Of a stretch of DNA of 64,000 nucleotides, positions 1-64,000 are shown in pieces. Location of the stretch: contig JAAYBD010000029.1 of the NCBI GenBank assembly GCA_012719035.1, positions 41,940-105,939 of the forward strand. Direction: 5' to 3'. The first letter of the stretch is position 1. Every line of letters starts with the position of its first letter. Source of the stretch: Clostridiales bacterium (GTDB lineage: Bacteria > Bacillota > Clostridia > Oscillospirales > Oscillospiraceae). The notes under the pieces were generated by a model. The model was not told where the DNA came from, ran no database searches, and worked only from the letters and a program-made list of their open reading frames with translations. A program made the translations under genes and the position numbers.

Positions 1-1193
1 AAGTCACGAAGCTTCTCCATCGAGTCTTTTAAGACAGCCGGTTCGGGGAGATAGACTATTCGGAAATGGTCCGGCTGTCCCCAGTGAAAGCCGCCGCCAT
101 GGACTAACAGAACCTGCTTTTCGCGCAGGAAATCTAAAACAAATTGTTCGTCATTAGTAATATTAAAGCGCTTTGCATCGATTTTTGGAAATACATAGAA
201 TGCCGCTTTCGGGCGGACATAGCTGATGCCCTCGATTTTGTCCAGTGCATCGCAGATGGTTTTCCGCTGTTCATATATACGTCCCCCGGGCTTGAGCAAT
301 TCCTCCGTCGAATCAAGGTCCTCAAGCGCGGGCTTGATAGCGCGCTGGGCGGGCACGTTGGAACAAAGCCGCATGGAAGACAGCATATTAAGTCCTTCGA
401 TAAAGCTCTTTGCATGTTCTTTGTTGCCCGAAAGGCAAAGCCATCCGCAGCGGTAGCCGGCAATAAGGTGCGACTTTGAAAGTCCGTTCAGCGTAACGAC
501 AAAAAGGTCGGGAGCGAGAGAGGCGATCGATGTGTGCGTCCTGCCGTCCAGAAGCAGCCTGTCGTATATTTCATCCGCAAATATGGTCAAATCATTTTCG
601 CGTGCAATTTGAGCGATTTGTTCAAGTAAATCGCGTTCATATAAAGTGCCTGTCGGGTTGTTTGGATTTATTATTACAATGCCTTTTGTTTTCGGCGTTA
701 TTTTGCTCCTAATGTCCGCGATATCGGGCATCCAATCGCTTTTTTCATCGCAGATATAATGTACGGCCGTACCGCCGGAGATTGTTACGGCAGCAGTCCA
801 CAGCGGATAATCAGGAGAGGGGATAAGTACCTCGTCGCCGCAGTCAAGAAACCCCTGCATACACATGACGATAAGCTCTGAAAGACCGTTGCCTGTGTAA
901 ATGTCATCAGCGCAAACACCCTCCATGCCTTTTTTACGGGCGTAGGCGGCAATCGCTTCGCGGGCCTCCAGAATACCCTTTGAATCGGAGTAGCCCTCGG
1001 ACGCGGAAAGTGTGCTTGATACTGCGTTCAGAATGCGTTCGGGAGCCTCAAATCCGAAGGCGCCGGGATTTCCTATGTTTAGCTTCAGGATTTTGGCTCC
1101 TGCCGCCTCCATTGCCATTGCTGCGTCTAAAACGGGACCCCGTACGTCATAGGCAACGTTGTTTAGCTTGCTTGATTTTAAAATTTCCTTCAT
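1..1193 (-). CDS. PLP-dependent aminotransferase (alanine/aspartate aminotransferase-like), 3' end truncated by window edge
   Basis: Reverse-strand reading from CAT at 1191-1193 gives MKEILKSSKLNNVAYDVRGPVLDAAMAMEAAGAKILKLNIGNPGAFGF...INPNNPTGTLY...NGLSKSHLIAGYRCGW; class I/II aminotransferase motifs incl. NPNNPTG and SKS..AGYR.G. Not in the ORF track because it runs off the window. Confidence 0.9.
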   Translation of the reverse strand, partial: MKEILKSSKLNNVAYDVRGPVLDAAMAMEAAGAKILKLNIGNPGAFGFEAPERILNAVSSTLSASEGYSDSKGILEAREAIAAYARKKGMEGVCADDIYTGNGLSELIVMCMQGFLDCGDEVLIPSPDYPLWTAAVTISGGTAVHYICDEKSDWMPDIADIRSKITPKTKGIVIINPNNPTGTLYERDLLEQIAQIARENDLTIFADEIYDRLLLDGRTHTSIASLAPDLFVVTLNGLSKSHLIAGYRCGWLCLSGNKEHAKSFIEGLNMLSSMRLCSNVPAQRAIKPALEDLDSTEELLKPGGRIYEQRKTICDALDKIEGISYVRPKAAFYVFPKIDAKRFNITNDEQFVLDFLREKQVLLVHGGGFHWGQPDHFRIVYLPEPAVLKDSMEKLRD

Positions 1194-1207
1194 AACTTAA
1201 TCCTCCC

Positions 1208-1502
1208 ACAAAAAACTAAAGCCCTAAGCATATATAAATATGCTTAGGGCGAACTGATGTCCGTGTTACCACCTAAATTCGGGATAAAAAATCCCGCACT
1301 CATACGGTACTTGAAAACATGTTTCGCATACCGAGCTCCCTGTAACGGTGGAGTGCCGTTGGAGCGTACTTGCATGCGTATGCGTTCCGTCCACAGCTCA
1401 AAGGCGGCTTCAGCGCTTCGTTCATGAAGCCTTGCAGCAAACGGCTTCTCTCTGAATTTCGCTCAGCGCTTACTATTCCTTTTCATAGCTTTTTTCTTAT
1501 TG
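1208..1502 (-). ncRNA. T-box riboswitch leader upstream of the aminotransferase
   Basis: Reverse strand contains T-box-like AATTTAGGTGGTAACACGG (1261-1279), followed by terminator hairpin GCCCTAAGCATA..TATGCTTAGGGC (1221-1250) and T-run; long structured leader starting near a consensus promoter. Confidence 0.85.
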
Positions 1503-1508
1503 GTGTAT

Positions 1509-1537
1509 ATTATAAACACCCCGAAGTCGATTGTCAA
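1509..1537 (-). promoter_or_regulatory. Sigma-A promoter for T-box/aminotransferase
   Basis: Reverse strand TTGACA (1532-1537), 17-bp spacer, TATAAT (1509-1514): perfect consensus. Confidence 0.85.
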
Positions 1538-1687
1538 CTGCTTTTTTCACTAACAATTTGCGAAACACGATTGCTTTAAAATGTTAAAAAGGCAAAATCT
1601 TATGCTGCATGTTCCTCGGCAGCGGCGACTTCCCGCTTGCATTTCCGACCTGTTTCAAGGGCCGCCGCATTTCTTCCCAAGAATATA

Positions 1688-2575
1688 TTATTCCACCCCG
1701 GTCAGATCAAAGCTTGGAATAAGCTCGTCTGTTGCGGAGGACAGCTCCTGAAAATATCCGTTTTCGATACCGGACAGGGAGAGATAGTTCAGCACTCTGT
1801 CGTATTCCTGCTGTGTAAGAGAGCGTGCAAGCTCAGGAAATCTCTCTTTATCGGCAAAGGGAACAAATTGGCTCATGAGACTGATAAGGACAGCGTCTTT
1901 CGGAAAGTATTCGGCAATCCAGTCAATGACATCAAAAGCGTCGTCAAGCCGGTCGGGAAGGATGAGGTGGCGAACCAGCACGCCTCTTTTTAACAGTCCC
2001 TCATCGTCCATTACATATTTTCCCGTCTGCCTATACATCTCGATTATGGCAGACCTCGCAATGTTCGGGTAGTCTTTCGCACCGGAATAACGAAAAGCCG
2101 CATCCGATGAGGTGTATTTGAAATCGGGCATATACACCTGAACATAACCTTCGAGAGTTTTTAGCGTTTCAACACTCTCATATGCGGAGGAATTCCATAC
2201 GACGGGGATTTTTAATTTTGCAATTTTGAGCGCCTCGATGATTTTGTCCGTAAAATGCGTTGGGGTGACAAGATTTATATTGTGGACGCCGCTTTCCTCA
2301 AGTTCCGAAAAAATCTCGGCGAGCCGCGGAATGTCTACGGTTTTGCCGCAACGGTCAAAGCTGATTTTCCTGTTTTGACAGAAGACGCAGTGCATATTGC
2401 AGCCCGAAAAAAACACCGTTCCGCTGCCTCGCACGCCGCTTATGCAGGGCTCTTCGCCATAATGCGGAGCTGACCTCGCAATTACCGGCAAATCGGCGCA
2501 GAGACAAAATCCAAACCCGCCGCTTTTCCTATCAACGCGGCAGTTGCGGGGACAGAGTGTACATCTTGTATTCAT
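1688..2575 (-). CDS. Radical SAM protein, pyruvate formate-lyase activating enzyme-like (PflX type)
   Basis: MNTRCTLCPRNCRVDR..., HYGEEPCISGVRGSGTVFFSGCNMHCVFCQN (CxxxCxxC radical SAM cluster). Confidence 0.88.
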   Translation of the reverse strand: MNTRCTLCPRNCRVDRKSGGFGFCLCADLPVIARSAPHYGEEPCISGVRGSGTVFFSGCNMHCVFCQNRKISFDRCGKTVDIPRLAEIFSELEESGVHNINLVTPTHFTDKIIEALKIAKLKIPVVWNSSAYESVETLKTLEGYVQVYMPDFKYTSSDAAFRYSGAKDYPNIARSAIIEMYRQTGKYVMDDEGLLKRGVLVRHLILPDRLDDAFDVIDWIAEYFPKDAVLISLMSQFVPFADKERFPELARSLTQQEYDRVLNYLSLSGIENGYFQELSSATDELIPSFDLTGVE

Positions 2576-3051
2576 TCAGTTGGCTCCGGAATTTTACAGA
2601 CGTCGACCCATTCAAGTGCGGAGGAGTACTCAAAAAGTTCTTCCGGTGCCAGTTCTATAGCGCTGTTTGAACTGCCAACGGCGGGGAAAACCGTTTTAAA
2701 GCGCAGAACAGACTCGTCGATATAAACTGGAACCCCGTCATTTATTCCAAACGGGCAGACACCGCCGACAGCGTGACCGACAAGTTCCGGAACCTCGTCC
2801 GCGGAGAGCATTTTTGCTTTTATGCCGAATCTGTCCTTAAACTTATGGTTGTCTATCCTTGCGTCGCCCGCGGCAACAACGAGGATGCAGCTCCCATTGT
2901 TTTTGAATGACAGGGTTTTGGCGATACGGGCAGGCTCAACTCCAAGTGCTTCCGCCGCAAGCTCGACCGTCGCGCTTGAAACATCAAACTCCATGACCCT
3001 GTTTTCAATACCGTATGAGCGGAAAAACTCGCGCCCTTTTTCGATGGACAT
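2572..3051 (-). CDS. YbaK/EbsC family protein (aminoacyl-tRNA deacylase-like)
   Basis: MSIEKGREFFRSYGIENRVMEFDVSSATVELAAEALGVEPARIAKTLSFK...GHAVGGVCPFGI; start chosen at internal Met next to RBS-like AGGAGAGAG. Confidence 0.88.
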   Translation of the reverse strand: MSIEKGREFFRSYGIENRVMEFDVSSATVELAAEALGVEPARIAKTLSFKNNGSCILVVAAGDARIDNHKFKDRFGIKAKMLSADEVPELVGHAVGGVCPFGINDGVPVYIDESVLRFKTVFPAVGSSNSAIELAPEELFEYSSALEWVDVCKIPEPTE

Positions 3052-3241
3052 TTTTCTCTCTCTCCTTAGTATCACTTAAAGGTGAAAAATTAATATGCGC
3101 ATATATTAGCACGATTTGAAGTCAATTGCAAATATTCATGATATTCATATATATGCGGCGTAATAGCGTAAGAAACTAAATAATATTCACAGATTCGTTG
3201 ATATTATTGCATTTTTACTATTGCCTTATGAAAAACAGAAT

Positions 3242-3482
3242 GGTATAATGCCTACAAAGCAGACATTATACCTGATTTAAAAGCATATACCATAACGCTG
3301 CTTCGCAGCTATGGTATAATGTCTACAAAGCAGACATTATACCTGATTTAAAAGCATATACCATAACGCTGCTCCGCAGCTATGGTATAATGTCTACAAA
3401 GCAGACATTATACTTGATTTAAAAGCATATACCATAACGCCGCTTCGCAGCTATGGCATAATGTCCACAAAGCGGACAACAT
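3242..3482 (+). repeat. Tandem array of a 71-bp unit, ~3.4 copies, with two hairpin-forming palindromes per unit
   Basis: Starts GGTATAATG at 3242, 3313, 3384 and GGCATAATG at 3455, i.e. exact 71-bp period; arms GTATAATGTCT/AGACATTATAC and ATACCATA..GCTGC/GCAGC..TATGGTAT. Confidence 0.95.
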
Positions 3483-3567
3483 GGGGCTGATTTTAAATAA
3501 CATATCATTACGCCCGAAGGCGGTCATGATAGATACATTCAAATCGACAATAATCGGAGGAAGAACA

Positions 3568-4782
3568 ATGAGCGATATAAAAAAATGCGTGCTTGCATAT
3601 TCGGGCGGTCTTGATACATCGATAATTATTCCATGGCTGAAGGAGAACTACGGCTGTGAAGTAATTGCAGTTTCCGGAAATGTCGGTCAAGCGGACGAGC
3701 TTGAAGGACTTGAAGAAAAAGCACTCAAAACAGGTGCAAGCAAGCTGTATGTACTGGATCTCGTAGATGATTACGCTGAAAACTATCTTATCCCCACCAT
3801 GAAGGCGGGCGCAAAATACGAAACCTATCTTCTCGGCACCGCAACTGCGCGCCCCTGCATAGCAAAGGGGCTTGTAGAAGTTGCACTGAAAGAAGGAGCG
3901 GACGCGATCTGCCACGGCTGTACGGGAAAGGGCAACGATCAGGTACGCTTTGAGCTTACTATCAAAGCGCTGGCTCCGCAGATGAAAATCATTGCCCCAT
4001 GGAGAGAGTGGGACATAAAGAGCCGTGAGGAAGAAATCGAATATGCAGAGGCTCATAATGTTCCTTTGAAAATAAATCGCGAAACAAACTATTCAAAAGA
4101 TAAGAACATGTGGCATCTGAGCCATGAGGGACTTGATCTTGAGGATCCCGCCAACGAGCCGACCTACAATAAACCCGGCTTTCTTGAAATGAGTGTTTCT
4201 CCCGAAATGGCTCCGGACAAGCCGACCTATGTTGAGATAGAGTTTGAAAGGGGTACGCCGGTTGCCGTTGACGCTGAAAAGATGAAAGCCTCAGATATCA
4301 TTTGGAAGCTCAATAAGCTTGGTGGAGAAAATGGCATAGGCATTATCGATATTGTAGAAAACCGTCTTGTCGGCATGAAATGCCGCGGCGTCTATGAAAC
4401 ACCGGGCGGCACTATTTTATATCATGCGCATCAGGTGCTTGAAACGCTTTGCCTTGACAAGGCGACCGCGCATTTGAAAGAGCAGCTTGCCGTTACTTAT
4501 GCAGAACTTGTATATAACGGACAGTGGTTTACCCCGCTTAAAAAAGCCCTCGACGCATTTGTCGAAACGACCCAGGAAAATGTTACGGGAAAAGTAAAGC
4601 TGAAGCTTTATAAGGGCAATATGATAAACGCCTCTGTCATCTCACCGTATTCGCTTTATTCCGAGAACATCGCCACTTTTGGAGAGAGCGATTATAACCA
4701 AAAGGATGCCGAAGGCTTCATAAACCTGTTCGGACTTCCGATAAAAGTCAAGGCAATGCTTGAACAGGGGCTTCTGAATTAA
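3568..4782 (+). CDS. argG: Argininosuccinate synthase
   Basis: [41 protein letters not shown]...; RBS CGGAGG at ~3555. The longer ORF start at 3481 overlaps the repeat array and is unlikely. Confidence 0.97.
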
Positions 4783-4798
4783 ACAGAGCTTTATATAA

Positions 4799-4830
4799 AA
4801 AGGCAGGCAAAATAATGCCTGCCTTTTTTA
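4799..4830 (+). terminator. Rho-independent terminator after argG
   Basis: AAGGCAGGCA-AAATA-ATGCCTGCC followed by T-run. Confidence 0.85.
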
Positions 4831-4902
4831 TCGGGATTGAATATCTTTTGAGACTGTGCTAAACTTACCGAATACAACATTATGAGAGCAGGAGGACAAG
4901 CT

Positions 4903-5487
4903 ATGGCAGATATAAATAAGAAGCAGGCATGGGAACTGCTGAAAGAGTATAATAAGGACAGCTTCCATTTGAAACATGCCCAGACCGTTGCGCTTTGCAT
5001 GCGGCATTTTGCGGAAAATGAGGGATATGCGGAGGAAGCGGATTTTTGGGAGATTGTCGGAATGCTCCATGATCTGGATTTTGAGATATATCCTGACCAA
5101 CACTGCATCAAGGCGCAGGAGATCATGCGCGAAAAGGGTCTGGACGAAAAGCTTATCCATGCTGTCGCATGCCATGGTTACGGCATATGCTGCGATATTG
5201 TACCGGAGCTGCATATGGAAAAAGTGCTTTTTGCAGTAGATGAGCTTACGGGGCTTATCGGTGCCGCCGCACTTATGCGTCCGTCAAAGAGCGCTCAGGA
5301 TATGGAACTTAAATCACTTAAAAAGAAATTTAAGGACAAAAGATTTGCGGCCGGATGCAGCCGCGAAACTATAGAAAAAGGTGCGGAGATGCTGGTGTGG
5401 GAGCTTGACACACTGCTTGACAAGACCCTTAGGGCAATGTGCGCCTATGAAGACAAAATCAATGACGAGAAATACTATGAAACGTAG
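4903..5487 (+). CDS. HD domain-containing protein
   Basis: MADINKKQAWELLKEYNKDSFHLKHAQTVALCMRHFAE...MLHDLDFEIYPDQH; RBS GGAGGA at 4891. Confidence 0.85.
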   Translation: MADINKKQAWELLKEYNKDSFHLKHAQTVALCMRHFAENEGYAEEADFWEIVGMLHDLDFEIYPDQHCIKAQEIMREKGLDEKLIHAVACHGYGICCDIVPELHMEKVLFAVDELTGLIGAAALMRPSKSAQDMELKSLKKKFKDKRFAAGCSRETIEKGAEMLVWELDTLLDKTLRAMCAYEDKINDEKYYET

Positions 5488-5513
5488 AAGCCCCGCTTCT
5501 TAAGGAGATAAAA

Positions 5514-6857
5514 ATGCCTAATGGCGAGAATACCATTTTAAAAGGAAAAATATTCGGACCGCTCATCAAGTTTGCGATACCCCTTATGCTTTCGATACTT
5601 CTTCAGGCGCTTTACGGTGCCGTTGACCTTATTGTAGTCGGAAAATTCGGGAGCACATCAAGTGTATCCGCGGTATCTAACGGAAGCCAGGTCATGCATA
5701 CGGTAACGGGCTTGATTACCGGGCTTACAATGGGAGTTACCGTATTGGTCGGACGTTATGTCGGCGCAAAGGATGAGGAACAAGCTGCAAGAACCGTCGG
5801 AGCGATGATAAAGCTTTTTGCTGTCATTGGGATACTTATAACAATCACTATGGTAGTATTTGCGGACAAAATTGCGGTTTTGATGCAAGTTCCCGAAGCG
5901 GCGCTTGAAAAGGCGGTCATATATATCAGAATTTGCTCATCGGGAGCGATTTTTATTGTTGCCTTCAATGCGATAAGCGGTCTTTTCAGAGGTTTGGGAA
6001 ATTCAAAATCGCCGCTTCTTTTTATCGCAATCGCCTGTGCGGTAAACATTGCAGGCGATCTTTTGCTTGTCGCTGTTTTCAAGCTTGACGCGGCGGGTGC
6101 TGCTATAGCAACGGTTTTTGCCCAGACGGTCAGCGTGCTTTTCTCTATCTATAAAATCAAGAAAGACGGACTGCCCTTTGCGTTTGGGAAAGAACACCTT
6201 AAAAATACAGGCGATTTTCAAAAAAGCATTTTGAAAATCGGAGGACCTGTTGCACTTCAGGACTTTCTTGTAAGCGTTTCGTTCCTAATCATTATGGCTA
6301 TAATCAACACCATCGGACTTGTTGCCTCAGCCAGCATAGGAATTGCGGAAAAGCTCTTTGTGTTTCTCGCGATTGTACCGATTTCCTTTATGTATGCGCT
6401 ATCCGCTTTTGTTGCGCAGAATGTTGGTGCAAAACAGGAGCACAGGGCTATAAAGGCAATGGGTATTGCAATGATCGTTTCATTTTCATTCGGAGTTGCA
6501 ATGTCAGCCCTCACATACTTTGAGGGTGATTTGCTTGCAAGGGTATTCGAAAAAAATCCGGTCGTAATTGAGTCGACACACAGCTATCTGCGCGGGGTTT
6601 CGCTTGAATACATGATAATTTCTATAGCATTCTGCTTTTTGGGCTATTTTAACGGAATCGGAAAAACAACTTTTGTAATGATTGCAGGACTTGTTTCCTC
6701 GTTCTGCTTCAGAATTCCGCTTTCCTATTACCTGAGCCGGCTTCCGAATACGGATTTATTTACTATCGGTCTTGCTGTGCCGATTTCCGCAGCTTCAAGC
6801 TTAGTTATGTGCGTCGTGTACTACTTTTTTGTGCGGGGAAAACGGCTGGATATGTAA
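5514..6857 (+). CDS. MATE family efflux transporter
   Basis: 447 aa polytopic protein: PLIKFAIPLMLSILLQALYGAVDLIVVGKFGSTSSVSAVSNGSQVMHT..., typical MATE. Confidence 0.93.
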   Translation: MPNGENTILKGKIFGPLIKFAIPLMLSILLQALYGAVDLIVVGKFGSTSSVSAVSNGSQVMHTVTGLITGLTMGVTVLVGRYVGAKDEEQAARTVGAMIKLFAVIGILITITMVVFADKIAVLMQVPEAALEKAVIYIRICSSGAIFIVAFNAISGLFRGLGNSKSPLLFIAIACAVNIAGDLLLVAVFKLDAAGAAIATVFAQTVSVLFSIYKIKKDGLPFAFGKEHLKNTGDFQKSILKIGGPVALQDFLVSVSFLIIMAIINTIGLVASASIGIAEKLFVFLAIVPISFMYALSAFVAQNVGAKQEHRAIKAMGIAMIVSFSFGVAMSALTYFEGDLLARVFEKNPVVIESTHSYLRGVSLEYMIISIAFCFLGYFNGIGKTTFVMIAGLVSSFCFRIPLSYYLSRLPNTDLFTIGLAVPISAASSLVMCVVYYFFVRGKRLDM

Positions 6858-6862
6858 AAAAG

Positions 6863-6888
6863 CGCGGAGCATTCTGGCTCCGCGTTTT
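6863..6888 (+). terminator. Rho-independent terminator after MATE gene
   Basis: CGCGGAGC-ATTCTG-GCTCCGCG-TTTTAG. Confidence 0.75.
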
Positions 6889-6949
6889 AGTTTGAGGATA
6901 AAAGGTTAAAATGTGCGTATAAAAGCTGCTGCAGCCATGAAACAAGCTG

Positions 6950-6978
6950 TTGACAAGCTATCATAAAACTGATAAAAT
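6950..6978 (+). promoter_or_regulatory. Sigma-A promoter for alaS T-box
   Basis: TTGACA (6950-6955), 17-bp spacer, TAAAAT (6973-6978). Confidence 0.75.
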
Positions 6979-6984
6979 TTATCA

Positions 6985-7222
6985 GTCATATTGTAGAAAT
7001 CGCAATGAAAAAGTCAGCGAGAAGCAGGCGGTGTAAAGCGAGGGAGAACGGTGAAAGCTCCTCACAGGCACTTTTTGCAGCCGCTTTTGAGCGATCCGTG
7101 AAAGCGGGCGGTTTGTCCCCGATAAAAGGCAGCATAAGATACTCCGATTCCGGGGTAAATTAGGGTGGTACCGCGAAGGCACGCTTTCGCCCCTAAAGAG
7201 TAGGGGACGGGAGCATTTTTTT
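6985..7222 (+). ncRNA. T-box riboswitch leader of alaS
   Basis: AGGGTGGTACCGCG at 7162-7175, then GCCCCTA..TAGGGG..T-run; immediately upstream of alaS; GCA/GCC triplets in the 3' half of the Stem I-like region. Confidence 0.93.
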
Positions 7223-7256
7223 TAGAGAGAGCAATATTTGGAGGAACGCAATAGAC

Positions 7257-9899
7257 ATGGAAAAGTTTGGACTTAACGAACTGAGAGAAAAATTCCTTTC
7301 ATTCTTTGAGAGCAAGGAGCATATGCGCCTGCCCAGTTTTTCTCTGATACCGCAGAATGATGCATCACTGCTGCTCATAAACTCCGGCATGGCGCCGATG
7401 AAACCATGGTTTACGGGGGAGCAGGAGCCGCCCAGCCGCCGCGTCACCACCTGCCAGAAGTGCATACGTACGGGCGATATTGAAAATATCGGTCAAACTG
7501 CCCGCCACGGCACATATTTTGAAATGCTCGGGAACTTCTCTTTCGGCGATTACTTCAAAAAAGAAGCTATTGCGTGGAGCTGGGAGTTTCTCACTTCACC
7601 GAAATGGCTGGGAATGGACCCGGATAGACTGTATCCCTCCGTCTACGTTGAAGACGATGAGGCACTTGCAATCTGGCACGATGAAATCGGCATACCCGAG
7701 GAGCGCATAACGAAGCTGGGCAAGGAGGATAACTTCTGGGAACATGGTTCCGGTCCGTGCGGTCCCTGCTCAGAGATATATTATGACCGCGGCGAAAAAT
7801 ATGGCTGCGGCAAGCCCGACTGCAAGGTTGGCTGCGACTGTGACCGGTACATCGAGATATGGAACAACGTGTTCAGCCAGTTCAGCAATGACGGTGCGGG
7901 AAACTATACTGAACTTACACAGAAAAACATTGATACAGGCATGGGACTTGAGCGTCTTGCAGTTGTATGTCAGGACGTTGATTCACTGTTTGATGTCGAT
8001 ACGGTTATGAGCATCACAAATAAGGTGAGCGAAATAACAGGTGCGCGCTATGGTCAGTCGAAGAAGGTTGATACCTCACTTCGCGTCATTACCGACCATA
8101 TCAGAAGTGCGACCATGATGATTTGCGACGGTGTTCTGCCCTCTAACGAGGGACGCGGCTACGTTTTGCGCAGACTTCTGCGCCGCGCCGCACGCCATGG
8201 CAAGCTTCTTGGAGTGAATGATCCTTTCCTTTATGAGGTCTGCGCCACCGTTATCGAAGAGAATAAAATCGCCTATCCTGAACTTGTAAATAAGCAGGAC
8301 TACATTACACGCGTTATCAGGATAGAGGAAGAAAATTTTGCAAAGACCATAGATGCGGGTATGAAAATCGTATCCGAAATGCTTGAGGAACATAAGGAAA
8401 AAGGCGAAACGGTGTTCAGCGGAGCTGGAGCTTTCAAGCTTTATGACACCTATGGCTTCCCCGTAGACCTCACAGCCGAAATCGTGGAGGAACAGGGACT
8501 GCAAATCGACCGCAAGGTATTTAACGAGTGCATGCAGGAGCAAAGAGTCCGCGCAAGAGAGGCGAGAGCCGCCATGGGCGACCTTGCATGGGCGGGAATC
8601 GACCTTGGTCTTGACAACACACCAACGCAGTTTGTAGGCTATGACCGAACAGAGGACGAATGCAAGGTACTTGCAATCGTTGTCGGTGAGGAGATTTGCA
8701 CAAAAGCGAGTGAGGGAGACGAGGCTATCATCGTTCTCGACAAGACACCGTTTTATGCGGAAATGGGCGGTCAGACAGCCGATAACGGCTTCATAAAGAC
8801 GGAAATGGGCTCTTTTGAGGTCACAGATGTACAGAAAAACAAGGCCGGAAAATATATGCATCACGGTATTATGAAAAGCGGAGAAATCTCCGTTGGTGAT
8901 ACTGCAAACGCAAAAATCGACCTTGAGCGCCGCAAAGCAATTATGCGTGCGCACTCGGCGACCCATCTTCTGCATAAGGCACTGAAAAATGTTTTGGGAG
9001 ACCATGTAGAACAGGCGGGCTCGCTTGTTGAACCAGATAGACTGCGCTTTGACTTTACACACTTCAGCGCCATAAGTGAGGAAGAAATAAGGCTTATTGA
9101 AAAGCAGGTGAACAGCGCAATTCTTGAAGGCTATAGCATTGATATCAATGAAATGCCTATGGCAGAAGCTAAAAAGATAGGTGCTGCTGCCCTGTTCTCC
9201 GAGAAGTACGGGGATATTGTAAGGGTTGTAAACATGGGCGGATACTCTATCGAGCTTTGCGGAGGGACACACCTTGACAACACTGCTAAGGTCGGCCCGT
9301 TCCGCATAAGAAGCGAATTTTCCGTTGCTTCGGGCATAAGGCGTATAGAAGCCATGGTCGGCGAGGTGGTCATAGAGGAGATGCACAGAGGCTCCGAAAT
9401 CCTCCGCCGTATATCCGAAGCGCTGAAAACGAATCCCAACGACATCGAAGAAAAATTCGGTCAGCTTGTTCAAGATTTCAAGAACGCCCGAAAGCTGGTT
9501 GAAAAGCTTCAGGCACAGCAACTGAAAGTGGAAGCAGACAGGGTAATGTTCGGCGCAAAACCAGTCAAGGGACTGAAAATAATCACAGGAGTATTTCCGG
9601 ATCTTACAGCCGATGACCTTCGCCAAATGGGAGATATGCTTCGTGACCGCGATGAGAATGTTGTTGCAGTTCTGTCCTCGGTTGTCGGAGATAAGATAAG
9701 TCTGCTTGCCGTCTGCGGCAATGCCGCGATAAAGAAAGGCATCCGCGCGGGAGACATTATAAAGCATGTTACATCAATAACCGGCGGAAGCGGCGGAGGA
9801 AAACCTGAGCGTGCAATGGGCGGCGCTAAGGACGAGCTTATGCTTGATAACGCCCTTGCGACTATTGACAACTATGTTGACGAAAGAGCGAAAGAATAA
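7257..9899 (+). CDS. alaS: Alanine--tRNA ligase
   Basis: MEKFGLNELREKFLSFFESKEHMRLPSFSLIPQNDASLLLINSGMAPMKPWFTG..., HSATHLLHKAL, CGGTH motif. Confidence 0.98.
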   Translation: MEKFGLNELREKFLSFFESKEHMRLPSFSLIPQNDASLLLINSGMAPMKPWFTGEQEPPSRRVTTCQKCIRTGDIENIGQTARHGTYFEMLGNFSFGDYFKKEAIAWSWEFLTSPKWLGMDPDRLYPSVYVEDDEALAIWHDEIGIPEERITKLGKEDNFWEHGSGPCGPCSEIYYDRGEKYGCGKPDCKVGCDCDRYIEIWNNVFSQFSNDGAGNYTELTQKNIDTGMGLERLAVVCQDVDSLFDVDTVMSITNKVSEITGARYGQSKKVDTSLRVITDHIRSATMMICDGVLPSNEGRGYVLRRLLRRAARHGKLLGVNDPFLYEVCATVIEENKIAYPELVNKQDYITRVIRIEEENFAKTIDAGMKIVSEMLEEHKEKGETVFSGAGAFKLYDTYGFPVDLTAEIVEEQGLQIDRKVFNECMQEQRVRAREARAAMGDLAWAGIDLGLDNTPTQFVGYDRTEDECKVLAIVVGEEICTKASEGDEAIIVLDKTPFYAEMGGQTADNGFIKTEMGSFEVTDVQKNKAGKYMHHGIMKSGEISVGDTANAKIDLERRKAIMRAHSATHLLHKALKNVLGDHVEQAGSLVEPDRLRFDFTHFSAISEEEIRLIEKQVNSAILEGYSIDINEMPMAEAKKIGAAALFSEKYGDIVRVVNMGGYSIELCGGTHLDNTAKVGPFRIRSEFSVASGIRRIEAMVGEVVIEEMHRGSEILRRISEALKTNPNDIEEKFGQLVQDFKNARKLVEKLQAQQLKVEADRVMFGAKPVKGLKIITGVFPDLTADDLRQMGDMLRDRDENVVAVLSSVVGDKISLLAVCGNAAIKKGIRAGDIIKHVTSITGGSGGGKPERAMGGAKDELMLDNALATIDNYVDERAKE

Positions 9900-9955
9900 A
9901 AAAGGCAAATAAGCGGCGGACGCATTGAATTATCCTTACTGAAAGGAGAACTATT

Positions 9956-10297
9956 GTGGAAGATTGTATTTTTTGCAAAATAATTTCAGGGGATATCCCC
10001 TCTGATAAGATTTACGAGGACGATAAAGTAATAGCTTTCCGCGACATCCATCCTCAGGCTCCCGTACATTTCCTTGTTGTGCCGAAAACGCACGTCAAGT
10101 CGGCAGCTGAGATAACAGCCGAAAACTCGGACGAAGTTGCCCGGTGCTTTGAGGTAATCTCAAAGCTGGCAAAGCAGGAAAAGCTTGGCGATGGATTCCG
10201 TGTAATAAACAACTGCGGCGAGAACGCGGGGCAGACAGTTCCTCACATCCATTTTCATGTCCTTGCCGGTAGGGCTTTGGGCGGAACACTTGTGTAA
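9956..10297 (+). CDS. HIT family histidine triad protein (HinT-like), GTG start
   Basis: EDCIFCKIISGDIPSDKIYEDDKVIAFRDI...GQTVPHIHFHVLAGR; HxHxH triad. Confidence 0.95.
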   Translation: MEDCIFCKIISGDIPSDKIYEDDKVIAFRDIHPQAPVHFLVVPKTHVKSAAEITAENSDEVARCFEVISKLAKQEKLGDGFRVINNCGENAGQTVPHIHFHVLAGRALGGTLV

Positions 10298-10348
10298 TCG
10301 TTTTAGACGCGATATAAATATTTTATAGATAAAAATCAGACGCCTGAC

Positions 10349-10378
10349 GGCGGGCAGAAATGTCCGTCGTCTTTTTTT
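10349..10378 (+). terminator. Probable terminator after HIT gene
   Basis: GACGGCGGGCAGAAATGTCCGTCGTC followed by TTTTTTT. Confidence 0.7.
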
Positions 10379-10404
10379 AACTTTAGCTGAAATGGGGATA
10401 AGAT

Positions 10405-12702
10405 ATGCGAAAACTGGCGATAGCCTCCATCGCCTTTTCAGCGGCGGTGTATATGTCACATTATCTTGTGCCGCCCGAATTTTTGATGTTATTCGGTGCA
10501 GTATGTGCGGTGCTGTCACTTGCGGGGCTTTTTCTGAAAAGCAGTATTCGCAGGAGCTTTTTGCTTATAACAGTTGCCGCAGCACTCGGGTTTTCGATAA
10601 GCTTTATTTCTTATGTTAGTAAAACCCTGCCCGCACGTGATGTTTCCGATTCTGAGCAAAAAATCACAGCAAGGGTCACAGACTTTCCGTCGGAATCTGA
10701 GAAATATGCAAAGGTATCCATAAGGCTTACGGGAGATAATGTCCCAAATCTCAACGCTATGCTGTATTCCTTTGACAAAGATATTTTGGAGCTTTTGCCC
10801 GGGGATATCATAAACGCCGATGTTAAGCTAAAAACGGCTGATGAGCGTTACGGTGAGCCTTTCAGCAGAGACAATGCGCGAAATATCTATCTGCGCTGTT
10901 ATTTGAATGGCGGGATAGAGGTAATTGGAAAAAGCCCGCTTGCTTTCCTGTATTTTCCGAAATCAATAACAAAAAACATAAAGGAGAGCGCGGTTCGCGT
11001 ATTCCCTGAGGATTCGGCTCCGTTCATCATCGCGCTGCTGACCGGCGACAAAGAGCTTCTATACGCGGATGTTAAGCTCTATTCAGATATGGCGGCAACA
11101 GGAATTTTGCATGTTGTTGCCGTTTCGGGTATGCACGTGGCATTTCTCGTGGGATTTATTCAGATGCTTATCCGAAGAAAAAAGCTCGCCTCGATGATAG
11201 GCATACCGCTTGTGTGGCTTTTTGTTCCGATTACAGGAGCAACTCCCTCAGTGGTCAGAGCGGCATTTATGCAAAGCATGGTTCTTACAGCTCCCCTTTT
11301 TGGCAGAGAAAATGACGGTATTACCTCGCTTTCGGCGGTGCTTGCCGCGCTCCTGCTTATAAACCCAAATGCCTGCGCATCAGTCGGGCTTCAGCTTTCC
11401 TTTGCCGCAACAGCGGGCATTATATTGGCAACGCCGAAAATTAATAAGGCACTTTTATCCAGATTTAGCAAATTTGGCAGATCTTCGCGAAAAGGGAGCG
11501 GGATTCCCGGAAGAGTGGCGGATAAAGCCCTCAAGGGAGTCTGTGCGGCATTTTCCGCTACAATCGGCGCGCTTATCTTCTCCACGCCTGTATCGGTTTT
11601 ATATTTCGGATATGTCTCAGTCATCGGCATACTCGTGAATATCCTCATATTCTGGGCGATTTCGATTTGCTTCATATTTGGATATATAGCATGTTTTATT
11701 GGGCTTATATGGCTTCCAGCAGGAACTTTTATCGGCGCTTTGACAAGCGTATTCGTAAGGTATATTATTGCGGTAGTCGGGGCGGGTGCATCGGTACCTT
11801 ATGCGGCGGTATATACGGAAAGCAACGTATTCGGTTATTGGCTTGTCCTTGTGTATATTGTTTTTATCCTGTGCTATGCATTTAGACGGAAAGAAGGGTT
11901 TCGTGCTATAATTCCGGTTTGCATTGCAGTTTCCTCATTTTGCTGTGTTATAATTTTTACAGAGTATAGCGCAAAAAATGATACGGGAACTTTTATTGCC
12001 GCAGATGTCGGTCAGGGTCAGAGCCTGATATTTACTGTAGGAAATGCTACGGCGGTTATCGACTGCGGGGGAAAGAGTACGAACAATAATGCCGGCGATA
12101 CGGTTGCAAGCCTGCTTTTGGGAAGCGGACGGAAGACGGTGGATGTTCTGGCGCTTACGCACTTTGACGAAGATCATGTTAACGGTGCCGTTCGCCTCAT
12201 GGCACGTATGAATGTAAGGTGTCTTGTTGTACCTGACGGTTATTTTGACAGAGCCGCGAGGGAAGAAGTTCTTAGCGCTGCGGAAAAGTACGGAGTTCAG
12301 GTTTACATAATTCGGGAAGATGCTGTAATAACGGCAGGGGATCTGAAAATAAACGTCTATACCACAAAGGGGCGGGATGAATACGGTCTGATGTTTATGG
12401 CATGCCTTGGTGATTTTGAGGCGTTTATCAGCGGTGATGCGACTATTTCCGAGGAACAGCGGTTTTTGATAAATCATACTCTTCCCGATACTGAACTGTT
12501 TGTGGCTGGGCATCACGGCTCAAAATACTCAAGCTGCGATGAGCTTTTAAATGCTCTGAACGCTGAATATGTTATAGTTTCATGCGGATACAACAGCTAT
12601 GGGCATCCGACGGAGGAAGCGCTTAAAAGATTCAAAAATGCAGGGATGGAGATATATAGGACCGATCAAATGGGAACTATAAGTGTAAAAATAGGCGGCT
12701 GA
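10405..12702 (+). CDS. comEC: ComEC/Rec2 family competence DNA channel protein
   Basis: 765 aa: competence domain (HVVAVSGMHVAFLVGFI) plus C-terminal metallo-beta-lactamase-like domain (LTHFDEDHVNGAVRL, AGHHGSKYSS). Confidence 0.93.
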   Translation: MRKLAIASIAFSAAVYMSHYLVPPEFLMLFGAVCAVLSLAGLFLKSSIRRSFLLITVAAALGFSISFISYVSKTLPARDVSDSEQKITARVTDFPSESEKYAKVSIRLTGDNVPNLNAMLYSFDKDILELLPGDIINADVKLKTADERYGEPFSRDNARNIYLRCYLNGGIEVIGKSPLAFLYFPKSITKNIKESAVRVFPEDSAPFIIALLTGDKELLYADVKLYSDMAATGILHVVAVSGMHVAFLVGFIQMLIRRKKLASMIGIPLVWLFVPITGATPSVVRAAFMQSMVLTAPLFGRENDGITSLSAVLAALLLINPNACASVGLQLSFAATAGIILATPKINKALLSRFSKFGRSSRKGSGIPGRVADKALKGVCAAFSATIGALIFSTPVSVLYFGYVSVIGILVNILIFWAISICFIFGYIACFIGLIWLPAGTFIGALTSVFVRYIIAVVGAGASVPYAAVYTESNVFGYWLVLVYIVFILCYAFRRKEGFRAIIPVCIAVSSFCCVIIFTEYSAKNDTGTFIAADVGQGQSLIFTVGNATAVIDCGGKSTNNNAGDTVASLLLGSGRKTVDVLALTHFDEDHVNGAVRLMARMNVRCLVVPDGYFDRAAREEVLSAAEKYGVQVYIIREDAVITAGDLKINVYTTKGRDEYGLMFMACLGDFEAFISGDATISEEQRFLINHTLPDTELFVAGHHGSKYSSCDELLNALNAEYVIVSCGYNSYGHPTEEALKRFKNAGMEIYRTDQMGTISVKIGG

Positions 12703-12713
12703 GGAGGGATAGC

Positions 12714-13757
12714 TTGGCGAAGAATGATAAACGCGAAAAAAAGACAGATTACGGTTCTGTTTTACGCGATCTGAAGGAAAATGGTCCGGGAAGGCTCTAT
12801 CTGCTTTGGGGAGCTGAGGATTACCTGCGCGAGAGCTATTTTGATGAAATAAAAAAGCTTTGCCTTGACGGAGGGGGGGCGGATTTCAACCACCATAGAC
12901 TAAGCGGAGCATCTTTGGATATGCAGAAGCTGAGCGAGTCTGTGGACACCATTCCCTTCATGGGTGAAAGAACGCTTGTTGAAGTGCGGGATTTTGATAT
13001 CAATTCGATAAAAGACGAACAGGTGGATAGGCTTAAAAACATAGTTTCCGATATTCCGGAATATTCAACGGTGGTTTTTCTTCTTCCCACGGGCTATGAG
13101 CCCGACGGGCGCCTTACGGCGATAAAGACGTTAAAAAAGCTTGGAAATGCGATAGAATTTACTACTCAGCCGCAGAGCCTTTTGATAAATTGGATAACGC
13201 GGCGCTTTGCCGCCTTGGGCAAGAGCATTGGCAAAGAAGGGTGCGAGAAGCTGATTTTTACTTCAGGTGAACTTATGACAAGACTTATACCGGAAATCGA
13301 AAAAATTGCCGCCTGTGCGAAGTCCGATGCGGTGACAGTCAAAGATATCGAGAAAGTTGCCCAGCGCATACCCGAGGCAAGCGTATTTGAGATGACCGAC
13401 CGCCTGGCGCAAAAAAATTTCAATGCCGCGGCGGAGCTTATGGCAGAGCTTTTGCAATCTGGCGAACATCCTATAAAAATTCTTGCTATGATAGGCTTCC
13501 AGATGCGCAGGCTCTTCACTGCGAAAGTGGCACTGGACAAAGGTTTGGGCAAGGATTTTGTAATGGAGGCCTGCGGAATAAATCATCCGTTTTTTGCTGA
13601 AAAACTCCTCAAGTCCGCTTCAGGCTTCTCATTAGATAAGCTGAAAACGGCGGTTGAATTATGCGCGGAAAGCGATTACCGAATGAAAAGCTCATCCGAG
13701 GACGATGGGGATATTCTGAAAGAGCTTTTACTTAGGATCGCTGTGGAGGAGACTTGA
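12714..13757 (+). CDS. holA: DNA polymerase III subunit delta (TTG start)
   Basis: GRLYLLWGAEDYLRESYFDEIKKLCLDGG...NHHRLSG...VDTIPFMGERTLVEVRDF; follows comEC as is common. Confidence 0.92.
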   Translation: MAKNDKREKKTDYGSVLRDLKENGPGRLYLLWGAEDYLRESYFDEIKKLCLDGGGADFNHHRLSGASLDMQKLSESVDTIPFMGERTLVEVRDFDINSIKDEQVDRLKNIVSDIPEYSTVVFLLPTGYEPDGRLTAIKTLKKLGNAIEFTTQPQSLLINWITRRFAALGKSIGKEGCEKLIFTSGELMTRLIPEIEKIAACAKSDAVTVKDIEKVAQRIPEASVFEMTDRLAQKNFNAAAELMAELLQSGEHPIKILAMIGFQMRRLFTAKVALDKGLGKDFVMEACGINHPFFAEKLLKSASGFSLDKLKTAVELCAESDYRMKSSSEDDGDILKELLLRIAVEET

Positions 13758-14341
13758 TGATAAAGGTAAATGAGGTCGTTGTCGTTGAGGGACGCTATGA
13801 CAAAAACACCCTCAGCCAGATTATCGACGGAACGATAATCGAGACCGAGGGTTTTGGGATATTTTCTGATAAGGAAAAGCTGGAGCTTTTGCGCAGGCTT
13901 GCCGAAAAAAGGGGGCTCATCATACTAACCGACAGTGATGGCGCGGGTTTTGTTATAAGAAATTACCTGAAAGGCTCTATAGACCCTAAATTCGTGAAAA
14001 ATGCCTATATACCTGACATTATGGGCAAGGAAAAAAGAAAATGCTCGCCCTCCAAAGAGGGAAAAATCGGCGTTGAGGGGATGAGTCGCGAGGTCATAAT
14101 ATCGGCTTTAACTAAGGCGGGCGTATCTTTCGTGGAAAATGGCAGTGAAAATCCGCGCGGCACAATAACTAAAGCCGATCTTTTTGAATTGGGACTCTCT
14201 GGCGGAGCAAAAAGCCGCGAAAAAAGGCAGAGACTGCTGAAAGAGCTTCATCTGCCGGAGAGGCTTTCTTCCAACGCCCTGCTTGACATTTTAAACGCGC
14301 TGATGTCAAAAGATGAGCTTTATAAGCTGCTTGGATCATGA
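13757..14341 (+). CDS. rnmV: Toprim domain protein, ribonuclease M5-like (DUF4093)
   Basis: MIKVNEVVVVEGRYDKNTLSQIIDGTIIETEGFGIFSDKEKLELLRRLAEKRGLIILTDSDGAGFVIRNYL; Toprim E and DxD motifs. Confidence 0.8.
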   Translation: MIKVNEVVVVEGRYDKNTLSQIIDGTIIETEGFGIFSDKEKLELLRRLAEKRGLIILTDSDGAGFVIRNYLKGSIDPKFVKNAYIPDIMGKEKRKCSPSKEGKIGVEGMSREVIISALTKAGVSFVENGSENPRGTITKADLFELGLSGGAKSREKRQRLLKELHLPERLSSNALLDILNALMSKDELYKLLGS

Positions 14342-14535
14342 AAGCGCCTGCACGCACAAAAATGAACATCACCTGCTGTTTTACCTATATATAGTGAGAA
14401 AACTGTTAATTATGTTTTTGACATACAAATAAATGTAGCGCTTGTGATGGAAATGTGATACAATACCGCAATAAAGATTATTACATAATGATAAATGCCT
14501 AAAAAAGCAAAAACTGAATTTGAGGGAGAACTGTC

Positions 14536-14997
14536 ATGAGATGTCCTTTTTGTGGTTATGCCGAAAGTAAAGTTATTGATTCGCGCCCGGCAGAGGAAGG
14601 TGCAACCATACGCCGCCGCAGGGAATGTCTTGCCTGCCAAAAAAGGTTTACTACCTATGAGATTATGGAGCGGCTTCCGCTTGTCGTTGTAAAGCGCGAC
14701 GGCAGTCGTCAGACTTTCGACAAAATCAAGGTTATGAACGGCATGCTTAGAGCTTGCGAAAAACGACCGGTCTCGATTCAGGCGCTTGAAAAAATAGCGG
14801 ACGATATCGAGCAGGAACTTCAAAACTCGCTTGAGCGCGAGGTGACCACTACCGAAATAGGTGAAATGGTCATGCAAAAACTTAAAGATGTCGATGAAGT
14901 TGCCTATGTGCGTTTTGCGTCTGTTTACCGCCAATTTAAGGACGTAAACACCTTTTTCGAGGAATTATCAAAGCTTATCGACGGTAAAAAAGTTTAA
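14536..14997 (+). CDS. nrdR: Transcriptional repressor NrdR
   Basis: [42 protein letters not shown]: zinc ribbon and ATP-cone. Confidence 0.97.
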
Positions 14998-15371
14998 AGA
15001 ATCGAGCCTATCGTTATACGCTCCATTGCGGATATGCTGCGAAGCTGCTCTTTAAGCCTTCTGTATGCAGCTTCCGGCACTTCTTCCTCGCTTTGCAGTT
15101 TCGACAGGAGCTCGTAGTATGCGTCCGTAACGAGATCGACCTCGCTGTGGCGCAGCATTATATGAGTGTATGGCTCCCAGCTGAGCCAATTGTCCAAAGA
15201 CTCTTTAACGAGCGATATCGCAGCATCAGCGTCACCGTTAATGAAGAGCTTTTCGGCGGCTTCTACGTCGTTGGTAAGCATATCGGTTCTGCTTTCAACA
15301 TATCGAATGTTTACCAGAGAAAGTGCAAAAATTATGAGAATCAGCGATACGGCAACAAGTTCGCGCTTCAT
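14994..15371 (-). CDS. DUF4363 family protein
   Basis: [59 protein letters not shown]-terminal TM, gene order next to DUF421. Confidence 0.75.
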
Positions 15372-16084
15372 TTTTTATCCTCCGATTTTGCAAAGTAAAT
15401 CTGTCCGGCTTCGTTCACCGACATTAAATATACGTCCTTTGGGCTTTTTACCTTACGTGCGGTAAGCTCTTTCTGAAGCCATTTCTCATCCTTTTCTATA
15501 AGACTGAGATTCTTTTTCATAATTTGCCCGTTATTTATGACTATAACGGGATAGCCGCTGTCGCTGGTTTCAAGCTGCAGCTGACCTGCGGTTACTGGGC
15601 GTTCCGAAGGAAAAAGGACTATATTAAGATTTCCGTCCGTTTCAAGAATGGCATACTTTATTTTGCTTATATCCAGAACACTTTGATTGCGAAGTTCCTC
15701 CGCAAGCTCGTCCGGTGTGAAACGGTTTTTCTTCATCTGCTCTTGGTTTATTACGCCGTCTATTATCAAAAAACTTGGTTTTCCGCACAAAAGCTCTTTT
15801 GCGCGGGTGCTTTTTACCATAATTCCTGAAATAATAAGTTCGCAGCACAGCAGGATGATTATCGGCAGGACCCCGTTCATCAGAGGTATGCCGATATCTT
15901 GGAGCGGATGCGCCGCAATGTCTGAAATTAAGACTGTTATTACAAGTTCGGAAAGCTCCAATTCACCAAGCTGCCGCTTTCCCATCAAACGCATTGCGGT
16001 AAGAAGCGCAAGAAAAATAATAATGGTTCTCAAGAAGATAATTGCCAATTTCAGCACCCCCTGAGTATTAGATTGACCAATCAT
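15368..16084 (-). CDS. DUF421 family (YetF-like) membrane protein; start uncertain
   Basis: LRTIIIFLALLTAMRLMGKRQLGELELSELVITVLISDIAAHPLQD; ORF track start at 16636 overlaps dapF, so a start at or downstream of 16084 is more likely. Confidence 0.85.
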   Translation of the reverse strand: MIGQSNTQGVLKLAIIFLRTIIIFLALLTAMRLMGKRQLGELELSELVITVLISDIAAHPLQDIGIPLMNGVLPIIILLCCELIISGIMVKSTRAKELLCGKPSFLIIDGVINQEQMKKNRFTPDELAEELRNQSVLDISKIKYAILETDGNLNIVLFPSERPVTAGQLQLETSDSGYPVIVINNGQIMKKNLSLIEKDEKWLQKELTARKVKSPKDVYLMSVNEAGQIYFAKSEDKK

Positions 16085-16252
16085 ATGCAAATTATGAAAG
16101 TATATTTTATTTTGGGTTTTGCCAGGCGGAAAAGAAGAAAAAGGGAGAGCGGATGCATCGATTTTATGCATATCAACGGCACAGTTCTTTAGGATGATAT
16201 TATGCGCTGATGCAGAGTGGCATATAGCAGTTTTACATTTAGGAGGTGTTCT

Positions 16253-17086
16253 ATGAAATTTACAAAAATGCAGGGCTGCGGAAATGACTATGTATATGTA
16301 AACTGTTTTGAGGAAGCGGTTGCTGACAGACCGAAGCTTGCGCGATTTGTAACAAACCGTAATTTCGGCATTGGAAGCGACGGGCTTATTTGCATTTGCC
16401 CTTCCGATGTTGCCGATTTTAAAATGGATATGTACAACATAGACGGAAGCTCCTCCCAGATGTGCGGGAACGGCATCCGCTGTGTGGGCAAATATGTCTA
16501 TGATAAGGGCATGACAGAGAGTACAAGGATTACTGTCGAGTCCGGAGGCAGTGTCAGGACGCTTGACTTGAATGTGGAGGACGGCAAGGTTAAGACCGTC
16601 CGCGTAGATATGGGTTCGCCGGAACTGCGCCCCCAATATATCCCCTTGGCAGAGCGTGGGCGAAATTTCATAAATCGCCCCGTTATAGTAGGCGATGAGG
16701 AGTATTTTTTAACAGCACTTTCTGTGGGCAATCCTCATGCGGTAGTTTTTGTGTCCGATGTGGAAGAGATAGACATTGGAGTGATCGGACCGAAGTTTGA
16801 AAAGCATCCCTTGTTTCCCGAGCGGGTAAATACGGAGTTTGTGCAGATTATAGACGAAAACACCCTTAAAATGCGGGTTTGGGAGCGCGGCTGCGGTGAA
16901 ACACTCGCCTGCGGCACAGGTGCTACCGCGTCTTTGGTTGCAGCGGCTCTTTGCGGTCACACAGGAAACAGCGCGACAGTCCGTCTTTTGGGCGGGGAAC
17001 TTTTCATAGAGTGGAACAGGGAAAGCAATAAGCTTTATATGACAGGACCTGCCGTTACGGTCTTTGACGGTGAGCTTTATATATAG
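16253..17086 (+). CDS. dapF: Diaminopimelate epimerase
   Basis: MKFTKMQGCGNDYVYVNCF...MCGNGIRCVGKYVYD...ACGTGATAS; RBS AGGAGGTG. Confidence 0.97.
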   Translation: MKFTKMQGCGNDYVYVNCFEEAVADRPKLARFVTNRNFGIGSDGLICICPSDVADFKMDMYNIDGSSSQMCGNGIRCVGKYVYDKGMTESTRITVESGGSVRTLDLNVEDGKVKTVRVDMGSPELRPQYIPLAERGRNFINRPVIVGDEEYFLTALSVGNPHAVVFVSDVEEIDIGVIGPKFEKHPLFPERVNTEFVQIIDENTLKMRVWERGCGETLACGTGATASLVAAALCGHTGNSATVRLLGGELFIEWNRESNKLYMTGPAVTVFDGELYI

Positions 17087-17192
17087 ATTTGCATGTGCGA
17101 CAAGCAATTTCGGCGGCAGGATTTGCTGAAATGCTGTCCTTTTATAAATACCCACGATTAATATGAACTAAATAATCTCAAGGAGAACAACA

Positions 17193-18404
17193 ATGCTTAC
17201 TGTAAATGAAAATTTTCTGAAGCTTCCCGGGAATTATCTGTTTGCCGAAATCGCAAATCGCATTTCAGCCTATAAAGCTGAAAATCCCGAAAAGAACCTT
17301 ATCTCGCTGAGCATAGGTGATGCCACCCGTCCGCTTTCTCCCGCCGTCATTACGGCCATGCATAAGGCTGTTGACGAGATGGGCACGATTGAGGGTTTCC
17401 ATGGTTACGGACCGGGAGAGGGCTATGCCTTTTTGCGCGAAACGATTCGGGACAAGGCCTACCTTCCTCTCGGAGTTGATATTTCCGTAGATGAGATATT
17501 TATCAGCGACGGGGCAAAGAGCGACTGCGGAAATATAGGCGACATTTTAGGACCTGACAACGCAGTTGCGGTATGCGACCCGGTTTATCCTGTTTATGTC
17601 GATACAAACGCTATGGCAGGCAGGGCGGGCGACTATGACGGAACGCGCTGGACGGACATTATATATATGCCCTGTAATGAGGCAAACGGCTTTATGCCGG
17701 AGCTTCCTGTGCGCAAACCGGACATGATTTATCTGTGCTTCCCGAACAATCCGACGGGAACAGCGGCAACAAAGTCCCAGCTGAAGCTGTGGGTCGATTA
17801 TGCGCTCAAAAACGGGGCTTTGATTTTATTTGACGCAGCTTATGAGGCGTATATTACAGAAGAAGGAATTCCCCACAGCATTTATGAAATCGAAGGCGCA
17901 AAGGAATGTGCGATTGAGTTCCGCAGCTTTTCAAAGACAGCGGGCTTTACGGGCAACCGCTGTGCGTATACGGTCGTACCTATGGATCTGAAGTTCGGAG
18001 GCGCTTCGCTGAACAAACTTTGGGATCGCCGTCAATGCACTAAATTTAATGGTGTTCCATATGTAGTACAGCGCGCGGCTGAGGCGGTTTATTCCGATCA
18101 GGGTATGAAAGAGGCGCGTGAAATCATAGATTATTATATGAATAACGCAAAACTTATTCGGCATGGACTCAAAAATGCGGGACTCACTGTTTACGGAGGT
18201 GTCAATTCCCCGTATGTATGGATAAAAACGCCCGCCGGAGCCGACTCGTGGGGATTCTTTGACAAGCTGCTCTACGGTGCAGGCGTTGCGGTTACTCCGG
18301 GTGCCGGATTTGGACCGGAGGGAGAGGGCTTTATCCGTCTGACGGGCTTTGGCGATGCGGAACTGACAAAACAGGCTGTCGAGCGTATTATAGCGATTTT
18401 ATAG
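17193..18404 (+). CDS. dapL: LL-diaminopimelate aminotransferase
   Basis: [52 protein letters not shown]...; directly after dapF. Confidence 0.96.
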
Positions 18405-18470
18405 TTCGATTAAATTAAAAGCAATAAATATAAAATGCGGCGAAAGCCGTCCGCGACTGGAGGAAACTAT

Positions 18471-20297
18471 ATGTGCGGAATTGTCGGTTATACAGGAAGC
18501 AAACAGGCGGCTCCGATACTTTTGGAAGGTCTTGCGAGACTTGAATACAGGGGATATGACTCTGCCGGCATTGCTATCAATGACGGTGACAAAATAAATG
18601 TGGTAAAGGCTATGGGTCGGCTTGCCGTACTATGTGAAAAGAGCAACGGAGGCGCTGCCGCCCCCGGCTGCATAGGTATCGGACATACACGGTGGGCAAC
18701 ACACGGCAAGCCATCGGATGCCAACTCTCACCCTCATGTGAGCGAAAACGGACGCATTGCTATCGTCCACAACGGCATCATCGAAAACTATGCGTCTTTA
18801 AAGGAGATGCTTGTCAACAGAGGCAGGGTCTTCAAATCGGAAACAGATACCGAGGTTGCCGCCCAGCTTATTGACTACTATTACAACGGCAATATTTTGG
18901 AAGCGGTTTCGAGGGCTGTCCGCGAGCTTGAGGGGAGCTATGCTCTTGGTGTTGTCTGTGCTGACGAGCCGAATACTATTGTCGGCGTTAAAAGCCACGC
19001 ACCTCTCATCGTTGCATACAGTGATGACGGCAACTTCTTTGCATCCGACGTTATGGCGGTCATCAGCCATACCAAAACGGTTACATATCTTGAGGATGAC
19101 GAAATAGCAGTCGTCCGCAATGACGGCATTAAGTTCTATACACCGTTTTTGGATGAGATAAAGAAAGAAAAGTGCATTGTCGACTGGGACATCTCCGCCG
19201 CCGATAAGTGCGGTTACGAGCACTATATGTATAAGGAGATCATGGAGCAGCCCGATGCGGTTAGGCGCACTATAGAACCTTACATATCGGACGGAAGGGT
19301 AGACCTTTCAGCCGTACTTGACAGGGACTATGTAAAAAAACTCAACAGGATATTTATCGCTGCCTGCGGTTCGTCCTACCATGTGGGCGTAATAGCAAAA
19401 TACAATATAGAAAAGCTTGCGAGAGTTCCCGTTGAAGTCGTGCTTGCTTCCGAATTCCGCTACTGCGACCCTATAGTTGATCAGAACACGCTTGTAATAT
19501 GCATAAGCCAATCGGGAGAGACAGCAGATACGCTTGAAGCGCAGAGAGAAGCAAAGCGTTTGGGGGCGGCTACCCTTGCAATCGTAAATGTCGAGGGCAG
19601 TTCTATTGCCAAGAGTGCAGACAAGGTGATATATACAAAGGCGGGACCGGAAATCGCCGTTGCCACAACAAAGGCATACAGCACGCAGCTTGCTGTTACG
19701 GTGCTTATTGCGCTCTATACTGCGGAATGCTGCGAAGCAATTCCGGATAGCGAATATGACAAAATACTGTCAGAGCTCCTCTCTGTTCCCGAAAAGATGC
19801 TTAAAATTCTGGATGATAAGGCTAATATACAGTACCTTGCGTACCAACATTTTAACAATGAGGATTTGTTCTTTATCGGACGCAACATTGATTATGCGCT
19901 TTCTCTTGAAGGTTCGCTGAAGCTCAAAGAGATTTCATATATTCACTCGGAGGCATATGCCGCGGGTGAGCTGAAGCATGGGACAATATCCCTTGTGGTT
20001 GATGATACGCTTGTTATTGCCGTTGCATCTTACGGACGCCTTGTTGAGAAAACACTCAGCAACGCGCTTGAAGTAAAGGCACGCGGTGCGCACGTTATGG
20101 GGATAACAACTGAGAGCCTCAAGCAAAAAGTGGGAGCTGTGACCGATGAGATTATCACCATCCCCGATACGCACGAAGTTCTTTTGCCATCTCTTGCTGT
20201 ACTTCCATTACAGCTTTTTGCCTACTATGTTGCCCTTTACAGAGGCTGCGATATAGATAAGCCGAGAAATCTTGCCAAAAGCGTCACAGTGGAATAA
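18471..20297 (+). CDS. glmS: Glutamine--fructose-6-phosphate aminotransferase (isomerizing)
   Basis: MCGIVGYTGSKQAAPILLEGLARLEYRGYDSAGIA...; C-terminal NLAKSVTVE. ORF track start at 18435 is an N-terminal overextension (Cys2 must be N-terminal). Confidence 0.98.
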   Translation: MCGIVGYTGSKQAAPILLEGLARLEYRGYDSAGIAINDGDKINVVKAMGRLAVLCEKSNGGAAAPGCIGIGHTRWATHGKPSDANSHPHVSENGRIAIVHNGIIENYASLKEMLVNRGRVFKSETDTEVAAQLIDYYYNGNILEAVSRAVRELEGSYALGVVCADEPNTIVGVKSHAPLIVAYSDDGNFFASDVMAVISHTKTVTYLEDDEIAVVRNDGIKFYTPFLDEIKKEKCIVDWDISAADKCGYEHYMYKEIMEQPDAVRRTIEPYISDGRVDLSAVLDRDYVKKLNRIFIAACGSSYHVGVIAKYNIEKLARVPVEVVLASEFRYCDPIVDQNTLVICISQSGETADTLEAQREAKRLGAATLAIVNVEGSSIAKSADKVIYTKAGPEIAVATTKAYSTQLAVTVLIALYTAECCEAIPDSEYDKILSELLSVPEKMLKILDDKANIQYLAYQHFNNEDLFFIGRNIDYALSLEGSLKLKEISYIHSEAYAAGELKHGTISLVVDDTLVIAVASYGRLVEKTLSNALEVKARGAHVMGITTESLKQKVGAVTDEIITIPDTHEVLLPSLAVLPLQLFAYYVALYRGCDIDKPRNLAKSVTVE

Positions 20298-20337
20298 TAT
20301 CGTGTTATTATAAGGCTTGTCGCTGCGGCAGACCATT

Positions 20338-20376
20338 AAAGCTTACCTTTACTGAATTCTGATAAAGGTAAGCTTT
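20338..20376 (+). terminator. Rho-independent terminator after glmS
   Basis: AAGCTTACCTTTA..TAAAGGTAAGCTTTT. Confidence 0.75.
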
Positions 20377-20487
20377 TGGTTATAATACGGCAGAGATGTT
20401 TTTTATTTATGACGGGCATACTTTTATTATCTATGTTTATGATATCTGTATGCAGGGGCAATAAAAGCGGATTAACAGAGGTGTAAT

Positions 20488-21438
20488 ATGTCGGAAATTT
20501 ATCTTGCAGGCGGCTGCTTTTGGGGAACGGAAAAATACATTGCGTCTATCCGCGGGGTTCAATCGACGCAGGTAGGCTATGCAAATGGCAAGACAGTGAA
20601 TCCCACTTATGAAGAAGTTTGCAATCAGAATACGGGACATGCGGAAGCAGTTCGGGTGATTTATGACCCCGGGGTCATTCCGCTGGAATTTTTGCTGGAG
20701 CTGTATTATGAATCGATTGACCCTGTTTCGATTAACCGTCAGGGAGGCGATTCGGGAATGCAGTATAGGACGGGCATCTACTATGTAAATGAAGCCGATT
20801 TGCCGCTGATTGAGCACTCTATTTCACAGCTGCAAAAACGCTATGATAAACCCGTTGCTATTGAGGTGGAGCCGCTTGACAATTTTAGTCCGGCAGAGGA
20901 ATACCATCAAAAATATCTCGACAAAAACCCGGGCGGGTATTGCCATATTCGAAAGGATAAGTTTGAGAAAGCGGCGAAAGCCCTTGTCAACCCTGCTGTT
21001 TATAAGGCTCCTGATGATGACAGGCTGCGCAAAATTTTGACCCCGATGCAGTATGAGGTTACGCAGAACAATGCCACCGAACCGCCGTTTAAAAACGAAT
21101 TCTTCAATACGTTTCAATCCGGAATCTATGTGGACATTATCACCGGCGAGCCGCTTTTTGCATCAAGTGATAAATTTGAATCCGGCTGCGGCTGGCCGAG
21201 CTTCTCAAAACCTATTGACCCCAGTGTTATTTGCGAGAAGAAAGATACTTCTCATGGTATGATTAGAACTGAGGTGAGAAGTAGAGCGGGGAATGCACAT
21301 TTAGGTCATGTGTTTAATGATGGACCGAAAGAACTGGGCGGGGTGCGCTACTGCATAAACAGTGCATCTCTGCGGTTTATACCTGAAGAAGAAATGGAAA
21401 GTGAAGGATACGGATATTTATTGGAACTGATACGATGA
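20488..21438 (+). CDS. msrAB: Bifunctional peptide methionine sulfoxide reductase MsrA/MsrB
   Basis: MsrA part [17 protein letters not shown]; MsrB part [10 protein letters not shown]...[11 protein letters not shown] in one ORF. Confidence 0.96.
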
Positions 21439-21485
21439 AGCTTTGCTGTTATCCCGCGCTGATTCTTAGATAAAACAGAAATCTT

Positions 21486-21532
21486 GCCAAAAGCCCGCCT
21501 GCGGAACATTGCTCCGCAAGCGGGCTTTTGGC
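21486..21532. terminator. Large perfect inverted repeat, probable bidirectional terminator
   Basis: GCCAAAAGCCCGC..TGCGGA-ACATTGC-TCCGCA..GCGGGCTTTTGGC; lacks a trailing T-tract outside the stem. Confidence 0.6.
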
Positions 21533-21632
21533 AGCTGCGGATGATAATTTGAGGCAGTGTGTTTTAAAAGCGGAAATGCAAGTTTTTATCTTTGAAATCT
21601 TTTTATATAATACTGAAGAATGAAATAGGTTT

Positions 21633-21682
21633 ACCTTGTATTACACGACAAGAAATACTATAATGATACAAGGTCGATACAA
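21633..21682 (+). promoter_or_regulatory. Promoter and operator candidate of the two-component operon
   Basis: TTGTAT (21636-21641)-N17-TATAAT (21659-21664); ACCTTGTAT/ATACAAGGT inverted repeat; GATACAA direct repeats at 21665 and 21676. Confidence 0.65.
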
Positions 21683-21709
21683 TTTCAAGGCAATATTCTC
21701 ACCGAGAGG

Positions 21710-22372
21710 GTGGAAAAATTGATTAAAATATTGATAGTTGAGGACGAAAAGGCAATAAATGACCTCATTGAGATGAACTTGACCGAAGCAGGCTACGACT
21801 GTACCTGTGCATATGATGGAATAGTGGCGGCAGATATCATCGAAAAGGAACGATTCGACCTCATTTTGCTTGATATTATGCTTCCGGGCGCTAACGGATA
21901 TGAGCTTATGGACTATATAAAACCGCTTGAGATGCCCGTTATTTTTCTTACAGCCAAGGGCAGCGTGCAGGACAGGGTAAAAGGATTGAAGCTTGGAGCG
22001 GACGACTATCTTGTCAAACCATTTGAAATAGTGGAACTTCTTGCAAGGGTCGAAACCGTTTTACGCCGTGCCGGTAAGACGCAGACGATAATCAAAGTGG
22101 ACGACATAATGATAGATACAAGGGCCCACACTGTCATGCGCGGAAGCCGCGAGATACAGCTTACCATGAAGGAATTCGATCTGCTCCTTCTGTTTGTCCG
22201 CAACCGCAATATAGCGCTTTTTCGCGAAACACTGTATGAAAGAGTCTGGGAAAGCGACTATATGGGTGACAGCAGAACGGTCGACCTTCACGTTCAGCGT
22301 CTTCGCAAGAAGCTGCATTGGGAGGACAAAATTAAGGCTATATATAAGGTGGGATACCGATTAGAAGTATGA
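21710..22372 (+). CDS. OmpR-family response regulator
   Basis: Receiver domain (ILIVEDEKAIND..LILLDIMLPGANGYEL..LTAKGS..GADDYLVKPF) plus winged helix (SRTVDLHVQRLRKKL..VGYRLEV). Confidence 0.95.
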   Translation: MEKLIKILIVEDEKAINDLIEMNLTEAGYDCTCAYDGIVAADIIEKERFDLILLDIMLPGANGYELMDYIKPLEMPVIFLTAKGSVQDRVKGLKLGADDYLVKPFEIVELLARVETVLRRAGKTQTIIKVDDIMIDTRAHTVMRGSREIQLTMKEFDLLLLFVRNRNIALFRETLYERVWESDYMGDSRTVDLHVQRLRKKLHWEDKIKAIYKVGYRLEV

Positions 22373-23325
22373 GAGCCTATTCGTTTCCAAAGACATTTGC
22401 AGTTGCAGCATCTATAATTGCGGTAATACTGTTTGCAGGGGAATGTTTGTTCTTTTCATTTAACCCTGCAATGGCAATGGACTACTATGAATTATATGTT
22501 ATATTTTTGATTCTTGCCTCAATTTTGGGGGCACTGCTGTTTTCTGCGCTCATTTATGCGGTTTCGCCGAAGACAGAGCCTAAATCGAAAATGAATACTG
22601 CCGAGATAACGAAACTTCAAAATGAGTTGACTCATCTTGAAGATATAGCGGCAAGGCGCGAGGACTTTATCGCAAGCTTTGCACATGAACTTAAAACCCC
22701 GCTTACGGCAATTATCGGCTATGCCGATATGCTTCGCTCAAAGGAAATGGCTCCAAAGACGAGATTTACGGCGGCGGGTTATATTTTTTCAGAGGGGAAA
22801 CGCCTTGAGGCGCTTTCCCTTAAATTGCTTGATATAATAGTTGTGGGTAGGCAGGAGTTTGAAAAACGCAAATACGATGCCGGCGTACTAATACGCGAGG
22901 TTGCTGCAGTTACCGTTCCATCTGTCGGTGATGCAGGCATGACACTTGATATACGATGGGAAAAGGGCGAAGTGGAGATAGAGCCCGACCTCTTCAAAAC
23001 ACTTTTGATAAATCTTGTAGACAACGCAAGAAAGGCAAGCAAAATAGGGCAGAGCATAGAGCTTTTCGGCAAGAACGAGGAGGACGGCTATTCGTTTTAT
23101 ATCCGCGATTATGGTACAGGTATGAAATCTGAGGAGATTACAAAAATCGCAGAGCCGTTTTATATGGTGGACAAAAGCCGTTCCCGCGCCCAGAACGGAG
23201 CGGGGCTTGGACTTGCTCTTTGCAAGCGTATAGCAGAACTTCACGGTACCGAGCTGCAATATTACAGTGAAGAAGGCAAAGGCACGACCGTCCGTATTTT
23301 TCTTGCGGGGGGTGCCCAGACGTGA
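22369..23325 (+). CDS. Sensor histidine kinase
   Basis: Two N-terminal TM segments; FIASFAHELKTPLTAIIGYADML H-box; NLVDNARKAS; GAGLGLALCKRIAELHG. Confidence 0.95.
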   Translation: MRAYSFPKTFAVAASIIAVILFAGECLFFSFNPAMAMDYYELYVIFLILASILGALLFSALIYAVSPKTEPKSKMNTAEITKLQNELTHLEDIAARREDFIASFAHELKTPLTAIIGYADMLRSKEMAPKTRFTAAGYIFSEGKRLEALSLKLLDIIVVGRQEFEKRKYDAGVLIREVAAVTVPSVGDAGMTLDIRWEKGEVEIEPDLFKTLLINLVDNARKASKIGQSIELFGKNEEDGYSFYIRDYGTGMKSEEITKIAEPFYMVDKSRSRAQNGAGLGLALCKRIAELHGTELQYYSEEGKGTTVRIFLAGGAQT

Positions 23326-24044
23326 ATAAACTGCTTAGAATCCTACTGCCCATACTGCTTACAGCTTCAATAATACTGCTGGCGGCGTGGCTGCCAAAGG
23401 AAATTTTTAAAGATACGTATGACGAACTCGATGGACCTAAGGCAATGGATAAGGAATCTCCGGTCGGTATCATGCGGTCAAAATATCTTGCAAGAGCGCT
23501 GTGCACTTCAGAGAGATTTTTATACGAGGATGAAGAGGCGGTGAATCCTGAACAGCGCGCCGAAATCCTTCAAACACTGTTTGATTTTTTTTCGAAAATC
23601 GGAGTTCCCGAATTCTTTTACGCGGAATTAGAGACGCTTAACGATTCGGCAGTTATTGGAAGCATGTCGATCAACACAAAAGGCGGGGCAAAACTGCCCG
23701 TTATTCATATATACCTTGAGTGGGAGGTATTTTGGTCAAACTGGCTGGAAGCATACATAGACGCGGATACAGGGAAAATCCTTTATCTCTATATAAGCGG
23801 AAGCTGCATAGATAACACTATTATACAAAATAAAAGCGGGCAGAAGCCCACACTTGATGTAGTTACCGCGGTTTTCGGAGAGCATACGGGCTATATTGCC
23901 CAAGGTGTCGAATACTCAACAAATCCGAACGAAAACGCCGTTATTGTGCGCTATTCCGATGGAACAGCCGAAGCGGAGTACAAAATAAACAATGTTTATT
24001 ACGAAGGCACCATGTATGACCTTAAAATTATGCCGCTGCCATAG
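23322..24044 (+). CDS. Uncharacterised membrane-anchored protein, third gene of the two-component operon
   Basis: GTG start overlapping histidine kinase stop; MNKLLRILLPILLTASIILLAAWLPKEIF N-terminal TM then extracytoplasmic domain; no family recognised. Confidence 0.75.
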   Translation: MNKLLRILLPILLTASIILLAAWLPKEIFKDTYDELDGPKAMDKESPVGIMRSKYLARALCTSERFLYEDEEAVNPEQRAEILQTLFDFFSKIGVPEFFYAELETLNDSAVIGSMSINTKGGAKLPVIHIYLEWEVFWSNWLEAYIDADTGKILYLYISGSCIDNTIIQNKSGQKPTLDVVTAVFGEHTGYIAQGVEYSTNPNENAVIVRYSDGTAEAEYKINNVYYEGTMYDLKIMPLP

Positions 24045-24166
24045 GCTTGACAAAAGCATGAATAGCAAGGTGTGCATATTATAAATCTCCGCCGCTCTGT
24101 ATAAGCAAATAAAAATCAGGGGCGTATCCGTATTAAGACCGCAACTTTATAGACAATTTTAAGGAA

Positions 24167-24195
24167 AAGCAGACAGCAAAATATGCTGTCTGCTT
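24167..24195 (+). terminator. Rho-independent terminator
   Basis: AAGCAGACAGCA-AAATA-TGCTGTCTGCTTT. Confidence 0.7.
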
Positions 24196-24336
24196 TCGAG
24201 GTTTAAACAGTATATTTAGAAGCTTATTCGACAAATTCATTGAAAATGACACATTATTTTATGCTTTGTTTTAAGCTGCCAGTAAAAAATGGGGAAGCGG
24301 CTCTGTTTAAAGACCACAGACCCGCATATACCGTCA

Positions 24337-25656
24337 TTATGGGAAGATCTTTATTTTGGTAACGCGGCTCAAACGCCAGATGCTCAGGGAGAAGTTAAAG
24401 ATTTCTTCAAAGAAAATGATTCCGATATATCCGTTTAGAGCAAATTCAGGCAATAAGGTGTAGACCAAAATGACTCCGAAAAAAGCGTCCAGTATGTTGA
24501 AGCCCATTGACCACATATGCTCGCCTAAACCTTTCAGACAGCCGTCTGTGACCATATCCATGTACATTATCGGTATAAGGAAGGCAAATATCCTGAGGTA
24601 GTAACCAGCTTCCTCACTTTTGTAAATCGCCTTGCCAAGCGTTTCAGATAAGATAAAAATAATAAGGCCGATAAACAAAGAAAATCCGAGGGACTTTCGC
24701 AGCAGCGCGGAAACAGTTTTTGATATTTCCTCCTTTTTCCCCGATACCTGCGCCGCCGTCAGCTCCGGAACGATCAGTTCCGCAAGTGCCGTTATAATGC
24801 AGGACGGGAAAAAGATTATCGGAAATACCATGCCCTGAATAGTGCCATAGCCGGCAAGGGCGGAGTTTGCGGAGTAGCCCGCTTTTTTCAGACCGCGCGG
24901 GACAAGAAGCTGCTCAAGCGTTGACAGGGAACTCCGCGCATAGGCTGAAAGCGCAAGCGGAACGGCTATGCTCAGCATTCGTGTAGGCAGACGGGGTGAG
25001 GACTCGGATTTTTCTCCGTATTTCCGGCGGTCCAGAAGAAAAACAGTAAGCATCATAAGGAAAGAGCATATCTCTGCGGCGGTGCTTCCCGCGGAAACCG
25101 CAGCACAGCTTTTTTCAAGGTCACCTTCGGGAGCAAAACCAAGAAAAACAACTACGAGACCTATTCTTATAAGCTGTTCTGAAACCTGAACGGCAGCAGC
25201 CTTGAATATCCTCCCGCTTGCGGTGAAGTAGCCGTAAATTACAGAGGACAATGAAATAAACGGCAGACTCAGAGAAAGGATGCGGAGAGACATAACGGTC
25301 CTCGCGTCTCCTACCCAAAGAAACCCTATAGGCTCGGCACAAAGATATAGGATTAGAGCTGAAGAAATACCGAAAAACAGGCTGTATGAAATGCAAAGCC
25401 ACATGGCGCGCCCTACGCCGCCCGCCCGATTTAGCCCAAGCTCCTCAGAAATAAGGCGCGTTGAGGCAAAGCGTATGCCGGAAATCGCAACAGTTGCCGC
25501 AAGGAAGCTGACAGAACCGACAAGACCGTATAGCCCGACTCCCGCAGCACCTATCCTTGATACCAGCCACATCTGGAAGATAAGGGCGATGCACCTCATG
25601 ACAAGTGATGAGCCTGTTAATAGCACTGTGTCATGCATTAGTTTTTTTTTATTCAC
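24337..25656 (-). CDS. Oligosaccharide flippase / SpoVB-like MVF-family protein
   Basis: MNKKKLMHDTVLLTGSSLVMRCIALIFQMWLVSRIGAAGVGLYGLVGSVSFLAATVAISGIRFASTRLISEELG. Confidence 0.85.
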   Translation of the reverse strand: MNKKKLMHDTVLLTGSSLVMRCIALIFQMWLVSRIGAAGVGLYGLVGSVSFLAATVAISGIRFASTRLISEELGLNRAGGVGRAMWLCISYSLFFGISSALILYLCAEPIGFLWVGDARTVMSLRILSLSLPFISLSSVIYGYFTASGRIFKAAAVQVSEQLIRIGLVVVFLGFAPEGDLEKSCAAVSAGSTAAEICSFLMMLTVFLLDRRKYGEKSESSPRLPTRMLSIAVPLALSAYARSSLSTLEQLLVPRGLKKAGYSANSALAGYGTIQGMVFPIIFFPSCIITALAELIVPELTAAQVSGKKEEISKTVSALLRKSLGFSLFIGLIIFILSETLGKAIYKSEEAGYYLRIFAFLIPIMYMDMVTDGCLKGLGEHMWSMGFNILDAFFGVILVYTLLPEFALNGYIGIIFFEEIFNFSLSIWRLSRVTKIKIFP

Positions 25657-25778
25657 AAAAAGCTTGCCCCCTTTGCCGTATACGCAAGTATATGCGGCAG
25701 GGGGGACAAATTTTCTATTTAAGAGCGTTTACAATATTTATAGGCAAAAAGAAGCCCGATTGTTGGAAGTGCTCATAT

Positions 25779-27836
25779 TCAGTTAAGCGTACCGTCGTTT
25801 ATGACAAAAAGTTCGTCGATTCGTCTGCGGAGTCTCTCGTTTTCCGGCTTTGACAATTCCGGATCGTTTTTCAGAAGCTCCTGCGCCGCTTCCTGCGCGT
25901 CATGCAGAACCCGAATGTCAGTGCATAGATCGGCAATATGCATTTCAGGAAGTCCGTGCTGGCGGGAACCGAAAAAGTCTCCGGGACCGCGAAGCTTTAG
26001 GTCTTCTTCAGATATCTTGAAGCCATCGGAAGTCTGTTCCATGACCTTAAGTCTTGATTTTGAGATTTCATTGTCCACATCCGAAAACAGTATGCAGTAG
26101 CTTTTGTGAGTGCCTCGTCCGACACGTCCGCGAAGCTGATGAAGCTGGCTTAAACCGAAGCGTTCCGCGTTTTCAACCACCATGAGAGAGGCATTGGGAA
26201 CATCGACGCCCACTTCTATTACTGTGGTGGAAACAAGTATGTCAATCTCCCCGTCTACAAAGGCCTGCATCGTCCTATCCTTTTCCGAAGTCTTCATTTT
26301 GCCGTGGACACAGCCAACGCGTAGGTCGGGAAACACCTTGCTCTGAAGTTCGGCGGAATACTCTTTTGCGCTTTTGAGGTTTTGCGGGCGCTCCTCGTTT
26401 TCATCAATGGCAGGACATACAACGAAGACCTGTCTGCCGTCTTTGACCTGCTTGAGCATGAAGTTATAGATGCGCTCCCGCATATCCTCACCGACCGCGA
26501 AAGTGTCGACTTTCTTTCTGCCCGGAGGAAGCTCATCGATTATTGAAACATCAAGATCACCGTAAATTATCAAGGCAAGTGTGCGGGGAATAGGCGTTGC
26601 CGACATAACGAGTGTGTGTGGGCTATGGCCTTTTGCTATGAGCGCCGCCCGCTGGTTTACACCAAAACGATGCTGCTCATCGGTTATTACGAGAGCGAGC
26701 TTATTAAACTCTACGCTGCCGCTGAGAAGGGCATGAGTGCCGACAAGAAGATCCGCTTCGCCTTCTTTTACCGAAGCAAGAACCTCCCGTTTCTGCTTCG
26801 CGGTCATGGAGCCGGTCAGCTTAAAAACTTTGATTCCGAAAGGGGAGAGGAGTTCGCAAAAGGTTTTATAGTGCTGATTTGCAAGAATCTCTGTCGGTGC
26901 CATAAACGCGCTTTGAAGTCCTCCCTCGTACACGCACCATATACAGGCGGCGGCAACTATGGTTTTTCCGCTGCCTACATCGCCCTGAACAAGCCTGTTC
27001 ATAGCAGCACCTGAACTCATATCCCTTGCACATTCGGCAATTGCCCGCTTCTGGGCGCCTGTTAAGACGAAAGGCAGGCTTGAAAAGAAACGTTCCAGTC
27101 TGGGTGCAGTAACTGTTATGCCGCTTTTTTTGATTCTTGAGTTTTTCATTCGCGTGAGCGCGCAGGAAAGAACGAAAAGCTCCTCAAATATCAGCCGCCT
27201 GCGCGAAAGCTCCAGAGCCGTGTAATCGGAAGGAAAATGGATGTTTTCAAAAGCATATGGCGACTTGCAAAGCTGAGCTTTTTCAGCGACAGAATCGGGG
27301 AGAGCATCGGGAAGCTTTGCCGAACATTCATCAAGTCCGCGCCGTATCGCAGAAATGAGCATCTTCTGCGAAATACCCGATGTCAGACGATAAATAGGTA
27401 CAATGCGGCCTGTGAGCGAGTGCGGAGTGTCCTCCGGCTCAAACAAGGGATTTATCATCGAACGGCGCTGACCTTCAAGCGTTACCTTTCCATAGAAAAC
27501 ATAGGACTTGCCCATTTGAAGCTGATAGCGGATATAGCTTTGATTGAAATATGTAACATCTATCGAACCGCTGTCATCAACGATTCTGAACTTCACAAGC
27601 TCCATTCCGCGGCGAATCCTGCTCAAAGTAGGCTCGTCCGCGATTACAGTGCGGACGCAGGCGGATTCTCCCTGTTTAAGCGCCGCGATAGGGACGGTTT
27701 TTGTCCTGTCCTCGTATGTGCGCGGGAAAAAACAGATCAAATCGCGAAGGGTACTTATGCCTAATTTCGCAAGAGAGTCCGCACGCTGCTGACCTATACC
27801 TTTAAGATATCTTATGTCATCAGATAGCTCTGCCAT
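25779..27836 (-). CDS. recG: ATP-dependent DNA helicase RecG
   Basis: MAELSDDIRYLKGIGQQRADSLAKLGISTLRDLICFFPRTYEDR...GDVGSGKTIVA...DEQHRFGVNQR...LRGRVGRG; start chosen by RBS GGAGGTG. Confidence 0.97.
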   Translation of the reverse strand: MAELSDDIRYLKGIGQQRADSLAKLGISTLRDLICFFPRTYEDRTKTVPIAALKQGESACVRTVIADEPTLSRIRRGMELVKFRIVDDSGSIDVTYFNQSYIRYQLQMGKSYVFYGKVTLEGQRRSMINPLFEPEDTPHSLTGRIVPIYRLTSGISQKMLISAIRRGLDECSAKLPDALPDSVAEKAQLCKSPYAFENIHFPSDYTALELSRRRLIFEELFVLSCALTRMKNSRIKKSGITVTAPRLERFFSSLPFVLTGAQKRAIAECARDMSSGAAMNRLVQGDVGSGKTIVAAACIWCVYEGGLQSAFMAPTEILANQHYKTFCELLSPFGIKVFKLTGSMTAKQKREVLASVKEGEADLLVGTHALLSGSVEFNKLALVITDEQHRFGVNQRAALIAKGHSPHTLVMSATPIPRTLALIIYGDLDVSIIDELPPGRKKVDTFAVGEDMRERIYNFMLKQVKDGRQVFVVCPAIDENEERPQNLKSAKEYSAELQSKVFPDLRVGCVHGKMKTSEKDRTMQAFVDGEIDILVSTTVIEVGVDVPNASLMVVENAERFGLSQLHQLRGRVGRGTHKSYCILFSDVDNEISKSRLKVMEQTSDGFKISEEDLKLRGPGDFFGSRQHGLPEMHIADLCTDIRVLHDAQEAAQELLKNDPELSKPENERLRRRIDELFVINDGTLN

Positions 27837-27902
27837 ATCGCACCTCCATTTGACGCCTTTTCTTGGAAGAATTCCGCTGTTTCGATGTTGCATTTGCATA
27901 TT

Positions 27903-27974
27903 ATACCATAGCCGCGAAGCGGCATTATGGTATATGTATTTTAATCCTGTATAATGACTGCGGTCATTATACCA
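27903..27974 (-). repeat. Solo copy, inverted orientation, of the 71-bp repeat family
   Basis: ATACCATAGCCGCGAAGCGGCATTATGGTATATGTATTTTAATCCTGTATAATGACTGCGGTCATTATACC aligns over its length with the reverse complement of the unit upstream of argG. Confidence 0.9.
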
Positions 27975-28103
27975 TAAAAAGCCGGAATATGTAAAATATA
28001 CGTGATTAGGGGATATTTTAGCACTATATAATATCGTTTTCGGAGAAACATTTTTGTTTGTATTTCGTCAAACAACTAAGAAAAAATTAAGGAGAACCCG
28101 CCG

Positions 28104-28577
28104 ATGAAAAAGATTGTCATACTTTTAAGCTGTGCCCTGCTTGTCATATCTCTTGCAGCCTGCGGAAGTGGAAAAAACACCGAGGCAAAACCCGGAGACA
28201 CGATGAGTCTTGAAGAAATATTCGACAGTATACTCAAAGATGTCGATGGTATGCCGGAAGTTTCAGAAACCGAAGTAACAGATGAAAATTATCACTATTA
28301 CCTGTTTATAGAGCCTGTTGAAGGCGCCGAGGCCCTTGCAGCAGACAGCATTATAAACGCGGTACCGCATTCTGCTGTTCTCCTTCGTCTGCCGGAGGAA
28401 GCTGATGCGTCTAAGGTTGCTGAGGATATTGAAAAAAACGCCAATCCCCGCAAGTGGATATGTGTCGGTGCCGAAAAGACTATTGTCAAAGCTCACGGCA
28501 GCACGATTTTGCTGGTTATGTCATTTACAGACACAGCAGATAAGATTGCCTCGAATTTTGATGCTCTCTGGGCATAG
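28104..28577 (+). CDS. Putative lipoprotein of unknown function
   Basis: MKKIVILLSCALLVISLAACGSGKNTEAK: lipobox LAAC; RBS AGGAGA. Confidence 0.75.
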   Translation: MKKIVILLSCALLVISLAACGSGKNTEAKPGDTMSLEEIFDSILKDVDGMPEVSETEVTDENYHYYLFIEPVEGAEALAADSIINAVPHSAVLLRLPEEADASKVAEDIEKNANPRKWICVGAEKTIVKAHGSTILLVMSFTDTADKIASNFDALWA

Positions 28578-28601
28578 AAATGAAAACAGGAAAAGTGGAG
28601 A

Positions 28602-28634
28602 TGCCATACAGGATAATATACTGTATGGCATTTT
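28602..28634 (+). terminator. Rho-independent terminator
   Basis: TGCCATACAG..CTGTATGGCATTTT. Confidence 0.75.
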
Positions 28635-28649
28635 CGCAGCAAAAAGCGC

Positions 28650-28678
28650 TTGCATATATCCGCCTGCAGTGGTAAAAT
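28650..28678 (+). promoter_or_regulatory. Promoter of tRNA-Gly
   Basis: TTGCAT-N17-TAAAAT, 18 bp upstream of the tRNA. Confidence 0.6.
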
Positions 28679-28696
28679 AGCAAACACATGATATCT

Positions 28697-28770
28697 GCGG
28701 GTGTAGTTCAATGGCAGAACATCAGCTTCCCAAGCTGAATACGTGGGTTCGATTCCCATCACCCGCTCCA
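28697..28770 (+). tRNA. tRNA-Gly (anticodon CCC), encoded CCA
   Basis: GCGGGTG..CACCCGC acceptor, TCAGC-TTCCCAA-GCTGA anticodon arm, GTGGG-TTCGATT-CCCAT T-arm, 3' TCCA. Confidence 0.93.
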
Positions 28771-28775
28771 AAACC

Positions 28776-28820
28776 GTTTCTATAGGATCAATTTATGGTA
28801 TCCTATAGAAACTTCTTTGT
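28776..28820 (+). terminator. Terminator after tRNA-Gly
   Basis: GTTTCTATAGGA..TCCTATAGAAAC then TTCTTTGTTT. Confidence 0.75.
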
Positions 28821-28851
28821 TTATAATAGCATTTGCTTTGTCTTAGTGCAC

Positions 28852-28968
28852 ATGGTATAATGACCGCAAAGCAGTCATTTACCTTTATTTAGATCATATA
28901 TATCATAACGCTGCTTTCGCGGCTATGGTGACCGCAGTCATTATACAGGGTTAAAATACATATACTAT
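28852..28968 (+). repeat. Degenerate ~1.5-unit copy of the 71-bp repeat family
   Basis: ATGGTATAATGACCGCAAAGCAGTCATTTACC...ATCATAACGCTGCTTTCGCGGCTATGGTGACCGCAGTCATTATAC; same order of motifs as the argG-upstream unit. Confidence 0.8.
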
Positions 28969-29081
28969 TGCCCTATACATGCAGTAAAATTTAAGCAGAC
29001 GAACGCCGCGGCACTTACATAATTAGTTAAAAAATATTTACAATAACTCTCTGACATTAAATAACATAAGGAGGCAGCAAA

Positions 29082-29318
29082 ATGTGTTGTAAAAATTGTG
29101 AAACTCAAATTGTTGAAGATTCGGATTTTTGTCCTGAGGATGGGGTTATGCAAAGCCCGGATTGTGCACAGAATTCCAAGAAAAAGGCAAAGCCGTTTTA
29201 TAAAGAATGGTGGGTTTGGACAATTGCCGGCGCTACCACAGTAATCAGTATAGCAGTATTGTTGACCTATAGGAAAGACAAACGGTTATATAAAAAAGTA
29301 CTCGACCGTATAATATGA
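29082..29318 (+). CDS. Small zinc-ribbon plus TM-helix protein, unknown function
   Basis: MCCKNCETQIVEDSDFCPEDG...WWVWTIAGATTVISIAVLLTY; RBS AGGAGG. Confidence 0.65.
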   Translation: MCCKNCETQIVEDSDFCPEDGVMQSPDCAQNSKKKAKPFYKEWWVWTIAGATTVISIAVLLTYRKDKRLYKKVLDRII

Positions 29319-29503
29319 TATTAAAAAACCGCCCTCTGTGTTTCGGCACCGGGGGCGATATCTGATAAGGGCATGGAAAGCATAAACTTAAATCTTGAAA
29401 AAACTCAGTCATTTTTAATATCAAAAGTTTACGTGCTGATTTAAACAACTGGCACCATCTGTTATGATTTTCCAAAGTTTAAAACCGAGTGAACAAGTTA
29501 GAA

Positions 29504-29533
29504 AGCCCCCATGGAACTAAATCCACGGGGGCT
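29504..29533. terminator. Bidirectional terminator-like hairpin
   Basis: AGCCCCCATGG-AACTAAAT-CCACGGGGGCT. Confidence 0.6.
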
Positions 29534-29578
29534 GCTTTTAGTTGTGGCTGCAAGAAAAATGTGTGCCTTTTGCAGCTA

Positions 29579-29839
29579 TTATCTTACTCGACCTCTTTTA
29601 ATCAGATTGATAATTGCCAACAGCACGACAGATCCTAAAAGTGCAACGAGAAAACTCTTTAGGTTGAATCCGGTTATATCCCATCCGCCGAGATAATTCA
29701 TTAGAAAACCGCCGATAAATGCACCGATGATACCAACAATGATATTTGCGAATGCCCCCATTGTGGCATTCTTTTTCATAATGATACTTGCGACCCAGCC
29801 AGCCAGTCCACCAAGTACGATCCAAGATAAAATTCCCAT
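29579..29839 (-). CDS. GlsB/YeaQ/YmgE family stress-response membrane protein
   Basis: MGILSWIVLGGLAGWVASIIMKKNATMGAFANIIVGIIGAFIGGFLMNYLG. Confidence 0.92.
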   Translation of the reverse strand: MGILSWIVLGGLAGWVASIIMKKNATMGAFANIIVGIIGAFIGGFLMNYLGGWDITGFNLKSFLVALLGSVVLLAIINLIKRGRVR

Positions 29840-30033
29840 ATTTAGCCTTCTTTCAATAGTAATTTCATTTGCTATATATTTATTTTAACACGCTAATAAA
29901 TTTTTATTATATTTTATATATATAATAGAAAAGGCTCAATACTATTAGATAGTGTTAAGCCCTTTTATTATAAGCAATAATGCGAAAATTACTCAAAGTC
30001 GAATATACGATTTATTTGTTCTGTATTTAATAG

Positions 30034-30231
30034 CTATAATCTTTTGGCGTCAGTGGGATTATTTAGAATGCCAAAAGCTATCAGTATTGTTCCGATGGCG
30101 TCAAGCACTGCGGTAAATGTACTATGGGTTATGCCGGCCTTTTCGGGAAGTCCAAAAGCTGATGCTATAATCCATAACGCGCCTGCCACCGATACCCACA
30201 GCGCCCAGCTTTTAAATCGATTTTGTTTCAT
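30034..30231 (-). CDS. Small holin-like membrane protein
   Basis: MKQNRFKSWALWVSVAGALWIIASAFGLPEKAG...LDAIGTILIAFGILNNPTDAKRL; C-terminal GILNNPTD resembles phage holins of Firmicutes. Confidence 0.6.
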   Translation of the reverse strand: MKQNRFKSWALWVSVAGALWIIASAFGLPEKAGITHSTFTAVLDAIGTILIAFGILNNPTDAKRL

Positions 30232-30481
30232 TATTATACCTCCTGTTAAATGTTAGAAAATTATACGGGTAGGACAGCCGTCTCCTTATGGGTGATTGAC
30301 TATAACTAATAACTCGGCATGCCGTCATATCTATAGCTCTTCCGACTGCAAACGCTTTCTCAAAATTATATGTTGGGCAAGTTGCATTAATGACCGATTT
30401 ACGGTCTTTAGAATCCTGTTTATGCTGGGTGTATAGGAGAATGGGAGTACTTTTCTTGAATAATAATTAGATAAATGCAGG

Positions 30482-30520
30482 CGAAAGCCGCCTCTCCTTG
30501 GAAAGACGGCTTTCGGTTTT
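30482..30520 (+). terminator. Terminator-like hairpin with T-run on + strand
   Basis: CGAAAGCCG..CGGCTTTCG-GTTTTTG. Confidence 0.6.
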
Positions 30521-30548
30521 TGTTATTTGGATTGTAATTTAGATAAGT

Positions 30549-31718
30549 TTAGCCGATAAAATGCTGTGTCCAGTAGTTGCCGTCGGCAACATATCCGACA
30601 CCGATCTGCGTGTAGGAGGCATTTAAGATATTTGCCCTGTGTCCGGGTGAATTCATCCAAGCGTCCACAACTGCCTTAGGTGTTGCATAGCCCATAGCTA
30701 TGTTCTCGCCGGCTGTTCTATAGCTGATACCAAAAGAGCGGATCATATCGAAGGGAGAACCGTAAGTGGGGCTTGTGTGTGAAAAATACCTGTTATCATG
30801 CATGTCCTGTGATTTTGCCCTTGCCACATCGGAGAGCTTTCCGTTAAGGGTGAGAGGAGCAAGACCGTTCGCAGCGCGCTGCTCGTTTACCAGAACTACA
30901 ACCTGCTGTTCAAAGGACAGATTATCGATATTTCCGTTGTCTGTCGGTTCTGTACCGCTGTTGTCAGTGGGTGAAGGCTTAGGAGTTTCCGGCTTTTCGG
31001 AAGGCTTAGGAGTTTCCGGTTTACCGGAAGGCTTAGGAGTCTCCGGTGCAGGAGTGCCGGGATTTTTGGGCTGACAGTTACCAAATATATTTGCATTTAT
31101 ACCGTATTTTGCAAAAATATTGTTCAAGTAGCTGAAAGGTGCCTTGCTGGTGTATGTATTCGAGCCGATATTGAATACTGTTCCGCACTGCTTTCCGGCG
31201 GTAACACAGCTGTTTGTTGTGCAGTCAGCTTTTGCTGTGCAGTTGTCCTTTGTCGCACAGTCAGTTTTTGCTGTGCAAGTGCTGTCCTTTGCCTTGACCG
31301 GAGTTGTTGCTTCGGGAACTGCCGCCGGCTGTTTCTGGACAGCGTTTGTAGAATTGCTTTCTTTTGTAGTCGTGTTGATGTTAGAATTCTGTTTTACGGC
31401 TTCCTGAACCACGTTGGCTGTCGGTGCAGGTTCAGATGAGGGAACTGCTGTTTCCGTTTTGCCGCAGTCCGACTTATTATCCGACGGTGCCGAAGTGCCG
31501 AAGAGATCAAGACCGTTGAAAAGCGAATTTAGGTCAATACCATTTAAGTATTCAGAAATCTTAGCATTTGAACATGCGGAGCCTGCGTTTGCCAGACCGT
31601 TATTTCCCGTACATGAAGAACCCCATGTAACCGAAGCTGCCGAAGCATTTACCACCAAGCTTGAGACCATGAGTACCGATGACAGGATGACAAGAATTCT
31701 TTTCTTTAGATTTTTCAT
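30549..31718 (-). CDS. CAP (SCP/PR-1) domain secreted protein, YkwD-like
   Basis: Signal peptide MKNLKKRILVILSSVLMVSSLVVNASAA; proline-rich PETPKPSGKPETPKPS linker; C-terminal CAP domain (LVNEQRAANGLAPLTLN...DMHDNRYFSHTSP...GENIAMGY...WMNSPGHRANIL). Confidence 0.93.
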   Translation of the reverse strand: MKNLKKRILVILSSVLMVSSLVVNASAASVTWGSSCTGNNGLANAGSACSNAKISEYLNGIDLNSLFNGLDLFGTSAPSDNKSDCGKTETAVPSSEPAPTANVVQEAVKQNSNINTTTKESNSTNAVQKQPAAVPEATTPVKAKDSTCTAKTDCATKDNCTAKADCTTNSCVTAGKQCGTVFNIGSNTYTSKAPFSYLNNIFAKYGINANIFGNCQPKNPGTPAPETPKPSGKPETPKPSEKPETPKPSPTDNSGTEPTDNGNIDNLSFEQQVVVLVNEQRAANGLAPLTLNGKLSDVARAKSQDMHDNRYFSHTSPTYGSPFDMIRSFGISYRTAGENIAMGYATPKAVVDAWMNSPGHRANILNASYTQIGVGYVADGNYWTQHFIG

Positions 31719-31892
31719 TAGGTCACCTCCTTGCGGTAATTGTAACACTTTTGTAACTATTATCAACCTGTAAATGTTGCCAGACACTACGCGATAAAGG
31801 ATGAAAATAGGCAAAAAGAGGTCTATAAGTTTTGATCTGACAGAGGCTGTCATTGGGACACAGGCGGTGCCGATAGGAATACAGAAAAATAG

Positions 31893-31931
31893 AAAAAGCA
31901 GACTTCCTTTATATGAAAGTCTGCTTTTTAC
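31893..31931. terminator. Bidirectional terminator
   Basis: AAAAAGCAGACTT..AAAGTCTGCTTTTT. Confidence 0.75.
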
Positions 31932-32004
31932 CGTGCAATTAAATTGCGGCTATGTTGAATTCTCAGTTGATTTGAATGGATTTTTGCCGGAGCTGAACTG
32001 TGCA

Positions 32005-32754
32005 TCAGCCGGAAACCGGCGACTGTTTTTCCAATCTGTTTACCATATAGTCGTGAGCCGAAATTTCAAGTCCGTCATCCAGGGGAGGAAGCTCCGCATC
32101 AGGATAACGGCGCGAAAGAGCGGTTTGTAGTATAAAATCAGCAAATCCAGGGTTTTTGGGGAGCATTGGACCATGGCAATATGCCCCAAAAACATTTTTA
32201 TAACGCGCGCCCTCCGTAAGATCTTCGCCATTATTGCCGAAGCCGTTCAAAATCGTGCCGAGGGGAGATACGTTTTTACCGAGATAGGTTTTGCCGCTGT
32301 GATTTTCAAAGCCGACTACGGTAGAAGCGCCGCTTAAATCAGTGCATTTGAACATATAGTTGCCTATTGTACGGACATCTGAGCCGACGGTGTGCATATC
32401 CAGCGCACCGATAAAGTCATACTGCTCTCCTGCATGGGTGAGATAATATTGACCCATCATCTGATAGCCGCCGCAGATACAGAGAAAGACCTTTTCGTCC
32501 TCAACAGCCGCAAGAATTTCATTGGACTTACCGTTATGCAGGTCTGAAAGCAGAACCTCCTGCTCAAAGTCCTGTCCTCCGCCAATGAAAAAAAGATCAA
32601 ATTGTGTGAAGTCCGCAGAAGCACCGATGGGAAGTTTCGTGATTTCAACCTCAATGCCGCGCCATTCAAGGCGCTTTTTCAGACAGAGAATGTTGCCCGT
32701 ATCTCCGTAGAGATTCAATACATCCGGGTAAAGGTGGCAGATATTAAGCTTCAT
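32005..32754 (-). CDS. gatD: Lipid II isoglutaminyl synthase, glutamine amidotransferase subunit
   Basis: MKLNICHLYPDVLNLYGDTGNILCLKKRLEWRGIEVE...CGGYQMMGQYY; adjacent to murT. Confidence 0.94.
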   Translation of the reverse strand: MKLNICHLYPDVLNLYGDTGNILCLKKRLEWRGIEVEITKLPIGASADFTQFDLFFIGGGQDFEQEVLLSDLHNGKSNEILAAVEDEKVFLCICGGYQMMGQYYLTHAGEQYDFIGALDMHTVGSDVRTIGNYMFKCTDLSGASTVVGFENHSGKTYLGKNVSPLGTILNGFGNNGEDLTEGARYKNVFGAYCHGPMLPKNPGFADFILQTALSRRYPDAELPPLDDGLEISAHDYMVNRLEKQSPVSG

Positions 32755-32765
32755 GTTTGACCCCC

Positions 32766-34136
32766 TTATTCCCAGAACTCTTTGCCGCCGAAAGCAGCGC
32801 TCATTTTGGATCGCAAATCCATCATGGCTGAGTATGTCGGCATTATTACAACAGGCAGGATCTGTTTTTCCATTGCCTTTATCAGGGAATCGTAGTCATC
32901 AAAAATTTTAAGCTTGCTTTCGTTAATTCCCGCATATTTAAGGCGCACTGCCATATCGGCGGAGCGTATTCCGGAGACATATATTTCATCGATAAACTCG
33001 TCCATATCGGCAAGCTTTTCAAAATTTACGTCCCATATCCATGAAATATCCCTGCCGTCGGCACTGTTGTCGTTAAGGCAGCAAACGAAAACAGTTTTCT
33101 CCGAAAGGCTTGAAAGGTAATTAAGAACCTGATTACAGCCCGCAGGGTTTTTGACCAAGATGATACGCGCTGTATGCCCTCCCAAATCAAACTGCTCCAT
33201 GCGTCCAAAGCCGCAGCTGAAGGTCGCTATCGCGCTCTTTGCAGTTTCGCGCTTAAAGCCGATAGCTTCTGAAACCGCGAGTGCCCCCACAGCGTTGTAG
33301 ATATTATAGCCGCCGGGGAGATTTATGACGATTTCCTCACTGTCTCCGAAGACGCTGACCCGTACGGTAGTTGAGCTTATGCCCGTATCGAGTATCTCTG
33401 TGACGGAAACCTGCGTTTCGGGGCGTTTATATCCGCAGTTTGGACAGTAAAAGCCGCCCAAATGCCCGAAAGTATGGTAGCTGTAGTCATATTCGTGCTT
33501 GCATTTGATGCAGTGGGGTGCGTCAGATACCTCGCTGACAGGGTCATTGTAAATTGGAACATCCACGCCGAAGAACATGACTTTATTTGGGATTTCGGTT
33601 GCTATAGATGCTGTTAGAGAGCAGTCTGCATTGAGACAAATGACCGCATTCGGAGAATTTTTTATTCCGATGAGTATATTTTCCAAAGTGTGTGTTACTT
33701 CACCATAACGGTCGAGCTGATCGCGGAATACATTGGTTACAAGCACTACGGAGGGGTTTATCAGACGGCAGACCTCTTTTGAGGCGGCTTCATCACATTC
33801 GATGACAGCGTATTCCTTTTTCGGTTTGCCCGTCAAGGTGGAATTTTCAATAAATATGGAGGTTATGCCATTGATAAGGTTTGCCCCCGAACGATTGGCA
33901 AAATAGGAGGCACCGGATTTAGCGAAGATTTCCTCGATAATTCTTGAGCTTGTCGTTTTGCCGTTCGTTCCCGTAATTAAGACGCATTTTACGTCCTTTG
34001 CGAGATAACCGAGCAGCTCCGGACAAATTTTAAGCGCAATTTTACCGGGGATTGCCGTACCGCCGCGCCCTAAAAGCCGAAGTAATTTGATTGCGATTCT
34101 ACAGGCGGAAACCGCCAAAAAAACTCTGATTTTCAT
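32766..34136 (-). CDS. murT: Lipid II isoglutaminyl synthase, Mur ligase subunit
   Basis: Mur-ligase P-loop VLITGTNGKTTSSRII, zinc-ribbon insert CIKCKHEYDYSYHTFGHLGGFYCPNCGYKRP. Confidence 0.95.
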   Translation of the reverse strand: MKIRVFLAVSACRIAIKLLRLLGRGGTAIPGKIALKICPELLGYLAKDVKCVLITGTNGKTTSSRIIEEIFAKSGASYFANRSGANLINGITSIFIENSTLTGKPKKEYAVIECDEAASKEVCRLINPSVVLVTNVFRDQLDRYGEVTHTLENILIGIKNSPNAVICLNADCSLTASIATEIPNKVMFFGVDVPIYNDPVSEVSDAPHCIKCKHEYDYSYHTFGHLGGFYCPNCGYKRPETQVSVTEILDTGISSTTVRVSVFGDSEEIVINLPGGYNIYNAVGALAVSEAIGFKRETAKSAIATFSCGFGRMEQFDLGGHTARIILVKNPAGCNQVLNYLSSLSEKTVFVCCLNDNSADGRDISWIWDVNFEKLADMDEFIDEIYVSGIRSADMAVRLKYAGINESKLKIFDDYDSLIKAMEKQILPVVIMPTYSAMMDLRSKMSAAFGGKEFWE

Positions 34137-34191
34137 ATCTTTTGTATTATATCACTCATATTCCCGATTTCAACCAAAACATTGAAAACAA

Positions 34192-36183
<1,992 letters not shown>

Positions 36184-36870
36184 CTATGGTTGATTTAAAG
36201 ACAGATAAGTGTTGGGGACTTTGCCGACGATTATGGTCTCTGCAATCAAAACCTTACTCAAAACCTCGGTGGATTTCACTTCCCAAGGCATGAGGACGTC
36301 TATCTGGACTTTTACCTCAAGTATGATCTGGTGCTTTATCTGGTTTATTCCCGCCGATGACAACTCGTTTTTAAAATCGGCAAAGGAGCTTGTGAGCATG
36401 ATGATCTTTATCGGGATTTTCGGACCTCTGCCCAGCAATATGTTTGAGCCTAAAAGGTTGCCTATAGGGATTTTGAGGTCAAGCTCACCGTTGTTCGTTG
36501 CTGCGATTACCTCTTGGAGAATCTCGGATGACAAGGTGTTTATCCTCGCCATGTTTGCGGAAATCGCAGTGACGTTGCCTTCGCTGTCCTTTTGAAGATT
36601 AACGAAGTAGTCATAAGTGTACTGCCCGCCGCTCATCTTCTCATTGATTTTATCGTTGATTGTGGCGGTTATCATATCTGTTGCGTCGGAAAGTGCCATT
36701 TCGCTGGATACGCTTTTTAAGAAATTTCCGGTCGTAATAATTCCGATACATAATGCTATTATAACAATAAAAATGAAAAATGCCGCTTTTTTTTCGGAAG
36801 TTCGTTTTGGCGTTTTTCTTCTGTATTTAAAGGGATTTCGGAAAAGTATATGACTTTTATTAAATGGCAT
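36184..36870 (-). CDS. yunB: Sporulation protein YunB
   Basis: KKAAFFIFIVIIALCIGIITTGNFLKSVSSEMALSDATDMITATINDKINEKM...; IPIGNLLGSNILLGRGPKIPIKI. Confidence 0.9.
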   Translation of the reverse strand: MPFNKSHILFRNPFKYRRKTPKRTSEKKAAFFIFIVIIALCIGIITTGNFLKSVSSEMALSDATDMITATINDKINEKMSGGQYTYDYFVNLQKDSEGNVTAISANMARINTLSSEILQEVIAATNNGELDLKIPIGNLLGSNILLGRGPKIPIKIIMLTSSFADFKNELSSAGINQIKHQIILEVKVQIDVLMPWEVKSTEVLSKVLIAETIIVGKVPNTYLSLNQP

Positions 36871-36938
36871 AAGGATACCCCCTATGCCATTTATATGAAA
36901 TATGCGATCTAAATATAGCAGAATGGTTTACATAATAA

Positions 36939-38195
36939 TTATTCCGCTTTCAGAATTTCGTTTGCCGCAAGCATTACGCCAAGCTTGCCTGATTCATATG
37001 TCAGCCCTCCCTGCATATATCCGAGGAACGGCTCACGCAGAGGACCATCGCAGGACAGTTCTATTGATGAACCCTGAATAAATGCCCCCGCCGCCATAAC
37101 GACCTCGTCTTCATAGCCGGGCATTGCCCATGGAATGGGAGTGACGAAGGAGTCTACCGGCGAACCATGCTGGATGCCCTCACAGAAGCGCAGGAGCTTA
37201 TCAGCGCTTCCAAACTCTATCATCTGGATTATGTCATGCCGTGTTTCCGCCGCGGAGGGGGAGGTTTTAAAACCAAGGCGCTCCATCATTCCCGCGCAGA
37301 ACGCGGTGGTTTTCAAAGCCTGTGCGACAACATGAGGCGCCATGAAAAAACCTTGGAAAAGCAGCCGGTTATTACCCAATGTACTTCCGCATTCGCCGCC
37401 TATGCCGGGAGCTGTCATCCTGATAGCTGCCCGCTCAACGAGATCGGCTCTTCCGGCAATGTAGCCGCCTGTAGGGGCAAGTCCGCCGCCGGGATTTTTT
37501 ATGAGGGAACCTGCAATAAGGTCTGCACCCACGTCTGTCGGTTCGCGGGTCTCTGTAAATTCTCCATAGCAGTTGTCAACAAGTATGCTTGCTTTTGAAT
37601 TGACCTCGCGTACAGCATTTATTATTTTTTCGATGTCACTGATACCGAAAGCCCTCCTGTTGCTGTAGCCGCGGGAACGCTGGATAATAACGGCGCCGAC
37701 ATTTGCGTCAGAGGCGGCTTTTTTTATGCCGTCAATATCCGGCTCGCCGTCTGAAAGCAAATCGACCTGAGCATAGTCAACTCCACAGGACTTCAGGGAG
37801 CCTTCACCGTCTCCCGAAATGCCGATTGTGCATTGAAGTGTGTCATAGGGGATCCCTGTAACGGAAAGAAGGGTAGTGCCGGGTCTGCAAATCGCAAAAA
37901 GTGCTGTTGCAATAGCGTGGGTACCGTTTACAAATCCGATTCGCACAAGAGCGCTCTCAGCTCCAAAAACACGCGCGTAGATTTTATCCAGTGTTTCCCG
38001 CCCGAGATCGTTATACCCATAGCCTGTTGTACCTGCAAAGCAGGCTTCCGATACGCGGAATTCCTGAAACGCAGACATGACTTTCATAGTGCAGCTTTCC
38101 GCAACGCCGTCTATACGTGCAAAAACTTCTTTAAGTTCAGCTTCGGTTTCGGCTGAAAGCTCCCTTACCTTGGGAGATATATCTGATAAACCCAT
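36939..38195 (-). CDS. Methionine gamma-lyase family protein (aluminium-resistance/YnbB-like)
   Basis: AFQEFRVSEACFAGTTGYGYNDLGRETLDKIYARVFGAESALVRIGFVNGTHAI. Confidence 0.92.
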   Translation of the reverse strand: MGLSDISPKVRELSAETEAELKEVFARIDGVAESCTMKVMSAFQEFRVSEACFAGTTGYGYNDLGRETLDKIYARVFGAESALVRIGFVNGTHAIATALFAICRPGTTLLSVTGIPYDTLQCTIGISGDGEGSLKSCGVDYAQVDLLSDGEPDIDGIKKAASDANVGAVIIQRSRGYSNRRAFGISDIEKIINAVREVNSKASILVDNCYGEFTETREPTDVGADLIAGSLIKNPGGGLAPTGGYIAGRADLVERAAIRMTAPGIGGECGSTLGNNRLLFQGFFMAPHVVAQALKTTAFCAGMMERLGFKTSPSAAETRHDIIQMIEFGSADKLLRFCEGIQHGSPVDSFVTPIPWAMPGYEDEVVMAAGAFIQGSSIELSCDGPLREPFLGYMQGGLTYESGKLGVMLAANEILKAE

Positions 38196-38211
38196 TTATA
38201 ATAATCCTTTT

Positions 38212-39234
38212 CTATTTTTCGGACAGTTCTTCCAAAAGAAGCATGGCAAGGTGCGGCATGGCCTCAAAATCCGATATTTTAGCTATGCTTGCGGGGGAAT
38301 GGATGTTGCGGACGGGCGCTGCGATGGCGATTGTATCGGCGCCTGTCCCGCCGCGCTGAATGACACTTGCGTCCGTACCTCCCGCTATCATGGTTTTTGT
38401 CTGCCACTTGATCCCGTTTTTGTCCGCAAGTTCTGTGAGCGTTTTATAAAGCTCACGGCTGTAAACCGTCCCTTTATCCATAAAGGGTATCACAAGACCA
38501 TCGCCAAGATTGCAAATCCGTTTGCCCTCGGGAACATCCGGCAGATCCGCGGCTGTAGTTCCCTCCAGAACGATAGCGGTGTCTGGATTAAGCCTTGAGG
38601 AAACGATACGAGCTCCTCTCGTCCCTATTTCCTCCTGTACAGTGAATGCAAAGGTGCAGTCGCAGGGCAGTTCGCTTTCAATAAGCTTTATCATTGCGGC
38701 GCAGCCCACTCTGTCGTCGATAGCCTTAGCCTTGAGGAAACCGTTGCCGAATTCCAAAACGCTGTCCTCGAAAACACCGGCATCGCCTAAAGAGACAAGC
38801 TCTTTTGCCTCATCTTTTGATTTTGCGCCGATATCTATATACATATCCTCGCGCTTAGGGACCGATTTTTCCTCTTCCTTGCTCACGTGGTGATATGCCT
38901 TTATGCCTATTACCCCATGAATCCTGTCCTTACCTATATAGATGTGCTTGCCGATTATGACGCGCCTGTCGATACCGCCAAGAAAATCGAAGCGGAGATA
39001 ACCATCGTCATCAATACCGGTTATAATGATACCGACCTCGTCCATATGGGCGCATATTAGAATCTTATTGTCGGATTGTTTTTTTCCTTTTTTAGTGACT
39101 ATGAGATTGCCCATGGCATCTGTAATTATTCCGTCTGAGTAGGGCATAACACGCTCAAGAATATAATCGCGAACCTCGTCTTCATATCCCGAAGCGCCGC
39201 TTAAATAGCAAAGAGTTTTTAATGTGTCAAGCAT
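38212..39234 (-). CDS. M42 family metallopeptidase (copy 1)
   Basis: MLDTLKTLCYLSGASGYEDEVRDYI...ICAHMDEVGIIITGI...IDDRVGC...VQEEIGTRGA; start chosen by RBS. Confidence 0.92.
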   Translation of the reverse strand: MLDTLKTLCYLSGASGYEDEVRDYILERVMPYSDGIITDAMGNLIVTKKGKKQSDNKILICAHMDEVGIIITGIDDDGYLRFDFLGGIDRRVIIGKHIYIGKDRIHGVIGIKAYHHVSKEEEKSVPKREDMYIDIGAKSKDEAKELVSLGDAGVFEDSVLEFGNGFLKAKAIDDRVGCAAMIKLIESELPCDCTFAFTVQEEIGTRGARIVSSRLNPDTAIVLEGTTAADLPDVPEGKRICNLGDGLVIPFMDKGTVYSRELYKTLTELADKNGIKWQTKTMIAGGTDASVIQRGGTGADTIAIAAPVRNIHSPASIAKISDFEAMPHLAMLLLEELSEK

Positions 39235-39358
39235 CGAGAGCCTCCTGTGCATTTTCTGCACAAATTCGCGCAATCTCTACCGAAGATGAAAGAATACGTC
39301 AGAATTGTGCATTTTCTGCAACAATAAAAATAGTGTTTTGTTAACTTGCAGAGCTGAT

Positions 39359-40393
39359 TTACGAAATGAAGTCTTTATCGAGCTTCACAGTAAATTCTGT
39401 CAGCAGACGAACGATTGCTTCGGCATCGCATATATCCATTGTCTCGACAGGAGAATGCATATATTTTATCGGCAGCGAGACAACACCGGTGATAACGCCC
39501 TCGCGGCATACCTGTATTACCCAGCCGTCTGTGCCTGAGCTGCCGCCCATGACCTCAAGCTGATAGGGAATCTCCTTTTCCTCGGCTGTTGAAATCAATG
39601 CGTTTGCGATGCTGCGGTTCATGTTCGGACCGATTCCGATAGCCGCGCCCTTTCTCATTTCAAGAGTTTCACTCTTTTTGGAATCGGGAGTTGAAGCAAA
39701 CGTTACATCAAGCGCAATGGCGTAATCAGGATTTATCCCGTAGGTTCCGGTAATGGCTCCGCGGGTTCCAAGCTCCTCCTGAGTGCTGATAAGGCAGTAT
39801 ACATCTACATTTAAGTCCTTAGCGGACAGATATTCCATAACCTTGATAATGATAGCGACACATGAACGGTCATCCAAGGATTTGCCGCAGACTACATTGT
39901 CCGTAAGCTCCTCCGCTCCGCCCGTGAATACGGCGGGTGTGCCGAGGGGAACACGCTTTTTTGCCTCATCCTCGCTGAGTCCCACATCAATGAAAAGTTT
40001 TTTTGCATCAATGGACTTGTCCATATCCTCGTCAGAAAGAGCGTGGGGGGGCAGGGTATCTATCACGCCTAAAATCGGAGGATCGGTGAGCACTTTTATT
40101 TCTCTTGCGGGAAGCATACGCGGGTCGATGCCCCCGATATTTGAAAAGCGCAGAAAACCCTTTTCAATGCCTGTTACTATCATGCCGATTTCATCCATAT
40201 GAGCATCGAACATGAGTTTTTTTGCGTTCGGCTTGCCGCATTTTTTCAGGGCTATTAAGTTGCCCATGGCGTCTGTTGTTATTTCATCGACAAATGGGGA
40301 TAGAAGCTCTTTCACGCGGTCAAATACCTTTTCCTCAAAGCCCGAGGGAGCGGGTAATCCGCATAAATCGATGATCATTTCTTTAAGAAGCAT
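39359..40393 (-). CDS. M42 family metallopeptidase (copy 2)
   Basis: LCGLPAPSGFEEKVFDRVKELL...FDAHMDEIGMIVTGI...LDDRSC...TQEELGTRGA. Confidence 0.93.
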   Translation of the reverse strand: MLLKEMIIDLCGLPAPSGFEEKVFDRVKELLSPFVDEITTDAMGNLIALKKCGKPNAKKLMFDAHMDEIGMIVTGIEKGFLRFSNIGGIDPRMLPAREIKVLTDPPILGVIDTLPPHALSDEDMDKSIDAKKLFIDVGLSEDEAKKRVPLGTPAVFTGGAEELTDNVVCGKSLDDRSCVAIIIKVMEYLSAKDLNVDVYCLISTQEELGTRGAITGTYGINPDYAIALDVTFASTPDSKKSETLEMRKGAAIGIGPNMNRSIANALISTAEEKEIPYQLEVMGGSSGTDGWVIQVCREGVITGVVSLPIKYMHSPVETMDICDAEAIVRLLTEFTVKLDKDFIS

Positions 40394-40398
40394 TGTTT

Positions 40399-41781
40399 TT
40401 ACTCCAATCCGAGAACTATACTGCGGAAAGTATTTCCGCGTTCTACAAAGTTCTTAAATTTATCAAATGACGAGCAGGCGGGAGATAATATTACAACATC
40501 GCCCTCAGCGGCGCTGCCGGCTGCTGCAATGACAGCCTCCCTAAAGTCGTCAATGATGTAAATAGGAAGAGTGAGCCTGTTATATCCGGGGGTATTCAGC
40601 ACAGCGTCCTTTATTCTTTCGGCAGTCTCGCCGGTGAGGTAAAGCGCTTTTACACGCTCGACTATTTCTGTTCCAAGATCGTCAAAAGGTATGTGCTTGT
40701 CGTGCCCCCCTGCGATAAGAATGGGCTTAACCTTGGTAAAGCAGCGCAGGCACGCGATAGTGCGCGTCGGGCTGGAAGCAATGGAATCGTTATAGAATTT
40801 AACGCCGTTCAGCTCGCGTATCAGCTCGATGCGGTGAGCGACTCCGGGGAAGGTTTTCGCAACTTTACGGAAGGCGCTGTCGGTAATATACCCATCCGTT
40901 GCGGCATATGCGGCCATGTAGTTTTCGACATTGTGAATTCCGGGGATGAGGATTCCCGTTGTTGTCGCAACCTCCTGTACCTCGTAATTCCTTGCTGAGT
41001 ACAAAAGCTCATCGACGCAGAAGCATCCGCTGGGTATGGAGTGTCCGTAGCTGAAATACCGAATGTCGGACTTTGCCTGCGAAGCGAATTCCGAAGTGTG
41101 CGGGTCGTCCGCATTCAGCACAAGACGGTCGTTTTCGTCCTGCATCGCAAAAATATTCTTTTTTGCATTTATATAATCCTCAAGATCAGGATGAACGTCA
41201 AGGTGGTTTGGTGAAATATTAGTGATGACAGCAATTTCGGGCTTGCACTTCATGCTGTGAAGCTGAAAAGAGCTTAGTTCCAGCACTGCGAAATCATCCG
41301 GTTTCATTTTTGGAACCTTGTCGAGAAGAGGAGTGCCGATGTTTCCGCCTAAAAAGACAGTATGCCCGGATTCCTTGAGAAGGGTTGCAATAAGAGTCGA
41401 TGTAGTAGTCTTTCCGTCGCTTCCCGTTATGGCAATAGTATGGCAGGGGCAGACGGTGAAAAACGCCTCCATTTCAGAGGTTAGCATGCTGCCGTTTTTA
41501 ACGGCGTTCTGGAGCTCGGGCGTGAAAGGATGAAGTCCCGGGGTACGGAAGATCACATCCTCATGCAGATCGTCAAGATAGCCGCTACCGAGCCGAAGCT
41601 TTGCACCGCGCTCCAAAAGGATGCCGGCATCCCCAAATTGCTCCTTTGTACGCTTGTCGCGGACAGTGACGTCGCAGCCGTACGATAATAGTAATTCTGT
41701 GAGCGGGGTATTGCTGACGCCATAACCGACTACGGCGACGCTTTTACCCTTGAGTTTATTCAAATATTCGTCTAAAGTCAT
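40399..41781 (-). CDS. murD: UDP-N-acetylmuramoylalanine--D-glutamate ligase
   Basis: GYGVSNTPLTELLLSYGCDVTVRDKR...AITGSDGKTTTSTLI...AYAATDGYI; HKHIPFDDL. Confidence 0.96.
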   Translation of the reverse strand: MTLDEYLNKLKGKSVAVVGYGVSNTPLTELLLSYGCDVTVRDKRTKEQFGDAGILLERGAKLRLGSGYLDDLHEDVIFRTPGLHPFTPELQNAVKNGSMLTSEMEAFFTVCPCHTIAITGSDGKTTTSTLIATLLKESGHTVFLGGNIGTPLLDKVPKMKPDDFAVLELSSFQLHSMKCKPEIAVITNISPNHLDVHPDLEDYINAKKNIFAMQDENDRLVLNADDPHTSEFASQAKSDIRYFSYGHSIPSGCFCVDELLYSARNYEVQEVATTTGILIPGIHNVENYMAAYAATDGYITDSAFRKVAKTFPGVAHRIELIRELNGVKFYNDSIASSPTRTIACLRCFTKVKPILIAGGHDKHIPFDDLGTEIVERVKALYLTGETAERIKDAVLNTPGYNRLTLPIYIIDDFREAVIAAAGSAAEGDVVILSPACSSFDKFKNFVERGNTFRSIVLGLE

Positions 41782-41897
41782 GGTAAAACCACCTTTCAGA
41801 GCCTATATTATACAGCGAATTTAAGCCATTTACAATATATTTGATGTAAATAAAAGCCATCGGACTTTTCGCGCCGGACCTAAGAGTTTATTTTTTC

Positions 41898-41976
41898 TTG
41901 CAAGCGCTTGTCCTTTGCTGTATAATTGAATGAAATGGAATTTGAGTCCACCGGGGACGGAAAGCAAGCGCTTGCC
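41898..41976 (+). promoter_or_regulatory. rpe promoter with two CAAGCGCTTG palindromes (cre-like)
   Basis: TTGCAA (41898-41903)-N17-TATAAT (41921-41926); CAAGCGCTTG at 41901-41910 and 41965-41974. Confidence 0.65.
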
Positions 41977-42080
41977 GCCCCCGTATATCAAAGCCGACCC
42001 GCGCGGGGCTCGACTATAAAATCTTATGCCGGTGCGGGCGCTTCTGTTACCGCACCGCACTACTCCGGAGGATATCAAAA

Positions 42081-42734
42081 ATGACAAAAATCTCGCCTTC
42101 TATCCTGTCTGCGGACTTCGCAGAGCTAATATCCGATATAAATGACGTAAAAAACGGCGGAGCAGAATATTTGCATATTGACGTTATGGACGGAAATTTT
42201 GTTCCTAACATCTCTATCGGAATCCCTGTTGTGGAGTCACTCAGGAGGGCGACGGACATGTTCCTTGACGTACATCTGATGATAGACAGACCGCACCGCT
42301 ATGTAAAAAAATTTTGCAAAGCGGGGGCAGATCTTGTTACGTTCCATCTCGAAGCAGACCAGCCGCAGGATATTTTTGAAGCAATAAAGGCTGTCAGGGA
42401 ATGCGGCAAAAAAGTCGGATTGAGCATCAAGCCCAGAACCCCTGCGGAAACATTGATTCCATATCTGCCGCTGATTGACCTTGTCCTTGTGATGACAGTA
42501 GAGCCGGGCTTCGGAGGACAGTCATTTATGCACGACCAGATTCCTAAAATTTCGGCTGTGCGCGAAATGATAGGCAAATTTAATCCCTCATGCGAACTTG
42601 AGGTCGACGGCGGAGTCGACCCCGCAACGGCTAAGCTCTGCAAAGACGCGGGAGCTGATGTCCTCGTTGCCGGAAGCGCTGTGTTTAAGACGAAAGACAG
42701 AAAAGCCGCAATTGAGGCAATACGCAACGCATAA
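42081..42734 (+). CDS. rpe: Ribulose-phosphate 3-epimerase
   Basis: KISPSILSADFAELISDINDVKNGGAEYLHIDVMDGNFVPNISIG...VMTVEPGFGGQSF. Confidence 0.97.
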   Translation: MTKISPSILSADFAELISDINDVKNGGAEYLHIDVMDGNFVPNISIGIPVVESLRRATDMFLDVHLMIDRPHRYVKKFCKAGADLVTFHLEADQPQDIFEAIKAVRECGKKVGLSIKPRTPAETLIPYLPLIDLVLVMTVEPGFGGQSFMHDQIPKISAVREMIGKFNPSCELEVDGGVDPATAKLCKDAGADVLVAGSAVFKTKDRKAAIEAIRNA

Positions 42735-42806
42735 AGATTGATTTTTAGCGAATTACGACATATTCCGTCTCTACCCTTCGATTATAATCACAAGGAGCCC
42801 TGAAAA

Positions 42807-43406
42807 ATGTCATTTTTCCCTCCCTCACTGGAGAATCTTATTGATAAATTTGCGTCTTTGCCCGGAATCGGGAAAAAGAGCGCTCAGCGCCTGGCGTTTT
42901 ATGTTCTTTCTTTGCCCGAGGAGGAAGCTGTAAGTTTTGCGTCAGCAATTATCGACGCAAAGAGCAGTGTTCACTGCTGTCCCGTATGCCAAAATCTGAC
43001 AGACGGAGAGATATGCTCTGTATGCGGAGATGAGCGGCGCGACAAGAGCATGATATGCGTCGTTTCCGAGCCGAGGGATGTGCTCTCGTTTGAGCGCGGA
43101 CGTGAATATAAAGGCGTATACCACGTTCTGCACGGCGTGATGTCTCCGATGAACCATATCGGTCCCGATGACCTGAAGATATCCGAACTTATTTCGCGTA
43201 TTTCCGAAGGAGGGGTGCATGAGGTCATCATGGCTACTAACCCCGACACCGAGGGTGATACGACTGCAATGTATATATCAAGACTTATTAAACCCTTTGA
43301 AGTCAGGGTAACACGTCTTGCATACGGAATTCCTGTTGGCTCAAACCTTGAATTTGCAGATGAAGCAACACTCACGCGTGCCCTTGAAGGCCGCCGCGAG
43401 ATGTAA
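42807..43406 (+). CDS. recR: Recombination mediator RecR
   Basis: LENLIDKFASLPGIGKKSAQRLAFYVL...CPVCQNLTDGEICSVC...Toprim; ATLTRALEGRREM. Confidence 0.97.
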   Translation: MSFFPPSLENLIDKFASLPGIGKKSAQRLAFYVLSLPEEEAVSFASAIIDAKSSVHCCPVCQNLTDGEICSVCGDERRDKSMICVVSEPRDVLSFERGREYKGVYHVLHGVMSPMNHIGPDDLKISELISRISEGGVHEVIMATNPDTEGDTTAMYISRLIKPFEVRVTRLAYGIPVGSNLEFADEATLTRALEGRREM

Positions 43407-43684
43407 TGACCATTATTTACTTGTAATATTAACGAAAATATGTTAAAATAATTATACAAAGCCCACAAGATGCCTATAATAAGATTGGCAAGGGCGTGCT
43501 TAAAAGAATATTTGTACGAAAGTACTTATTATATGGTTACAATTTATCAGGGAATATCATAGACGGCATAAATTATATCCGCGTAGCAGGGCGGATATAA
43601 TGAAATCTGAACGTCTGTGGTTTTTGCACTCTGTTTTACTTGTAATCTACATATTTTCTTAGAAAAAGGAGATTTTTTTATACT

Positions 43685-45343
43685 ATGGCATCAAAATTAA
43701 AAATAATTTCTCTCGGGGGGCTCAACGAGATTGGCAAAAATCTCACTGTTTACGAATACGGTGAAGATATAATCGTTGTCGACTGCGGACTTGGTTTTCC
43801 CGATGAAGAAATGTATGGCGTTGACATCGTTATTCCCGATTTCAGCTATCTTGTGCAGAACAAAAACCGTATCAAAGCCGTTATTATCACACACGGCCAT
43901 GAGGATCACATCGGAGGACTGCCGTATCTTATGCGTGAAATTGACGCCCCGCTTTATACGACCCGTCTGACGGCAGGGCTTATCGAGCTTAAACTTGAAG
44001 AACATGGCTTGCTTGAAAATACCAAGATAATCACGCTCGAAGCGGGGGAACGCTTTAAGACAGGCTGTTTCGGAATCGAACTGATCCGAGTAAACCACAG
44101 CATTGCCGACTCGGTAGCCTTCGCGATAAAGACTCCGATAGGCATGGTTATCCACACGGGAGACTTTAAAATCGATATTACGCCGATCGAGGATGGAATG
44201 ATCGACCTTACCAGATTCGGAGAACTGGGCAAGGAGGGAGTCCTTATGCTCCTTTCCGACTCTACAAATGTGGAAAGACCGGGATTTTCAGAGTCTGAAA
44301 GCAAGGTCGGTTCACGCTTTGACCAGCTTTTCAAAGACTGTGACAAGCGTATAATAGTTACAACATTTGCATCAAACGTCCACAGGCTCCAGCAGATAAT
44401 AAACAGCGCGGCAAAAAACAACCGAAAGGTTGCGATTACGGGACGGAGCATGGAGAACATCATGCGCGTTGCCACTGAATTGGGCTATATGGATGTGACG
44501 AAGGATACATTTATAGACATAACCCAAATCAATACCCTGCCAAAAAACAGAATTGTTATTATCACGACAGGCAGTCAGGGCGAGAGCATGTCTGCCCTCT
44601 ACCGAATGGCGTTTTCAGGTCATCGTCAGGTAGAAATCAACGCGGGTGACAGAGTCATAATATCTGCTTCTGCAATTCCCGGGAACGAAACGACTATAAA
44701 CCGCGTAATAAATGAGCTGTTTATGAAAGGTGCGGAAGTCATATACGACAGGCTTGAGGAGCTTCATGTTTCGGGTCACGCCTACAGGGAAGAGCTTAAA
44801 ATGATGATTGCACTGACTAAGCCGAAGTTTTTTATGCCGCTTCATGGCGAACAGCGTCACCTCCGTACGCATGCGGAACTTGCCAAGAGCATGGGCGTTG
44901 AACCTAACCATGTTGTAATTAGCGATATTGGAAGAATTGTAGAGCTTACCAGAAAGAGCGTCAAGCTTGGCGGCACCGTACCTGCAGGAAAGGTGCTTGT
45001 AGACGGAACGGGCGTCGGAGATGTTGGGAGCGTGGTTCTGCGCGACAGGCGGCATCTTGCTCAGGATGGTATGGTTGTTGTTGTTATGACACTTTCCGCA
45101 GAGGATGCAAGTCTAATCTCAGGGCCCGATATCGTGACGCGGGGATTTGTATATGTTAAAGAATCGGACGTTCTGATGGAGGAGCTGAAAAGAGTAACCC
45201 TCGAAACCCTTGACTCATGCGAATACCAGCGTATTACAGACTGGGCAACTATCAAGACCAAGGTAAAAGCTAATTTGTCAGGCTACCTCTACAAGCAGAC
45301 AAAGCGCAGCCCGATGATTCTGCCCGTTATTATGGAAGTATAA
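43685..45343 (+). CDS. rnj: Ribonuclease J
   Basis: SLGGLNEIGKNLTVYEYGEDIIVVDCGLGFPDEEMYGVDIVIPD...THGHEDHIGGLPYL; 552 aa. Confidence 0.95.
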   Translation: MASKLKIISLGGLNEIGKNLTVYEYGEDIIVVDCGLGFPDEEMYGVDIVIPDFSYLVQNKNRIKAVIITHGHEDHIGGLPYLMREIDAPLYTTRLTAGLIELKLEEHGLLENTKIITLEAGERFKTGCFGIELIRVNHSIADSVAFAIKTPIGMVIHTGDFKIDITPIEDGMIDLTRFGELGKEGVLMLLSDSTNVERPGFSESESKVGSRFDQLFKDCDKRIIVTTFASNVHRLQQIINSAAKNNRKVAITGRSMENIMRVATELGYMDVTKDTFIDITQINTLPKNRIVIITTGSQGESMSALYRMAFSGHRQVEINAGDRVIISASAIPGNETTINRVINELFMKGAEVIYDRLEELHVSGHAYREELKMMIALTKPKFFMPLHGEQRHLRTHAELAKSMGVEPNHVVISDIGRIVELTRKSVKLGGTVPAGKVLVDGTGVGDVGSVVLRDRRHLAQDGMVVVVMTLSAEDASLISGPDIVTRGFVYVKESDVLMEELKRVTLETLDSCEYQRITDWATIKTKVKANLSGYLYKQTKRSPMILPVIMEV

Positions 45344-45357
45344 TGATATAAAAAATA

Positions 45358-45420
45358 AAAAGCCCTGTGTTTTTGTGTACTTTTGATTTAGAACAGTACA
45401 GTTTAACACAGGGCTTTTTG
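45358..45420. terminator. Bidirectional terminator after RNase J gene
   Basis: AAAAAGCCCTGTGTTT..AACACAGGGCTTTTT. Confidence 0.75.
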
Positions 45421-45587
45421 CTTTATAATACTTTAACAAAATGTGAATGTGCTTTTCCGGCGGGCAAGTATTTGATGGGTGTTTTAGACCGCCGGAATGG
45501 GTACATATATATCGGGTGATTTGCAATTATACCTTGCGAAAATCCTCGTTTTGCGGTACACTGTGAACATCTGTACGGAGGTAAGTT

Positions 45588-46562
45588 ATGGATATTCCTG
45601 TTTTTGATGCACACTGCGATACGATATCAGAGGCGAAAAATAAAAACTGCGGCTTGAGAAAAAATAAGCTTCACGTTGATATCGAGAGGGGCAGAGGATT
45701 TTCTCCTTATGCTCAAGTGTTTGCTGTTTTTACAAGGCCAACAACAGGCAGCATAACAGAAATGGATTATACGAAGGACTGGCCTTCGGAAATCCTGACA
45801 CAGATGGCGGATGAACTTATCTCTTTGCTCTTGTCAGAGCTTGAAAAAAACAGTGATATTCTGACGCTTTGCAGAAGCGCGGCGGATGTGAAGTCGGCGG
45901 CGGAGAGCGGCAAAGCAGCCACGCTGATCGCAGTCGAAGGCGCGGAACTTCTGGGTTGTGACCTCGAAAGGTTAAAACGTTCCTATGATAAAGGCGTAAG
46001 ATTTGTAAACCTTTGCTGGAACTTTGACAACGCACTGTGCGGAGCTGCCAACGGCGCTGCAAAAGGCGGACTCACAGATTCGGGAGCACAATTTGTGCGT
46101 ACAATGCAGGATTTGGGGATTGCCGTAGACTTGTCTCATGCATCAGAGCACACATTTTGGGATGTTGCTGAGATAGCCCGCCGTCCCATAATAGCGGGTC
46201 ACTCTAACTCCAAAGCTGTCTGCGATAATCCAAGGAACCTCACCGATGATCAGTTTAAGACGATAGTAAAGCTTGAGGGCGTTGTGGGACTTAACCTCTG
46301 CCCGAACTTTCTCTGTGAAAGCGGCGATGCCGGAATAGAGGATGTTATCCGACATGCGGAGCATTTTCTTGGACTTGGCGGTGAAAAAACCGTATGCCTT
46401 GGCGGAGACCTTGACGGAATCGACGATCTTCCGAAAGAGATGACGGGAATCGAAAGCTATTCAAAACTATATGAGGCTATGCTGAGAAGAAACTATACCG
46501 AAAGTCTCGTACAGGATATTTTTTATAATAATCTTTATAATGTATTGGAGAAAGTGCTGTGA
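45588..46562 (+). CDS. Membrane dipeptidase (peptidase M19 family)
   Basis: MDIPVFDAHCDTISEAKNKN...GAELLGCDLERL...VDLSHASEHTFWD..PIIAGHSN. Confidence 0.94.
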   Translation: MDIPVFDAHCDTISEAKNKNCGLRKNKLHVDIERGRGFSPYAQVFAVFTRPTTGSITEMDYTKDWPSEILTQMADELISLLLSELEKNSDILTLCRSAADVKSAAESGKAATLIAVEGAELLGCDLERLKRSYDKGVRFVNLCWNFDNALCGAANGAAKGGLTDSGAQFVRTMQDLGIAVDLSHASEHTFWDVAEIARRPIIAGHSNSKAVCDNPRNLTDDQFKTIVKLEGVVGLNLCPNFLCESGDAGIEDVIRHAEHFLGLGGEKTVCLGGDLDGIDDLPKEMTGIESYSKLYEAMLRRNYTESLVQDIFYNNLYNVLEKVL

Positions 46563-46891
46563 ACATTCAGATTTTCGGAAAATCAAAATGCTTCGATACA
46601 AAAAAAGCCGAAAGATATTTCAAGGAGCGCAAAATAAAATTTCAGAGCATCGACCTGCCGCGGTACGGGATAAGTCCCCGGGAGCTTGAGAGCGTTGCGG
46701 CTTGTGTCGGACTGGAGGCGCTTATTGACAGCAAGGCGAAAGATGCCGATATTTTGAAGTATCTCGCTTATGATGCCGACAAGGTAGACAAGCTTCTTGA
46801 AAACCCGATGTTTATAAAAACACCGATAGTGCGAAACGGAAAAAAGGCGACAGTCGGATACTGCCCCGAGGTCTGGAAGGATTGGGAGTAG
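46559..46891 (+). CDS. ArsC/Spx-family protein (GTG start)
   Basis: MNIQIFGKSKCFDTKKAERYFKERKIKFQSIDL...PIVRNGKKATVGYCPEVW; overlaps dipeptidase stop. Confidence 0.88.
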   Translation: MNIQIFGKSKCFDTKKAERYFKERKIKFQSIDLPRYGISPRELESVAACVGLEALIDSKAKDADILKYLAYDADKVDKLLENPMFIKTPIVRNGKKATVGYCPEVWKDWE

Positions 46892-47004
46892 TATAAACAA
46901 GGTTTTTCACTCGATGGCTTTTGTTCACAAAGGATTACATGGAATTTATTGGTACAGCTTTTTTACTGTGCTTAAAAATAACAGAGAAAACTGGAGGTAA
47001 AGAA

Positions 47005-47406
47005 ATGGCTTTTACATGGACAAAGGATTTGGAAACAGGTTTTGCGCAGATTGACAATGAGCATAAGCAGCTTATCAAGGCGGCTGACGATTTGGTAACG
47101 GCATGTTCACAGGGCAGGGGAAGACAGGAAATCGCTCAGGCAGTGGATTTTCTTTCAAATTATACGAAGACCCATTTCGGGCATGAGGAAGGATTACAGG
47201 TAAAGTATAAATATCCCGACTATCCGTCACACAGAAACTGGCATCAGGGATACATAAGGGAAATTGAGAATGTAGCCTCCAAAATTAAAACAGAGGGAGG
47301 AACAATAGCCCTTGTAGCGGAGGTCAATACAAAGGTGAGCCAGCTTATCACACATATCAAAACCTTTGATAAAAAACTTGCGCAGTATCTTCAAAGCGCC
47401 CAGTAA
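47005..47406 (+). CDS. Bacteriohemerythrin (copy 1)
   Basis: WTKDLETGFAQIDNEHKQLI...THFGHEE...HRNWHQ...HIKTFD: hemerythrin ligand pattern; RBS GGAGGT. Confidence 0.93.
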   Translation: MAFTWTKDLETGFAQIDNEHKQLIKAADDLVTACSQGRGRQEIAQAVDFLSNYTKTHFGHEEGLQVKYKYPDYPSHRNWHQGYIREIENVASKIKTEGGTIALVAEVNTKVSQLITHIKTFDKKLAQYLQSAQ

Positions 47407-47493
47407 AACTGCGAAAATTATGCATTTGCCGCTTTTGGCGGCATGCGCTGATTTGATAGTATATACTATTAAAATGAATTAGGAGGTCATGAA

Positions 47494-47901
47494 ATGGCTT
47501 TTGTATGGACAAAGGATCTCGAAACGGGCAATGCGCTGATCGACAACGAACACAGGCAGCTTGTAAAAGCCGCGGATGAGCTTGTTGAAGCCTGCGGTCA
47601 GGGAAAAGGACGGCAGGAAGTAGGAAAGGCTGTAGAGTTCCTTTCAAATTATACTAAGACGCACTTTGCGCACGAAGAAGAACTTCAGTTGAAATATAAA
47701 TATCCGGATTATGCCGCACACAAAAGCTGGCATCAAAGCTTTTTAAAAGAATTTGAAGACGTAGCGGCAAAATTGAAAGCAGAAGGGGCGACAATTGCCC
47801 TCGTTGCAGATGTCAACGCCAAAGTAAGCAAGCTGATTACCCATATTAAAACGCTCGATTTGAAGCTTGCGCAGTACATACAGAGCAGTCAGTCGAAATA
47901 A
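47494..47901 (+). CDS. Bacteriohemerythrin (copy 2)
   Basis: MAFVWTKDLETGNALIDNEHRQLV...THFAHEE...HKSWHQ...HIKTLD. Confidence 0.94.
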   Translation: MAFVWTKDLETGNALIDNEHRQLVKAADELVEACGQGKGRQEVGKAVEFLSNYTKTHFAHEEELQLKYKYPDYAAHKSWHQSFLKEFEDVAAKLKAEGATIALVADVNAKVSKLITHIKTLDLKLAQYIQSSQSK

Positions 47902-47929
47902 GCGGAAAATATACCGATAAAAAATAAAG

Positions 47930-47963
47930 CGGACAGCCCTCATTTGGGGAACTGTCCGTTTTT
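47930..47963. terminator. Terminator between hemerythrin and rpsR (convergent)
   Basis: CGGACAGCCC..GGGGAACTGTCCG-TTTTTTA. Confidence 0.7.
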
Positions 47964-47972
47964 TATATGAGA

Positions 47973-48215
47973 TTAGTCCATCACATAAGGCAGAAGAGCT
48001 ACCTGACGGGCTCTCTTTATAGCCTCTGTAAGCTCCCGCTGGTGTGCGGCGCAGGTACCTGTTGTACGGCGGGGCAAAATCTTGCCGCGCTCGGAAAGGA
48101 AACGACGAAGCTTCGAAGTGTCCTTATAGTCTATATGCTCGCTCTTATCAGCGCAGAATTGGCAAACTTTTTTGCGCTTGCGATTTTTATTATTTCTTTC
48201 CTTATCAAATGCCAA
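47973..48215 (-). CDS. rpsR: 30S ribosomal protein S18
   Basis: [63 protein letters not shown]. Confidence 0.98.
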
Positions 48216-48255
48216 GGTCCTTACCTCCTATCTTTGGTATAATCATTTAAAATAC

Positions 48256-48699
48256 TTAGAACGGCAGGTCGCCGTCGCCCTCGTCAAGCTCGGAAAAAGC
48301 CGAGCCTTTAAAGCCGCTTTCTGACGAGCGGGAAGGGGGGCCTTCGTGATAACCTGTGTCCGAACTATCGCGAGAACGTTTGCTTTCACCGAAATAGACA
48401 TTATCAGCAACGACTTCAGCGCTTCTGCGCTTATTGCCGTCTTTATCCTGCCAATCGCGTATCTGCAAACGGCCGCTTACTACAGCCATGCTGCCTTTCG
48501 TGAAGAATTTGGATACAAATTCTCCGGTTTGGCGCCACGCGACAATGTCGATGAAATCTGTTTGCTTCTCTCCGCTTTCTTTTGAAGCGAAATCGCGGTC
48601 AACAGCCAGCGTGAAAGAGGCAACCGGTGTTCCGGAAGACGTGTAGCGCAGTTCGGGGTCACGGGTTAGGCGACCCATAAGTGTGATGTGGTTTAGCAT
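48256..48699 (-). CDS. ssb: Single-stranded DNA-binding protein
   Basis: MLNHITLMGRLTRDPELRYTSSGTPVASFTLAVDR...; C-terminal acidic tip EGDGDLPF. Confidence 0.97.
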   Translation of the reverse strand: MLNHITLMGRLTRDPELRYTSSGTPVASFTLAVDRDFASKESGEKQTDFIDIVAWRQTGEFVSKFFTKGSMAVVSGRLQIRDWQDKDGNKRRSAEVVADNVYFGESKRSRDSSDTGYHEGPPSRSSESGFKGSAFSELDEGDGDLPF

Positions 48700-48710
48700 A
48701 AAGCGCCTCC

Positions 48711-49007
48711 TTATTGATAGCGAACAGTGATAAGGCTGCGGATTACGCTGTCAGTGATACCAAGGATACGGTCAAGCTCCGCAGGAAAATCGGGAGCAGA
48801 AGTGAACTTGATGAGAACATAATAACCCTCGGTAAGATAGTTAATCTCATAAGCAAGCTTACGCTTACCCATAAGTTCCATCTCATCAAGAGTTCCGTGC
48901 TGCTCGACAAGTGCTTTGAATTTTTCTACGACTGCTGCTGTCTCTTCCTCGTTAAGGTTGGGGTTGATAATATACATCAGCTCGTATTTTTCAGTTGTCT
49001 TAGCCAT
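48711..49007 (-). CDS. rpsF: 30S ribosomal protein S6
   Basis: YELMYIINPNLNEEETAAVVEKFKALVEQHGTLDEMELMGKRKLAYEINYLTEGYYVLIKF; rpsF-ssb-rpsR order. Confidence 0.97.
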   Translation of the reverse strand: MAKTTEKYELMYIINPNLNEEETAAVVEKFKALVEQHGTLDEMELMGKRKLAYEINYLTEGYYVLIKFTSAPDFPAELDRILGITDSVIRSLITVRYQ

Positions 49008-49049
49008 TTTAGCACCTCCTTCTGGACTAATGGCCCCTCAAAAGGGACA

Positions 49050-49110
49050 AGGATAGCTTGTCTTGATATGACAAGCTATCCTATTATACATAAATTATAT
49101 CAAATGTCAA
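49050..49110 (-). promoter_or_regulatory. rpsF promoter with 13-bp palindrome at the predicted start site
   Basis: Reverse strand TTGACA (49105-49110)-N16-TATAAT (49083-49088) then AGGATAGCTTGTC-ATATCAA-GACAAGCTATCCT (49050-49082). Confidence 0.65.
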
Positions 49111-49153
49111 GGAAATCCGCTGAAATTGCCGGGATTTACCCATGACTTATCGT

Positions 49154-50125
49154 CTAAATTGTGCCAAGAGTAATAATTGCCATGGCATAGACTTCGTCCG
49201 CGTTGCAGCCGCGGGAGAGGTCGTTTATAGGAGCGTTGAGACCCTGAAGAATGGGACCGTAAGCCTCAAAGCCGCCAAGGCGCTGAGCGATTTTGTAACC
49301 GATGTTTCCGGCATTGATATCGGGGAAAATAAAGGTGTTGGCTTTTCCGGCAACACTTGAATCCTTAGCCTTTGTTGCGGCAACGACGGGGGAGAAAGCA
49401 GCGTCAAACTGAAGCTCGCCGTCAATCTCAAAGTCGGGATTCATAGCCTTGACCTTTTCTGTTGCATTGCGCATCATGTCAACGGATTCGCCCTTGCCTG
49501 AACCCTTGGTGGAGTATGAAAGCATCGCAACCTTCGGATCTATTCCAAAAACGCGTGCTGTACGGGCTGTTTCAACGGCAATCTCGGCGAGTCCGTCCTC
49601 ATCGGGGTTGATGTTTATAGCGCAGTCCGCCATAGCATACTTCTCAACGCCCTTTTCGGTTTCGCGGTACATAATAAAGCAGGAAGAAACGAGTTTATTG
49701 CCGGGCTTTGTCTTGACTATCTGGAGAGCGGGACGGACAGTGTCAGCAGTGGAATATGTTGCACCGCCAAGAAGACCGTCTGCCTTGCCCATTTTTACAA
49801 GCATTGTTCCGAAATAGTTGCCCTTCTGGAGAGCGGCGCGGCACTCTTCCGCAGTCATCTTGCCCTTGCGGAGATCAACCATGGTTTCGACCATTATATC
49901 CATACCGGGATAGTTTTTGGGGTCTGCAATTTCAATTCCGTCCAGCTTAAATCCGCCGGCAGCTGCGGCAGCCTTCACCTTTTCGGGATCGCCGCACAGA
50001 AGAACGTCCATGATACCATCAGCGACAAGACGCGTGGCTGCCTCGAGTATGCGGGGGTCTTCGCCTTCGGTAAAAACGATTTTTCTGCGGTTTGCTTTAA
50101 GTGTTTTAATGATTTCATCAAGCAT
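49154..50125 (-). CDS. pta: Phosphate acetyltransferase
   Basis: MLDEIIKTLKANRRKIVFTEGEDPRILEAATRLVADGIMDVLLCGD...GGATYSTADTVRPALQIVKTKPG; start chosen by RBS. Confidence 0.96.
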   Translation of the reverse strand: MLDEIIKTLKANRRKIVFTEGEDPRILEAATRLVADGIMDVLLCGDPEKVKAAAAAGGFKLDGIEIADPKNYPGMDIMVETMVDLRKGKMTAEECRAALQKGNYFGTMLVKMGKADGLLGGATYSTADTVRPALQIVKTKPGNKLVSSCFIMYRETEKGVEKYAMADCAININPDEDGLAEIAVETARTARVFGIDPKVAMLSYSTKGSGKGESVDMMRNATEKVKAMNPDFEIDGELQFDAAFSPVVAATKAKDSSVAGKANTFIFPDINAGNIGYKIAQRLGGFEAYGPILQGLNAPINDLSRGCNADEVYAMAIITLGTI

Positions 50126-50238
50126 ATAAGGTTCCTCCAATGTAATTGAAACTTTATGCATTATACACCTATAATAGAAAAATACAACGGCAAAAGTCCA
50201 ATTTACGACAATTTTTTAAAATTCGGACATCTATTTGC

Positions 50239-50267
50239 TTGAGATTTAGGTCATAAAAGTCTATAAT
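50239..50267 (+). promoter_or_regulatory. Promoter of thioesterase pair
   Basis: TTGAGA-N17-TATAAT. Confidence 0.55.
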
Positions 50268-50335
50268 TGCTTTTAATGTGCGAAAAGTACGATTTTTATT
50301 AAAGTCGATCCGATAGAAAGGTGAGTTGGCTGAAA

Positions 50336-51073
50336 ATGTATGACGAATGGTATGATGGGGCTTATTTCAGATGTAAGTCTGCTTTCAGATTTGGCGACTG
50401 TGACAACAGGAAAAAGGCAAGCCTTTACTCGGTCATGAAGCTGCTTTCGGAGATTTCCGGCGAGGATTATGAGGGGCGGGGACTTGGGCATACTTATCTT
50501 CAAAAACAGAGACAAGCGCTTTTGCTTTCGCGTATGAGCCTTAATTTCCACAGAATGCCGACATATTCTGAGAAAGTCGTTGCGAGCACATGGGAGAGAT
50601 TTACAAAGGGACCTTTTTTTTACAGGGATTACGAAATAGAGGGTGAAAATGGTGAGCTGCTTGTTTCGGGATCAAGCCTATGGGTTTTGGTTGATCCGAT
50701 TTCCAGGGAAATACTTCGTCCAGCCAACCTTGTTAAGGGACTGAAGCAAAGCGATCCGCGCAAATCGGATTGTCCCGAATGCATTAAAATAAAAAAGCTC
50801 GACGAATTGCCGGTAATCGGATACCGCCCGGTTTTTTACTCCGATTTGGACGGAAACGGACACGTTAATAATGCCGTATACGGAAAAATGGCTGTGGATT
50901 TCCTGCCCGAAAAATACAGGCAAAAGGATATTAAGTATTTTGCAATCAACTTCAATATGGAGACCAAACATAACGAAACGCTTGAAATCCGCGGGGCTGA
51001 AATAGAGAATGGCTATGCCGTTCAGGGAATTTCAGATGATATTCTCCATTTTGGCTGTGAATTAGGATTCTGA
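50336..51073 (+). CDS. Acyl-ACP thioesterase-like double-hotdog protein (copy 1)
   Basis: SEISGEDYEGRGLGHTYLQKQRQALLLSRMSLNFHRMPTYSEKVVASTWE...SDLDGNGHVNNAVYGKMAVDFLP. Confidence 0.82.
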   Translation: MYDEWYDGAYFRCKSAFRFGDCDNRKKASLYSVMKLLSEISGEDYEGRGLGHTYLQKQRQALLLSRMSLNFHRMPTYSEKVVASTWERFTKGPFFYRDYEIEGENGELLVSGSSLWVLVDPISREILRPANLVKGLKQSDPRKSDCPECIKIKKLDELPVIGYRPVFYSDLDGNGHVNNAVYGKMAVDFLPEKYRQKDIKYFAINFNMETKHNETLEIRGAEIENGYAVQGISDDILHFGCELGF

Positions 51074-51124
51074 TTATTCGATTTAGTCATTTAAATAAAT
51101 ATAAAAGCAATGTGAGGGAAAAGT

Positions 51125-51874
51125 ATGTCCGACAGGTGGTTTGACGGAACCTATTATAAGAGGGAAATAACAGTAAACTATATGGACTGCAATACGGATA
51201 AAAAAGTATTTCTGCATTATATGCTGGGAATTTTTTCGGAGATAGCCGGCGATGAATGTCAAGCAAAAGGACAGACACACGATTTTTTCGTCAATCACGG
51301 AAAGATATTTCTGTTAACGCGTATGAGCATAAGGTTCCACAAAACGCCGAAATGGGATGACACAGTCATATTCACAACATGGTTCAGGACAACGGAGGGG
51401 AAATTTTTCCTCAGAGACTGTGAGATGAGAGCGCCGGACGGGGAGCTTTTTGCGTCCGCATCCAGTACATGGGCTTTGATTGATCCGGTGGAGCATAAGG
51501 TTCTTGATCCGGATGAGTATCCGGGTTCTCGTTCATGCGGTTTTAAGCAGAAAGCTGACAGCCCCGAATGTAAAAAGATAATATCGGAATCCCCGCTGCC
51601 CGTAATTGGATACAGACCCGTTTATTACACTGATCTGGACTGTAACCACCATGTTAACAATTCAGTATACAGCAAGATAGCAACAGACTTTTTGCCTCCG
51701 GAATATAGAAGCAGGGATTTATTTGATTTTGTTATAAACTTCAATAAGGAAACGAAGCTCGGAGAAACGCTTGAAATAAGAGGAGCTGAAACCGAGGATG
51801 GGTATATAATTCAGGGTTCCTGTGACGGAAACCAGCACTTTGCCTGTGAATTTACATTCAAAAACAATAAATAA
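51125..51874 (+). CDS. Acyl-ACP thioesterase-like double-hotdog protein (copy 2)
   Basis: SEIAGDECQAKGQTHDFFVNHGKIFLLTRMSIRFHKTPKWDDTVIFTTW...TDLDCNHHVNNSVYSKIATDFLP. Confidence 0.82.
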   Translation: MSDRWFDGTYYKREITVNYMDCNTDKKVFLHYMLGIFSEIAGDECQAKGQTHDFFVNHGKIFLLTRMSIRFHKTPKWDDTVIFTTWFRTTEGKFFLRDCEMRAPDGELFASASSTWALIDPVEHKVLDPDEYPGSRSCGFKQKADSPECKKIISESPLPVIGYRPVYYTDLDCNHHVNNSVYSKIATDFLPPEYRSRDLFDFVINFNKETKLGETLEIRGAETEDGYIIQGSCDGNQHFACEFTFKNNK

Positions 51875-51897
51875 AATCTAAAGATAAGACAAAATTA

Positions 51898-51951
51898 CGC
51901 CCTTGAATCGACAAGATAACGCTTAACTGCGCGTCTTGGAGTTCAAGGGCG
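51898..51951 (+). terminator. Inverted repeat after thioesterase pair, probable terminator
   Basis: CGCCCTTGAA ... TTCAAGGGCG. Confidence 0.6.
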
Positions 51952-52177
51952 AATTTATTATGTAAATATAAAAAAAACGGGGCAATCTTTGGCATAAACG
52001 CGAAAACTGTTTTTGCAGGATTGCTTGCAAATTAGCTGAATTATTTACAAAAGAAAACAAAATAGTAACAGATATATTCATTAAAACTACTAAAAATTAC
52101 GTTAAACAATTAACAATTATTGATTTTTAGATTTTTCTTTGTTAGTATAACCGGCGTGCCTCAGAAAAACGAACAAA

Positions 52178-52243
52178 TTATTTTGCGAAAGTGGGGAATA
52201 ATGAACTAAAAAAACAGTTATTTTGACCAATAGTGGGGGATAA
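52178..52243 (+). repeat. Two ~25-bp direct repeats upstream of SleB-like gene
   Basis: TTATTTTGCGAAAGTGGGGAATAA (52178-52201) and TTATTTTGACCAATAGTGGGGGATAA (52218-52243). Confidence 0.85.
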
Positions 52244-52404
52244 CCGGCAATGTACAGCCTGATAGAAAACTTGCGTTGCCAAAAGCGTAAAGCGACAGTA
52301 TTTTCTCGTTCTTTGAAGCTATAATTGCGCATAACATTTTTAATTCAAGCCGAATAAGAACACTCCCGCTAAATTTGGATAGCAACTGATTAGGAGGTCT
52401 ATCT

Positions 52405-52992
52405 ATGAAAAGATTGATAACCATACTACCCGTAATCGTTTTTGTTTTTGCGATGAGTAGCTACGCTGAGGCAGTATATGACCCAAATATTGATTATTCC
52501 AGGGAGATGATTAATGCAGCCGTTATAGGTGATTATAACGCGGGGCTTGCCGCACAGAACGCCCGCAACGAAAAAATCGCTGATATGGGGGTTGCAGCTT
52601 CAAATATTAATTTCAACGATCTGATGCTGCTTTCTAAGATTATTTATGCTGAAGCGGGGTCCGAATGGCTCAGCGATGAATGGAAGATGTGCGTTGGAGA
52701 GGTTGTTCTAAACAGGGTTGCAAGCCCGGAATTTCCGAATACCATAAAAGAGGTGCTTGAACAGCCGGGGCAGTATTACGGTGCAAACAGCCGCTATTTT
52801 AACAGTCTGCTGCCGAGCGAACGCAGCGTCATCTGCGCGATGAGACTTCTGAACGGAGAAAGACTCCTTGAGCCGTCCGTCGTATTTCAGGCGAATTTCA
52901 CACAGGGCGGGGGAACGCACAAGGCCTGTTATGACAAATATCTGGGCTGGACATATTTCTGCTACAGCACAAATATCGATCTATATAAATAA
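52405..52992 (+). CDS. Secreted cell wall hydrolase, SleB-like
   Basis: Signal peptide; LLSKIIYAEAGSEWLSDEWKMCVGEVVLNRVASPEFPNTIKEVLEQPGQYYGANSRYF; RBS GGAGGT. Confidence 0.9.
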   Translation: MKRLITILPVIVFVFAMSSYAEAVYDPNIDYSREMINAAVIGDYNAGLAAQNARNEKIADMGVAASNINFNDLMLLSKIIYAEAGSEWLSDEWKMCVGEVVLNRVASPEFPNTIKEVLEQPGQYYGANSRYFNSLLPSERSVICAMRLLNGERLLEPSVVFQANFTQGGGTHKACYDKYLGWTYFCYSTNIDLYK

Positions 52993-53026
52993 TAGTAGTT
53001 GCATAAATTGACAAATCCATAAAACG

Positions 53027-53055
53027 GGACCGAAGCAAATCGCTTCGGTCCTTTG
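53027..53055. terminator. Terminator between convergent SleB-like and E2-like genes
   Basis: GGACCGAAGC-AAATC-GCTTCGGTCC-TTTGC. Confidence 0.75.
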
Positions 53056-53070
53056 CTGTTTTGAGATCAT

Positions 53071-53961
53071 TTAGAATATGTCCTGAATTACTTTTTCGGG
53101 CGGGGCTTCAAGAATACTCGGATTGCGTAGGAAATATTTTAGATATTTGAATGAACCGGCATGATAGAAGCCGTCGCAGATGCGTTCGTCTGTAGTTACA
53201 TTATAGTCCACATACTTTCTCTCAACGGGGTTTCCTGTGTTATCAAGTTCTATGGCGCGGCGCTTGGCGCCGAAAGCGACAAAGAGAGGAAGATTGCCGA
53301 AGTTGTATATGTGATGGGAAACGGGGGGAATGCCGATAGAGCCGAGGTCCGTTATTATCATGGAACCGTGAAACGGGCTGATATCAAGAAGAGACTGCGG
53401 CAGCCATCCGAAATAATCAAGTATTTTGAAAAAACCGATTATAGAATTAATAATAATGCGCGGAAAGCGTGCAAATGTTTCGGCAAATTTATCGGTGCCG
53501 TTATTTCCGTCATTGGCCTTTACCTCATCTATTTTTTCGTTGATTTTGCGGTAAACATCAAAGATAGTATCGGACGGCAGGAATTTGACCTTTATCGTTG
53601 TCTCCTCGGATTCATCGGTCATGGCCTTTTTGACGGTCATAAGGATTTCAATATTGTAGCGGGCGTAAACCTGCTGACCTGAGACAAAGCGATTCAGCGA
53701 GGGACGGTAGGCTATAGTTCTGACATATGCCGCGATAAAAAGGTGGAGCATGCCCATGCCCTTGTAGCCTTCAGCCCGTTTTTCCCTTAGCCAGCGGTCT
53801 ATCTCGGTCACTTCAATGCTGTCGCTGAAGTAGTTGCATGCATCGTTGCGGGTTTTCATAATAAAAGGAGTGAACTTATTGTAAGCGGGATAAGTACGAA
53901 CCAGACGCCCGTCACGGCGGTCACCGAACCTGCGTTTATATATTGTTTCTGACATAAGCAT
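53071..53961 (-). CDS. 2-oxoacid dehydrogenase E2-type acyltransferase domain protein lacking lipoyl domain
   Basis: FIMKTRNDACNYFSDSIEVTEIDRWL...GSMIITDLGSIGIPPVSHHIYNFGNLPLFVAFG...DYNVTTDERICDGFYHA. Confidence 0.8.
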   Translation of the reverse strand: MLMSETIYKRRFGDRRDGRLVRTYPAYNKFTPFIMKTRNDACNYFSDSIEVTEIDRWLREKRAEGYKGMGMLHLFIAAYVRTIAYRPSLNRFVSGQQVYARYNIEILMTVKKAMTDESEETTIKVKFLPSDTIFDVYRKINEKIDEVKANDGNNGTDKFAETFARFPRIIINSIIGFFKILDYFGWLPQSLLDISPFHGSMIITDLGSIGIPPVSHHIYNFGNLPLFVAFGAKRRAIELDNTGNPVERKYVDYNVTTDERICDGFYHAGSFKYLKYFLRNPSILEAPPEKVIQDIF

Positions 53962-54178
53962 GTCCTCCGATTTGTGTGGTTGGTTTTTACGCTATTAACG
54001 ATAGATAATTATATATGACATCCATGAGTATATCAAGAGTGATTTGATTTTGACAGTTTTGCAACAGGTATAGTGCTAAGGAGTTTCGGCAAATATTAAG
54101 CAATTTGCACACGAGTCGCCCGGGAAAGGTTAATAAATAAGGTCATTTCGGGAAAATTATTTTAGTTAGTCGTAATAC

Positions 54179-54207
54179 TTGCAATTTAAGGAAAAATAGA
54201 TTAAAAT
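54179..54207 (+). promoter_or_regulatory. Candidate promoter of V-ATPase operon
   Basis: TTGCAA-N17-TAAAAT. Confidence 0.5.
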
Positions 54208-54334
54208 GAACAAAATATAGTATCAGATGGCTCTGGAAGCGGAGCAGGCGGAAATTTTATTTTAGAATATGACCGCGGCTGCCCCATTTTTGTACCCAAA
54301 CACAAATTTGCAGGTTCAGGGGGGTGTTAGAGGA

Positions 54335-54649
54335 ATGTCACTTGAAGCAATAAAGGCTATCAGCGATGCTGAGGAAAAAGCGCGTGCCGCCAAGGCGGAA
54401 GCCGCGGCTCTTTCCAAAAAACTGATTGCCGAAGCCGAGGAAAACGGTAAGCTTGCGATTGAAAACGCCAAGAAAAAGGCAGAGGAAGAAGTCCGCGAGC
54501 TAAAACGTAATGCGAGTGAAAAAGCAAGGGAAGAAGCGCTTGAGCTTGCTCGAAATACCGAAAACCGAAAGGCTGCAATGCTTGTCAAAGCGGACAGCAG
54601 GGTAGACAAAGCGATTGATCTTGTGATTGAAAGGATTGTGAACAGCTAA
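54335..54649 (+). CDS. V-type ATPase peripheral stalk subunit (G/H-like)
   Basis: MSLEAIKAISDAEEKARAAKAEAAALSKKLIAEAEENGKLAIENAKKKAEEEVRELK: coiled coil; first gene of operon; RBS AGAGGA. Confidence 0.82.
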   Translation: MSLEAIKAISDAEEKARAAKAEAAALSKKLIAEAEENGKLAIENAKKKAEEEVRELKRNASEKAREEALELARNTENRKAAMLVKADSRVDKAIDLVIERIVNS

Positions 54650-56583
54650 TGGCCATAGAAAAAATGAAACGGCTGAAACTTGTGGCTGTCAAATCCGAGC
54701 GTGAATCCTTGCTTAAAGAGCTTATGCTGCTTGGCTGTGTCCAGATCTCGGAGCCTGAGCTCCATTCACCGGACGCGGAAGAGGCAGAAATCTTTACAAA
54801 GGAGACTGCCGGACTTTCGGAATTTAGGGCGGACTATGAAAGACTTCTTTCGGGCATCGAACTTTTGAATAAATATGTGCCTGAAAAAACCGGTCTTTTT
54901 TCACCGAAGCCTGAAGTTTCGAGGCAGTCGGTTTTAGACGAATCATCTCTAAAAGAGTATATTGAACTGGCTAAGTCGCTTGATGATGCAGATGATAAAA
55001 TCAAGCGCCTGGCAGTGGAAGAAAGCAGAATCAAGGGTCTTATTGAAACACTTGAACCATGGGTATCACTCGAGGTCCCTCTTGAGCTTTCGGAAACTAA
55101 AACCTGCGTTTTAATGCCGGGTGTCGTTCCATCAACGGTTGATTTGAAAACATTGAAGGCTGAACTTGCCGCGGATGAGAGCGAAAGCCAGATTTTCGAA
55201 GTTTCATCAGACAGGGATATTCACTATCTGCTTCTTGTCGCAATGAAGGAAAATCAGGCGAAGGTTCTTGAAATTGTGCGCAGGTTTGGGTTTGCGCCGT
55301 CCTCTGTCAGCAATATGAAAGGAACGGCAAAAGAAAACATATCCGACTTGAAAAAAAAGCTTTCCGCACTTGAAACAGACAGGAAGGCTTTGACCTCGCA
55401 AATTGAAGCCGCAGCCTCATCAAGATACGAATTGAAGCTTTCTGCGGACAGAATGCTCACCAAAGCGGGACAGGCGGAAAATGCGGAAAGACTGCTTTGT
55501 ACCGAGTCCACGATAAACTTTGAGGGCTGGATACCCGCGAGAGAGGAAAAAAAGCTCTATCCCGTACTTTCAAGGTTTAACTGTGCGTGGGAAACCTCGG
55601 AGCCTACGGAAGAGGATATTGAATATGTGCCTGTTAAGCTTCAGAACAATGCAGTCACACAGCCTTTCTCAATACTAACCGAAATGTACAGCCTGCCTGC
55701 CTACAATGGAATTGATCCGAATCCGTTTCTTTTTACATTTTTCCCGATGTTCTTTGGCATAATGCTGGCAGATTTGGGATATGGACTGCTTCTGTTCCTT
55801 GGCGGCTTTATGTACAAAAAGAAAGCCAAGCTTAAAGGGTCTCAGGCAAATGTGGCGGTTTTGCTTATGATCTGCGGCATTGCAACAGCTATATTCGGAG
55901 CATTGTCCGGTTCGTTTTTTGGCGATGCGATACCGCAAGTCGCCAAAATGTATGGGGCCGAAATCGAGATACCGTCGCTTATAAACCCGCTTGCAGATCC
56001 GATGACGGTGCTGATCGGCGCTCTGATACTTGGCTTTATTCAGCTTATTGTCGGAACAGCGCTTAACGGCTATATGCTTATTCGGGACGGACAGTGGATG
56101 GATGCAGTCTTTGATGTGGGCTCTCTGTGGCTTCTGTTCTTAGGATTAGCGCTTGGCGTGATGGGTGCTACATGGTATGTTGCCTATGCGGGAGTTGCGA
56201 TGATTGTCTTAACACAAGGCAGATCCAGCCCGACGATAGGGGGAAAAATCGGAGGAGGACTGTTCAGTCTATACAGCATAGCAAGCGGCTGGTTTGGAGA
56301 TGTCCTCTCATATTGCCGATTGATGGCACTTATGCTTGCAGGCGCGGTTATCGCGCAAGTATTCAACACCTTGGGAACTATGACGGGGAACATCGTAGCA
56401 TTCTTGCTCCTCTTTATTGTCGGTCATCTGTTGAATTTAGGCCTTAATATAATTGGTTCGTTTGTGCACTCACTTCGTCTGCAATATCTTGAATTTTTCG
56501 GAAAGTTCTACAGAGAAGGCGGAAAACCTTATCAGCCTCTCACAATAAAAACAAACTACGTGAACATTATTAAGGAGGATTAA
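54649..56583 (+). CDS. ntpI: V-type ATP synthase subunit I
   Basis: 644 aa; N-terminal cytoplasmic domain, then FTFFPMFFGIMLADLGYGLLLFLGG...GDVLSYCRLMALMLAGAVIAQVFN. Confidence 0.95.
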   Translation: MAIEKMKRLKLVAVKSERESLLKELMLLGCVQISEPELHSPDAEEAEIFTKETAGLSEFRADYERLLSGIELLNKYVPEKTGLFSPKPEVSRQSVLDESSLKEYIELAKSLDDADDKIKRLAVEESRIKGLIETLEPWVSLEVPLELSETKTCVLMPGVVPSTVDLKTLKAELAADESESQIFEVSSDRDIHYLLLVAMKENQAKVLEIVRRFGFAPSSVSNMKGTAKENISDLKKKLSALETDRKALTSQIEAAASSRYELKLSADRMLTKAGQAENAERLLCTESTINFEGWIPAREEKKLYPVLSRFNCAWETSEPTEEDIEYVPVKLQNNAVTQPFSILTEMYSLPAYNGIDPNPFLFTFFPMFFGIMLADLGYGLLLFLGGFMYKKKAKLKGSQANVAVLLMICGIATAIFGALSGSFFGDAIPQVAKMYGAEIEIPSLINPLADPMTVLIGALILGFIQLIVGTALNGYMLIRDGQWMDAVFDVGSLWLLFLGLALGVMGATWYVAYAGVAMIVLTQGRSSPTIGGKIGGGLFSLYSIASGWFGDVLSYCRLMALMLAGAVIAQVFNTLGTMTGNIVAFLLLFIVGHLLNLGLNIIGSFVHSLRLQYLEFFGKFYREGGKPYQPLTIKTNYVNIIKED

Positions 56584-57090
<507 letters not shown>

Positions 57091-57152
57091 TAATTGCTTC
57101 CGTGAGCGTCATAATTGCGCATTTGATATTCAGCACGTTTAATGTCGATTGT

Positions 57153-57175
57153 CCGCCCTCATAGCATGAGGGCGG
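57153..57175 (+). other. GC-rich perfect stem-loop between ntpK and ntpE
   Basis: CCGCCCTCAT-AGC-ATGAGGGCGG, no T-run. Confidence 0.85.
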
Positions 57176-57250
57176 CGAGGCGCATTTGAAGGTCATTCCT
57201 TTCGTGGCTGGAATGTGCCGAAGGATTTGCTAAAGAAAGGGTCAAATGAA

Positions 57251-57853
57251 ATGGACGGAATAAATAAAATAATCGAGCGCATTGAGGCCGAAACACGCGA
57301 GGAAATTTCCGCCATGCAGGCGGAAACAGCTGAAAAATGCCGCGGTATCAAAGAGGCCTATGATAAAATTGCGCAGGAAGAATACTGGAAAGCAGTTCGT
57401 GCCGGTGTGCAGGAATGTGAACTTCAGGTGCAGCGTCTTTCCAGCACTGCCGCGATGGAGTCTAAAAAAAGCATTCTTGCTATGAAGCAGGATGCGGTTT
57501 CTCGTATTTTTGAAGAGGCAACTAAAGTGATATGCAATCTTCCCGAGGACCGATATGTGGATTTCCTTGCAAGGCTTGCCGGAAATGCGGCAAGCACCGG
57601 TCTTGAAGAGATTATCTTCAACTCGAGAGATAAGCAGAACTATTCAAAGGCGGTCACAAAAGCCGCAAACGAAATTGCTAAAAAAAGGGGACTGCTTCCC
57701 AAGCTTACTGTGAGCGAGCAGACGGGAAATTTCAAGGGCGGTCTTATGGTCAAACAGGGCGACATCGAGGTGAACTGTTCTGTTGAAAAGCTTGTTGAGC
57801 TTTCAAGGACAGAGCTTGCAGCTCAGGTTGCAGAAGTCCTTTTTGCTGAATAG
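57251..57853 (+). CDS. ntpE: V-type ATP synthase subunit E
   Basis: MDGINKIIERIEAETREEISAMQAETAEKCRGIKEAYDKIAQEEYWK; operon position. Confidence 0.85.
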   Translation: MDGINKIIERIEAETREEISAMQAETAEKCRGIKEAYDKIAQEEYWKAVRAGVQECELQVQRLSSTAAMESKKSILAMKQDAVSRIFEEATKVICNLPEDRYVDFLARLAGNAASTGLEEIIFNSRDKQNYSKAVTKAANEIAKKRGLLPKLTVSEQTGNFKGGLMVKQGDIEVNCSVEKLVELSRTELAAQVAEVLFAE

Positions 57854-57900
57854 AGCGTTCTGTTTTGTCTAAAAATTCCTTACGACAAGGAGGAAAGCAC

Positions 57901-58905
57901 TTGTCAAATAAAAAAGTTACCGACTATGATTATCTGTTCCTTTCGTCTGCGCTGAGGGCAAAAGAGACAAAAATGCTGACAAAGGACAAGCTGGAGCGTA
58001 TGCTTGATGCTCCGAGCTTTGACGATGCGGCTAAAATCCTAATGGACTGCGGATATGAAGATATGTCCGGTATGAACCTTTCGGAGCTTGAAAAAGCGCT
58101 TGCCGCGCATAGAGCTGAGATTTTTTCGGAGCTGTACCCGCTCATTCCGGAGCCTTCGATTGTTGATGCATTCCGCCTGAAGTATGATTACCATAATGCT
58201 AAGGTGCTCATAAAAGCAGAGAGCGCGGATATTGACGGAGCTTATCTTTTCTCAGAGTCCGGAATGGTGCCTATTGAAACGATTGCAGAGGCATATCATT
58301 CAGAGGACTATTCGGCACTGCCTAAAAAGCTCGGCGAATCGCTTCGTGAGGCAAGGAGCGTGATAAAGCGCACCGAAAATTCTCAATTAGCCGATTTTGT
58401 GCTGGACAAAGCGTATTTCGACGAAATGAAGGAATATGCCGAAAAACTGTATTCTCCGTTTCTTGCAGACTATGTTAAGCTGTCCATTGACGGGGTAAAT
58501 CTCCGCACGGCAGTCAGAACTCTTAGAATGGGCAGGGATATCGATTTTCTTCGCAATGCATTGATTGCAGGCGGGAATATAGAAGACGAGCTTGTTGCGG
58601 AAGCAGCATACTCGGAGGAGGGCTTTGCGCCACTCTACGGAGAAACACCTTATAAAGAGGCAGCGCTGCTTGGAGCGGATGCTGCAAAGGGCGGCAGACT
58701 TACGGAGTTTGAGCTTAGCTGCGATAATGTCCTCATCAAATTCTTGGAAAAAGCCAAATATCATAATTTCGGAGCACAGCCCGTAATTGCCTATATCGGA
58801 GCGCTTGAAAACGAGATTACGGCGGCAAGAATGATTTTATCAGGTAAGCTTTCGGGTGTTGAACCCGCACTTATACGGGAAAGGCTGCGTGATATAAATG
58901 CTTAA
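57901..58905 (+). CDS. ntpC: V-type ATP synthase subunit C (TTG start)
   Basis: TDYDYLFLSSALRAKETKMLTKDKLERMLDAPSFDDAAKILMDCGYED; RBS AAGGAGG upstream of TTG at 57901. Confidence 0.92.
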   Translation: MSNKKVTDYDYLFLSSALRAKETKMLTKDKLERMLDAPSFDDAAKILMDCGYEDMSGMNLSELEKALAAHRAEIFSELYPLIPEPSIVDAFRLKYDYHNAKVLIKAESADIDGAYLFSESGMVPIETIAEAYHSEDYSALPKKLGESLREARSVIKRTENSQLADFVLDKAYFDEMKEYAEKLYSPFLADYVKLSIDGVNLRTAVRTLRMGRDIDFLRNALIAGGNIEDELVAEAAYSEEGFAPLYGETPYKEAALLGADAAKGGRLTEFELSCDNVLIKFLEKAKYHNFGAQPVIAYIGALENEITAARMILSGKLSGVEPALIRERLRDINA

Positions 58906-59212
58906 AATTGCAGTCATAGGCAGCAGAGAAACCGTTATGGGTTTTAAGGCGCTTGGGCTTGATGCAGTTCCGGCGGCAAACGCCGAAGAAGCGCTTGCCG
59001 CTTTTAAAAGACTTACAAGAGACAGTGATAATTACGCTATCATCTATGTAGAGGAAACCTATGCCAAGGCACTCTCTGCCGAGATCGATAAATTCAAGGA
59101 CAGTCCCACTCCCGCTATCATATTGATTCCGGGCAGGGAAGGTTCTCTTGGACTTGGACAGTCTGCCCTTCAGGCCGCTGTTGAGCGCGCTGTAGGCAGC
59201 GACATCCTTTAG
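58898..59212 (+). CDS. ntpF: V-type ATP synthase subunit F
   Basis: MLKIAVIGSRETVMGFKALGLDAVPAANAEEALAAFKRLTRDSDNYAIIYVEETYA. Confidence 0.92.
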   Translation: MLKIAVIGSRETVMGFKALGLDAVPAANAEEALAAFKRLTRDSDNYAIIYVEETYAKALSAEIDKFKDSPTPAIILIPGREGSLGLGQSALQAAVERAVGSDIL

Positions 59213-59230
59213 AAGAAGGAAGGTATGTAA

Positions 59231-61000
59231 ATGAGCGGAAAAGTTACCAAAGTATCCGGACCTCTGGTTGTAGCGGAGGGGCTTGAAGACGCCAATGTAT
59301 CCGACGTCGTCCGCGTCGGCAGTCAGCGGCTTATCGGTGAAATATTGAATATGACGGGCGACAGCGCATCCATTCAGGTTTATGAAGAAACCAGCGGGCT
59401 TGGACCCGGTGTGGAAGTCGAGACGACAGGATATCCTCTTTCCGTTGAGTTGGGACCCGGCATGCTTGACGGAATTTACGATGGAATCCAGCGCCCGCTT
59501 ACAGAGATCCGCGAGATGGCAGGTCATACTATCTCAAGAGGTATTGACGTTCCGGCACTGAATAGAAGCAAATTTTGGGAATTCGTTCCCACAGCCGAAG
59601 TGGGCGACAGAGTCGCTGCAGGTGACATTATAGGAACGGTTCAGGAAACAAGCGCTATTTCGCATAAGATTATGGTTCCCATAGGCGTTTCAGGCACTAT
59701 TGCTTCCATTCAGGCAGGAAGCTATACAGTTGCCGATACCGTCTGCCTTGTCAAGGGTGACGATGGAGAAAACCATAAACTGACTTTAATGCAAAAATGG
59801 CCTGTGCGTAAAAATCGTCCCTATGTCAAAAAATATGTTCCCGATAAACCTCTTAACAGTGGTCAGCGTGTCATTGATACACTGTTCCCCATTGCAAAAG
59901 GAGGAACGGCGGCCGTTCCCGGTCCTTTCGGAAGCGGAAAGACCGTTGTTCAGCACCAGCTTGCAAAATGGTCCGATGTTGACGTCGTGGTTTATATCGG
60001 CTGCGGAGAGCGCGGAAACGAGATGACCGACGTTTTGATGGAGTTCCCGGAACTCAAGGATCCCCGGAACGGCGAACCTCTTATGAAACGAACGGTTCTT
60101 ATTGCGAATACCTCCGATATGCCCGTTGCGGCTCGTGAGGCTTCGATTTATACAGGCATAACCATTGCAGAGTATTTCCGCGACATGGGCTATGACGTTG
60201 CAGTTATCGCGGACTCCACCTCACGCTGGGCGGAAGCTCTTCGTGAAATGTCCGGACGTCTTGAGGAAATGCCCGGTGAAGAGGGCTATCCCGCATATCT
60301 TGCGTCCCGCCTTGCCCAGTTCTATGAACGTGCGGGTGTTGTCGAGTGCCTTGGTTCCGACGAGAGAAAGGGCAGCCTTACAGCTATCGGCGCAGTTTCC
60401 CCTCCGGGCGGCGACACGTCTGAGCCGGTTTCACAGGCGACCATGCGTATCGTCAAGGTTTTCTGGGGTCTTGATTCCAGCCTTGCCTATGCGCGCCACT
60501 TTCCTGCAATCAACTGGCTTACAAGCTACTCGCTGTATATTGACGGCTTGAAGAATTGGTATGATAACGCTCTTGGCGAAAAATTTATGCAGAACCGCGA
60601 AAAGACTATGAGCATACTTCAAGAGGAAGCAAGTCTTCAGGAAATAGTAAAGCTCGTCGGTCAGGATGCACTCTCACTTTCGGACAGGCTGACGCTTGAA
60701 ACGGCAAAGATGATTCGTGAGGATTTCCTGCAGCAGAACGCTTTTGTTGATGTAGACAGCTACTCTTCATACGAGCGCCAGGCAATACTTCTCCAAATCA
60801 TTCTTGATTATGACACTCTTTGCCGGGCGGCGATGGAACAGGGTGCTGAGCTTAGCAAACTTATTTCTATCCCTGTGCGTGAACAGATAGGCAGAGCAAA
60901 AAGCGTTCCAGAGGATGAATATAAAGAGGCATATAGGCAAATTGCCGAAAACATGAAGATACAAATAAATGAAATTGCAGCAGGAGGTGAGGAGCTGTGA
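59231..61000 (+). CDS. ntpA: V-type ATP synthase subunit A
   Basis: 589 aa; [39 protein letters not shown]. Confidence 0.98.
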
Positions 61001-62370
61001 TCAAGGAATACAAAACTATTCGTGAAATAGCCAGCCCCCTTATGCTGGTTCAGCAGGTCGAAGGTGTCACCTATGATGAGCTTGCCGAAATCGAGCTTCC
61101 AAATGGCGAAACCCGCCGCTGCAAGGTCCTTGAAGTTGACGGCGATACGGCTGTCGTTCAGCTTTTTGAAAGTGCGGCAGGAATAAACCTAAAGGATAGC
61201 AAGGTTCGGTTTTTAGGGCACACACTTGAGCTTTCAGTATCTGAGGATATGCTCGGACGTGTTTTCGACGGTATGGGAAAACCGATAGACGGCGGTCCGG
61301 AAATACTTGCAGAAGCTCACCGAGACATCAACGGACTTCCGATGAACCCTGCTGCACGCGACTATCCCAATGAATTTATCCAGACCGGCGTTTCTACCAT
61401 AGACGGTCTGAACACTCTTGTACGTGGTCAGAAGCTGCCGATTTTTTCTGGCTCGGGTCTTCCCCACGCAGCCCTTGCGGCTCAAATCGCGCGTCAGGCA
61501 AAAGTTCTTGATGATTCTTCAAACTTTGCCGTTGTCTTTGCCGCTATAGGTATCACCTTTGAAGAAGCGGAATACTTTGTTCAGGAATTCCGCAGAACGG
61601 GCGCTATTGACCGCACAGTTCTTTTTACAAACCTTGCAAATGACCCTGCTGTTGAGCGTATAGCTACACCTCGTATGGCGCTTACAGCGGCTGAATATCT
61701 TGCATTTGAAAAGGACATGCACGTTCTTGTTATAATGACAGACATTACGAACTATGCGGAGGCACTCCGCGAGGTCAGTGCGGCTAAAAAAGAAGTTCCC
61801 GGACGCCGCGGCTATCCGGGGTACCTTTATACCGACCTTGCCACGATGTATGAGCGTGCGGGGCGCCGTATCGGAAAAGCCGGCTCCATCACAATGATTC
61901 CGATTTTGACCATGCCCGAGGACGACAAAACCCACCCGATCCCCGACCTTACAGGGTATATTACCGAGGGGCAGATAATACTTTCACGTGAGCTTTACAG
62001 AAAGGGAATAGTTCCCCCGGTGGATGTTCTTCCATCCCTCAGCCGTTTGAAAGATAAGGGCGTCGGACCCGGAAAAACACGCGAGGATCACTCTGGAACG
62101 ATGAACCAGCTTTTTGCCGCTTATGCAAAGGGCAAAGAGGCTAAGGAACTGATGACTATTCTGGGTGAAGCTGCGCTTACCGACATTGACAAGCTCTATG
62201 CTAAATTTGCCGATGAGTTTGAAAAGCGCTATGTAAGTCAGGGTAACGAGGTGAACCGCTCGATTGAAGAAACACTGGACTTGGGTTGGGAGCTTTTGTC
62301 TATTCTGCCCACATCCGAGCTTAAACGTGTTAAGACCGAGCACATTGAGAAGTATTTACCTAAAAAATAG
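60997..62370 (+). CDS. ntpB: V-type ATP synthase subunit B
   Basis: 457 aa; [69 protein letters not shown]. Confidence 0.98.
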
Positions 62371-62428
62371 GGAACGGTCTCTGTGCCGCCCGACGGCACA
62401 AATCTTGCTCCTTGATTGAGGTGAAAAT

Positions 62429-63082
62429 ATGCCAAAGACCGCAATTACCCCGACCAGAATGGTCCTGAATCAACAGAAAACACGTTTGAAAATGGCAACG
62501 CGCGGACATAAGCTTCTGAAAGACAAGCGCGATGAGCTGATGCGCCAATTTTTTGAAGTCGTAAGAAAAAACCGCGAACTGAGAACGCGCGTTGAGGAAG
62601 GTCTGACTGAGGCTTTTTCCGCTCTCTCAGTGGCTTCTGCAATCATGTCTCCCGAAATGCTGGAGCAGGCTATTCTTTATCCGCGTCAAAGCGTTGAACT
62701 GCAAATGAGTTTTAAAAATGTCATGAGTGTCAATGTGCCTGTCTATGATTTTAAGACAAAAACCGCAGATACAGGTGATATATATCCATACGGTTTTGCT
62801 CAGACCTCCGGTGAGCTTGACGATGCACTCGGAACGCTTTCGCGTGTTTTTGAGGATATGCTTGAGCTTGCTCAGGTTGAAAAAACGATGCAGCTCATGG
62901 CACAGGAAATTGAAAAAACAAGGCGCCGCGTCAATGCGCTTGAGTACGTTATGATTCCGGAATGTCAGGAGAATATTAAGTATATCTCCATGAAGCTTGA
63001 GGAAAATGACCGCTCATCCAAGGTGCGTCTTATGAAGGTCAAGGACATGGTGCTTGAAAAAGCGCACAACTTTAAGTACTAA
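62429..63082 (+). CDS. ntpD: V-type ATP synthase subunit D
   Basis: PTRMVLNQQKTRLKMATRGHKLLKDKRDELMRQF. Confidence 0.96.
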   Translation: MPKTAITPTRMVLNQQKTRLKMATRGHKLLKDKRDELMRQFFEVVRKNRELRTRVEEGLTEAFSALSVASAIMSPEMLEQAILYPRQSVELQMSFKNVMSVNVPVYDFKTKTADTGDIYPYGFAQTSGELDDALGTLSRVFEDMLELAQVEKTMQLMAQEIEKTRRRVNALEYVMIPECQENIKYISMKLEENDRSSKVRLMKVKDMVLEKAHNFKY

Positions 63083-63195
63083 AAAGTCTTAGATTATCAA
63101 TGCTTTGTGAATATGCAAGCGTGTCAAATTCGTTAGATTTTGAAGCAAAATACGGCTTGTACTACAGTTTGATGATAATTAAATAAAGACTAACT

Positions 63196-63247
63196 GCTTT
63201 AGGCGGTTTCTCAAATCATCGCTTTGAGAAACCGCCTAAAGCTTTTT
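63196..63247 (+). terminator. Strong terminator after V-ATPase operon
   Basis: GCTTTAGGCGGTTTCTCAAA-TCATCG-CTTTGAGAAACCGCCTAAAGC-TTTTT. Confidence 0.85.
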
Positions 63248-63375
63248 AAGTTTGCTGTATAAAACGAAAAAGTCCCCGTGACCATGGTTGGCGACGAGGA
63301 CTTTATTATATAAAGAAAAACGGTAATCTAAAGTTTATTTGTACGCCAAAGGCTAAACAGAGAGACTTTAAAAAA

Positions 63376-63396
63376 CATGGTATAATGCAAAGCGGA
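63376..63396 (+). repeat. Short remnant of the 71-bp repeat family
   Basis: CATGGTATAATGCAAAGCGGA shares ATGGTATAATG and CAAAGC with the unit. Confidence 0.5.
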
Positions 63397-63419
63397 AAAC
63401 TCCTGCCTTAGACATGAAG

Positions 63420-63874
63420 CTAATTGGCGTGCCTGGCCTTGTTTTTCACAGCGAAGTCTGAACGGCTGTTTCCGCGTCCGCTTTTGCTTTGTCCCTTGTT
63501 TGTGCCGCTTGACGGGCGGCTTGCTTTGCGCTGTGCTGCCGCAAGCATAACAGAATGAGTGGGCTTGCCGCAAATTTTGCAGCCTTTCATTTCCTCTAAA
63601 ACTTGTTCTATGCGGTTTTTTGGTATTTCCACGAGGCTTTGATCCGCAGAAATCTCAACTTTCCCAATCTCATTACCGGAGATACCGGTGCGGTCTGTGA
63701 TCGCACCTATGATATGGTTTACACCAACGCGGTTGCTTAAGCCGATATCCAAAAGGATTATTCCATAGTCCATAGACCGAACTTTGGGGCGAGGTTTAGG
63801 CTGATTTGCTTTATTTTCAGGCTCTTTAGAGCGCTCACGGGATTCATGCTTAAACTGAGCAACTTCCTGCGTAG
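63420..63874 (-). pseudogene. C-terminal part of a DEAD-box RNA helicase (DbpA RNA-binding domain), interrupted by an IS element
   Basis: Open frame TTQEVAQFKHESRERSKEPENKANQPKPRPKVRSMDYGIILLDIGLSNRVGVNHIIGAITDRTGISGNEIGKVEISADQSLVEIP...; helicase core absent; sequence upstream becomes IS end. Confidence 0.8.
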
Positions 63875-64000
63875 TGACCTGCCCCCAAAGTTCGACCAGG
63901 TGAAATGTTAGTAACCACCAGCCAGCTTTGCTGCATACTCCTCTGGGGTAAGGTTGCCGAGCGACGAATGGGGACGCAGATGATTGTACTCCATCCGCCA
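63875..64000 (-). mobile_element. End of an IS3-family insertion sequence, continuing past the window
   Basis: + strand terminal sequence TGACCTGCCCCCAAAGTTCGACCAGG at 63875, followed by transposase 3' end on the - strand. Confidence 0.85.
63908..64000 (-). CDS. IS3-family transposase (OrfB, integrase core) C-terminus, truncated by window edge
   Basis: Reverse strand from 64000: WRMEYNHLRPHSSLGNLTPEEYAAKLAGGY*. Confidence 0.9.
   Translation of the reverse strand, partial: WRMEYNHLRPHSSLGNLTPEEYAAKLAGGY

Follow-up and report, generated by a model that had tools for sequence, protein, structure and literature searches.

The tandem array upstream of argG in the 64,000-nucleotide stretch analyzed here (the window, from the 2.29-Mb genome G000) belongs to an uncatalogued, dispersed family of palindromic repeats. 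Judged from sequence comparison, and with a probability of roughly 0.7, the element is a short, non-autonomous, MITE-like palindromic repeat that would insert in one direction just 3' of an extended -10 box, which it would re-create. An initial annotation of this DNA had proposed an uncatalogued, dispersed intergenic family, which was borne out by the lack of an Rfam match, by real covariation and by a mobile-looking distribution. It had missed the key property, the apparent sense-oriented insertion precisely at the -10 box. The two points added here are the bias of the elements toward the downstream gene and the start of the element exactly at a native extended -10.

Architecture of the argG array and its repeat unit

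The array in front of argG spans 3241–3532 and consists of three near-perfect units and a decayed fourth (Table 1). TRF returned a period of 71 bp, 3.4 copies and 95% matches over 3240–3478, in agreement with the initial description of ~3.4 units of 71 bp; the fourth unit, to ~3532, extends beyond the TRF span and was added by eye. Each unit contains a P2 palindrome, an A/T-rich spacer of ~15 nt and a P1 hairpin, in this order and bracketed by TGnTATAAT boxes, and unit length across the family is ~65–79 bp. P2 (GGTATAATGTCTACAAAGCAGACATTATACC) includes the box TGGTATAAT, and the right arm of P1 (ATACCATA[AC]GCTGC-TTC-GCAGCTATGGTAT) is the box of the next unit. The arm (A)TGGTATAAT is therefore common to P1 and P2, confirming the earlier observation of two palindromes that share an arm. 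At the ridA locus of G000, a minimal copy (L105:3231–3286) has two boxes (TGTGGTATAATG ... TATGGCATAATG) with only P1 between them; P2 could thus be dispensable, or could have been deleted there.

Table 1 Features of the argG array and of the other copies in the window (window coordinates)
Feature	Position	Strand	Evidence or remark
-35-like hexamer TTGCCT, native to argG	3221–3226	+	17 bp before the -10; sequence and orthologous congener promoters
Extended -10 box TGGTATAAT, native to argG; left bracket of the array	3241–3249	+	Matches the -10 of nine array-less congeneric argG promoters
argG array unit 1	3241–3311	+	TRF period 71; CM E 2.7e-13
argG array unit 2	3312–3382	+	TRF; CM E 8.3e-14
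argG array unit 3	3383–3453	+	TRF; CM E 3.9e-13
argG array unit 4, decayed (TGGCATAATG ... ATATCATTACGCCCGAAGGCGGTCATGATA)	3454–3532	+	HMM match to 1714–1773 of L001; regex
Palindrome P2, argG unit 1	3242–3272	+	Recurs at 3313–3343 and 3384–3413; decayed at 3455–3478
Hairpin P1, argG unit 1	3287–3317	+	Left arm with 2-nt AC bulge; covariation
Hairpin P1, later argG units	3358–3388, 3429–3459; decayed 3502–3531
Native argG leader after the array, with RBS CGGAGGAAG	3533–3567	+	Compared with leaders of empty sites
argG (argininosuccinate synthase), host gene of the array	3568–4782	+	Pfam PF00764, PF20979
Single-unit copy upstream of recG, co-directional, TGGTATAAT on both sides	27900–27974	-	BLAST E 3.7e-15; CM E 9.2e-13
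Full unit and partial second unit, upstream of a 78-aa ORF at 29082	28852–28968	+	BLAST E 1.8e-9; CM E 8.7e-8

On both strands, the argG array had a stronger fold than its 200 dinucleotide shuffles (z -4.2 and -8.2). In the alignment of units, 91.3% of cells were paired, compared to 83.0 ± 0.7 after shuffling, 14 pairs carried double changes (8.1 ± 1.3 in the shuffled alignments), and pairing was lost when the 3' partners were slid by 1–3 columns. Covariation was found in both P1 and P2. The initial annotation had cited CTTCG/CTCCG as a compensating-looking change; this difference is not compensatory because it sits in the loop, and the genuine compensatory changes are located in the stems. 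The unpaired AC of P1 is present in 25 of the 30 rows of alignment A1, as counted by eye, and the inner sequence of P2 varies freely yet stays symmetric.

The level at which the P2 symmetry is maintained can be assessed from its position relative to the promoter. With the first box acting as promoter, the predicted start falls in the loop of the first P2, which would leave the left arm of that P2 outside the transcript. First-unit P2s nevertheless pair like internal ones (0.86 versus 0.82, p 0.19), and the symmetry is therefore better explained at the DNA level, either by a hairpin needed for movement or by palindrome correction. The P2 right arms mirror unusual host boxes at zapA of G002 (TGTTATAATGTCC/GGACATTATAACA) and at uvrC of G001 (TGGAATAAT/ATTATTCC), which is compatible with a movement hairpin and with palindrome correction alike.

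Distribution of the family

A covariance model had been proposed in the initial annotation and was built here from 30 units (model R1, alignment A1). It gave 33 matches at E ≤ 0.01, distributed over ~25 loci in G000, and matched in 7 of the 12 genomes of the genus; BLAST placed the unit at 13 places in the G000 genome. Within the window, the copies claimed earlier at 27903–27974 (inverted) and 28852–28968 are real by both searches (Table 1). The copy claimed at 63376–63396 contains the TGGTATAATG box only, with neither P2 nor P1, and was returned by neither search. A tRNA gene (RF00005, 73 bits) lies at 28697–28767 (+), ~85 bp upstream of the 28852 copy, and tRNA-like sequence was also seen near recG in several congeners.

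Exact-pattern relatives outside the genus were confined to Oscillospiraceae/Clostridia, Faecalispora jeddahensis among them, and to unnamed-bacterium records. An order-wide sample of 295 genomes contained the element in 10 genomes, representing 9 of 149 genera, with 16 matches in G180; the distribution of relatives across Oscillospirales is patchy, and many of them are fragmented draft MAGs. Units at different loci are more similar within a genome than between genomes (0.73 versus 0.69; reached by 2 of 2,000 permutations). The unit had no match in Rfam at gathering or permissive thresholds, and no description of the family was found in the open-access papers searched. No match to the element was detected in plasmids, phages or viral contigs, and a phage, plasmid or viral vector for its spread was rejected on this ground. 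Elements from other families (L246 in G063, L248 in G066 and L249 in G143) retain the TGnTATAAT brackets and P2 around a different, longer interior with extra hairpins, and the bracket rule may thus be common to several element families.

Orientation toward the downstream gene

Across the genus, 42 of 44 arrays lie just upstream of a co-directional gene (binomial p about 1e-10). Forty of these were assigned by script and two by eye (L086, in front of a response regulator, and L089), and two G000 copies (L100 and L104) have no assigned co-directional gene. The median distance from array to downstream gene is 62 bp, with gene starts taken from a simple ORF caller. The upstream neighbor shows no comparable pattern, being on the same strand in 20 cases and on the opposite strand in 24. 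The downstream gene is co-directional in 22 of 28 cases from other genera. The genes downstream are functionally unrelated and include argG, recG, tex, a rex-like repressor, thyA, bacA/uppP, a gyrB-like subunit, ridA, zapA, uvrC, smpB, pyk and csp, among others; zapA, dagK and GNAT genes bear elements in several species. At one G001 locus (L106), two back-to-back elements occupy a divergent intergenic region, each facing its own gene (zapA and a 320-aa ORF).

Junctions at native -10 boxes

Since the unit carries its own box, the finding that elements start at a box is trivial by itself, and the claim of box targeting rests on orthologous empty and filled sites at about five loci (argG, thyA, recG, smpB and zapA). 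The argG site is empty in all nine congeners with readable data, which have the same promoter and no array. The G000 array begins exactly at that native -10 box and is followed by an RBS-bearing leader whose length is similar. The empty congeneric sites contradict the earlier suggestion that the argG array is the founder of the family; argG is a recent target.

At smpB, the site is filled in G006 by one unit (TGTTATAATAAC-[unit]-TGTTATAATAAC) and in G001 by a different unit; it is empty, with the -10 in an unchanged position, in G000, G003, G004, G007, G008, G010 and G011. Among the genomes read, thyA and recG are filled in G000 only. The zapA element is more persistent across species than those at the other four loci, as the site is filled in three species (G000, G001 and G002), contains decayed-looking remnants in three more (G006, G007 and G011), whereas the G003 site is empty. 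The elements turn over between species. A promoter supplied wholly by the element was considered and rejected at the five loci, where element-less relatives have the -10 at the same place. Filled sites have a box on both sides (TGTTATAATAAC twice at smpB of G006), as a target-site duplication would leave, but the two boxes of a site do not always agree in the variable base, and the right one may instead belong to the element. The zapA boxes of G001 and G002 (TGTTATAAT on the left and TGGTATAAT on the right) suggest that the left box is host sequence, as it is the left box, resembling the host promoter of other species, that keeps the host peculiarity. Best matches to a -35 before the first box rise at the canonical 16–18 bp spacing (3.08 versus 2.57 ± 0.14 shuffled) and are weak at several loci. 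The smpB promoters across the genus (L219, L209, L208, L213, L215, L216, L207 and L211) have a conserved CTTGACA only ~7 bp upstream of TGnTATAAT, a spacing unusual for a sigma-A promoter.

Probable unit of movement and proposed mechanism

Two unrelated G000 loci (L086 and L087) have in common a 79-bp segment, 100% identical, that is bounded exactly by TGATATAAT at each end and lies in unrelated flanks, and the last unit of L091 resembles the argG units and ends at the same box. Together with the higher similarity within a genome, these boundaries indicate that the box-to-box segment is likely the unit of movement.

On the preferred reading, the element would insert immediately 3' of TGnTATAAT, oriented along transcription, and its 3' end would supply a second box, giving a filled site of the form [native -35]-TGnTATAAT-[P2-spacer-P1]-TGnTATAAT-[native leader]. 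The native promoter would remain intact and the insert would turn into 5'-leader, possibly adding extended -10 promoters, and further units could pile up in tandem at the same box. With a copy of the signal at its other end, the element could pass from one gene promoter to another and leave each of them working. Movement may proceed by insertion of a hairpin-forming single strand, at a host cost that would be low because the promoter is preserved. The mobilizing step could depend on a putative trans-acting enzyme or on box-to-box microhomology recombination; conservation of the P1 core and of its unpaired AC leads us to favor an enzyme, which would act on hairpin single strands. Both routes predict sense-directed insertion after TGnTATAAT.

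A more specific version, which we offer as speculative, is that the putative enzyme delivers the hairpin single strand into the transcription bubble 3' of TGnTATAAT, with the box being duplicated and transcription continuing. We know of no earlier element that uses open promoter complexes as an integration site. If correct, this would define a new class of mobile element that targets the melted -10 region of the promoter.

The usual view of small repeats in bacteria is that they land randomly and are tolerated between genes. The junctions read here point to a specific and internally consistent target; on the preferred reading, an extended -10 target would explain how this element could multiply inside core-gene promoters (argG, smpB, recG and thyA) without host death. 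The empty and filled sites across Oscillospiraceae provide a ready set for testing promoter-directed transposition, the cost of long structured leaders and the effects of tandem -10 boxes on transcription.

Alternative explanations

The most serious rival shares the insertion model and concerns the mobilizing step only: circles or single strands shed by tandem arrays would recombine or template-switch into further promoters through the 9–12 bp of shared extended -10, and quasi-palindrome correction during replication would keep the palindrome arms matched. We regard this as possible, although not the probable course. It accounts for boundaries that coincide with the box, for tandem stacking and for P2 right arms that track the host box variant, and it requires no dedicated transposase. 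Neither an autonomous parent nor a mobilizing enzyme was found. Y1_Tnp (PF01797) is missing from G000, G001, G002 and G006 and from seven of eight other carriers. Reverse transcriptase is likewise missing from G000, G001, G002, G004, G006 and F. jeddahensis. On these distributions both enzymes were rejected as the mobilizer. Retention of the P1 sequence and its unpaired AC in other genera, however, suggests that a protein recognizes them, differences in the variable base between the left and right boxes also count against this rival, and patchy spread between genera is easier with a trans-acting mobilizer. Movement by a REP-associated tyrosine transposase (RAYT), which would make the repeat a REP/BIME element, is the least credible of the readings weighed. 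GTAG or CGTC tetranucleotide tags define REP superfamilies (PMC3733652). The element does resemble REP/BIME/REPIN sequences in its two alternating small, imperfect palindromes or hairpins, its intergenic location and its tandem clusters, but it is not one of them because the A1 consensus has neither tag and Y1/RAYT is missing from G000 and most carriers; its copies, moreover, sit upstream of genes. Of the REP/MITE-type label given initially, only a MITE-like reading is retained, and neither a RAYT in G000 nor a parent transposon was found.

The remaining alternatives attribute the spread to regulation. In one, the element is a cis-regulatory RNA leader whose alternative P1 and P2 hairpins in the 5'-UTR control expression, with selection keeping a regulon of co-regulated genes. 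The sense orientation before genes, the covarying stems, the conserved AC and the recurrence at zapA, dagK and GNAT genes would all be expected of such a leader; conservation at orthologous genes would be too, yet most orthologous sites are empty (argG, thyA, recG and most smpB), the genes are unrelated, no Rfam family matches, and P2 is paired equally in first and internal units. We consider this improbable. The structured RNA family offered by the initial annotation is accordingly not the best reading, since sites are mostly empty and pairing in P2 is kept even where the -10 forms its left arm and so precedes the predicted transcript. In the other, the element acts at the promoter as an operator in the DNA or as a cruciform sensitive to supercoiling, and spreads by selection for regulation. 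P2 does cover both the -10 box and the predicted start with its symmetry kept, but its inner sequence varies freely, unlike that of an operator, and turnover between species and the unrelated genes likewise make this reading very unlikely.

Comparison with known systems

Like MITEs, the element is short, ORF-less, multi-copy and dispersed; unlike them, it has no terminal inverted repeats of a parent transposon, its ends being direct TGnTATAAT boxes that each adjoin a separate hairpin. IS200/IS605-type elements have a hairpin at each end and a short directional target beside the left end that fixes orientation. Apparent directional insertion 3' of a short target makes the element here work like their derivatives, with the differences that most carriers lack TnpA_Y1, a copy of the target box stands at the right end and no autonomous copy was found. 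Pneumococcal BOX/RUP/SPRITE sequences are mosaic, tandem-repeated small intergenic elements of Firmicutes, similar in these respects but of other architecture and genera, and we know of no box-targeted insertion among them. Putative mobile promoters, or promoter propagation, disperse a promoter sequence to unrelated genes, whereas here the pre-existing promoter would be the target and only the -10 box would be duplicated. The term is cited in PMC8049555.

Correia elements, which are Neisseria MITEs, carry sigma70-like promoters, and one lies immediately downstream of the mtrCDE promoter (PMC10969869). Compared by description only, they are likewise small, non-coding, palindromic, multi-copy and often immediately upstream of genes, but they are larger than the 65–79 bp unit, which has direct TGnTATAAT boxes in place of terminal inverted repeats, appears to insert at native -10 boxes in a fixed direction and stacks in tandem. 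To our knowledge, Correia elements occur only in Neisseria.

Other features of the window

A T-box leader (RF00230, 129 bits) lies at 1242–1495 on the minus strand. Tandem repeats of 27 bp (30973–31047) and 18 bp (31207–31277) fall inside a 434-aa minus-strand ORF (30549–31853) and are probably protein repeats.
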